37,264 nucleotides of DNA. Source: an uncultured Solobacterium sp. (GTDB taxonomy: Bacteria > Bacillota_I > Bacilli_A > Erysipelotrichales > Erysipelotrichaceae). The stretch's first letter is position 1. The number at the start of each line of letters is the position of its first letter. The DNA is taken from the NCBI GenBank assembly GCA_946415785.1, contig CAMKTV010000010.1, forward strand, positions 1 to 37,264, read 5' to 3'. Below are positions 1 through 37,264 of the stretch, piece after piece. Below the pieces are notes generated by a model. It did not search any database. It saw only the letters and a program-made list of their open reading frames with translations, and was not told the origin of the DNA. Both the position numbers and the translations under genes were made by a program.

Positions 1-899
1 GTGTTTTCATCTATTTCTAGTTCATACAACTTATGAAACTCTGGACCATTATCGGCCAGCACTACATTAAATAGATCAAAGCCTAATTCTCTACCTAACT
101 TATGAAGCTTTTTAAGTATATGAACTACTTCATCAGCTTTCTTATAATAGAGCCCTCCTATTTGAAACTTATAACTAGGAAAGTATATAGTTAATAAAGC
201 TTGTCTATCATTTCTTTTGCCAATAACACTATCAACCTGAATAATTCTTTTATGTGACAAAGATGAATTATTTATAAACTTAAGATAATCATCATAAGTT
301 CTACCATTTAAGACATTTACTGATAGTTTAGGTCCTGTATATTTATATTCCTTTTTAGATCTAAATCTGACAGCTCTAGGCAAATCTATTCTTTTAACAT
401 CTAGTCTTTCTTTTTCAATATAATTTCTTATCGTTGACTCAGAGTACTTACAGCCAGAAACAATCTTGGCTACATGTATAGATTGACCATTCTTGATTAA
501 TGGACTTATTTGATTATTTAAAGTTTTAATAGCATTTCTTACTAAATAGGTATTACTTCTTGAAGATATAAGAACTCTTTTAGCTTTATTATCAGCTTCA
601 TAGGCATCGTAAACATATCTTTTATGAGAACATGGGTTTTTAAAACAACCATTACAACAAAATGGAAATTTGTCTAATAGTTCACAATGATATGGATTGC
701 CATGATTGAATACAACATCTGTCGTTCTAAGTCTTAATCTATTATTTCTTATCTCATAGTATATAGTCCATCTAGATACATTTAATCTTTCAGATAATAA
801 TTCAGCACTGTAATCATATCTATGATCAAGACAAAATTGTAGCTTAACTCTTTTAGAAAAACACAAGTGTTCATTCTTCTTAACATTTTTATCATTCAT
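1..899 (-). CDS. IS30-family transposase, N-terminal part (cut by window edge)
   Basis: An open frame without stop runs from an ATG at 899 leftwards off the window (about 299 codons visible). It starts with a basic helix-turn-helix region (FSKRVKLQF, then LLSERLNVSRWTIYYEIRNN), followed by a Cys-rich stretch (FCCNGCFKNPC) typical of clostridial IS30 transposases. The start of the DDE catalytic domain follows: IIQVDSVIG carries the first Asp and VLADNGPEF the second. The catalytic Glu would lie beyond the edge. This protein would cut and rejoin the ends of its own element. A GGAGG lies at 921-925, 21 bases from this ATG, which is too far. A five-codon frame (MKHYE, from 909) sits at better spacing and overlaps the start, so initiation may be coupled. 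I could not define the terminal repeat. Family call is confident; intactness is unknown. Confidence 0.85.
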   Translation of the reverse strand, partial: MNDKNVKKNEHLCFSKRVKLQFCLDHRYDYSAELLSERLNVSRWTIYYEIRNNRLRLRTTDVVFNHGNPYHCELLDKFPFCCNGCFKNPCSHKRYVYDAYEADNKAKRVLISSRSNTYLVRNAIKTLNNQISPLIKNGQSIHVAKIVSGCKYSESTIRNYIEKERLDVKRIDLPRAVRFRSKKEYKYTGPKLSVNVLNGRTYDDYLKFINNSSLSHKRIIQVDSVIGKRNDRQALLTIYFPSYKFQIGGLYYKKADEVVHILKKLHKLGRELGFDLFNVVLADNGPEFHKLYELEIDEN

Positions 900-900
900 A

Positions 901-1074
901 ATGTTTCATATTGACTCATACCTCCATTAATATCATGACATATTACCAATATAAAAACATTTATGGGTTATTACTACACTATGTAGGGATAAGTATTAAA
1001 TTTGAGGAATGCTCCGTCTGAAGAGCCTAGATTGAGAATGTATGCTAATATATTAATTGTATAAGGGAGTATTT
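901..1074. other. Probable outer end of the IS30-type element and lipoprotein leader
   Basis: Between the transposase start and the lipoprotein start there is no gene. The element's terminal inverted repeat should lie here (roughly 940-1010), but the matching end is outside the window, so I cannot fix it. An AAGGGAG ribosome binding site at 1063-1069 belongs to the lipoprotein. Confidence 0.4.
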
Positions 1075-1881
1075 ATGAAAAAGATATTAACAACATTATT
1101 GATTGTTTTGCTAACATTTTGTCTATTTGGATGTTCGGCAGAAAAGAAAGAAGCAAAAGCAGCGTTTGAGAATGCTGTAGCTGAACTAAATAACAGAACT
1201 GAAGAGTTAAAGGTAAATATCAATGATTTGCAATCAATTATAGATGAAGGAGAAACACCATTAGATACAACTACTATCGATGATGCTAACGATACAATTT
1301 TAAAGGCTTATGCAGCTATTAAAGAAGCTCCTGAAATGCTAAAAGAAGTTGAAGATATAAACAAACAAACTAGTGAATTAAACGCCATTTCTTACGAAAA
1401 AGAAATAAAAGCAATGGATGAAGTGAAGAAAAAATTAAATGATAGCATCGCTCAATACAAGCAAGTAACAAATCCTAGCGAAGACTTTGTATTATCAAGA
1501 TTAGCTAATGTTGAAGAGATAATCGGCATGGAACCTGCTACAGAAGATAACGATCCAAATAATCATTTGCATAAACAAGGTGGTTATACTTCTGATATAT
1601 TCTTTGCTTCTTCTAATTTAAACCAAAACAAGATTTATCCATATAATGGGACTATTCTAGAAAAAGGTACAGATGCTGGAGGCAGTGTAGAAGTATACGA
1701 AACCGTTGATGGAGCAGAACAAAGAAATTCATATTTAGCTTCTTTTGATGGAACAGTATTTTCTTCTGGATATCATATGGTAATTGGTACAATTGTTATT
1801 AGAACATCAAATGAGCTAAACGCTACACAGCAAAAAGACTTGGCACAAGCAATAGTTGATGCACTTATTGAATTGAAATAA
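1075..1881 (+). CDS. Secreted lipoprotein of unknown function with coiled coil
   Basis: 268 residues from the ATG at 1075, which has AAGGGAG five bases upstream; an in-frame TTG at 1057 would sit upstream of that site and is rejected. A lipoprotein signal (MKKILTTLLIVLL...LFGC) ends in a lipobox Cys near residue 20, so the mature protein should be lipid-anchored to the outer face of the membrane. Residues about 25-135 are highly charged and look like a long helical hairpin or coiled coil. The C-terminal ~120 residues hold a separate globular domain with the motif NDPNNHLHKQGGYTSDIFF and later EKGTDAGGSVEVY. I have a sense of having seen such a motif in surface proteins of other Gram-positives but cannot name a family. 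The gene stands alone between mobile-element sequences. Function unknown. Confidence 0.8.
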   Translation: MKKILTTLLIVLLTFCLFGCSAEKKEAKAAFENAVAELNNRTEELKVNINDLQSIIDEGETPLDTTTIDDANDTILKAYAAIKEAPEMLKEVEDINKQTSELNAISYEKEIKAMDEVKKKLNDSIAQYKQVTNPSEDFVLSRLANVEEIIGMEPATEDNDPNNHLHKQGGYTSDIFFASSNLNQNKIYPYNGTILEKGTDAGGSVEVYETVDGAEQRNSYLASFDGTVFSSGYHMVIGTIVIRTSNELNATQQKDLAQAIVDALIELK

Positions 1882-1925
1882 GCTGCTAAAAAGAAGAAAA
1901 CCAATTTAGTATACCTAATATATAA

Positions 1926-2048
1926 TTACCTTATAATTGGGATTCGATAATAAAAGAACAGAAACAAGGTATGATTACTGCTAAACAAGCCATGCAGATA
2001 AATAATATGAAAAAAACATCATTCTACAAGATGGTGAAAGAAAAATAG
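1926..2048 (+). pseudogene. Remnant: C-terminal end of a serine recombinase/resolvase
   Basis: A 40-codon stretch without its own start reads LPYNWDSIIKEQKQGMITAK, then QAMQINNMKKTSFYKMVKEK and a stop. This is the typical tail of resolvase/invertase-type serine recombinases: a short linker, then the DNA-binding helix-turn-helix (ITAKQAM...KKTSFYKMV). An in-frame stop (1923-1925) lies directly upstream and no catalytic domain is visible, so this is a decayed fragment. It marks an old mobile-element insertion next to the IS30-type transposase and the tRNA pair. Confidence 0.7.
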
Positions 2049-2444
2049 TGGTGGTTGTGAATTAAATTGTACATAGAACCTAGTAGAATAATAACAAGGG
2101 CATAGAATGAAACCATTTATTAATAGGTATAAAAACGATCATTAATAATCTTTTACCTTATCGTAGATTGTTGTACTTTAACAAAAATAAAAATCAACCT
2201 TAACAAATGGCACAAGGGGACAATTCCCAAGCGGCATTGATTCGGTTGATTACAATCTCAATATACAAAACTTTTGGAATAATTTCAAGAGAAAGGGAGA
2301 AACAACAAATAACGATTATTATAGTATTTATTAAGATTTAATACCTTGTCTAAACCTTGTACTATTTAGGACTAAAGAAGACCCGCTAGTTGACTTTAAG
2401 TAAAAATAAAATCCACCCAAAATCCACCCAAGCTCGCAAGAAAG
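2049..2444. other. Non-coding stretch, mobile-element debris
   Basis: About 400 bases with no supportable gene; both strands are closed by frequent stops. It lies between the recombinase fragment and the tRNA terminator. The only clear structure is the 11-bp tandem repeat at 2408-2429. I take it as decayed accessory DNA. Confidence 0.5.
2408..2429. repeat. Two tandem copies of AAAATCCACCC
   Basis: Perfect 11-bp direct repeat, two units, next to the 3' end of the tRNA-Ser/tRNA-Gly unit and the recombinase remnant. Such short iterons occur near integrase or recombinase attachment sites, but here that is only a guess. Confidence 0.6.
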
Positions 2445-2474
2445 CATCAAAAAAGCCTTTGAATTAAGGCTTTT
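2445..2474 (-). terminator. Terminator of the tRNA-Ser/tRNA-Gly unit
   Basis: AAAAGCCTT (2451-2459), six-base loop, AAGGCTTTT (2466-2474). On the minus strand the stem is followed by a run of T (complement of the A-run 2448-2454), so it ends the tRNA transcript. Confidence 0.8.
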
Positions 2475-2482
2475 GTTTGTAA

Positions 2483-2556
2483 TGGAGCAGATGAAGGGAA
2501 TTGAACCCTCGTGTCGACCTTGGCAAGGTCGCGTTCTACCATTGAACTACATCTGC
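2483..2556 (-). tRNA. tRNA-Gly(GCC)
   Basis: Reading the minus strand, the 5' acceptor GCAGATG pairs with CATCTGC, followed by discriminator T and encoded CCA (2483-2485). The anticodon loop TTGCCAA gives GCC, which reads GGC/GGU glycine codons. The T-arm has GGTTCAATTCC. It follows tRNA-Ser with a 13-base spacer and shares its terminator. Confidence 0.95.
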
Positions 2557-2569
2557 ATTTATATATAAA

Positions 2570-2660
2570 TGGCGAGGAAGGAGGGATTTGAACCCTCGCG
2601 CCGGAAACCCGACCTAAGGCCTTAGCAGGGCCTCCTCTTCGGCCTCTTGAGTACTTCCTC
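2570..2660 (-). tRNA. tRNA-Ser(GCU)
   Basis: Minus strand: acceptor GAGGAAG pairs with CTTCCTC, discriminator G, encoded CCA (2570-2572). The anticodon stem AGGCC/GGCCT encloses CTGCTAA, anticodon GCT, reading AGC/AGU. The long variable arm (GTCGGGTTTCCGGC) confirms a class II tRNA-Ser. First gene of the two-tRNA unit. Confidence 0.95.
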
Positions 2661-2717
2661 ATGCCAATGCGTTCAGCCATATTTGGCGCTTAATAATGAT
2701 ATCATACAAAAAATTTC

Positions 2718-2746
2718 TTTACAAGCCATATTTGTTATCATAGATA
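2718..2746 (+). promoter_or_regulatory. Promoter of the M19 dipeptidase gene
   Basis: TTTACA (2718-2723), 17-base spacer, TAGATA (2741-2746). The transcript would start near 2753 and the ribosome binding site AAAGGTG is at 2751-2757, so the leader is very short. Prediction from consensus only. Confidence 0.5.
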
Positions 2747-2763
2747 TAGAAAAGGTGAATACT

Positions 2764-3708
2764 ATGAAAATATTTGATATGCATGCCGATATGGGCACTA
2801 ACTTCTATGAAAGAAAACTTGCTGGTGAAAAAGAAATCTTTAAAAAATATAATAAAGAGAATTTATTAAAAGGTGATGTTAAAGGAATATTCACTGCCTG
2901 TTTTTTTGAAGGTAAAGAAGATTGGTCTTATATGCAAGAGATGATTAAATATTGTAATGAAGAAATTCTAAGTAATAATGATACTTTAAGACAGATTAAG
3001 TCTAAAGAAGATCTGATTGGCGATGATAAAACTTTAGCATTAATATCAGTAGAAGGAATGTGTGGCATTAAAGAAGATGTTGAAAATAAGATTGCCTGGA
3101 TGTATGAAAATGGAGTTAGAGTTGCATCTCTTGTCTGGAATGAATCAAATGCTTTAGCTAATGGCTGGAAACAAGACCCTTTAAGAGGCTTAAGTGAAGA
3201 CGGTTTTAAAGTCGTTAAGAAGATGAATGAATTAGGAATGATTATTGATGTATCTCACATCAATGAGAAAGGATTCTGGGATGTAATCAGTACAAGTTCT
3301 AAGCCAATTATCGCAACCCACTCTAATGCTAGAAGACTATGCAATCATGATAGAAACTTAACTGATCAACAGATCAAAGCAATTGCAGATAAAGGTGGAA
3401 TAATTGGCCTCAATGCTTGTGGAGATTTTGTGAATGAGGATAGAAATAAACAAAGCGCATTTGAACTGGCTAAACATGGCAAATATATCGCTGATTTAGT
3501 AGGTATTGAACATGTTGCCTGTGGCTTTGATTATATGGATTTTTTAATTGGTGATTATGATGACGACATGTGCTACGATATGAAGAACGCATCATACAGT
3601 CAGAATTTAATTGAGGGATTTAAAGAACTAGGCTTTAATGATGAAGATATAAGAAAAATAACCTTCGATAATGTTTATAATTTTTTAATGAAGGAATTAT
3701 TGTTATAA
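2764..3708 (+). CDS. Membrane-type dipeptidase, peptidase family M19
   Basis: 314 residues. Family M19 (renal/membrane dipeptidase) enzymes are zinc metallopeptidases of the amidohydrolase fold that hydrolyse dipeptides, often with a D-residue at the C-terminal side. The metal-site motifs are present in order: H-x-D (FDMHADMG, residues 4-11), the bridging Glu (SVEGMCG), His (DVSHINEKGFWD), the second His with its Asn/Arg partners (ATHSNARRLCNHDRNLTD) and the late Asp (CGFDYMDF). There is no signal peptide, so the enzyme is cytoplasmic. The ATG at 2764 has AAAGGTG six bases upstream; an upstream in-frame start at 2647 would lie inside tRNA-Ser and is rejected. dut follows after 7 bases but appears to have its own promoter. 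Confidence 0.88.
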   Translation: MKIFDMHADMGTNFYERKLAGEKEIFKKYNKENLLKGDVKGIFTACFFEGKEDWSYMQEMIKYCNEEILSNNDTLRQIKSKEDLIGDDKTLALISVEGMCGIKEDVENKIAWMYENGVRVASLVWNESNALANGWKQDPLRGLSEDGFKVVKKMNELGMIIDVSHINEKGFWDVISTSSKPIIATHSNARRLCNHDRNLTDQQIKAIADKGGIIGLNACGDFVNEDRNKQSAFELAKHGKYIADLVGIEHVACGFDYMDFLIGDYDDDMCYDMKNASYSQNLIEGFKELGFNDEDIRKITFDNVYNFLMKELLL

Positions 3709-3709
3709 T
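3701..3709 (+). promoter_or_regulatory. Extended -10 box of dut, leaderless arrangement
   Basis: TGTTATAAT is a perfect extended -10 (TGnTATAAT) overlapping the stop of the preceding gene. Six bases separate it from the dut ATG at 3716, so the predicted first base of the mRNA is the A of the start codon. The -35 region is weak (TTTTTT). Confidence 0.6.
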
Positions 3710-3715
3710 TTATAC

Positions 3716-4201
3716 ATGGCAGTTGCAAGATTTGAAAAAGTATCAAGAGAACAGTTTTCTAAGGACTTAAAAGATCTTTTAAATATTGAAGATGATTTTT
3801 ACGATGATATTGTTTTACCAAAAAGAGCGACAACAGGTTCAGCTGGTTATGACTTTACAAGTCCGATAGATTTTATCTTAAAACCAAATGAAATGATTAA
3901 GATACCAAGCGGTATTCGTTGTTATATTGAAGAAGGATATGTTTTAAATATCTATCCTCGTTCTTCTTTAGGCTTTAAATATCAAATGTCTTTAGCTAAT
4001 ACAACTGGTATTATTGATGCGGATTATTATAACGCACTAAACGAAGGACATATTATTGTTGCCTTAGTTAATAGAGGAAATAAAGATATTGTCATTAAAA
4101 AAGGAGATCGTTTTGTCCAAGGTATCTTCTTAAAGTTTTACACAGCTGTTGAAGAAGAAGTAACTAATAAGCGGCAAGGTGGATTTGGCTCTAGCAACTA
4201 A
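3716..4201 (+). CDS. dut: dUTP diphosphatase, trimeric type
   Basis: 161 residues. Hydrolyses dUTP to dUMP and pyrophosphate, keeping uracil out of DNA and supplying the dTMP precursor. The five dUTPase motifs are present: GSAGYDF (motif 1), PRSSLGFK (motif 2), TGIIDADYYN (motif 3, with the catalytic Asp), GDRFVQGIF (motif 4) and RQGGFGSS (motif 5, the flexible C-terminal lid). About 30 extra N-terminal residues precede motif 1. The ATG has no Shine-Dalgarno site and sits six bases after a perfect extended -10, so the mRNA is probably leaderless. A tRNA-Arg gene starts two bases after the stop and a terminator follows it, so dut and the tRNA look like one transcript. Confidence 0.95.
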   Translation: MAVARFEKVSREQFSKDLKDLLNIEDDFYDDIVLPKRATTGSAGYDFTSPIDFILKPNEMIKIPSGIRCYIEEGYVLNIYPRSSLGFKYQMSLANTTGIIDADYYNALNEGHIIVALVNRGNKDIVIKKGDRFVQGIFLKFYTAVEEEVTNKRQGGFGSSN

Positions 4202-4203
4202 AT

Positions 4204-4279
4204 GCGCCTATAGCTCAATGGATAGAGCGTTTGATTCCGGTTCAAAAAGTTGTAGGTTCGATTCCTATTAGGCGCTCCA
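4204..4279 (+). tRNA. tRNA-Arg(CCG)
   Basis: Acceptor GCGCCTA pairs with TAGGCGC, discriminator T, encoded CCA (4277-4279). The anticodon stem TTTGA/TCAAA encloses TTCCGGT, giving anticodon CCG (reads CGG). The T-loop has GTTCGATTCC. Only two bases separate it from the dut stop codon, and no promoter of its own is evident, so its 5' end is likely cut by RNase P from the dut message. Confidence 0.95.
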
Positions 4280-4289
4280 TGAGATAATT

Positions 4290-4314
4290 AGTCTTGTTAA
4301 ACAAGACTTTTTTA
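4290..4314 (+). terminator. Terminator after dut/tRNA-Arg
   Basis: AGTCTTG (4290-4296), loop TTAAA, CAAGACT (4302-4308), followed by a T-run. Confidence 0.88.
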
Positions 4315-4349
4315 TTTTATTGAAAGATATAAAATGAATAAGGGAAATT

Positions 4350-5375
4350 ATGTTTAAAGTAAGCACAAGAATTATCCTTATAGGGTTAATAGTTATAGCG
4401 GCAATAGGCCTTTTGATATCGGACTTTCATCTATTCGATAATAAAAGTAGCAGTGAGATTGTATTTAATAAATTAGATAATACACAAGAATTGCTTGCTA
4501 ATATTGTTAATTGGAATGATGATAGTGTAGAAGTTATTGTAAATAATAAAGTGAATAATACTATTTTTCCAAAAGGCAGCAAATTAACAGTTTTGTTTAA
4601 TGATGAAACAAGGTTCATTGATGTTGATGGTACAATCATTAATTATGATTCTAAAAGATCAATCTTTAAACCACAAATAGAAAACATTCTTAAATGGTCC
4701 GAAGGTGCTGTTATTCAAATAGAATTTGATTATTATGAAGATTATATAGAAACTGCTAATTCTGAAAATCACATAATAGGAAAAGCTATAGAGTATGCTG
4801 ATGTGCTTGCTTATAGCCCAATAGTTGAAGGAATAGAAAACTATGATAAGTATTATTTTATTAAAATATATAAAGGCGATCTTGATTCAAATCTTTCAAT
4901 ATTTCCTGATAATAAAAAAATGTTGAATAGTTCAATATTCAAATCTTATCTGCAAGAAGATTTATTCAATATTTCAGGTTACATATTATTGGATGCATAT
5001 TATAGCGCTGAAGAATATTCAAAAGAAGTAAAGCGTTTAAAAGACATTAGTATTACTATTCATGAATCATGCAGAAATGATTCTAAAAAATATGTAAATA
5101 TTATTAAATATGATGATAGTTCTTATGATTATCCATCATACATAACAATTGATGGTTTTGCTGGAAAATATGAATACGCTTTACTTAATGAAAAAGAAAA
5201 TAAAATTACATATTTATATTTAGCATATCCAGACATTAATAATAACAGCTATAACAAGTATTTAAAAAAAGAAAAAAATAACTACACTCAAAATGATTCA
5301 TTAAAATCATTTTCTATCTATAATCACAGTTTTGATAATGGAAAATCATTTAATGAAGTTGATGATTGTGAATAA
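4350..5375 (+). CDS. Membrane-anchored extracytoplasmic protein, unknown
   Basis: 341 residues. A single hydrophobic segment at about 8-24 (ILIGLIVIAAIGLLI) with basic residues ahead of it indicates an uncleaved N-terminal anchor; there is no lipobox. The remaining ~315 residues are hydrophilic, rich in Asn, Tyr, Asp and Lys, without Cys clusters or recognisable catalytic motifs. The N-terminal third alternates short hydrophobic and polar runs (SVEVIVNN, SKLTVLFND), suggesting beta-structure. A GGGAA lies four bases before the ATG, so a leader exists. It follows the dut/tRNA terminator and has its own transcript. I do not recognise the family. Confidence 0.75.
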   Translation: MFKVSTRIILIGLIVIAAIGLLISDFHLFDNKSSSEIVFNKLDNTQELLANIVNWNDDSVEVIVNNKVNNTIFPKGSKLTVLFNDETRFIDVDGTIINYDSKRSIFKPQIENILKWSEGAVIQIEFDYYEDYIETANSENHIIGKAIEYADVLAYSPIVEGIENYDKYYFIKIYKGDLDSNLSIFPDNKKMLNSSIFKSYLQEDLFNISGYILLDAYYSAEEYSKEVKRLKDISITIHESCRNDSKKYVNIIKYDDSSYDYPSYITIDGFAGKYEYALLNEKENKITYLYLAYPDINNNSYNKYLKKEKNNYTQNDSLKSFSIYNHSFDNGKSFNEVDDCE

Positions 5376-5390
5376 TATGTAGAAAATTAT

Positions 5391-5396
5391 TATAAT
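5391..5396 (+). promoter_or_regulatory. -10 box of the acetyltransferase gene, leaderless arrangement
   Basis: TATAAT with six bases (AATACT) to the ATG at 5403, so the predicted transcript starts at the A of ATG. A weak -35 (TTGTGA, 5366-5371) lies 19 bases upstream. No Shine-Dalgarno site. Confidence 0.55.
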
Positions 5397-5402
5397 AATA
5401 CT

Positions 5403-5870
5403 ATGTCAATTAGAAAAGCGAATATAAATGATGTAAATGGAATAAACGCCTTGTTATATCAAGTCCAAGATGTTCATGCTAATGGAAGGCCTGATATATT
5501 TATTAAGGGCACAAAGAAATTCAAAGATGAAGAATTAATTGAAATATTAAATGGCAATGATTTAATTTTCTATGTATATGAAGCAAATAAGAAAATACTT
5601 GGCTATATTTGTATTAAAATAATTATTGAAAGTGAAAGCTTTTCTAAATATGCTAGAAAAGAATTATATATTGAAGATTTATGTGTTGATGAAAAATATC
5701 GTCATCAGGGCATTGCAAGTGAACTGTTTGAATATGTTAAAGAGTTAGCTAAGGAAAAAGAATGCGGATATTTAACTTTAAATGTCTGGAAGTTAAATGA
5801 AGGAGCACAAAAGTTTTATGAAAAAATGGGCATGAAACCATTAAAAATAATTATGGAAACAATATTATAG
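5403..5870 (+). CDS. GNAT-family N-acetyltransferase
   Basis: 155 residues. The acetyl-CoA binding motif A is clear: DLCVDEKYRHQGIASELF (R/Q-x-x-G-I/A). It is followed by motif B with the family's asparagine and FYEKMG (NVWKLNEGAQKFYEKMGM). Such enzymes move an acetyl group from acetyl-CoA to an amine; the substrate here cannot be read from sequence. The C-terminus is short (KPLKIIMETIL). It begins at an ATG without a ribosome binding site, six bases after TATAAT. The M18 aminopeptidase gene follows after 14 bases with a good ribosome binding site, so the two may be co-transcribed. Confidence 0.88.
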   Translation: MSIRKANINDVNGINALLYQVQDVHANGRPDIFIKGTKKFKDEELIEILNGNDLIFYVYEANKKILGYICIKIIIESESFSKYARKELYIEDLCVDEKYRHQGIASELFEYVKELAKEKECGYLTLNVWKLNEGAQKFYEKMGMKPLKIIMETIL

Positions 5871-5884
5871 AAAGAGGGAAGAAT

Positions 5885-7261
5885 ATGGAAACAGCATGGT
5901 CAAATTATAGTGGTAAAAAGTTACAGGCACTTATGGATTTTTGTGACGAATACAAAGAATTTTTAAGTGCTTCAAAAACAGAAAGAGAAACTGTTAAAAA
6001 TGCTCTGGCACTTGCGAAAAAAGCAGGCTTCAAAGATTTAGAAAAAGTTACCAAAGTAAAAGTTGGTGACAAAGTTTATCTAAATAACAGAGGCAAATCT
6101 TTAGTGCTATTTGTAGTTGGTAAAGAGAAATTAGAAAAAGGATTTAATATTCTTGGCGCACATATTGATTCTCCACGTCTTGATTTAAAACAAAATCCTT
6201 TATATGAAGATGGTGGCTTAGCTTTATTTGATACACACTATTATGGTGGCATTAAAAAGTATCAGTGGGTCGCATCACCTTTAGCATTACATGGTGTTGT
6301 ATGTAAGAAAGATGGTACAACTGTTGATATCGTTGTTGGTGAAAAAGATGATGATCCGGTTGTCGGCATTTCTGATTTATTGATTCATTTGGCTGCTGAT
6401 CAAATGGCTAAAACAGGCGCAAAAGTTGTAGAAGGTGAAGACTTAAATGTCTTTGTAGGTTCTATTCCTCTTAAAGGAAAAGATAAAAAAGAAAAGGATC
6501 CTGTTAAACAGAATATTCTTAAATTATTAAAAGAAAAATATGATATTGAAGAAGAAGATTTTGTTTCAGCAGAATTTGAAGTTGTACCAGCAGGTAAGGC
6601 TAGAGATTATGGTCTAGATAAATCAATGATATTGGGTTATGGACATGATGATAGAATCTGTGCATATACATCATTAAGAGCTATTTTAGATATGACTACA
6701 CCAGAAAGAAGCAGCTGCTGTATCCTAAGTGATAAAGAAGAAGTTGGCTCACAAGGAAATACTGGTATGCAATCAAGAGCATTTGAAAATGCCATTGCTG
6801 AATTAATGAATAAGAAGAATGAATATAATGAATTATCTTTAAGACGCTGTTTAAAGAATTCAATGATGCTTTCAAGTGATGTAAGTGCTGCCTTTGATCC
6901 AAATTATCCAAGTGCTTCTTCACCAAACAACAACAATGCATATTTTGGCAGAGGTATCGTTTTCAATAAATATACTGGCGCAAGAGGAAAGAGCGGATCA
7001 AATGATGCCAACCCTGAATTTATTGCTAAAGTTAGAAGAGTTATGGATGACAATAAAGTTGCCTTCCAGACAAGTGAATTAGGTAAGGTTGACCAAGGTG
7101 GCGGTGGCACTATCGCTTATATCTTAGCTAATTTAGATATTGAAGTAATTGATGCAGGTATCGCTTTACATAATATGCACGCGCAATATGAAGTCGCAAG
7201 TAAAGTAGATATCTATGAAGCTTATAGAGCTTATGTAGCATTCTTAAAAGATATAAAATAA
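5885..7261 (+). CDS. Aminopeptidase, peptidase family M18
   Basis: 458 residues, normal for bacterial M18 (aspartyl aminopeptidase/aminopeptidase I type). A two-zinc cytoplasmic enzyme removing N-terminal residues from peptides, usually a dodecamer. Key motifs: LGAHIDSPRLDLK (first metal His and nearby Asp), GYGHDDRICAY (bridging Asp), LSDKEEVGSQGNTG (catalytic and metal Glu residues), LSSDVSAAFDPNY, and the late metal His in LHNMHAQYEVASKVD. The start ATG has AGAGGGAAG just upstream. A hairpin terminator begins a few bases after the stop. The specific substrate preference is not evident. Confidence 0.92.
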   Translation: METAWSNYSGKKLQALMDFCDEYKEFLSASKTERETVKNALALAKKAGFKDLEKVTKVKVGDKVYLNNRGKSLVLFVVGKEKLEKGFNILGAHIDSPRLDLKQNPLYEDGGLALFDTHYYGGIKKYQWVASPLALHGVVCKKDGTTVDIVVGEKDDDPVVGISDLLIHLAADQMAKTGAKVVEGEDLNVFVGSIPLKGKDKKEKDPVKQNILKLLKEKYDIEEEDFVSAEFEVVPAGKARDYGLDKSMILGYGHDDRICAYTSLRAILDMTTPERSSCCILSDKEEVGSQGNTGMQSRAFENAIAELMNKKNEYNELSLRRCLKNSMMLSSDVSAAFDPNYPSASSPNNNNAYFGRGIVFNKYTGARGKSGSNDANPEFIAKVRRVMDDNKVAFQTSELGKVDQGGGGTIAYILANLDIEVIDAGIALHNMHAQYEVASKVDIYEAYRAYVAFLKDIK

Positions 7262-7263
7262 TG

Positions 7264-7286
7264 AAGTAGGCTTAGCCTACTTTTTA
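7264..7286 (+). terminator. Terminator after the M18 aminopeptidase
   Basis: AAGTAGGC (7264-7271), loop TTA, GCCTACTT (7275-7282), then further T. The next gene's ATG is only about ten bases after the T-run. Confidence 0.85.
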
Positions 7287-7295
7287 CTAGCAGTT

Positions 7296-8489
7296 ATGCA
7301 ATATAGAGAAGATAAACACGGAAACAAACTGTCAATATTAGGCTATGGCTGTATGCGCTTTACAAGCCATGGTGGAAAGATTGATGTTAAAAAAGCAGAA
7401 AAAGAAATAATGGAAGCATATCTAAGTGGTGTCAATTATTTTGACACTGCTTATTTATATCCAGGAAGCGAAGAAACATTAGGAACAATACTACAAAGAA
7501 ACAAGATAAGAGAAAAAGTAAATATTGCGACTAAACTTCCTCAATATATGATTAATAATTCTAAATTAATAGATAAATATTTTAATGAAGAATTAATTAG
7601 ATTAAAAACAGATTATATTGATTATTATTTGATGCATTCACTTACTGACTATGCTCAATGGGAAAAACTAAAAAGTTTTGGAATAATAGAGTGGATCAAA
7701 AATAAAAAAGAAAATGGACAAATAAGAAACATTGGTTTTTCATACCATGGTGGACCAGAAATGTTTATCAAAATATTAAATGACTATAATTGGGATTTTG
7801 CGCAAATTCAATATAACTATCTGGATGAATATAGCCAAGCAGGAAGAAGTGGTCTAGAAGAAGCTAAAAAATTAAATATTCCTTTAATCATTATGGAACC
7901 ATTAAGAGGTGGAACTTTAGCCAACAAACTTCCTGATAGCGTAAAGAAAATGATGAAAAATAACATAAGACATTATTCGCCAGTGAAATGGAGTTTTCTC
8001 TGGCTTTTTGATCAAGAAGGCATAAATGTTGTATTGTCAGGCATGAATTCTTTAGAAATGGTTAAAGAGAATTGTGCTATTGCCGACTATTCAAGATTAA
8101 ACAGTTTTAGTGATGAAGATAGAGAATTTATAAAAGAAGTTGTCAAAGAAATAAAGAAAAGTCAGAAAGTTGGTTGTACAGGATGCAGATATTGTATGCC
8201 TTGTGTAAAAGGGATTGATATTCCTTGTTTGTTTAGTGCATACAATAGAATGTATTATGAATCAAAAATGGCTGGTAGAGTTGAATTTGGAATGGCTTAT
8301 GTTTTAAGAAAAGATGCAGCGTTTGCGGATGCATGTATTAAATGTGGCAAATGTGAAAGTCATTGTCCACAAAAAATAAACATTAGAGAAGAAATCATAA
8401 AAGCCGACAAAGCTTTAAGGCCACTACACATAAAAGTTGCGATTAAAGTATTAAGAGCCTTTATGTTAAGAGGAACAAATAAATATTAA
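7296..8489 (+). CDS. Aldo/keto reductase with C-terminal Fe-S cluster domain
   Basis: 397 residues. Residues 1-275 form an aldo/keto reductase barrel: GYGCMRF near the N-terminus, NYFDTAYLYPGSE with catalytic Asp and Tyr, the Lys in ATKLPQY and the His in YYLMHSL. The C-terminal part carries two Cys clusters (GCTGCRYCMPC and ACIKCGKCESHCP) of ferredoxin type that can hold 4Fe-4S clusters. This fusion is common in anaerobic Firmicutes; it probably transfers electrons between a carbonyl substrate and a redox partner, substrate unknown. There is no Shine-Dalgarno motif before the ATG; only the preceding terminator's T-run and a poor TACTAG box lie there, so the start signal is unclear. Confidence 0.88.
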   Translation: MQYREDKHGNKLSILGYGCMRFTSHGGKIDVKKAEKEIMEAYLSGVNYFDTAYLYPGSEETLGTILQRNKIREKVNIATKLPQYMINNSKLIDKYFNEELIRLKTDYIDYYLMHSLTDYAQWEKLKSFGIIEWIKNKKENGQIRNIGFSYHGGPEMFIKILNDYNWDFAQIQYNYLDEYSQAGRSGLEEAKKLNIPLIIMEPLRGGTLANKLPDSVKKMMKNNIRHYSPVKWSFLWLFDQEGINVVLSGMNSLEMVKENCAIADYSRLNSFSDEDREFIKEVVKEIKKSQKVGCTGCRYCMPCVKGIDIPCLFSAYNRMYYESKMAGRVEFGMAYVLRKDAAFADACIKCGKCESHCPQKINIREEIIKADKALRPLHIKVAIKVLRAFMLRGTNKY

Positions 8490-8527
8490 ATAAAATGTTT
8501 TAAAATAGAATAGAAAAGAGAAAATAT

Positions 8528-10192
8528 ATGAAAAAGACAAGAAAAGTATTATTAATTATCTTAATCATTCTATTATTGTTAGTTTGTGCTGCATTAGTTT
8601 ATCTTTTATTCTTCTATAATGCTAAACCTAAAACACAGACAAAATATTTAGCCAGTGATAAAACAGTTGTCTATGTCTTAAACAAAGATGAAGAAGAAGC
8701 ATCTTTCATTAGAGGCAACACAATTGAAGTATCAGAAAAGATAAAAAAGATAGGAGATGTTGATTATCTTAAAGCTTATATAGATGATGAACTTTATTAT
8801 GTTCTTGAAGAAAATCTGGTTGATGAAAAGGAAGATGCTGTTTTAGAAAAACTATTATGGGTATATCGTACATGCAGTGTCTATAAAGACCAAGAAGGCA
8901 GTAAGTTAAATGGCCTAATCAAAAAAGGTGAAGAAATATTAATCACATCTCATTCACCATTAAAAGAAGATGGCACAGTAGACAGATATGGATTTGACGG
9001 TGGCTATGTTTTGAATAAATATTTAACAGCTGATGAAGCATACGCAAAAAATAATAATGATTCTAGCTACAGTAAATATTTCCTAGAACGCACAAATGAC
9101 CCATATGGAGCAGGCTCTGCCAGCAGTCTAGATTATTATGAAAATGAAAAACCAGAATTTGCGGATAATGTTATGCCTGATGTTTGTCAGACATTATATA
9201 TAAATAAAGATGCTTTATATGATATTGAAGATTATATTGAATATGCTTTAAGCACTAATGTGAACAGTTTCGTTATTGATATTCGTGATTCGCATATTGT
9301 TACATATGCTTCACCAATAATGAAAGAAGAATCACCAAGCGGTTATGATGCAGCAGCTTTCAGTAAAGAAGAGTTTATTGAAAAAGTCAAAAAATGTAAA
9401 GATGCCGGACTATATGTAATAGCCCGTATCACAGTATTCAAAGATTCAAATTTCATGAAAGATCATCCTGAATATGCCATCTTAGATTTATATGACAATA
9501 ATGAACCATTTTTATATGGTGGTGCTTATTGGCCTAGTGCATATTGCAGGGAAGTGTGGGAATACAATGTCGAGTTATCTAAAGAATGTATTGAAGATAT
9601 TGGTTTTAATGAAATCCAATATGATTATGTCAGATTCCCTGAACAAATTGACTATTTCGCTGATGTCTTAAATGCTTTAGATTTAAGAAACGAATATAAT
9701 GAAACACGCGCTGAAGCTATTCAAAGATTTTTAATGTATGCTGCTGATGAGGTGCATTCAGTTGGTGGCTATGTATCGGCTGATGTCTTTGGTGAAACAG
9801 CAGAAGGCTATGTATGTGCATATGGACAATATTGGCCAGCCATCTCAAATGTTGTGGATGTCATTTCACCTATGCCATATCCCGATCATTTTAGTGCTCA
9901 TTTTTATGGAATTGAAGAAGTTGTCTGGGAAGTACCATATAAATTATTGACAATTTGGGGCGGCAATGCCAAAAGGCAGCAGGCTCTAACGCCTACACCA
10001 GCCAAAGTCAGAGCCTATATTCAAGGCTATAACGCAATTTATGAGCCATTCGTCTTCTATGATAATGATAAGCTTGATGAACAAATCAGAGCTTTAATTG
10101 ACAGCGGCATCTATGATGGCTATATTGTATGGAATTCGGGTTCATTTATTGACACTTATGAGCTCTTTAAAGAGGCCCTTTCTAGCTATTAA
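8528..10192 (+). CDS. DUF4015-type putative glycoside hydrolase, membrane-anchored
   Basis: 554 residues. A hydrophobic segment at about 7-30 (VLLIILIILLLLVCAALVYLL) anchors the protein in the membrane with its bulk outside. Residues about 45-170 look like two small SH3-like modules (WVYRTCSVYKDQEGS is typical). The rest (about 215-550) is a DUF4015 TIM-barrel domain: INSFVIDIRD-like strand, YVIARITVFKD, EIQYDYVRFP (the hallmark), SADVFGETAEGY and the end GYIVWNSGS. Members are predicted wall or polysaccharide hydrolases related to GH families, with activity largely unproven. The ATG is preceded by a weak AAAAGAGAA. A strong terminator follows. Confidence 0.85.
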   Translation: MKKTRKVLLIILIILLLLVCAALVYLLFFYNAKPKTQTKYLASDKTVVYVLNKDEEEASFIRGNTIEVSEKIKKIGDVDYLKAYIDDELYYVLEENLVDEKEDAVLEKLLWVYRTCSVYKDQEGSKLNGLIKKGEEILITSHSPLKEDGTVDRYGFDGGYVLNKYLTADEAYAKNNNDSSYSKYFLERTNDPYGAGSASSLDYYENEKPEFADNVMPDVCQTLYINKDALYDIEDYIEYALSTNVNSFVIDIRDSHIVTYASPIMKEESPSGYDAAAFSKEEFIEKVKKCKDAGLYVIARITVFKDSNFMKDHPEYAILDLYDNNEPFLYGGAYWPSAYCREVWEYNVELSKECIEDIGFNEIQYDYVRFPEQIDYFADVLNALDLRNEYNETRAEAIQRFLMYAADEVHSVGGYVSADVFGETAEGYVCAYGQYWPAISNVVDVISPMPYPDHFSAHFYGIEEVVWEVPYKLLTIWGGNAKRQQALTPTPAKVRAYIQGYNAIYEPFVFYDNDKLDEQIRALIDSGIYDGYIVWNSGSFIDTYELFKEALSSY

Positions 10193-10215
10193 CTGACAAA
10201 AAATTAAAAAAATTA

Positions 10216-10246
10216 AAAAAATCCTCAAAAAAGTGAGGATTTTTTA
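10216..10246. terminator. Bidirectional-looking terminator ahead of the pilus operon
   Basis: AAAATCCTCA (10218-10227), loop AAAAAG, TGAGGATTTT (10234-10243), with an A-rich 5' side and a T-run at the 3' side. It isolates the pilus operon from the hydrolase gene. Confidence 0.9.
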
Positions 10247-10292
10247 GTGTTTGTCGGTAATAAAGAATTATAGGGACTAGAAAGGAGAGCTT

Positions 10293-10457
10293 ATGAAATC
10301 ATTATTTGAAGAATATGGATTTGTGATGATTGCGGCTATTGTTGTAGTTGCATTACTTGTAGTCGGAACTGGTTTAACATCTGTTTTTGACCAAGATGTA
10401 AACAACGTAATGAGCGGCATTAGTCAAAAAGTACAAGATAACATAGATCTACCATAA
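10293..10457 (+). CDS. Flp-like major pilin candidate (54 residues)
   Basis: ATG at 10293 with AAAGGAG (10281-10287) five bases upstream; stop at 10455-10457. The protein begins MKSLFEEYGFVMIAA, followed by a hydrophobic helix to about residue 30 and a short amphipathic tail (QDVNNVMSGISQKVQ). Size and layout match Flp1-like type IVb pilins of Gram-positive Tad loci: short N-terminus with Glu just before the hydrophobic helix. However, the usual Gly cleavage site before the Glu-Tyr motif is missing. First gene of the operon and directly upstream of the ATPase gene, where Tad systems place the abundant pilin. Three other small proteins in the operon share its N-terminal motif. Confidence 0.72.
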   Translation: MKSLFEEYGFVMIAAIVVVALLVVGTGLTSVFDQDVNNVMSGISQKVQDNIDLP

Positions 10458-10471
10458 TAAGGAGGTAACAG

Positions 10472-11563
10472 ATGGCATTAGAAGTTAAAGAGGAATTATT
10501 TAAAGAATTATGGCCCTATATCGTTGATGATGATGTGACAGATATAAAATGGAATGGTTCCGCATTATGGCTTACTGATTTAAATAAAGGAAGATATGTT
10601 GAAGATATAAAACTATCTGATGAATGGCTACAGATTTTCACTAATTTAGTTGCTAATTCGGTTAATGAAAACTTCAATATTTCCAAGCCTTCTTTACAGG
10701 CTGAAACGGATGAACTAAGAATACAAGCTGTTCATAATAGTGTTTCAGGCAATAATGCCATCTGCTTAGCCATTCGTAAAACGCCGCCCTGTGCAAGACT
10801 TCTAAAACAGGATCTTTTAAAAAGCGGCTACGCGAGTGAATTTGTATTGAAACTGTTGCCTTGTTTAATGCGTGCAAGATTATCAGGTGTAATAACTGGA
10901 GATGTTGGTGCAGGAAAAACAGAATTAGAAAAATACTTATGTTGTTTTATTCCTAATAACGATCCAATTGTAACTGTTGAAGATACACTGGAAATGAAAT
11001 TAAAAAGTCTATATCCTCAAAAAGATATTTATTCATTAAAGATATCAGACAATTATTCCAATGAACAGGCCATCAGAGATGCTTTAAGATTAAACACTAA
11101 GTGGCTCATCATATCAGAATCAAGAGGAAGAGAAATATTAAGAATTATTGAAGGCGCATCTTCGGGCTGTGTTGCCCTGACATCAATTCATGCAGAAAAT
11201 GTATGGGAAGTCCCTGACCGCATTTTAAACATGGCAGGAGATAATGCCAGAACAGGACTTGAAAATGATATTTATACTTTCTTTGATTACGCAATTAAAG
11301 TCAAAGCAGAATATTCTAATACAGGCGTCAAAAGAAGTATAGATCAAATCTGTTTCTTTGATCGCAAAGATAAAAATAATATATGCAAGATTATTCTAAA
11401 AGATGGAAGTCCACAAAAGACAATGATACCTGAAAGAATATATAAGAAATTCTATGAGAATAAAGAAAAAGAATTTATCAATGCGTATATTGATTTTCTA
11501 AAAGAAGATAGAAAGGTTGATTTAATTAACGATGAAAAATATATTAAAGAGATACAGTATTAA
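10472..11563 (+). CDS. Tad-like secretion ATPase (CpaF/TadA family)
   Basis: 363 residues; an ideal AAGGAGGT sits at 10459-10466. Belongs to the VirB11/CpaF group of hexameric ATPases that drive pilus assembly from the cytoplasm. Seen: an N-terminal domain (1-115), Walker A GDVGAGKT (143-150), Asp box VTVEDTLEM, a Walker B-like WLIISESRGREI with the catalytic Glu at about 216, and the His box ALTSIHAEN (His 240). The usual GEVRG of CpaF reads SESRG here. The N-terminal region is shorter than in proteobacterial TadA and there is no extra FHA part. About 32 bases overlap the next gene, suggesting translational coupling. Confidence 0.88.
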   Translation: MALEVKEELFKELWPYIVDDDVTDIKWNGSALWLTDLNKGRYVEDIKLSDEWLQIFTNLVANSVNENFNISKPSLQAETDELRIQAVHNSVSGNNAICLAIRKTPPCARLLKQDLLKSGYASEFVLKLLPCLMRARLSGVITGDVGAGKTELEKYLCCFIPNNDPIVTVEDTLEMKLKSLYPQKDIYSLKISDNYSNEQAIRDALRLNTKWLIISESRGREILRIIEGASSGCVALTSIHAENVWEVPDRILNMAGDNARTGLENDIYTFFDYAIKVKAEYSNTGVKRSIDQICFFDRKDKNNICKIILKDGSPQKTMIPERIYKKFYENKEKEFINAYIDFLKEDRKVDLINDEKYIKEIQY

Positions 11564-13028
11564 AGAAATTAAAAATGATATACAAAAATATGGTTTTAAT
11601 TATCACACCAAAGATTTTCTGATTGAAGCTTTTGTGCTAATGGCCATTGTAATCTTTATCGCTTATATTTCTCATCTTAAATTTCAATATATTTTAGTTT
11701 TATTATTATTGACCATTCTTTTGATTCCAACATTGATTAGTTCCTGGTTTAAACAGAATTATAATATTAAGCGCTTTTCTCTTTTGACAGAATATCTGAC
11801 TAATATCATTCCTATTTTTGTCCAAAAGACAAAGATACGTTTCTGTCTAGGTGAATTGTTTGATATTACAAGCGGACATATGAAAGAAACAATTAAAAGA
11901 GCTATTGATTATATCGATAATACTGTTGATGATCCTGATTTACATAAAAATGCCTTAAAGATAATTGAAGAAGAATATCCCAATTCTCGTGTTATTTCAG
12001 CACATAAGATTTTACTCAGTATTGAATCAGCCAATTCACTTTCCTATGAGGGCGTATGTGCCAATATGTATGAAGACATTGAGAAATGGGTAAAAAGAGT
12101 CTATACATTCCAAAAAGATTTAAAGAACAGAAGAGGCAAATTATTAATATTATGTGTTGCAGCACTTTTCATGAACAGCATATTAGTCTATTTATATTCA
12201 ACAAGTTCTTTCTTAAGTGATTTTGTCTATGAACCTGTTTATCAGATATCGACATTGATATTTATCGCCAGTGTTTTAATCACGATTACAGTTGTATTAA
12301 CTAAACTTCATGGTGAATGGTTAATCAATGATACTGAATATTTAGATGATGAATATTTAAAAAAGAAATACCAAAGATATAAGAAAGGGAAGCCTGTCAT
12401 CAAAGCTATTAATATCATTATCTTTATATGGATTTTATTGACAGGTGCTTGTTTCTTCTATTTAAAGAAAGCATTATTTGGAACAGTTATCTGTCTATAT
12501 GCTTTTATTATTCTGTTTAATCCATTTATCAGATATAAATCTACATCTAAATATCTGTCAAAAGCACTCACAATAGAATTTCCTGTATGGCTTAGAGAAA
12601 TATCATTAAATTTAAATAATTATACAGTTTTAAACGCTATTGAATATTCACAGAATATGGCATCTTATCCTTTAAGAAAAGAAATCAGAAAATTTTTAAA
12701 TGAAGCTAAAAAAGATCCAACATCAGTTAAGCCCTATAATAATTTTTTAAATGAATTTGATTTAGAAGATGCGAAAGCCAGCATGAAAGTTTTATATGCG
12801 ATAGGCAATATTGGAAAAGAAGATGTTTCCAAAAGAATATCAAATCTGATTGTGCGCAATCAAGAAATGTTAGACAAAGCAGAAACAATTAGAAATGAAG
12901 ATTCCATAGGAGGCATTGAATCAATTGGCTATGTTCCTATCGTCTTATTAACAGGACAAATGTTAGTAACGATGTTTTCAATGTTTTCTTTTATCATGGC
13001 AAATATCTCTCAGGCAATTAATATATGA
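11532..13028 (+). CDS. Fused TadB-TadC-like pilus platform protein
   Basis: 498 residues. Hydrophobic segments at about 31-47, 52-70, 204-223, 239-257, 292-311, 313-332 and 467-490 flank two soluble cytoplasmic blocks (75-200 and 335-465). That is the pattern of two type II secretion F (T2SF) modules in tandem. Tad loci normally encode two separate platform proteins, TadB and TadC, of about 300 residues each; this single, more compact polypeptide appears to do both jobs. Role: inner-membrane platform on which the ATPase turns pilin subunits into a fibre. It overlaps the ATPase gene by 32 bases and the next gene by ATGA. Family assignment rests on topology and position; motif identity is low. 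Confidence 0.72.
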   Translation: MKNILKRYSIKEIKNDIQKYGFNYHTKDFLIEAFVLMAIVIFIAYISHLKFQYILVLLLLTILLIPTLISSWFKQNYNIKRFSLLTEYLTNIIPIFVQKTKIRFCLGELFDITSGHMKETIKRAIDYIDNTVDDPDLHKNALKIIEEEYPNSRVISAHKILLSIESANSLSYEGVCANMYEDIEKWVKRVYTFQKDLKNRRGKLLILCVAALFMNSILVYLYSTSSFLSDFVYEPVYQISTLIFIASVLITITVVLTKLHGEWLINDTEYLDDEYLKKKYQRYKKGKPVIKAINIIIFIWILLTGACFFYLKKALFGTVICLYAFIILFNPFIRYKSTSKYLSKALTIEFPVWLREISLNLNNYTVLNAIEYSQNMASYPLRKEIRKFLNEAKKDPTSVKPYNNFLNEFDLEDAKASMKVLYAIGNIGKEDVSKRISNLIVRNQEMLDKAETIRNEDSIGGIESIGYVPIVLLTGQMLVTMFSMFSFIMANISQAINI

Positions 13029-13432
13029 GAATAGTAGTTAGAATATTTGGCTTAACAATCATTGGTGTATTAGTAAGTATTACAATAATTCATACTTTCA
13101 GTATCAATATTCATCTTGATGAATTAGAAAAGATCAGTTCATTAGCGATGAGTAATACTCAAATTGTGATGCAGGAAGCAATTGAAGATCGCCTGTTTGG
13201 CACAAACAATGCCAGAAGAAAAATTGAAAGTGATGAAGAATACATCGCTTTATATAAAGATAATCTGAATAAATTAATCGGTACAGAAAGCGAATATAGA
13301 ATAGCAGATTATTATGTTGATTATTATAAAGGCTTAATATATGTGGATGTAATTTGTGAATATAAAACTTTGTTTAAAGAAACAAAATATCTGGAAAAGA
13401 AATTAATAAATATTATTGATGTGATTGAATGA
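13025..13432 (+). CDS. TadE-like minor pilin/pseudopilin candidate
   Basis: 135 residues. One hydrophobic segment near the N-terminus (about 7-26, IFGLTIIGVLVSITIIHTF), then a soluble domain ending in a hydrophobic-charged alternation (YKGLIYVDVICEYKTLF). Topology matches TadE/TadF-like minor pilins, though no cleavage motif is visible. The residues after the membrane helix (LDELEKISSLAMSNTQIVMQEA) are probably a continuation of the helix. Starts in the ATGA overlap with the platform gene and ends in an ATGA overlap with the next, so it is translationally coupled on both sides. Confidence 0.6.
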   Translation: MRIVVRIFGLTIIGVLVSITIIHTFSINIHLDELEKISSLAMSNTQIVMQEAIEDRLFGTNNARRKIESDEEYIALYKDNLNKLIGTESEYRIADYYVDYYKGLIYVDVICEYKTLFKETKYLEKKLINIIDVIE

Positions 13433-14778
13433 TGAAAAGAATAATAAAGATTATATTTATATGTGTATTATTAATATTATTTGATAAGCCTGTTTTTGCG
13501 CAAATACAGTTGCCTTTAGGATATAGTGAATGGGACATCATCAGTAACAATGATGAAAATGAAATAAGCGCCATTCAATATGGAAGGATGTTACCAAAAC
13601 AGTGGTCTGCGTATCAAAGTGAAATACCAGATACACCATATTATAAAGTTGGTGAAAAAAAGACATTGCATTATGCTTATGAAGATTTTGATAAAAAACA
13701 TTTCTGGCAAGATGCAGATGAAAAGGTTTTATTCACTTGGGACTTTAAAGAAAAATCAAGGATAACATATTTCTATGCGGATGTAGATGCATATGTTAAA
13801 GAAACATATGACAAATATATTGGCCCACCATTAAGACTGTATTGTGATGGCAAACTAATAAGCAGCATTAAAGAACATGATTGTTTAAAAAACTGGAATC
13901 CTGAAATAGATTGCCAGTGTACTCTATTACAGTTAGAAATGAAAAGTGCTAACAGCAATGGCAGAAATGAGACATGTATTGTAGGTACCTGGGCAATAAC
14001 ACAGGTCGATCAATATAGCTATGTAGTTTCATGGAACGAAGGAAGTGACTGGCGCTTTGATAAAGAATATGAACATCTCTATGGCGAAGATAGCCAGATT
14101 CCAACCCAAAGAACAGTTTATTCTCATCCAATAATTTATAACATCTATTATGATTTGGATGGAGGAGAGTTATTAGAAGAAGCCAAAAATACATATACTG
14201 TCTTACAAGAAGTGAAACTGCCTTCAGCCAAAAAGAAAGGACATGAATTTATATCATGGCTTAAAGATGGAATAGAAATATCAGAAATAAAAAAAGGAAA
14301 TTATGGCGATATCTATTTAAAAGCCAGATATGAAAGAAAAAATCCTAATATATCTGCAGGATATGTCTATTTTGATCAAGATGATAAGTTCATAAATATT
14401 GATGAATTATTAATATTAGTCAAAGCACAAGCTACTGATGAACTTGATGGAGATATCAGTAAAAATATAATTGTCGATTATATTGATTATGAAGTTGATG
14501 GAAAAATCAGAAGGCCATCATATTTAGATATCAGTAAGGCACAAAATGTTGAAATCAGTTTTTCAATAATCAACAGTGGTGGCAAGAAAGCCAATATAAA
14601 AAAGAATTATTATATTTTAGGTAAAGGGCAACAGATAGATTCTTTAGATGATATAAAGATTTATTCTCGTTTTATAAAAGAAGAATATCAAGATACTTTA
14701 GATATAAATTCTATTTGGAGGCAAAGTACCTATCAGGAATCATTAAAGAGCGCTTTTGAAAAAGCGAAAGGAGATTAA
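13429..14778 (+). CDS. Secreted protein with InlB/Flg_new-type repeat, pilus-associated
   Basis: 449 residues. A cleavable signal peptide (basic MMKRIIK, hydrophobic core, PVFA|QIQ) exports it. Residues about 25-230 form a Tyr/Trp-rich domain I do not recognise, including CIVGTWAITQVDQYSYVVSW. Residues about 236-304 match the small repeat found in InlB and many Firmicutes surface proteins (YYDLDGGELLEE ... GHEFISWLKDG ... YLKARYE). Residues about 320-400 look like an Ig-like domain (ATDELDGDISKNIIVDYID). There is no LPXTG or C-terminal anchor. Located between the TadE-like gene and the small pilins in one operon, it may be an adhesin or tip protein of the pilus; that role is inferred from position. 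ATG at 13429 or 13432. Confidence 0.7.
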   Translation: MMKRIIKIIFICVLLILFDKPVFAQIQLPLGYSEWDIISNNDENEISAIQYGRMLPKQWSAYQSEIPDTPYYKVGEKKTLHYAYEDFDKKHFWQDADEKVLFTWDFKEKSRITYFYADVDAYVKETYDKYIGPPLRLYCDGKLISSIKEHDCLKNWNPEIDCQCTLLQLEMKSANSNGRNETCIVGTWAITQVDQYSYVVSWNEGSDWRFDKEYEHLYGEDSQIPTQRTVYSHPIIYNIYYDLDGGELLEEAKNTYTVLQEVKLPSAKKKGHEFISWLKDGIEISEIKKGNYGDIYLKARYERKNPNISAGYVYFDQDDKFINIDELLILVKAQATDELDGDISKNIIVDYIDYEVDGKIRRPSYLDISKAQNVEISFSIINSGGKKANIKKNYYILGKGQQIDSLDDIKIYSRFIKEEYQDTLDINSIWRQSTYQESLKSAFEKAKGD

Positions 14779-14925
14779 ATGCGTAGATTGTTTTCAAATT
14801 ATGGATTGTTTATGTTGGCATCATTATGTAGCTTTTTAAGTTTAAATATCTTCTTTAAAACATTATCTGTTAATCAATATTCAATTTATGAGATTATCAA
14901 GGTCTGGATTAATACATTGATATGA
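14779..14925 (+). CDS. Small pilin-like protein (48 residues)
   Basis: ATG at 14779 preceded by AAAGGAG. Sequence begins MRRLFSNYGLFMLASL, followed by a hydrophobic helix and an amphipathic tail (YEIIKVWINTLI). Shares the 'R/K-x-L-F-x-x-Y-G-x-x-M-L' start with the proteins at 10293, 14922 and 15666. Its stop overlaps the next start (ATGA at 14922). Too short for most gene finders. Probably a minor pilin or assembly factor; inferred from motif and operon position. Confidence 0.65.
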   Translation: MRRLFSNYGLFMLASLCSFLSLNIFFKTLSVNQYSIYEIIKVWINTLI

Positions 14926-15359
14926 AAAGATTGTTTGAAGAATATGGTGATGTAATGTTGTCAGCCACAATTTCCATTATTATTGTCTTGTTGTTTGTAG
15001 GCACAATAATAACGACATTATTGAATCAAAATATAAAGATCTTAGGTGAAAATACTGTTCAAAGTATTACATATAAGGCACAAGGTAAAATCGGTATTAG
15101 GACATTTAAGGCAAAAGATATTTTGATTAAACAAGGAGAAGAAATAAACTATCTAGATCGTATTGAAGCGATGAATAATCGTGGTGATTATGGCGGAAAC
15201 GATGAAGACATTAGAAGTTATGTCACTATTTATAATCAGATTGACAATAATGAAATAGGCGAAAAAGAAATAATATATGCATTAAGATATAATGGACAAA
15301 CGCAATTTTTAAAAGCTAAATTAATAGTGATTGGAGAAGAAGATGAAAACAACAATTGA
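14922..15359 (+). CDS. Minor pilin with 'LFEEYG' N-terminus (145 residues)
   Basis: Starts MKRLFEEYGDVMLSATISII, nearly the same first nine residues as the 54-residue Flp-like pilin, then a hydrophobic helix to about residue 34. Unlike the others it has a ~110-residue soluble domain: AQGKIGIRTFKAKDILIKQG, an acidic/Gly stretch, and alternating beta-like segments near the end (EIIYALRYNGQTQFLKAKLIVIG). This fits a minor pilin with a globular head exposed outside. ATGA overlap with the upstream small pilin and a 17-base overlap with the next gene. Confidence 0.7.
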   Translation: MKRLFEEYGDVMLSATISIIIVLLFVGTIITTLLNQNIKILGENTVQSITYKAQGKIGIRTFKAKDILIKQGEEINYLDRIEAMNNRGDYGGNDEDIRSYVTIYNQIDNNEIGEKEIIYALRYNGQTQFLKAKLIVIGEEDENNN

Positions 15360-15669
15360 ACATACTGCCACAATGATTGTCATGTTTATACTGGTTTTTC
15401 TTTTTACTTCCATCATGACAATAGGCTTACAGATTCTTGATGCACGCCTAATACATACCAGTGGAATAGAAAGATTACAATCATCTTATTACAATGTAAG
15501 CATTGATGAATTAAATGAAGAATTAAAAGAAGGCTGGTATTTTGAAATAAAAGAATTGTCTTCTATAAATACAAGAAAGGATTATGAAGTAGCATTAAAT
15601 TACAGAATTGAAATACCTTTATTTAATGCGACAAGTTTTAAAGGAAGAATAGTAGGTTACGCAAGATGA
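15343..15669 (+). CDS. TadE-like minor pilin candidate (108 residues)
   Basis: Start at ATG 15343, with GGAGAA (15333-15338) upstream; an in-frame TTG at 15331 lies too close to that site. Begins MKTTIEHTATMIVMFILVFLF, a hydrophobic helix, then about 80 soluble residues (LIHTSGIERLQSSYYNVS ... ALNYRIEIPLFN). Pattern is that of TadE/TadG-type minor pilins, with Glu at position 6 just before the helix, as Glu5 in type IV pilins. Its stop overlaps the next ATG (ATGA). Confidence 0.62.
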   Translation: MKTTIEHTATMIVMFILVFLFTSIMTIGLQILDARLIHTSGIERLQSSYYNVSIDELNEELKEGWYFEIKELSSINTRKDYEVALNYRIEIPLFNATSFKGRIVGYAR

Positions 15670-15773
15670 AAGAATTAATTGAAGAATATGGTGAAACGAT
15701 ATTAGAATATGGCAGTATCGCAATATTTATTGAACTATTTGAAAAAATCATGAAGATGATTTTGGCTATTTAA
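15666..15773 (+). CDS. Mini-pilin-like peptide (35 residues), last gene of the pilus operon
   Basis: Starts in an ATGA overlap with the TadE-like gene. Sequence MKELIEEYGETILEYGSIAI, followed by FIELFEKIMKMILAI and a stop at 15771-15773. It carries the same N-terminal signature as the three other small proteins, with the EYG motif repeated seven residues later. Overlap-coupled start, correct frame and motif argue that it is translated. The -35 box of the T-box promoter overlaps its end. Confidence 0.6.
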   Translation: MKELIEEYGETILEYGSIAIFIELFEKIMKMILAI

Positions 15774-15790
15774 AAAATAATATGTATAAT
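15762..15790 (+). promoter_or_regulatory. Promoter of the T-box/metS transcript
   Basis: TTGGCT (15762-15767), 17-base spacer, TATAAT (15785-15790). The -35 lies at the end of the last pilus gene. Transcript start near 15797, fitting the start of the T-box leader. Confidence 0.7.
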
Positions 15791-15796
15791 AAATAT

Positions 15797-15980
15797 GCAA
15801 AGACGGAAAGAGTAGTTAATTAAGATTAATAGAGAGTTCTTGGCTGGTGGAAAAGAATAATCGAGGTTAATGAACATGGCTCCTGAGCATCTAGTGATAG
15901 ACGTTACTCGCGTTAAGAGAAAAGATATAAATTAAGGTGGTACCGCGCATTGCGCCCTTGGGCTACCTTTTTGTTTTTTT
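15797..15980 (+). ncRNA. T-box riboswitch, methionine-specific
   Basis: Leader with the canonical T-box AAGGTGGTACCGCG (15934-15947), which pairs with the free NCCA end of uncharged tRNA. Stem I features are visible: AGAGAG (15829-15836 region), GGCTGGTGGAAAAG (15842-15855) and TGAAC preceding the specifier. The specifier codon is ATG at 15876-15878, so the sensed tRNA is tRNA-Met, agreeing with the downstream gene. The terminator forms by AAGGTGG pairing with CTACCTT (15963-15969), followed by T-runs to 15980. Uncharged tRNA-Met should favour read-through into the synthetase gene. Confidence 0.95.
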
Positions 15981-15992
15981 GGAGGTATAAAT

Positions 15993-17909
15993 ATGGAAGA
16001 AAAAAAGAAGTATTACATTACAACTGCGATAGCCTATGCGAGTGGCAAACCACATATTGGCAATACATATGAAATCATCATGGCTGATAGTATCGCCAGA
16101 TATAAGAAAATGGTTGGCTATGATGTTTATTTTCAAACAGGCACTGATGAACATGGCCAAAAGATAGAAGAAAAAGCTAAGGCCATAGGTCAAACACCAA
16201 AAGAGTTCGTCGATGAACAAGCTTCTGAAATTAAACGTATCTTTGATTTAATGAACACTCGCTATGATCGTTTTATTAGAACTACAGATTTAGATCATGA
16301 GGCACAAGTAAAAAAGATCTTCAAGAAACTATATGACCAAGGAGATATTTATAAAAGTGAATATGAAGGTTGGTATTGTACTCCTTGTGAATCTTTTTGG
16401 ACTGATTCTCAATTAGTTGATGGCAAATGTCCTGATTGTGGTAGAGAAGTACATAAAGAAAAAGAAGAATCATATTTCTTTAAATTATCTAAATATCAAA
16501 GAAAATTAGAAGAATATATTAATGAACATCCGGAATTCATTCAACCTGAATCAAGAAAAAATGAGATGATTAATAACTTCTTAAAACCAGGCTTACAAGA
16601 TTTATGTGTTTCGAGAACATCTTTCAAATGGGGAATTCCAGTTGATTTTGATCCAAAACATGTCGTCTATGTTTGGATTGATGCCTTAAGTAATTACATT
16701 ACAGGCCTAGGTTATGATGTTGATGGAAATCATGGTGAACTATATAAAAAGTATTGGCCAGCTGATTTACACTTAATTGGTAAAGACATCATTCGCTTCC
16801 ACACATTATATTGGCCAATTATGTTGTTAGCACTAGATGTGCCTTTACCAAAACAAGTCTTTGGTCATCCTTGGATGTTAGTAGGTGAAGATAAGATTTC
16901 TAAATCAAGAGGGAATGCTATATATGCCGATGATTTAGTACATTTCTTTGGCGTTGATGCAGTTAGATATTATGTGTTACATGAAATGCCATTTGCTCAA
17001 GATGGAACTATCACTTGGGAATTAATGATTGAAAGAATCAATTCTGATTTAGCTAATGTTTATGGCAACTTAGTAAATAGAACCGTTGCGATGACTAATA
17101 AATATTTTGATGGCAAGTTAAACAAACCAACAAGTCTATCAAAACAAGATGAAGAGTATCGCGACTTCATTGTTAATAGTGTTAAAGTTGTTGATAAAAA
17201 GATGGATGAGTTAAGAGTAGGTGATGCAATTGAAACAACGCTAGAATTATTTAGAAGATGCAATAAATATATTGATGAAACATCTCCTTGGGCATTAGCG
17301 AAAGATGAAAGCCAAAAAGAAAGATTAAATGAAGTATTATTTAATCTACTTGAAGGTATAAGAATTGGATCAATCTTAATGGAACCATTTATGCCAGAAA
17401 CAAGTAAAAAAGTATATGAACAAATTAATACTTCATTGACTTCTTATGATTCAATCCAAACATTTGGCAATTATGAATGCAATAAAGTAACTGATAAACC
17501 AGAAGTTTTATTCGCTAGACTTGACGCAGAAAAGACTATGGAAGAAGTTCATGAATACTTAAAGAAAGATGAAAAAGTGATTGAACATTTACCAGAAATC
17601 AGTATTGAAGATTTCGCTAAAGTTGAATTAAGAGTTGGTGAAGTTCTTGAATCTAGAAAACATGAAAAGGCTGATAAATTACTTGTATCAAAAGTTGATA
17701 TCGGTGGTGAAGTTAGACAAATCGTTTCAGGTATCGCTCAAATCATCAAGCCAGAAGAATTTGTAGGAAAGAAAGTTGTTGTTGTCACAAACCTAAAACC
17801 TGCAGTCATAAGAGGTGAAAAATCAGAAGGTATGATTGTTTGTGGTGAAAGTGATTCAGAAATTGAAATCATCACCTCAAGCCTTCCTAATGGATCAAAA
17901 TTAAGATAA
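15993..17909 (+). CDS. metG: Methionyl-tRNA synthetase
   Basis: 638 residues. Charges tRNA-Met with methionine using ATP. Seen: the class I HIGH motif as PHIGN (20-24), a zinc-binding knuckle CTPCE...CPDCG (about 129-150), the KMSKS loop as KISKS (about 300-305), an anticodon-binding helical domain, and a C-terminal Trbp111-like tRNA-binding domain (EDFAKVELRVGEVLE to the end) that dimerises the protein. This matches the Bacillus-type enzyme (called metS there). GGAGG at 15981-15985 lies seven bases before the ATG, right after the T-box terminator, and expression should follow tRNA-Met charging. A terminator follows the stop. Confidence 0.97.
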   Translation: MEEKKKYYITTAIAYASGKPHIGNTYEIIMADSIARYKKMVGYDVYFQTGTDEHGQKIEEKAKAIGQTPKEFVDEQASEIKRIFDLMNTRYDRFIRTTDLDHEAQVKKIFKKLYDQGDIYKSEYEGWYCTPCESFWTDSQLVDGKCPDCGREVHKEKEESYFFKLSKYQRKLEEYINEHPEFIQPESRKNEMINNFLKPGLQDLCVSRTSFKWGIPVDFDPKHVVYVWIDALSNYITGLGYDVDGNHGELYKKYWPADLHLIGKDIIRFHTLYWPIMLLALDVPLPKQVFGHPWMLVGEDKISKSRGNAIYADDLVHFFGVDAVRYYVLHEMPFAQDGTITWELMIERINSDLANVYGNLVNRTVAMTNKYFDGKLNKPTSLSKQDEEYRDFIVNSVKVVDKKMDELRVGDAIETTLELFRRCNKYIDETSPWALAKDESQKERLNEVLFNLLEGIRIGSILMEPFMPETSKKVYEQINTSLTSYDSIQTFGNYECNKVTDKPEVLFARLDAEKTMEEVHEYLKKDEKVIEHLPEISIEDFAKVELRVGEVLESRKHEKADKLLVSKVDIGGEVRQIVSGIAQIIKPEEFVGKKVVVVTNLKPAVIRGEKSEGMIVCGESDSEIEIITSSLPNGSKLR

Positions 17910-17917
17910 TAAGAATT

Positions 17918-17942
17918 GCCTAAGTAAAACTTAGGCTTCTTT
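17918..17942 (+). terminator. Terminator after metG
   Basis: GCCTAAGT (17918-17925), loop AAA, ACTTAGGC (17929-17936), then TTCTTTATT. Confidence 0.88.
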
Positions 17943-17980
17943 ATTAATTGGTCTTATTGGTTTAATAATATTAATAAATG

Positions 17981-17986
17981 TATAAT
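17981..17986 (+). promoter_or_regulatory. -10 box of the murT-like gene, leaderless arrangement
   Basis: TATAAT, six bases (TTAACT), then ATG at 17993. Predicted first base of the mRNA is the A of the ATG. A weak -35 (TTGGTT) lies 18 bases upstream. This also decides the start: the in-frame ATG at 17978 would be upstream of the promoter box. Confidence 0.6.
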
Positions 17987-17992
17987 TTAACT

Positions 17993-19309
17993 ATGAAAAA
18001 AATGTTGGCTATATTAGTATGTAAGGGATTAAGAGCTATTGGGAAGCTTGTAGGCAAAGGCTCAAGTTTACCTGGCAAGTATGCTTTAAAAATAGATAAG
18101 AATATTTTAAGCAAGATTAAATATCCTAAATATGTTGTCGCAGTAACTGGCTCTAATGGAAAGACATCTACTGTTGAGATGATTAAAGCAGTTTTAGAAA
18201 ACGCAGGTTTAAAAGTTATTTATAATTCTGAAGGTTCAAATCAAATTGAAGGCGTTACAACTTTCATTCTAAATGCTGCTAATCTTAAAGGTGAATTAAA
18301 AGCTGATGTGGTATTGATGGAATCAGATGAAAGATACGCAAGGCTGACATTTAAGCATTTCACCCCAAGCCATTATGTGATTACTAATCTATATCGTGAT
18401 CAACTCACAAGAAATGGTCATCCAGAATGGATATATAAAATCATTCAAGACAGCATTCATCAAAATTGTGAACTGATTTTAAATGCTGATGATCCATTAA
18501 TTAATTCATATAAGAGTGATAAGTGTATTTATTTTGGTTTAGAACGTTATGATGAATCAAGTGAAGAAAATCGTTTTATTTATAACGATTGTACATATTG
18601 TCCAAAATGTGGCAAACCACTTCATTATGACTATTATCATTACAATCATATAGGAAAATATGAATGTGAATATTGTGGATATAAAAGAAATGAACCACAA
18701 TACAAAATAACTGATGTTGATTTAGATGAAGGAAGATTAACAATAGATAGAAAGTATCAGATTAATTTAGCCTTAAAGAGTATTTATAATGCTTATAATA
18801 TCTTGGCAACATATGCATTAACTAGACAATTAGGGATTAAACCTGAAATCATAACTGAAACATTAAATAATTATATTCTTAAAAATGGTAGAGTACGTTT
18901 ATTTAAAATAGGTGATAAAGAAGGAACATTGTTGGCTTCTAAACATGAAAATTCTGTTTCCTATAACCAATCATTAATGGTTGTAAGAAGATATAAAGGA
19001 GAAGCGACTGTATTCATCATGGTTGATGCCATCAGCAGAAAATATTTTACTAGTGAAACATCATGGCTATGGGATATTGATTTTGAATTCTTGAATAGTC
19101 CAAATATCAAAAAGATTGTCATAGCTGGAAAATATACAAGTGATGTCGCTGAAAGATTACTATATGCAAATATTAATCTGGATTTAATTCATATTGAAAA
19201 AGATATCAGTAAGGCTGTTAATTATTTAGGAAAAGAAGCAATTGGACACATATTTGCGATAACTTGTTTTTCTGATCAGGATAAATTATTAAAGAGGGTT
19301 GAAAGATAA
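17993..19309 (+). CDS. murT: MurT-like Mur ligase with divergent catalytic region
   Basis: 438 residues. MurT, with GatD, normally amidates the alpha-carboxyl of D-Glu in lipid II at the inner face of the membrane. Seen: Mur-ligase P-loop VTGSNGKTST, MES-DERY, the NLYRDQL motif, a four-Cys zinc ribbon (CPKCGKPLHY and CEYCG) specific to MurT, and the C-terminal domain with ETSWLWDIDFE, whose Asp belongs to the composite active site in known MurT/GatD. Oddities: the loop usually reading like KNPxGxNQ is LASKHENSVSYNQ here, and the NDN-ADG-D-VSWIWD stretch is replaced by VDAISRKYFTSETSWLWD. The partner gene follows with no gap. Assignment to the MurT family is firm; the amidation reaction is not (see findings). 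Confidence 0.85.
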   Translation: MKKMLAILVCKGLRAIGKLVGKGSSLPGKYALKIDKNILSKIKYPKYVVAVTGSNGKTSTVEMIKAVLENAGLKVIYNSEGSNQIEGVTTFILNAANLKGELKADVVLMESDERYARLTFKHFTPSHYVITNLYRDQLTRNGHPEWIYKIIQDSIHQNCELILNADDPLINSYKSDKCIYFGLERYDESSEENRFIYNDCTYCPKCGKPLHYDYYHYNHIGKYECEYCGYKRNEPQYKITDVDLDEGRLTIDRKYQINLALKSIYNAYNILATYALTRQLGIKPEIITETLNNYILKNGRVRLFKIGDKEGTLLASKHENSVSYNQSLMVVRRYKGEATVFIMVDAISRKYFTSETSWLWDIDFEFLNSPNIKKIVIAGKYTSDVAERLLYANINLDLIHIEKDISKAVNYLGKEAIGHIFAITCFSDQDKLLKRVER

Positions 19310-19999
19310 ATGAAGATATTACATCTATACCATGACTTATTAAACCTATATGGCGAATATGGCAATGTCGTTGTTTTAAAAAAACACCTGGAAGATCAGG
19401 GATTAGAAGTTGAACTTGTTTTAAAAACTATAAATGATGATTTTGATTTTGATGATTATGACTTTATATATTGTGGAAGTGGTTCTGAAAGCAAGACCTT
19501 GAAAGCACTTGAAGATTTGTTAAAAAGAAAAGAGTCATTATTAAAAGCAATCAATCACAATAAATTATTCTTATTCACTGGTTCAGCAATGGAACTGCTA
19601 GGTGAAAAGATTAATGAAAAAGAAGCTTTAAATATTGTTCCAATAAAATCAACATTTACAGATAAAAGATATACTGGTGATGTAATTGCAAGTAATCCTG
19701 AAATAGGTGAAGTAGTGGGTTTTATTAATAAATGTTCAATTATTTCTCAAAATGAAGATATCAAATTATTCGATTATATCTTTAAACAAAAAGGAATAAA
19801 TGATAATAAATATGAAGGCTATAAATATAAAAATGTTTATGGCACACATATTATTGGGCCAATACTTGTTAAGAATCCAAACTTTATGGGACTGATAGTA
19901 AAACAGCTAGTTGGTGATAAATATCAGGAAATTAAATATTCATTTGAAGAAGACAGTTACAAAGTAACTTTAAATGCTTTAAAAGAAAGAAACAAATAA
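19310..19999 (+). CDS. gatD: GatD-like glutaminase-fold protein lacking catalytic Cys and His
   Basis: 229 residues, the normal GatD length, starting directly after the murT-like stop. The N-terminus (MKILHLYHDLLNLYGEYGN) and the overall order are GatD-like (class I glutamine amidotransferase fold). In active GatD the nucleophile lies in a turn like ICGGYQLLG; here the same place reads FTGSAMELLG (89-98), with Gly91 where Cys should be. The catalytic His, usually in GTYLHGPxLPKNP, is replaced: GTHIIGPILVKNP (178-190) has Ile182 there. The GGGQD pocket reads CGSGSE. So glutamine hydrolysis by the known mechanism is unlikely. It may still bind MurT as a structural or substrate-binding subunit. 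Alternative: a variant mechanism using Ser92 or His180. Confidence 0.8.
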   Translation: MKILHLYHDLLNLYGEYGNVVVLKKHLEDQGLEVELVLKTINDDFDFDDYDFIYCGSGSESKTLKALEDLLKRKESLLKAINHNKLFLFTGSAMELLGEKINEKEALNIVPIKSTFTDKRYTGDVIASNPEIGEVVGFINKCSIISQNEDIKLFDYIFKQKGINDNKYEGYKYKNVYGTHIIGPILVKNPNFMGLIVKQLVGDKYQEIKYSFEEDSYKVTLNALKERNK

Positions 20000-20030
20000 A
20001 AAGTCGTTATTTCATTAACGACTTTACTTT
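20000..20030. terminator. Bidirectional terminator between gatD-like and DUF1893 genes
   Basis: AAGTCGTTA (20001-20009), loop, TAACGACTT (20016-20024), then ACTTTTT on the plus strand and a T-rich tail on the minus strand. It overlaps the last codons of the DUF1893 gene. Confidence 0.85.
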
Positions 20031-20423
20031 TTCATCAAGAGCTTTATAAGCTTCTAAAGAATCGTCGATATCTTTAACTGTTTTTTCCATAGGACAGATA
20101 TCATCACCTTTTCTATTTATAATCATTTCTGTTAAGGTAACACAAGAATTAGGAATATTTCTTTTATCTAATTCTTCTTTTCCTTTGATGCTCATTACTT
20201 CTCCAAATACTTCTTTGATGCCTGCTTGAATACATAATAAGGCAGCAGCTTTTCCGATGATGCGATCAGCAATCGAGAAACCATTTAAATCAATATTATT
20301 ATTTAAAAAATAAAGAAGTGGAGCAATTCCTCTTTTATCACTTTGATATACAACATCACCTTTAACTAAGATACATGTCTTATCATCTTTTAATAATGAT
20401 TTAGCATATTCAATATCATTCAT
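20007..20423 (-). CDS. DUF1893 family protein
   Basis: 138 residues. Matches the DUF1893 pattern: an early CILVKGDVVYQSDKRGIAPL, then GFSIADRIIGKAAALLCIQAG, and late Cys in NSCVTL and ICPMEKTVKDID. The fold resembles cytidine-deaminase-like proteins, but no reaction is established, so I give none. The minus-strand ATG at 20423 has no ribosome binding site; TGCTATAAT (20438-20430), an extended -10, ends six bases before it, so the mRNA is probably leaderless. It converges on the gatD-like gene and the two share a terminator. Confidence 0.85.
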   Translation of the reverse strand: MNDIEYAKSLLKDDKTCILVKGDVVYQSDKRGIAPLLYFLNNNIDLNGFSIADRIIGKAAALLCIQAGIKEVFGEVMSIKGKEELDKRNIPNSCVTLTEMIINRKGDDICPMEKTVKDIDDSLEAYKALDEKVKSLMK

Positions 20424-20429
20424 AAAAGA

Positions 20430-20438
20430 ATTATAGCA
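20430..20438 (-). promoter_or_regulatory. Extended -10 of the DUF1893 gene, leaderless arrangement
   Basis: TGCTATAAT on the minus strand, then TCTTTT and ATG. Predicted transcript start coincides with the start codon. Confidence 0.6.
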
Positions 20439-20462
20439 TTATTCATTTTTAATTCTTCATAA

Positions 20463-20491
20463 TAAAAATCTCTTTTGAATCAAAAGAGATT
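20463..20491 (-). terminator. Terminator after tRNA-Ser(CGA)
   Basis: An 11-bp stem, AATCTCTTTTG / CAAAAGAGATT (20467-20477 and 20481-20491) with a three-base loop, followed on the minus strand by TTTATT. Confidence 0.9.
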
Positions 20492-20501
20492 AAGCTTATA
20501 T

Positions 20502-20590
20502 TGGCGCAGTGGGTGGGATTCGAACCCACGGACCGTTTCCGATCAAACGATTTCGAATCGTTCTCGTTATAGCCACTTCGATACCACTGC
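20502..20590 (-). tRNA. tRNA-Ser(CGA)
   Basis: Minus strand: acceptor GCAGTGG pairs with CCACTGC, discriminator G, encoded CCA (20502-20504). Anticodon stem AACGA/TCGTT encloses TTCGAAA, anticodon CGA (reads UCG). A long variable arm is present. The mature 5' end (20590) directly abuts the stop codon of the upstream C-S lyase gene (20591-20593), so it is likely released from that message by RNase P. Confidence 0.95.
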
Positions 20591-21745
20591 TTAAGAATTG
20601 AAGGCTTCTTCAATTAACTTACAGGCTTTTTTGACATTGTTTAAAGATGTCGCAAGATTAAATCTTACCCATTTTTCATATCCCTTGCCATAAGTTTCAC
20701 CAGCGTTAGGGAAAATGTTTGCTTTGTTGTAGATAAAATCAAATGCTGTTTTATCTTTAATTGATTTAGAAAAATTCGCATATACAAGATATGTTCCTTC
20801 AAGTTCTGGCATATCACAATATTTCGAAAGATGTTTCTTCATATATAAATAGTTTTCATAAATAGTTTTCTTAAAACCATCTAACCAATCTTTACCATAT
20901 TTATAACCATAATATGAAGATAATCCATTAAAAGCATTAGGCATAGTAATATGATGTGCATCCTGATAAGCATCAAATATATTTCTTAATTTTTCATTAG
21001 GAATAATCACATGACAATGTGAAAATAATGCTAATGAAAAAGATTTAGATTCTGCATTGATAGTGATGATTTCGTTTTGATAACGTTCAAAACTAAGACT
21101 AGGAATAAATTCATGTCCTGGCATAATTAATTCGCTATGAACTTCATCAGATACAACCAGCACTTTATGTTTATGTGCAATCTTAAATAACTGTTCCAGT
21201 TCATCTTTATTCCAGACTCTGCCGATAGGATTATGTGGAGAACAAAGAATCATCATTTTAACTTTATTCTTAACAATCTTATTTTCAACATCATTAAAAT
21301 TCATCTTAAAAGCATTGTCTTTATATATTAAATTGGAAACAACAGCTTTTCTTTTACTAGCTTTAATAACAGCTTTAAATGGATTATAAACAGGTTCACA
21401 AATAAGAATGGCATCTTTTTCTTTCGTCAAAGAATAGATTATTTGACATAAACCATCAATGGCTCCTTTAGAAAAACGAATCCATTCTTTTTTATATTCA
21501 ACATGTGAATGGTCTTTATTCCACTTGGTCATGGTATCTAAATAATCTTTAGGCAAGAATTCATATCCATAAGAACCTTCATTTAATTTCTTTTTTAACA
21601 TCTCAATTACTTTTTCAGGTGATTTAAAATCCGCATCCGCAATCCACATTGGTAATTTGTTTAAAGCTTGTTCGTTATCCCATTTAATACAATTAGTGTT
21701 TTTCCTATTAGCGTAGTATTTTTTAGTAAATTCTTTTGCTTCCAT
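20591..21745 (-). CDS. PLP-dependent C-S lyase/aminotransferase, MalY/PatB type
   Basis: 384 residues. Fold-type I PLP enzyme of the MalY/PatB group, which cleave cystathionine or cysteine (C-S beta-lyase) and are often annotated as aminotransferases. Seen: the group's LPMWIADADF near residue 31, GSYGYEFLP, substrate-pocket CSPHNPIGRVW (168-178), VVSDEVHSEL (197-206) with the PLP-binding Asp, and the PLP Lys in AESKSFSLAL (Lys234). A cytoplasmic enzyme of sulfur amino-acid metabolism. The start ATG is preceded by GTGAGG and a normal leader. Its stop codon touches the tRNA-Ser(CGA) gene and the next terminator is after that tRNA. Confidence 0.88.
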   Translation of the reverse strand: MEAKEFTKKYYANRKNTNCIKWDNEQALNKLPMWIADADFKSPEKVIEMLKKKLNEGSYGYEFLPKDYLDTMTKWNKDHSHVEYKKEWIRFSKGAIDGLCQIIYSLTKEKDAILICEPVYNPFKAVIKASKRKAVVSNLIYKDNAFKMNFNDVENKIVKNKVKMMILCSPHNPIGRVWNKDELEQLFKIAHKHKVLVVSDEVHSELIMPGHEFIPSLSFERYQNEIITINAESKSFSLALFSHCHVIIPNEKLRNIFDAYQDAHHITMPNAFNGLSSYYGYKYGKDWLDGFKKTIYENYLYMKKHLSKYCDMPELEGTYLVYANFSKSIKDKTAFDFIYNKANIFPNAGETYGKGYEKWVRFNLATSLNNVKKACKLIEEAFNS

Positions 21746-21777
21746 GATTTAAAACCTCACTATCTAATTTTAGGACT

Positions 21778-21783
21778 TATAAT
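21778..21783 (+). promoter_or_regulatory. -10 box of the DUF5131 gene, near-leaderless
   Basis: TATAAT followed by 11 bases and ATG at 21795. Predicted start near 21790 leaves a leader of about five bases, too short for a ribosome binding site. It lies in the 49-bp gap to the divergent C-S lyase gene. Confidence 0.5.
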
Positions 21784-21794
21784 TAAATTAGACA

Positions 21795-22499
21795 ATGGAA
21801 ATCACGTATAATTGTTGGCATGGTTGCCATAAAAAATCTGAAGGCTGTTTGAACTGTTATGTCTATAGAAGAGATGAAGCAATTGGTAAAAATGCCAATG
21901 AAGTCTATAAGACAAGCTTTTTTGATTTGCCAATAAGAAAAGATAAGAAAGGCAATTATAAATATAAAAGTGGTACAACATTTGATATGTGTTTTTCAAG
22001 TGATTTCTTTATTGAAGAAGCAGATGTGTGGCGTCAAGATGTTTTAAATTTTATTAAGATTAGAAATGATTGTAAGTTCATGTGTATTACTAAAAGACCA
22101 GAAAGAATTCTAGAATGTATTCCTGATATTGAAACTTATGATAATTTAGTTATCTATTGCACAATGGAAAATCAGAAAAGATTTGATGAAAGAGCACCAA
22201 TCTATTTAAATCTTCCTTTAAAATACAAAGGCATTATGATTGAACCAATGTTAGAAAGAATTGATATCACAAAATATCTAGATAAAGATATTGATATTAT
22301 TGCGTGTGGTGGTGAATCAGGAGATAATGCGCGTGTTTTAGATTTTAATTGGGTTAAAGAAATAAGACAATTATGTATTAAAAAAGGCATCAATTTTTAT
22401 TTTCATCAAACTGGTGCCAAATTATTAATTGACGGAAAGTTATACAATATTCCTCGTAAGTTCCAACATTCTCAAGCAAAGAAAGCTTTTAAAGATTAA
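21795..22499 (+). CDS. DUF5131 (phage Gp37/Gp68-like) protein
   Basis: 234 residues. The N-terminus CWHGCHKKSEGCLNCYVY with four clustered Cys is characteristic of DUF5131, first noted in phages (Gp37/Gp68) and related in style to radical-SAM-type Fe-S proteins. Other conserved stretches: TFDMCFSSDFF, CITKRPERI, IMIEPMLERID, ACGGESGDNAR and FHQTGAKL. Spacing C-x4-C-x6-C-x2-C differs from the classical radical-SAM CxxxCxxC. The reaction is unknown. Transcribed divergently from the C-S lyase; its stop overlaps the convergent DJ-1 gene's stop by four bases. Possibly phage-derived but now apparently a chromosomal orphan. Confidence 0.82.
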   Translation: MEITYNCWHGCHKKSEGCLNCYVYRRDEAIGKNANEVYKTSFFDLPIRKDKKGNYKYKSGTTFDMCFSSDFFIEEADVWRQDVLNFIKIRNDCKFMCITKRPERILECIPDIETYDNLVIYCTMENQKRFDERAPIYLNLPLKYKGIMIEPMLERIDITKYLDKDIDIIACGGESGDNARVLDFNWVKEIRQLCIKKGINFYFHQTGAKLLIDGKLYNIPRKFQHSQAKKAFKD

Positions 22500-23023
22500 T
22501 ATTGAATTTGTCTTAATACCTCTTTAGCAGTTTCTTCATTGATTAAATGTTTAATAATTTCATATGAAAATTCAAATGCTGCCCCAAGTCCTTTGGCAGT
22601 GATTATTTTATTATCACAGATTGCCTTACAATCAGCTGTTTTCATTTCTTCTTCAAAGCCTGGATAACAGATGAATTTTCCTTCATTTAATAAACCCTTG
22701 TGCTTTAAGATTGAAGGGGCAGCACATATGGCAGCAACATATTTATCATGGCTGATGAAATAATCAATCATTTCTTGAACTTTTAAATTACTTTCAAGAT
22801 TTCTTGTACCAGGCATGCCACCAGGCAATATTAAACAGTCATAATTTGAATAATCTAAATTATCAATTAAAATATGAGGTAAAAATTCAACATTATGTGA
22901 AGAAACGATCTTTTCTTCTAAGCCAATTAATTTAACATCTATTTTCGCTCTAAATAATAAATCATAAGTAACTAATGCTTCACATTCTTCTAAACCATTT
23001 GCGCACAAGATTAAAGCTTTCAT
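22496..23023 (-). CDS. DJ-1/PfpI family protein
   Basis: 175 residues. DJ-1/ThiJ fold: the acidic partner in ANGLEECEALV (near residue 14), LILPGGMPGTRNL, and the nucleophile-elbow Cys in AAICAAPSIL (about residue 101), then ITAKGLGAAFEFSYEII. Family members include deglycase/chaperone YajL and others; the exact role is uncertain. The minus-strand ATG is preceded by AAAGGAGA and TATAAT (23049-23044), giving a short normal leader. The gene is divergent from the PTS-like gene (50-bp gap). Confidence 0.88.
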   Translation of the reverse strand: MKALILCANGLEECEALVTYDLLFRAKIDVKLIGLEEKIVSSHNVEFLPHILIDNLDYSNYDCLILPGGMPGTRNLESNLKVQEMIDYFISHDKYVAAICAAPSILKHKGLLNEGKFICYPGFEEEMKTADCKAICDNKIITAKGLGAAFEFSYEIIKHLINEETAKEVLRQIQY

Positions 23024-23057
23024 AACAGGTCTCCTTTATTTTTATTATATGTTAATG

Positions 23058-23066
23058 TGGTAAAAT
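23058..23066 (+). promoter_or_regulatory. Extended -10 of the PTS permease gene, leaderless arrangement
   Basis: TGGTAAAAT with seven bases to the ATG at 23074; no ribosome binding site. Confidence 0.5.
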
Positions 23067-23073
23067 ATTAGTT

Positions 23074-24624
23074 ATGAAAAGATTAATGAAGGTCTATGAA
23101 AGTTGCAAATTACCAATAAGAATTGCCTTTTTTGGTTTCATTCTAATTGGTTTTGGCTTTTTAATTCAAAATGAAAGTGTCAATATTTTCTATACTTTCA
23201 CCAATTCATTCTTATTGATGTTTGCCCAAGGATGTTTAATGCTAGGCAAAACAATAATTGTGAATTTGCCATTAATCTTCATGGTCTATATTGTCTGTAA
23301 GAAAGCTAATAGTGGTGTGCCTATTGCCTTAGCATTGATTGGTTATTTTACATATTTAATTACGACAACATTATTTTCTAGCCAGGCATTATCAAGCTAT
23401 GCATATGCCAACGGTTTAGGCATTAATGCTATTGTTGATATCAGTGGCTTAAATAAATATCCATTAGAAACAGGCTTAGTTGGTTCTTTTATTGTCGCTT
23501 ATATAACTCGCTATGCTTATATCCGTTCACGTCATCGTACAGCTCATTCTTTATTAGGCTTTTTAAATAAAGATTCTGCAGCTATTATCTATAATGTTGC
23601 CTTTTGTGCATTGGCAGGATTATTAGTATCCTATGCATTTCCGTTTTTCTATAATCAGTTAAGCAATTTAATCAGTTATATCGCAAAAGACTTATCAGAT
23701 CCATTCAGGCTTGCTGCCTATGGTGCTTTAGATAGGATTTTATCAATACTTGGTTTAGGTAATTTTATTCGTTATCCATTCTGGTATACAACTCTTGGTG
23801 GCTCATATCAAACATTATCAGGACAGGCAATTGTGGGCGATGTGAATATCTGGACATATACAAAAGATGCCATCACAACCTATAATGGCGCAGGTCGTTT
23901 TATTACAGCATATTATGTCATCAATATGTTTATCTGCCCAGCAATCTTCTTTGGCATGTTGACATCAATATCGGATAAACAGGAAAAACATCATTTTATT
24001 CTTCCATGTATCCTAGGCGCTTTATTATCTTTTGTGGTAGGTAATCCATTACCGTTAGAATTAGTCTTATTATTTACATCACCATTCTTGTTGATTGCCT
24101 ATATTGGCGTAGTAGCAGCTGTGTTTGGTTATTTTACATATGCAGGTGTCTATTTAGGATCAAATATTGGCAATAATTTAAATACCATAACTGCAATGCC
24201 TGGTAACTTCCCAGATTTCATCATCAATCTAAGAAGTACCATTCATTTTGAATCATTATTACATATCGCAATAGTTGGTTTAATTGCCGCAGCAATAATC
24301 TATTTGATTACCTTTATTTATTATCATTATTTAACATTTAATATTATCGCACCTAGCAAGGATAAGAAATTAGTTGAAAAAGTTGTAGAAGCATTAGGTG
24401 GCTATCAAAATATCAATAACTGTGCTTCAGGACTATTAAGAGTTAATTTTGCCTTAAACGATATGGAAGCAATTTCAATTGAAAGTCTGCAAGATTTAGG
24501 TGTTCCTAGAATTGTTGAGAATAAGAATGGTTATTCTTTAGAATTTGGCAGTTCAAGTTTTATCATTTCCAAGATGGTCAAAAAGGCCTTAAAAGAATTA
24601 GAAACCGAAGACCCTCAAGTTTGA
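23074..24624 (+). CDS. PTS permease-like protein, EIIC plus EIIB-like domain (divergent)
   Basis: 516 residues. About ten hydrophobic segments cover residues 15-425 and resemble the EIIC domain of glucose-family PTS permeases, and residues about 430-516 resemble EIIB (EALGGYQNI, then C450). A PTS permease takes up and phosphorylates a sugar using phosphate from HPr via EIIA and the EIIB Cys. Two departures: the EIIC motif usually read GITEPIEF is GNPLPLELVLLF (24039 on), losing the first Glu; and the EIIB phosphocysteine loop CxTRLR is CASGLLR with about three residues missing before it. No EIIA or regulator is nearby. So it may be a PTS relative with changed chemistry. The ATG lacks a ribosome binding site. 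Confidence 0.7.
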   Translation: MKRLMKVYESCKLPIRIAFFGFILIGFGFLIQNESVNIFYTFTNSFLLMFAQGCLMLGKTIIVNLPLIFMVYIVCKKANSGVPIALALIGYFTYLITTTLFSSQALSSYAYANGLGINAIVDISGLNKYPLETGLVGSFIVAYITRYAYIRSRHRTAHSLLGFLNKDSAAIIYNVAFCALAGLLVSYAFPFFYNQLSNLISYIAKDLSDPFRLAAYGALDRILSILGLGNFIRYPFWYTTLGGSYQTLSGQAIVGDVNIWTYTKDAITTYNGAGRFITAYYVINMFICPAIFFGMLTSISDKQEKHHFILPCILGALLSFVVGNPLPLELVLLFTSPFLLIAYIGVVAAVFGYFTYAGVYLGSNIGNNLNTITAMPGNFPDFIINLRSTIHFESLLHIAIVGLIAAAIIYLITFIYYHYLTFNIIAPSKDKKLVEKVVEALGGYQNINNCASGLLRVNFALNDMEAISIESLQDLGVPRIVENKNGYSLEFGSSSFIISKMVKKALKELETEDPQV

Positions 24625-24649
24625 CAAAGCCCACCAATATAAATAAAAT
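24621..24649 (+). promoter_or_regulatory. Promoter of rpmH
   Basis: TTGACA (24621-24626), 17-base spacer, TAAAAT (24644-24649). Near-perfect consensus, as expected for a ribosomal protein gene. It overlaps the stop codon of the PTS-like gene. Confidence 0.85.
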
Positions 24650-24683
24650 AGAGTAGTATTGACTATAGAAAGGTGGCTATTGT

Positions 24684-24818
24684 ATGAAGAGAACTTATCA
24701 GCCAAGTAAAAGAAAACACGCCAATACTGCAGGCTTTAGAGCACGTATGAAAACAGTTGGCGGACGTAAGGTGTTAGCTAGACGTAGAGCTAAAGGTAGA
24801 AAAGTTTTATCTGCTTAA
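24684..24818 (+). CDS. rpmH: Ribosomal protein bL34
   Basis: 44 residues; AAAGGTGG just upstream. The sequence [20 protein letters not shown], then [19 protein letters not shown], is the classic bL34 (full length). A small basic protein of the large ribosomal subunit. First gene of rpmH-rnpA-yidC-jag. dnaA, which often lies just upstream of rpmH, is absent here. Confidence 0.97.
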
Positions 24819-24827
24819 AAAATATAA

Positions 24828-24849
24828 GCCACATATGTGGCTTTTATTA
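24828..24849 (+). terminator. Hairpin between rpmH and rnpA (attenuating terminator)
   Basis: AAGCCACAT/ATGTGGCTT is a perfect 18-base inverted repeat followed by TTATT. It probably lets most transcripts end after rpmH and fewer reach rnpA. Confidence 0.75.
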
Positions 24850-24854
24850 ACAAA

Positions 24855-25184
24855 ATGATTAAGAAATATCGTATAAAGAAAAATGAAGAATTTAGCAGAA
24901 TCATCGCTATTAAAAAATGTAAAAGTAGCGATAATTTTATTTTGTATTATGCACCAAAAAAAGAGAGCTATTCACGTGTTGGTATTTCTGTATCCAAGAA
25001 AATGGGCAAGGCGGTAGAACGCAACAAAATAAAAAGACAGATCAGGATGATGTTGGCAAACTTCTATGATTTTGATAAGGGAGATAAAGATTTAATTATT
25101 ATTGCCCGTAAAAAATATCTTGAACATGCCTTTAATGATAAGCAGGCAGATTTGGAAAAGCTCATCAAAAGTTCTATAATATAA
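24855..25184 (+). CDS. rnpA: Ribonuclease P protein component
   Basis: 109 residues. The basic protein subunit that helps RNase P RNA process tRNA 5' ends. Seen: YRIKKNEEFSRII at the start, SRVGISVSKKMGKAVERNKIKRQIR, the RNR-type motif that binds the RNA, and DLIIIARKKY. The ATG at 24855 (MIKKYRIKK) fits the family start; a GTG at 24837 in frame would add six residues inside the hairpin. Neither has a Shine-Dalgarno site. Low translation relative to rpmH is expected and may also be tuned by the hairpin. Confidence 0.95.
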   Translation: MIKKYRIKKNEEFSRIIAIKKCKSSDNFILYYAPKKESYSRVGISVSKKMGKAVERNKIKRQIRMMLANFYDFDKGDKDLIIIARKKYLEHAFNDKQADLEKLIKSSII

Positions 25185-25205
25185 CAGTATGACAAGGAGC
25201 TATAT

Positions 25206-26057
25206 ATGAATTCAAAGCGTATAACTTTATTAATAACAATCATCTTCTTGCTGGCACTAATGAGTGGATGTTCAACTAATTTTGAACAGATATCATTAGA
25301 TACACCAATTAAAGATGTTTACAATGATGGAATATTTGCAGTTATTTTAACTTATCCATTAGCTCAAGCAATCAACTATCTTGATAAGCTTACTCATAGC
25401 GTTTTCTTTGCAGTTGCAGTAGTAACAATTGCTTTAAACGCTATTATCATTGCTTTAACATTTAAATCAAATGTGGCAATGCAAAAGATGCAAGAACTTC
25501 AACCTGAAGTCCAAAAGATACAGCTAAAATATGAAGGTCGTAAAGATCCTGCTTCTCAACAAAGAATGTCTCAGGAACTACAGGCTTTATATGGAAAGTA
25601 TAATGTTAATCCACTTGGCTCTTTAGTTACAACCTTCATTCAATTCCCAGTATTAATTTCAATGTATGCAGCTGTAAGAAGATCAGCAGCAGTAGCAAAC
25701 GGAACTTTCTTAGGCGCTTCTTTAGCAACTACACCAAGAGAAGCAATTACTAATAAAGTATGGGTTATATTATTCATCTATATTGCCATGATAGTTATGC
25801 AATTTATCTCAACATCAGTAACTCGTTGGGTACAAAATTATCGTGCTAAGAAGGAAGCTGAAAAGAAACATAAACCTTATGAAAAACCAAAAGTACAAAA
25901 TGCTGTAATGTTATATGGTATGGTAGTATTTATTGCCTACATCATGTTAAGTTGGCCAGCTGCTCTATCACTATACTATTGCATATATTCAGTAGTTAAT
26001 ATTGCCAAGATAATATTAATTGACCAATTGACAAACAGAGGGGAAGGCAAGAAATAA
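25206..26057 (+). CDS. yidC: Membrane protein insertase YidC/Oxa1, lipoprotein type
   Basis: 283 residues. Inserts proteins into the cytoplasmic membrane with or without SecYEG. A lipoprotein signal ends at Cys22 (LALMSGCS), as in Gram-positive YidC1/SpoIIIJ. Five membrane segments follow, with a cytoplasmic charged loop (MQKMQELQPEVQKIQLKYEG), the positively charged groove residue in YAAVRRSA, and a Lys-rich segment before the last helices. AAGGAGC precedes the ATG. It is followed after one base by jag, the usual partner. Confidence 0.95.
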   Translation: MNSKRITLLITIIFLLALMSGCSTNFEQISLDTPIKDVYNDGIFAVILTYPLAQAINYLDKLTHSVFFAVAVVTIALNAIIIALTFKSNVAMQKMQELQPEVQKIQLKYEGRKDPASQQRMSQELQALYGKYNVNPLGSLVTTFIQFPVLISMYAAVRRSAAVANGTFLGASLATTPREAITNKVWVILFIYIAMIVMQFISTSVTRWVQNYRAKKEAEKKHKPYEKPKVQNAVMLYGMVVFIAYIMLSWPAALSLYYCIYSVVNIAKIILIDQLTNRGEGKK

Positions 26058-26058
26058 T

Positions 26059-26712
26059 ATGAAACAATATACAGGAAAATCAGTAGATGAAATTTTAGAA
26101 AATATAGCATCAAGCCAACAATGCGCAAAAGAAGATATCGTTTATAATGTTCTAGAAGAAAAGAAACATCTGTTAGGTATTGGCAATACTATTCTTGTGG
26201 AAGCATTTACTCCTTTAGATGTTAAAGAATTTATCTTTGAATATCTAGGTGCTTATTTTACAGAATTAAACCAGGGTGTCGCAATTGAAATCATCATTGA
26301 AAAGACAAAAGATGAAAGTGCTAATTTATATCGTGTTATTTTAGATGCTGAAAACAATGCCATCATTATCGGTAAGAACGGCCAAACATTAAGAGCTATC
26401 TCTAATGTCTTAAAGGCTGCTACAAATGCTACATTTAAGAAACACATCAATTTAATCATTGATGTAAATCATTATAAAGAAGATCGTTATAGAAAAGTTA
26501 AAGGCATAGCTTCTAAAGTTGCTAGAGAAGTAGTTAAATCTCATGTTGATGCTGAATTAGATCCAATGCCAAATGATGAAAGAAAAGTTATTCACCAATA
26601 TCTACAAGATTTCAAAGGTGTTACAACTGTATCAATAGGTGAAGGTGCTAAAAGACATCTAGTCATCAAATATCAACCAATCGAAGAAGAAAAACAAGAA
26701 GGAAATGAATAA
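26059..26712 (+). CDS. jag: RNA-binding protein Jag/KhpB
   Basis: 217 residues. Three parts: an N-terminal Jag domain (about 1-50; MKQYTGKSVDEILENIA), a KH domain with IIGKNGQTLRAI (about 110-125), and an R3H domain ending in SIGEGAKRHLVIKY. KhpB binds RNA, often with KhpA, and influences envelope growth. Located in the standard rpmH-rnpA-yidC-jag order. Its stop codon lies in the loop of the terminator. Confidence 0.95.
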   Translation: MKQYTGKSVDEILENIASSQQCAKEDIVYNVLEEKKHLLGIGNTILVEAFTPLDVKEFIFEYLGAYFTELNQGVAIEIIIEKTKDESANLYRVILDAENNAIIIGKNGQTLRAISNVLKAATNATFKKHINLIIDVNHYKEDRYRKVKGIASKVAREVVKSHVDAELDPMPNDERKVIHQYLQDFKGVTTVSIGEGAKRHLVIKYQPIEEEKQEGNE

Positions 26713-26724
26713 TTTCCTTTTTTC
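26699..26724 (+). terminator. Terminator overlapping the jag stop codon
   Basis: AAGGAAAT (26699-26706), loop with the stop codon, ATTTCCTT (26712-26719), then TTTTC. Confidence 0.85.
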
Positions 26725-26840
26725 TTGTTTAAGTTTAAATATTGAATAAACCATGCAAGCCATATAAAATGCCCTGGTTTATTAAAAACATGAAATCAAG
26801 AAATAGAATAATTACTAAAACAACAGTAAAAAAGCAAAAA

Positions 26841-26907
26841 TCGTACAATATGTACGAAAATAACACATAAATATGTACAATATGTACGGAAATGCTATAA
26901 TTATAGC
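26841..26907 (+). promoter_or_regulatory. Operator-like dyads and promoter before the AAA/DUF4143 gene
   Basis: A perfect 7-3-7 dyad TCGTACA-ATA-TGTACGA lies at 26841-26857 and a near-copy TGTACA-ATA-TGTACG at 26874-26888; their centres are 32 bp apart (three helical turns). The second overlaps the probable -35 (TGTACA, 26874-26879). The -10 TATAAT (26896-26901) lies inside another perfect palindrome, GCTATAATTATAGC (26894-26907). This points to a dimeric repressor. No regulator gene is adjacent. Confidence 0.6.
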
Positions 26908-26919
26908 AAGGAGCACATA

Positions 26920-28218
26920 ATGTATAGAAAAATATTAGTAGAATTAAACAATTGGCTCAAAGATGGTTCTAAAAAACCATTAATGTTGATTGGTGCAAGA
27001 CAAACAGGTAAGACTTATATTCTTAACGAATTTTGTAAGAACAACTTTTCAGAATATTTCTATTTTAATTTAGAAAAAGATATAGAAATTACAAGAATCT
27101 TTGAAGATACTCTTGATCCAAAAAAGATTATTGAAAGTATTGAATTAATTAAGAATATAAACATCAATCCAAATGATTCGATCATCTTTTTTGATGAAAT
27201 ACAAGTAAGTGAAAGAGCCATAACTTCATTGAAATATTTTTGCGAAAGTGACGAAGAATATAAGATATTATGCGCAGGCTCTTTGCTTGGTGTGAAAATA
27301 AATAGATTTAAATCCTCTTTTCCAGTTGGAAAAGTTAATATCAAGTATTTATATCCAATGGATTTTGAAGAGTTTTTAATGGCACTTAATGAAAATAAAT
27401 TAATTGAGGAAATAAAAAAACATTTTGAAAAAAATGAACCTATTTATGAGGCCGTTCACAACAAAGCACTTAATTTATATAAGAAGTATTTATGTATAGG
27501 CGGAATGCCTTCGATGATAAATGATTTTGTTGCAAAAAATAATGAACTCGCTCATGCAAATTTTGAAATTCAAGATCAAATTATAACTTCATATTTAGCA
27601 GATATGAATAAATATACAATTAACAGTGAAGGGATTAAAAATAGTAAGATTTATCATGCTATTCCAAGATCGTTAGCTAAGGAAAATAGTATTTTTAAGT
27701 TTTCAAGTGTAGAAGAAACTGCCAGAAGGAGTAGATATGAAAGTAGTTTAGATTGGTTGCTTGCAAGTAATATGATAATTAAATGTAACTTAGTTAATAG
27801 GAACGAATCTCCACTAAAAGCATACGAAAATCAAGATAAGTTCAAACTATACTTAAATGATGTTGGCTTATTAAGAGCGTTGACAAATATTAGTATCAAC
27901 GAAATCATGTTTGATAAAAATGAAATGTATAAAGGCGTTTTGACAGAAAATTATGTTGTTAACGAATTAACGAGAATATACAAAGAAGTTTATTTCTATT
28001 TGTTTGACAAATATGAGATAGATTTTCTTATAAAAATAAATGGACAAATTATTCCTGTAGAAGTAAAAAGTAGCAGGAATACCATAAGCAAGAGTTTTAA
28101 AGAATATATGAAAGAATATAATCCAGAATATGGAATTAAAATATCAATGAAAAATTTTGGTTTTGAAAATAGAATTAAATCAATACCGTTATATGCCTTA
28201 TTTTGTTTAAATAAATAA
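26920..28218 (+). CDS. AAA_14/DUF4143 ATPase
   Basis: 432 residues. N-terminal AAA domain: Walker A GARQTGKT (25-32), Walker B IIFFDEIQ (about 86-93), sensor-like CAGSLLG. Middle region with GGMPSMINDF and DMNKYT typical of DUF4143. The C-terminus resembles a PD-(D/E)xK nuclease-fold core: EIDFLIKIN...IIPVEVKSS (about 365-385). These proteins are widespread, often horizontally moved, and of unknown role. AAGGAGC precedes the ATG. A single-gene unit controlled by the operator-like dyads upstream; it converges on the GH25 gene. Confidence 0.85.
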   Translation: MYRKILVELNNWLKDGSKKPLMLIGARQTGKTYILNEFCKNNFSEYFYFNLEKDIEITRIFEDTLDPKKIIESIELIKNININPNDSIIFFDEIQVSERAITSLKYFCESDEEYKILCAGSLLGVKINRFKSSFPVGKVNIKYLYPMDFEEFLMALNENKLIEEIKKHFEKNEPIYEAVHNKALNLYKKYLCIGGMPSMINDFVAKNNELAHANFEIQDQIITSYLADMNKYTINSEGIKNSKIYHAIPRSLAKENSIFKFSSVEETARRSRYESSLDWLLASNMIIKCNLVNRNESPLKAYENQDKFKLYLNDVGLLRALTNISINEIMFDKNEMYKGVLTENYVVNELTRIYKEVYFYLFDKYEIDFLIKINGQIIPVEVKSSRNTISKSFKEYMKEYNPEYGIKISMKNFGFENRIKSIPLYALFCLNK

Positions 28219-28235
28219 TTAATTATTTATTTAAA
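28206..28235. terminator. 30-bp perfect AT palindrome at convergent gene ends
   Basis: TTTAAATAAATAATT (28206-28220) is followed at once by its exact reverse complement (28221-28235). It contains both stop codons of the converging AAA/DUF4143 and GH25 genes. Probably a bidirectional end signal, but it has no G-C base pair, so terminator strength is doubtful. Confidence 0.55.
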
Positions 28236-29005
28236 AACATAATATCTAAGTCAGTATCATTTAAAATACCCGCAACTTTGCCAACATTTGTATATTGCCA
28301 AATAAAGAATTCATATGATGTATTAGGGACATCATTATATTGAGCGAACCATAATTTATAATCATTAAATAATTCTTCATCATAATAGTCATTTAATAAT
28401 ACGTTGTTAGCGTAAATTGCGACATCATAATCATTTTCTAAAACAGAAAAGAAAGCCAAAGCGTTTTTACTGCACTGTTCTTTAGATAAATTATCACTAC
28501 GCGCTTCATCTTCAAGAATATATTCAAAATCATAGACAATAGGCAAATCAATTTCTCTATCATTTAATATTTTTAATAGATATTCTGCTTCTTCAATTGC
28601 TTCATTTTCATTAATAGCTTGTGAGAAAAAATAAACGCCAACTAAAAGATCATTTTCTTTTGCGTTTTTATAATATGTTTTAAAATATTTGTCTTCATGA
28701 AGTTGGCCATTTAAATATCCTCGCCAGCCAATTCGCATATAGACGAATTCAATCCCACTATCTTTGACCTGTTTAAAATCAATATCTTGATTGTGCTCAG
28801 AAATATCGATACCTATTTTTGAATAATAATTATCATCTTCATATGAATAAAATGTATTACGTCTAATTAAAGAATAATCATAAAGTGAATCATTAATTAT
28901 TACTGGCTCATCATCTTTTTCTTTAGGCATAATTAAAAAAATCAGTGCTAATAATAAACAAGTACTTATTATGAAAAGACTTATCTTAAGAATCTTTTTC
29001 TTCAT
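28223..29005 (-). CDS. GH25 lysozyme-type muramidase, membrane-anchored
   Basis: 260 residues from the ATG at 29005. An N-terminal hydrophobic segment (about 7-27, KISLFIISTCLLLALIFLI) anchors or exports it. The GH25 domain follows: GIDISEHNQDIDF with catalytic Asp (67), FVYMRIGWRGY, GVYFFSQA, the second acidic pair in VYDFEYI (Asp159, Glu161), and FIWQYTNVGKVAGI at the end. GH25 enzymes cleave the MurNAc-GlcNAc bond of peptidoglycan. The start overlaps the upstream gene by about 20 bases and lacks a Shine-Dalgarno site, so translation is probably coupled. An alternative TTG lies at 29020. Confidence 0.88.
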   Translation of the reverse strand: MKKKILKISLFIISTCLLLALIFLIMPKEKDDEPVIINDSLYDYSLIRRNTFYSYEDDNYYSKIGIDISEHNQDIDFKQVKDSGIEFVYMRIGWRGYLNGQLHEDKYFKTYYKNAKENDLLVGVYFFSQAINENEAIEEAEYLLKILNDREIDLPIVYDFEYILEDEARSDNLSKEQCSKNALAFFSVLENDYDVAIYANNVLLNDYYDEELFNDYKLWFAQYNDVPNTSYEFFIWQYTNVGKVAGILNDTDLDIMFLNK

Positions 29006-29450
29006 CAAATTTAAGTTCAATTTTATTATCTAGCTGTTCTAATTTGACGATGCCATCTAAATTAGAAAGGCGATATTCTTTATCATCATGAGTGTAGAAA
29101 TCAAAAACGACATCGGCTTCATGGGTGTAATTTTCTAATAATTCTTTTAGATAGATTGATGATTGAAAATAATTTTTTAGACCATATAATTCAAAAATAG
29201 AAACAAATCTTTCCTGATTAGTTTTAGTACCATCAAAATCATAAATAATTGTTTTGTTTAAATCTTTAAAATATTCATTGATATCTGCATCATTAAAAAG
29301 AAAACGCAGAAAATTATAATTATCTTCTTTGTATAAAGATACGATTGAAACTTTTATATATAAAACCACATCTAAATCTAGCATAGCCATATCTTCGCTA
29401 TGTGGTTTAAAATCAACCATTCTTCTTAAAGACATATTCTTAACTAACAT
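28986..29450 (-). CDS. Hypothetical protein, coupled to GH25
   Basis: 154 residues; acidic, without signal peptide or membrane segment, few Cys. I recognise no domain. It contains VDFKPHSEDMAMLDLDVVLY near the N-terminus and a charged C-terminus (LEQLDNKIELKFDEEKDS) that overlaps the GH25 start. The minus-strand ATG at 29450 is six bases after TATAAT (29462-29457) with no ribosome binding site, so a leaderless mRNA is predicted. Co-transcribed with GH25. Confidence 0.7.
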   Translation of the reverse strand: MLVKNMSLRRMVDFKPHSEDMAMLDLDVVLYIKVSIVSLYKEDNYNFLRFLFNDADINEYFKDLNKTIIYDFDGTKTNQERFVSIFELYGLKNYFQSSIYLKELLENYTHEADVVFDFYTHDDKEYRLSNLDGIVKLEQLDNKIELKFDEEKDS

Positions 29451-29456
29451 AATGTA

Positions 29457-29467
29457 ATTATATTATA
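29457..29467 (-). promoter_or_regulatory. Overlapping -10 boxes of the hypothetical/GH25 unit, leaderless
   Basis: Two overlapping TATAAT hexamers (29467-29462 and 29462-29457); the second ends six bases before the ATG at 29450. Confidence 0.55.
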
Positions 29468-31803
29468 AAAAGTGAACCTACCATGTAGATAAGAGAACTT
29501 AACAGCCACGCAATAAAACACTGTAAGATTACAACACTAATTGCCCACTTGCTTCCAAGTTCTTTTTTAACAGAGGCAACAGCCGCAACACATGGTGTAT
29601 ATAATAAACAGAACACAAGAAGGCTACAAGCGCTGAGCGTACTTAATGCTGCCTGTAAGTTAGCTACAGATCCATAAAGAATTGATAGTGTTGAAACAAC
29701 TGATTCTTTAGCTAAGAAACCAGATATTAAGGCAGTTACTGTTTGCCAATTACCGAAACCACAAGTCTTAAAGACTGGTGAAATAAGTCCAGCTACTCTT
29801 GATAGAATTGATAATTCAGGATTATCTACCATCACAAAATTAAATGAGAATCGCTGTAAGAACCATACAACGATTGTCGCTAAGAAAATTATTGTGAAAG
29901 CTCTCTGTAAGAAATCTTTCGCCTTTTCCCACAATAAGTGAGCGACATTAGAAACACTAGGCAGACGATAATTTGGGAGTTCCATAACAAATGGAACAGC
30001 TTCACCTTTAAATAATGTATTTTTAAATATTAAGGCAATAATAATTGAAACAATGATTCCAAGTAGATATAAACCAATCATTACTAATGCTTTGTATTCA
30101 GGGAAGAAGGCTTCGCAAAAGAAAGCATAGATTGGCAGCTTTGCACTACACGACATAAATGGTGTAAGTAAAATAGTCATCTTTCTGTCACGTTGTGAAG
30201 GCATTGTTCTTGCGGACATGACAGCTGGAACTGTACAGCCAAAGCCTATCAGCATTGGCACAATACTTCTTCCAGATAAACCAATCTTCCTTAATAATTT
30301 ATCCATAAAGAAAGCTACTCTTGCCATATAGCCACTATCTTCTAGAATTGATAAGAAAAAGAATAACACGACAATAATTGGAATAAAACTTAATACCGAG
30401 CCAACACCACCAAAGATGCCATCAACAATTAATGATTGGACAACTTCGGAAACATTAAATCTTATCAACAGATTAGAAACTAAACCGCCTAAATATTCGA
30501 TGCCACTTTCTAATAGTCCTTGTAAGAAACCACCAATTACTTCAAAAGTTAAATAGAAGACTAAGCCCATAATCAAGATAAAAGCAGGAAGGGCACTATA
30601 TTTGCCAGTTAGGATTTTATCTAATCTGTTAGAACGAATATTTTCTTTACTTTCATTTGGTTTAATAACTGTATTTTTTGTAATCTTTTCAATAAAGTTG
30701 TAGCGCATTTCTGCAATAGCTGCTGCTTTATCTAATTTAGATTCACTTTCCATCTGTTCAACCAGATGTTCAATAGTTTCTTTTTCGTTTTGATCAATTC
30801 CTAATTTATCAATGATCAATTCATCACCTTCAGCTGCTTTAGATGCACAAAAACGTAAAGGCAAATTGTTGTTCTTACAATGGTCATCAATTATATGCAT
30901 GATGGCGTGTAAGCATCTATGAATTGCACCACCTCTATCTAAATCATTACAGAAGTCCTGTTTTAAAGGTCTTTCCTGATATTTTGCGACATGAAGAGCG
31001 TGTTCAATAAGTTCATCAACACCTTCATTTTTAGCAGCTGAAATTGGTACAACTGGGATGCCTAAATATTCTTCCAGACCATTTATATCAACATAGCCAT
31101 TATTATTCTTAATTTCATCCATCATATTCAAAGCTAAAACCATTGGCACATCAAGTTCAATTAACTGCATGGTTAAATATAAGCCTCTTTGAATAGAAGT
31201 CGCATCAATGATATTGATGATTCCTTTTGGTTTTTCGTTTAAGATATAATCTCTAGAAATTAATTCTTCACTTGTATATGGTGACATTGAATAGATGCCA
31301 GGTAAATCCACAACTAAAGTATTTGAATGATTTTTAATGACACCTTCTTTTTTATCAACAGTTACACCAGGGAAATTGCCGACATGTTGATTAGAACCAG
31401 TTAATTGATTAAATAATGTAGTCTTACCAGAATTCTGCTGACCAACTAAAGCGAAAGATAAGACAGTATCATCACTAAGTGGATTTTCACTTTTCTTATC
31501 ATGGCTTAAACCATATTCACCCAATCCTGGATGAACACTTTTATTTTTCTTAGGAAGAATATTTTCATCCTTTTCTTCATAATCAATGATTTCAATATTC
31601 TTCGCATCATCTTTTCTTAAAGTCAATTCATAACCATGAATCTTAAATTCAATTGGATCACCCATTGGTGCATATTTAATCAGTTTAATTGTCGCATCAG
31701 GAATTATGCCCATATCAAGAAGATGTTGTCTTGTGGCACCACTTCCTTTAATACTGATGACCTTACCACTTTTACCAATTTCTAATTCATCTAATCTTTT
31801 CAT
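29458..31803 (-). CDS. feoB: FeoA-FeoB fusion, ferrous iron transporter
   Basis: 781 residues from the ATG at 31803, which has AAAGGTG upstream. Imports Fe2+ across the cytoplasmic membrane. Residues 1-75 are a FeoA SH3-like domain (MKRLDELEIGKSGKVISIKG, HLLDMGIIPDATIKL). After a ~40-residue linker comes the FeoB GTPase domain: G1 GQQNSGKT (121-128), G3 DLPG (166-169), G4 NMMD (226-229). Then a helical spacer and the membrane part with two Gate domains and a FeoB C domain (FIPIIVVLFFFLSILEDSGY, GFGCTVPAVMSART, TPFMSCSAKLP). FeoA is usually a separate protein; no free feoA or feoC is adjacent. Confidence 0.95.
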   Translation of the reverse strand: MKRLDELEIGKSGKVISIKGSGATRQHLLDMGIIPDATIKLIKYAPMGDPIEFKIHGYELTLRKDDAKNIEIIDYEEKDENILPKKNKSVHPGLGEYGLSHDKKSENPLSDDTVLSFALVGQQNSGKTTLFNQLTGSNQHVGNFPGVTVDKKEGVIKNHSNTLVVDLPGIYSMSPYTSEELISRDYILNEKPKGIINIIDATSIQRGLYLTMQLIELDVPMVLALNMMDEIKNNNGYVDINGLEEYLGIPVVPISAAKNEGVDELIEHALHVAKYQERPLKQDFCNDLDRGGAIHRCLHAIMHIIDDHCKNNNLPLRFCASKAAEGDELIIDKLGIDQNEKETIEHLVEQMESESKLDKAAAIAEMRYNFIEKITKNTVIKPNESKENIRSNRLDKILTGKYSALPAFILIMGLVFYLTFEVIGGFLQGLLESGIEYLGGLVSNLLIRFNVSEVVQSLIVDGIFGGVGSVLSFIPIIVVLFFFLSILEDSGYMARVAFFMDKLLRKIGLSGRSIVPMLIGFGCTVPAVMSARTMPSQRDRKMTILLTPFMSCSAKLPIYAFFCEAFFPEYKALVMIGLYLLGIIVSIIIALIFKNTLFKGEAVPFVMELPNYRLPSVSNVAHLLWEKAKDFLQRAFTIIFLATIVVWFLQRFSFNFVMVDNPELSILSRVAGLISPVFKTCGFGNWQTVTALISGFLAKESVVSTLSILYGSVANLQAALSTLSACSLLVFCLLYTPCVAAVASVKKELGSKWAISVVILQCFIAWLLSSLIYMVGSLFII

Positions 31804-31839
31804 AAAAACACCTTTATCAATATAATTATTCACTACTAT

Positions 31840-32514
31840 CTAGATATTATCAATCTGCCAATCAATGGGCGTCATTTTATTTTTAATTAAAAAATCATTA
31901 GTTTTCGAAAATGGTTTAGAACCAAAGAAACCATTGTAGGCACTTAATGGTGAAGGATGAACTGACTGTAAGATTAAATGCTTAGGATTAGTAATCAGCT
32001 GTCTTTTATTCTTGGCATTATTCCCCCATAAGATAAAGACTACAGGCTCTTCCTTTTCATTTAATTTTTCAATTATCTTATTAGTTAAAATTTCCCATCC
32101 TTTTCCTAAATGTGAATTAGCCTTATGTGCTTCAACAGTTAAGATGGTATTAAGTAAAAGTACACCCTGTCTGGCCCATTTTTCAAGATAGCCATTATTT
32201 GGTATATAACAGCCCAAATCATCATGAAGTTCCTTATAAATATTCTGTAATGAAGGAGGAATATCAATACCTTTATTGACAGAAAAAGATAAGCCATGAG
32301 CCTGTCCCTTTTCATGATATGGATCTTGTCCAAGGATAACGACTTTAACATCTTTATAGCTTGTATATCTTAAAGCGTTATAAATATCTTTAGGCAAGGG
32401 ATAGATTATTTTATGTTTATATTCTTCATTTAAAAACAGTCTCAATTTCTGATAATAATCTTTTTCAAATTCATCATTTAAGATATCATCCCAATCGTTT
32501 CCAACAAGTTTCAT
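31840..32514 (-). CDS. ung: Uracil-DNA glycosylase, family 1
   Basis: 224 residues. Removes uracil from DNA, starting base-excision repair. Seen: the catalytic GQDPYH (62-67), [34 protein letters not shown] and the DNA-intercalating [11 protein letters not shown]. Full length. The minus-strand ATG at 32514 has no ribosome binding site; TAAAAT (32526-32521) ends six bases before it. It is divergent from uvrA with only 39 bases between the start codons. Confidence 0.96.
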
Positions 32515-32520
32515 AAGTAT

Positions 32521-32546
32521 ATTTTAGAATAAAAAAATTGTAAAAT
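32521..32546. promoter_or_regulatory. Face-to-face -10 boxes of ung and uvrA
   Basis: The minus-strand TAAAAT (32526-32521) serves ung and the plus-strand TAAAAT (32541-32546) serves uvrA; each lies where the other's -35 would be. Gaps to the ATGs are 6 and 7 bases, so both transcripts are predicted leaderless. Confidence 0.55.
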
Positions 32547-32553
32547 AAATTAG

Positions 32554-35376
32554 ATGGCAAACGACAACATTATTATTAAGGGAGCTCGTGTAAATAACCT
32601 TAAAAATTTAGATATAAGCATCCCTCGAAACAAGATGATAGTGATGACAGGTCTTTCTGGTTCTGGAAAGACTTCTTTAGCATTTGACACTATTTATGCG
32701 GAAGGACAAAGAAGATATATTGAATCGTTAAGTTCTTATGCCAGACAGTTTTTAGGTGGCATTGAAAAGCCTGATGTTGATTTAATTGAAGGCTTATCTC
32801 CTTCGATTGCGATTGATCAAAAGACGACTAATAATAACCCACGTTCTACTGTTGGCACAATTACAGAAATCTATGATTATTTAAGACTTTTATATGCCAG
32901 ATGTGGTGAAGTGTATTGTCCAAATCATAATGAACCAATTAAAGCCATGTCGGTGCAGACAATGGTTCAAAGAGTATTGGAATATCCTGTTAACAGTCGT
33001 ATTGAAATATTAGCTAATGTTGTCATTGACCGCAAAGGAACATTTAGAGATTATTTTGAAGAATTAAAGAAAGATGGTTATCTAAGATTATATGTTGATG
33101 GTAAACAATGCAGCTTAGATGAAGAAATAAAATTAGATAAGAACATCAGACATAATATTGATGTTGTGGTTGATCGTATCGTTGTCAAAGAAGGCATTGA
33201 AACTAGACTCACAGATTCAATCGAATTAGCCTTAAAGTTGACTAAAGGAACCTGCATCATTAAATGTGGCGATAGTAAAGAATTATTATCAAGCATCTTT
33301 GCCTGTCCAAAATGTGGTTTTACAGTGCCTAAACTTGAACCAAGACTGTTTTCTTTTAATTCACCATTAGGTGCCTGTCCTAATTGTAAAGGACTTGGTG
33401 TTACCCAAGAAGTGGACATTGATTATCTGATTCCAGATAAATCACTAAGTATTAATGATGGTGGCATCCGTTATTATAAAAATATTGTCGGTACAAGAAA
33501 TCTTGAATGGCAGAATTTCACTTCTTTATTGAATCATTATCATATATCTTTAGAAAAGCCTCTTTCAAAGATGTCTAAAAAAGAAATGGATATTATTTTA
33601 TATGGTTCAAATGAACCAATCAAATATAACATTGAATCAAATGGTGGCACAAAATACACCAAGACCGCTTTCATTGAAGGCGTTAAAGCTTTAATTGAAA
33701 GACGTTATGAAGAGACTACCAGCAATATGTCTAAAGAGTGGTATTACTCTTATATGGTTGAATCAGAATGTGAAATGTGTCATGGCGCAAGATTATCAGA
33801 TCAGGTATTGGCTGTTAAAATTGGTGGCAAGAATATCTATGAACTGACATCTTTATCAATTAAAGATGCTTATGAATTCATTTCGAATTTAAAACTGTCT
33901 AAGTCACAACAGGAAATTGCCCGTTTATTATTGGAAGAATTAAAATCAAGACTGAGATTTTTAATTGATGTCGGACTAGAATATTTAAGTCTTAACAGAA
34001 CTGCTGGAAGCTTATCGGGTGGTGAAGCACAACGTATCAGACTGGCTACACAAATTGGCTCAGCTTTAACTGGTGTTTTATATGTCTTAGATGAACCATC
34101 AATTGGCTTACATCAGAAAGATAATGACAAATTGATCAAGACATTAAAGAAAATGAGAGATCTAGGCAATACGGTCATTGTCGTTGAACATGATGAAGAA
34201 ACAATGATGGCAAGTGATTATATTGCGGATATTGGCCCTGGTGCTGGAAAAGATGGTGGTGAATTAGTTTTCTTTGGCACACCAGAAGAAATATTAAAAT
34301 GCGATGCATCTTTAACAGGACAGTATTTAAGTGGCAAGAAGAAAATACCAGTACCTGTTAAAAGAAGAAAAGGCAATGGCAACAGTATCAAAGTCATTGG
34401 TGCTGCTGAACATAATCTTAAAAACATTGACGTGGAATTTCCACTGGGAAAATTAATTTGTGTAACAGGTGTTTCTGGTTCAGGCAAATCAACACTGGTT
34501 AATGAAATATTAGCCAATGGCATCATGAAGAATTTAAATCGTGTCCGCATTAAAACGGGTAAACACAAAAAGATTATTGGCTTAGATAATATCGATAAGA
34601 TAGTGACAATCTACCAAGATCCAATCGGCAGAACTCCAAGAAGTAATCCCGCAACTTATACAGGTGTCTTTGATGACATAAGAGATGTATTCGCAAGCTG
34701 TCCAGATGCCAAAGAAAGAGGCTATACAAAAAGCAGATTCTCTTTTAATGTGCCAGGAGGAAGATGTGAAGCCTGTGATGGGGATGGTGTCAAGAAAATA
34801 TCAATGTTGTTTGTACCAGATGTTTATGTTGAATGTGAAGAATGTCGTGGTCAAAGATATAATAATGAAACATTAGAAGTAAAATATCGTGGTAAGAATG
34901 TTTATGATGTCTTAAAGATGAATGTCAAAGAAGCATTAGAATTCTTTAAGAATCATCCTAAGATTAAAAATAAATTACAGACATTATATGATGTTGGGCT
35001 TGGCTACATTGAACTTGGACAGGCAGCGACAACTCTATCGGGTGGTGAAGCCCAAAGAGTAAAACTCGCAAGTGAACTTCAAAAGAAGGCAACAGGAAAA
35101 ACTTTATTTGTCTTAGATGAACCAACTACTGGCTTACATAGTGATGATGTCTATAAATTAATTAAGATTCTTGATCGCATTGTAAGTAATGGCGATACAG
35201 TTGTGGTCATTGAACATAATCTTGATGTCATCAAATGTGCTGACTGGATTATTGATTTAGGACCTGATGGTGGTGAAAACGGTGGCACAATTGTGGGTGA
35301 AGGAAGCCCAGAAATGATAAGTAAAATTAAAAACAGTTATACAGGACAATATTTAAAGAAGGTGTTAAAAAGATGA
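32554..35376 (+). CDS. uvrA: UvrABC excinuclease subunit A
   Basis: 940 residues, standard length. Damage-recognition ATPase of nucleotide-excision repair. Two ABC modules: Walker [10 protein letters not shown] (about 32-40) and GVSGSGKST (near 640); signature LSGGEAQR twice; Walker [11 protein letters not shown] and [10 protein letters not shown]. Zinc-finger Cys pairs are CPKC...CPNC and CEAC...CEEC. No ribosome binding site before the ATG. Its end overlaps hprK by ATGA, and hprK overlaps the ABC ATPase gene, so the genes form one operon. Confidence 0.97.
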
Positions 35377-36314
35377 GAGAACTAGATAAACAGGTCAGTG
35401 TCAGAAAGATTAAAGAAGCTTTTAATTTAACGCAGGTTTGTGGCGATGATCATTCTTTAGATCGTTGGACTATTGTTCAAGATGTCAACAGACCAGGTCT
35501 GGAATTATCAGGCTACAAAGAAGATTCAGAATTAAAAAGAGTCGTTGTTATTGGCAAGAAAGAACATCATTATATTGAAACTCTTGATTATGATACACAA
35601 AGAGATCGTTTTGAATTTCTAACTGATATTTATACGCCATGTATCATCATTACTCAAGGAAATAAAGCACCGCAGGTATTAATTGATGTTGCGGGCAACA
35701 AGAATTTCCCTGTCTTTGAATGTCCTGATGTTACTTATCAGTTTGTATCTGATTTGACAGCCTTTTTAACTGCTGAACTTGCACCAAACGAATATGTTGG
35801 TGGCGGCTTAATGAACATCTATGGTGTTGGTGTAGCGATATTAGGTGAAAGCGGTATTGGTAAGTCAGAACTTGAATTAGACTTGATTAAAAGAGGACAT
35901 ATCTTTGTGGCTGATGATGTCATTGACGTTCATCGAATCAATAATGAATTAGTTGGTCAGGCACCAGAAAATCTTAAGAGAATGATGGAAATAAGAGGTG
36001 TCGGTATCGTCGATGTCTGCTTAATGTTTGGCGGACACTGTTACTCACCAAGCTGCCCAATCACATTTGCGATAAAACTCACAAATTATGCTAATTATCT
36101 GAAATCTAGTCCAAACAGGCTTGATCCTTTAGAAAATACAACGAAAATATTAGGCATAGAAATACCATTAATGGAAATACCTGTTACGGAAGGTAAATTA
36201 ATTTCGACTATTGTTGAATCAGCAGTATCAAGATATATCATCAAACAACGTGGTATCGATACAAATGAAGAATTTCAACAACGTATATATAAGGAGATAA
36301 AAAATAAAAAATGA
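35373..36314 (+). CDS. hprK: HPr kinase/phosphorylase
   Basis: 313 residues. Phosphorylates Ser46 of HPr using ATP or pyrophosphate and reverses it, the switch for carbon catabolite repression in Firmicutes. Walker A GESGIGKSELELDLIKRGH (about 160), VADDVIDVHRI, and the HprK signature EIRGVGIVDV; N-terminal domain about 1-130. Overlaps uvrA (ATGA) and the next gene by four bases. Fits the PTS-type permease elsewhere in the window. Confidence 0.96.
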   Translation: MRELDKQVSVRKIKEAFNLTQVCGDDHSLDRWTIVQDVNRPGLELSGYKEDSELKRVVVIGKKEHHYIETLDYDTQRDRFEFLTDIYTPCIIITQGNKAPQVLIDVAGNKNFPVFECPDVTYQFVSDLTAFLTAELAPNEYVGGGLMNIYGVGVAILGESGIGKSELELDLIKRGHIFVADDVIDVHRINNELVGQAPENLKRMMEIRGVGIVDVCLMFGGHCYSPSCPITFAIKLTNYANYLKSSPNRLDPLENTTKILGIEIPLMEIPVTEGKLISTIVESAVSRYIIKQRGIDTNEEFQQRIYKEIKNKK

Positions 36315-37033
36315 ATATCTTAGAAATCAAAAACTATACCAAGATTTATGGCAAAGGCAAAAAAGCGTGTGACGATGTTTCTTTAACAGTTGAAAGTGGC
36401 GACATCTTTGGCTTTATCGGTCATAATGGCGCAGGCAAATCAACAACCATAAGAGCGATAGTCGGTGTTTTAGATTTTGAAATGGGAAACATTGAAATTG
36501 ATGGCCATGATGTCAAAAAAGAACCAATTGAATGTAAGAAAGTAACAGCTTATATTCCTGATAATCCTGATTTATATGAAAATTTGACTGGTTTACAATA
36601 TTTGAATTTTGTCGCTGATGCCTATGAAGTAAGCGAAAAAGAAAGACAGGAATTAATTGAAGATTACAGTAAACGTTTTGAAATAAAAGATGCTTTAGTT
36701 GATGTGATCAGTTCTTATTCTCATGGTATGAAACAGAAACTGGCTATTATATCTGCCTTAATACATAAACCAAAATTATTAGTATTAGATGAACCATTTG
36801 TGGGTCTTGATCCAAAAGCAGCTTTCATCTTAAAAGAGATTATGCATGAGATGTGTAATGAAGGCTGTGCTGTTTTCTTCTCAACTCACGTTTTAGATGT
36901 GGCAGAAAAACTTTGTAACAAGATTGCGATTATTAAAAAAGGAAAAATTATTGCCAATGGCAAGATTGAAGACTTATTGCAAGGCAAGGAATCACTTGAA
37001 GATGTATTCTTAGAGGCTATAAAAGATGAATAA
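36311..37033 (+). CDS. ABC transporter ATP-binding protein
   Basis: 240 residues. Walker A GHNGAGKST (about 37-45), signature SYSHGMKQKLA, Walker B LLVLDEPFVGLD and switch His in FFSTHVLD. It resembles exporter/antibiotic-resistance or gliding-type ATPases (CcmA class). It overlaps hprK and the permease gene, so it is the nucleotide-binding half of a two-gene exporter; substrate unknown. Confidence 0.93.
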   Translation: MNILEIKNYTKIYGKGKKACDDVSLTVESGDIFGFIGHNGAGKSTTIRAIVGVLDFEMGNIEIDGHDVKKEPIECKKVTAYIPDNPDLYENLTGLQYLNFVADAYEVSEKERQELIEDYSKRFEIKDALVDVISSYSHGMKQKLAIISALIHKPKLLVLDEPFVGLDPKAAFILKEIMHEMCNEGCAVFFSTHVLDVAEKLCNKIAIIKKGKIIANGKIEDLLQGKESLEDVFLEAIKDE

Positions 37034-37264
37034 GGGTTTTATTCTATTTAAGACTATTTTTACTTCAACTAGTCTTTTAAATATCTATAGACATTCTCAA
37101 GATAAGAAAAAAAGAAAGAAAGCAATTGGTTCCTTTATTGGCATAATTGTCTTGTCTTTGACATGTATTCTTTTTGTAGGCTCAATTGCTTATGCTTTTG
37201 CATATTTTGGCTATCAACAGATGGTGCCAATCTTTGTAGCATCAATAATCACATTATTATCTTT
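37026..37264 (+). CDS. ABC transporter permease, N-terminal part (cut by window edge)
   Basis: An open frame from the ATG at 37026 overlaps the ATPase gene by eight bases. It begins MNKGFILFKTIFTSTSLLNI, followed by a basic loop (DKKKRKK) and two hydrophobic segments (FIGIIVLSLTCILFVGSIAY and FVASIITLLS). Likely the membrane partner of the preceding ATPase; only 79 codons are visible. Confidence 0.8.
   Translation, partial: MNKGFILFKTIFTSTSLLNIYRHSQDKKKRKKAIGSFIGIIVLSLTCILFVGSIAYAFAYFGYQQMVPIFVASIITLLS

Follow-up and report, generated by a model that had tools for sequence, protein, structure and literature searches.

A MurT/GatD-like pair without the glutaminase residues: a candidate amino-acid ligase of peptidoglycan precursors in Bacillota

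The stretch of DNA analyzed here (the window; 37,264 nucleotides of contig CAMKTV010000010.1 from an uncultured Solobacterium sp.) carries a murT-like gene followed, with zero gap and on the same strand, by a gatD-like gene (Table 1). The initial annotation had the frame of the first gene right but began it at 17993, some codons after the ORF start at 17978. Pfam domains Mur_ligase_M and MurT_C were detected in the MurT-like protein and GATase_3 in the GatD-like protein. The window is contig 10 of the host's draft genome (1.37 Mb, 88% complete), which encodes a single MurT. The window pair, the only pair scored in this way, reached 228.4 bits against NCBIfam model NF045635 (cut-off 800) and 94.3 bits against NF045636 (cut-off 400), and with both equivalog cut-offs missed its assignment to ordinary GatD by family match was rejected. 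Elsewhere in the window (10472-15669, plus strand), a gene for a T2SSE-family ATPase precedes ORFs devoid of Pfam domains and short membrane-anchored ORFs, an arrangement reminiscent of operons for pili or competence.

Table 1 Genes and residues of the MurT/GatD-like pair in the window. Dead GatDs lack both the catalytic Cys and the catalytic His.
Feature	Position	Strand	Basis
murT-like gene (443 aa), encoding Mur ligase middle and MurT_C domains and a zinc ribbon	17978..19309	+	ORF list, Pfam, alignment
MurT P-loop TGSNGKTS, residues 57-64, kept	18146..18169	+	alignment
MurT zinc ribbon C208-C233, kept	18599..18676	+	alignment
MurT loop SKHENSVSYNQ (S321-Q331) replacing KNPxGxN	18938..18970	+	alignment
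MurT loop DAISRKYFTSE (D350-E360) replacing DNAADGRD; E360 at the Asp349 position	19025..19057	+	alignment
gatD-like gene (229 aa), encoding a protein of class I amidotransferase fold that lacks the catalytic Cys and His	19310..19999	+	ORF list, Pfam, alignment
GatD E60	19487..19489	+	Glu in 97% of dead vs 0% of ordinary GatDs
GatD nucleophile elbow T90-G91-S92-A93-M94-E95, with G91 where S. aureus has Cys94	19577..19594	+	alignment
GatD R120 (R128 in S. aureus)	19667..19669	+	kept in 96% of dead GatDs
GatD I182 at the His189 position	19853..19855	+	alignment

Alignment to solved chains bore out what had been read from the sequence about the active sites, namely that the GatD catalytic Cys is gone (Gly91 lies opposite S. 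aureus Cys94), that the catalytic His is gone (Ile182 lies opposite S. aureus His189) and that the glutamine-pocket motif of solved GatDs, GGGSD or GGGQD, is replaced by CGSGSE. The oxyanion loop of GatD is altered. The same held for MurT, in which the ATP site and zinc ribbon are retained (P-loop and all four zinc-ribbon Cys) and the KNPAGMN loop of solved MurTs is replaced by one two residues longer. The alignment added a further loss: the DNAADGRD loop is replaced by DAISRKYFTSE, so that Glu360, still acidic, occupies the place of S. aureus Asp349. This Asp is described as the third triad residue, inactive when changed to Asn (excerpt of PMC6113224), and an Ala mutant at the equivalent position of S. 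pneumoniae MurT had reduced, not abolished, activity (excerpt of PMC6085368). N88 and D117-E118, the counterparts of the MurT Asn and Asp-Glu with acceptor-site roles (PMC6085368), are kept, and R120, the counterpart of the Arg that holds glutamine in S. aureus GatD (R128; excerpt of PMC5871853), is retained in 96% of the dead GatDs described below. No conserved replacement Cys or His was found among 152 dead GatDs, the best columns holding 48% Cys and 32% His, and another Cys/His pair in the active site was rejected. Judged by these residues, it is virtually certain that the glutaminase activity has been lost, as predicted.

From loci L001-L261 we collected 228 distinct GatDs, of which 152 lack both catalytic residues (dead), 75 have both (ordinary) and one has the Cys but has its end cut off; Gly takes the place of the Cys in 147 dead sequences. 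The dead sequences came from loci of relatives (47), named loci (80), further loci of named genomes (3), Actinomycetota (2) and a survey of the window's family (20), and the 76 with Cys from relatives (11) and Actinomycetota (65). MurT was present in 51 of 101 relatives; all 42 GatDs examined from the window's genus lack both residues, and 16 from other genera divide into 11 ordinary and 5 dead. For the named loci, the 80 best among 378 relatives were retained, and all of their 84 GatDs lack both residues; because the scan pattern included TGNAME, 80 of the 152 dead GatDs are partly selected, the other 72 not. Hosts of the named loci include, by title, Clostridia, Oscillospiraceae, Lachnospiraceae, Erysipelotrichaceae, Tissierellia and Coriobacteriales, among others.

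Dead and ordinary sequences fall on two sides of one branch both in the MurT tree (141 and 63 sequences, support 0.93) and in the GatD tree (152 and 76, support 0.88). In trees built from a random draw of about 110 earlier sequences and every new one, which brought in Clostridia and 25 Eubacteriaceae-type sequences, supports were 0.998 (MurT) and 0.994 (GatD); MurT L250 and GatDs L007 and L373, which carry a scripted 'ordinary' label inside the dead clade, are regex artefacts. The KNPxG motif is present in 63/63 ordinary MurTs and in 0/141 dead partners, a count that leaves aside 18 of 222 MurTs with no GatD near enough to label them (15 with ordinary motifs, 3 without). Residues fixed in the dead GatD branch are E60 (97%), T90, N92, E95 (91%), I101 and Y217, and those lost comprise an oxyanion Gly, D194 and the E-x-H of ordinary enzymes. 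Dead MurTs have gained P50 and N146, and their counterpart of the RDQxDRxGE loop has lost its second Asp and its Glu. Such changes look like a rebuilt site. With GatDs (152 versus 76) and their MurT partners split alike, new residues fixed and the Arg kept, the sequences indicate that the dead pair is a large and old branch rather than a product of decay.

The split is imperfect in Clostridia, where four GatDs (L353-L356, from G624, G686, G584 and G667) lack the Cys beside an ordinary-type MurT and lie outside the dead clade. Three of the four also lack the His, and the MurT partners read KNPAGFNQ, or KNSMGLNQ in L355; these four are candidates for ammonia-dependent amidases. An otherwise ordinary GatD (L320, G635) has Gln at the His position (YAQGS). 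A tandem of dead pairs is found in each of the Frisingicoccus loci L077 and L088, where the second MurT is short and has no zinc ribbon.

Within the window's family MurT was found in 143 of 195 genomes, 46 of them dead-type, 95 ordinary and 2 unclear by score and match range (G478 and G496 were left unclassified), GatD itself being examined in 38 of the dead-type genomes and roughly one tenth of the ordinary ones. No genome of the family had both pair types among the matches listed, outside which lay a second match of G556. Two or three copies occurred in 11/46 dead-type genomes, and two copies in 1/95 ordinary genomes. An ATP-grasp ligase family, ATPgrasp_ST (PF14397), co-occurs with dead pairs: matches above the cut-off were present in 28/30 dead-pair genomes of the family (all but G014 and G049) and in 0/24 ordinary ones. 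By genus the figures were 8/9 and 0/23 (Fisher p = 9e-7), genera not being independent either. Genomes without MurT also had the gene, in 6/6 of a genus that is probably Erysipelothrix (g59) and in 1/2 others. In a Clostridia-centred set it was detected in 25/40 dead and 5/40 ordinary genomes, or in 23/40 dead genomes without G649 and G719, which pass only through summed pieces in frames of 310-321 aa that we take for Ddl. In the window's own genome the gene lies on another contig (C60, L294), downstream of a transporter-like gene and of an ORF whose repeats, by eye, resemble PASTA domains.

MurE adds residue 3 of the peptide stem, and motif-to-residue rules relate its specificity motif to that residue. 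In the window's family the motif was DDPR in nine of ten ordinary genomes and DDSR in the tenth, as against 12 dead genomes with DDPR in one, EDPR in five and other motifs in six; HDNR occurred in 5/5 genomes of g59. In the family of the probable Acetobacterium woodii, all eight ordinary genomes had DNSR, and 13 of 16 dead ones had a DNPA copy, the other three differing. By such rules, these motif shifts suggest that dead and ordinary pairs go with different wall chemistry. The window's genome also encodes a second MurE-like ligase besides the main MurE (G000:C51:2445-3788, L304), as do G001, G003, G008 and G028, with scores of 192-232 bits, below the TIGR01085 cut-off.

Gene neighbourhoods were uninformative in most of the dead loci examined. 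ATPgrasp_ST lay near the pair in 23/146 dead and 0/76 ordinary loci, wide flanks being available for 76/146 and just 8/76, respectively. It was flanked by two dead pairs in both L100 and L105, one of those in L105 being of the window's type. An EctB-type diaminobutyrate aminotransferase adjoined the dead pair in 6 of the 80 named loci (the best 80 of 378 relatives), and two of these neighbours scored 574.6 and 573.6 bits against TIGR02407 (cut-off 552.2). No EctB above the cut-off was found in 62 genomes of the window's family, and EctB as a general partner was rejected. In G617 (Clostridia), an ornithine-racemase-like gene overlaps the gatD of a dead pair; at 408.7 bits against a cut-off of 480, its identity as Orr is not assured. 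In G649 the dead pair lies in an operon with mnmA, glmM and glmS, an arrangement shared by G719. These linkages to amino-acid supply and wall genes (EctB, the racemase-like gene, glmM-glmS) belong to lineages other than that of the window.

The occurrence of dead pairs was compared with that of group-B peptidoglycan, which the initial annotation had connected with such pairs. MurT was present in 77/156 Clostridia. A third dead type (IKQENP in MurT, VTGT in GatD) was found in G649, a probable A. woodii, and dead pairs also occur in probable Eubacterium limosum. The wall of A. woodii is of group B. By score, the 40 genomes of its family (in whose list G617 does not stand) comprised 28 with this third dead type, 8 ordinary and 4 without MurT; two of the eight ordinary ones had an additional weak match, and GatDs examined in 30 loci were dead in 22 and ordinary in 8. 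For Eubacterium, both type A and type B 2-alpha are given in a review (excerpt of PMC11382707), and E. limosum peptidoglycan is described as containing Ala, Glu, Lys, Orn and Ser (excerpt of PMC4791908). The overall picture is mixed, as two other groups speak against the proposed connection. No MurT was detected in 11 of 12 genomes of g59, so that, if this genus is Erysipelothrix, a group-B wall can arise without a dead pair; G507, the remaining genome, carries a dead pair immediately followed by ATPgrasp_ST. In Actinomycetota, 65 of 68 GatDs examined have the Cys and three are of the dead kind, one of them partly covered. Dead GatD is therefore not a universal mark of group B, and the proposition that it marks group B everywhere was rejected. 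One g59 genome (G504, L292) carries two ATPgrasp_ST genes within 16 kb (4249-5244 and 10368-11411), with a gene taken as murI, for glutamate racemase, upstream (1847-2602).

Taking these observations together, we lean modestly towards reading the pair as an ATP-dependent amino-acid (carboxylate-amine) ligase that acts on a peptidoglycan precursor and represents an ancient MurT/GatD branch devoid of glutaminase. The suggestion that an amino acid is joined instead of ammonia, with GatD as the binding subunit, finds partial support in gene context and residues, the reaction itself being inferred. EctB beside 6 of the 80 named loci, the racemase-like gene beside one pair, the co-occurrence of ATPgrasp_ST, the MurE motif shifts and the retention of the amino-acid-holding Arg with newly fixed acids speak for it. 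A ligase would also fit one branch in both trees, co-diverged partners and two or three pairs in some genomes. Less favourable to it are the ammonia-dependent amidation by an S. aureus mutant discussed below, the mostly MurT-less probable Erysipelothrix (11/12) and ordinary actinobacterial GatDs (65/68), the lack of EctB in the window's family (0/62) and of a telling neighbour at most dead loci, and the two Eubacteriaceae genomes with an ordinary pair and a second weak match.

Ordinary MurT amidates the alpha-carboxyl of D-Glu. The dead-branch MurT would convert the same carboxyl, as the kept acceptor residues suggest, into an acyl phosphate, and the attacking amine would come from an amino acid rather than from ammonia, as suggested by the replaced MurT loops, the amino-acid supply genes near some pairs and the presence of more than one pair in a genome. 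In GatD, the pocket once used for glutamine (R120 together with E60 and E95) may bind or position that amino acid or complete the site. The added residue would be a group-B-like cross-bridge or its start, with the ATPgrasp_ST ligase probably adding a further residue or running a parallel step. Its identity probably depends on lineage, diaminobutyrate being the candidate beside EctB and D-ornithine beside the racemase-like gene. With slightly more doubt than belief, we extend this to a general proposal, again from sequence comparison, in which many Bacillota and some Coriobacteriia would use this branch as the tRNA-free builder of their group-B bridge at the D-Glu alpha-carboxyl. It would unite a Mur-type ligase with a glutaminase subunit turned amino-acid-binding, be present one to three times per cell and be coupled to ATPgrasp_ST, with EctB or the Orr-like racemase as lineage-specific additions.

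The strongest rival is an ammonia-dependent lipid II amidase that would form D-isoglutamine from free ammonia, with GatD as a scaffold, in ammonia-rich gut, rumen or digester habitats. It owes this rank to S. aureus MurT/GatD-C94G, which has the same Cys-to-Gly change and is reported to amidate with NH3, in a GatD-requiring manner, at pH 8.5 but not at pH 7.5 (excerpt of PMC3266927), the latter result counting against the idea as the former counts for it. Many named records are titled as gut, rumen or digester bins, and the Clostridia GatDs L353-L356 lost the Cys independently beside an ordinary-type MurT, as the rival would allow. Against it, the MurT loops have changed too, with two extra residues, in 141/141 dead partners, and plain amidation would not lead one to expect genes for amino-acid supply, another ligase family alongside or more than one pair in a genome; we consider this explanation unlikely, if a serious one.

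We regard as improbable a ligase for another amine, such as a diamine, or for a different carboxyl of the wall precursor. Cadaverine or putrescine is found on D-Glu in Selenomonas and Veillonella walls. Another amine would fit the glutaminase loss equally well and could be bound by the fixed acids E60 and E95, but the gene neighbours point to amino acids, and the acceptor-side residues are as in ordinary MurT. That the pair is a decayed, inactive relic of ordinary MurT/GatD is highly improbable: three catalytic residues are gone and the second MurT of the L077 tandem lacks the zinc ribbon, but ATP and acceptor residues are invariant and new positions fixed across more than 140 sequences, and the pair is often the sole MurT of its genome. 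Simple decay was rejected, as 152 sequences carry newly fixed residues.

To our knowledge, no enzyme has been identified for the group-B bridge. Among open-licence PMC papers we found neither such an enzyme nor a description of glutaminase-less MurT/GatD as a group; PMC12786226 shows a phylogeny of MurT from Erysipelotrichales and credits MurT with the amidation, GatD being unmentioned in the excerpt. If the preferred amino-acid ligase reading is true, the dead pairs would provide the first candidate genes for this bridge and an example of a glutaminase turned non-catalytic subunit, and those annotated as lipid II isoglutaminyl synthase would be misnamed. Wall type would become predictable from genomes, including those of many uncultured gut bacteria, through a TGN elbow, the absence of HGP and a MurT without KNPxG.

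Among described enzymes, MurT/GatD, the lipid II isoglutaminyl synthase (6gs2 from S. aureus and 6fqb from S. pneumoniae; NF045635, NF045636), shares with the window pair its fold, domain order and operon, as well as the ATP site, acceptor-side residues, zinc ribbon and glutamine-holding Arg of GatD. It differs in having Cys94, His189, Asp349 and the KNPxG and DNAADGRD loops, all lost or replaced in the window pair, whereas the dead branch forms a separate clade with newly fixed E60, T90, N92 and E95. The archaeal pseudomurein ligase pMurC (6vr7), the fourth best distinct solved relative of the window MurT, is likewise a MurT-like ligase with a zinc ribbon and is annotated as a peptide ligase, not an amidase; the window protein scores 109.7 bits against its model NF053645, below the cut-off of 560, and has gatD adjacent, whereas the excerpted text of PMC11915815 describes archaea with only the MurT-like protein and no GatD. 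The amino-acid-adding ligases MurE and MurF have the acyl-phosphate mechanism and the Mur middle domain in common with the window MurT but use UDP precursors, act at the growing stem end and have no GatD partner. Finally, the D-aspartate ligase Aslfm of lactobacilli and enterococci has a fold unlike MurT and acts on the Lys side chain rather than on D-Glu, but it adds a bridge residue in a tRNA-free, ATP-dependent manner and is an ATP-grasp enzyme, as is the product of the dead-pair partner gene (PF14397).
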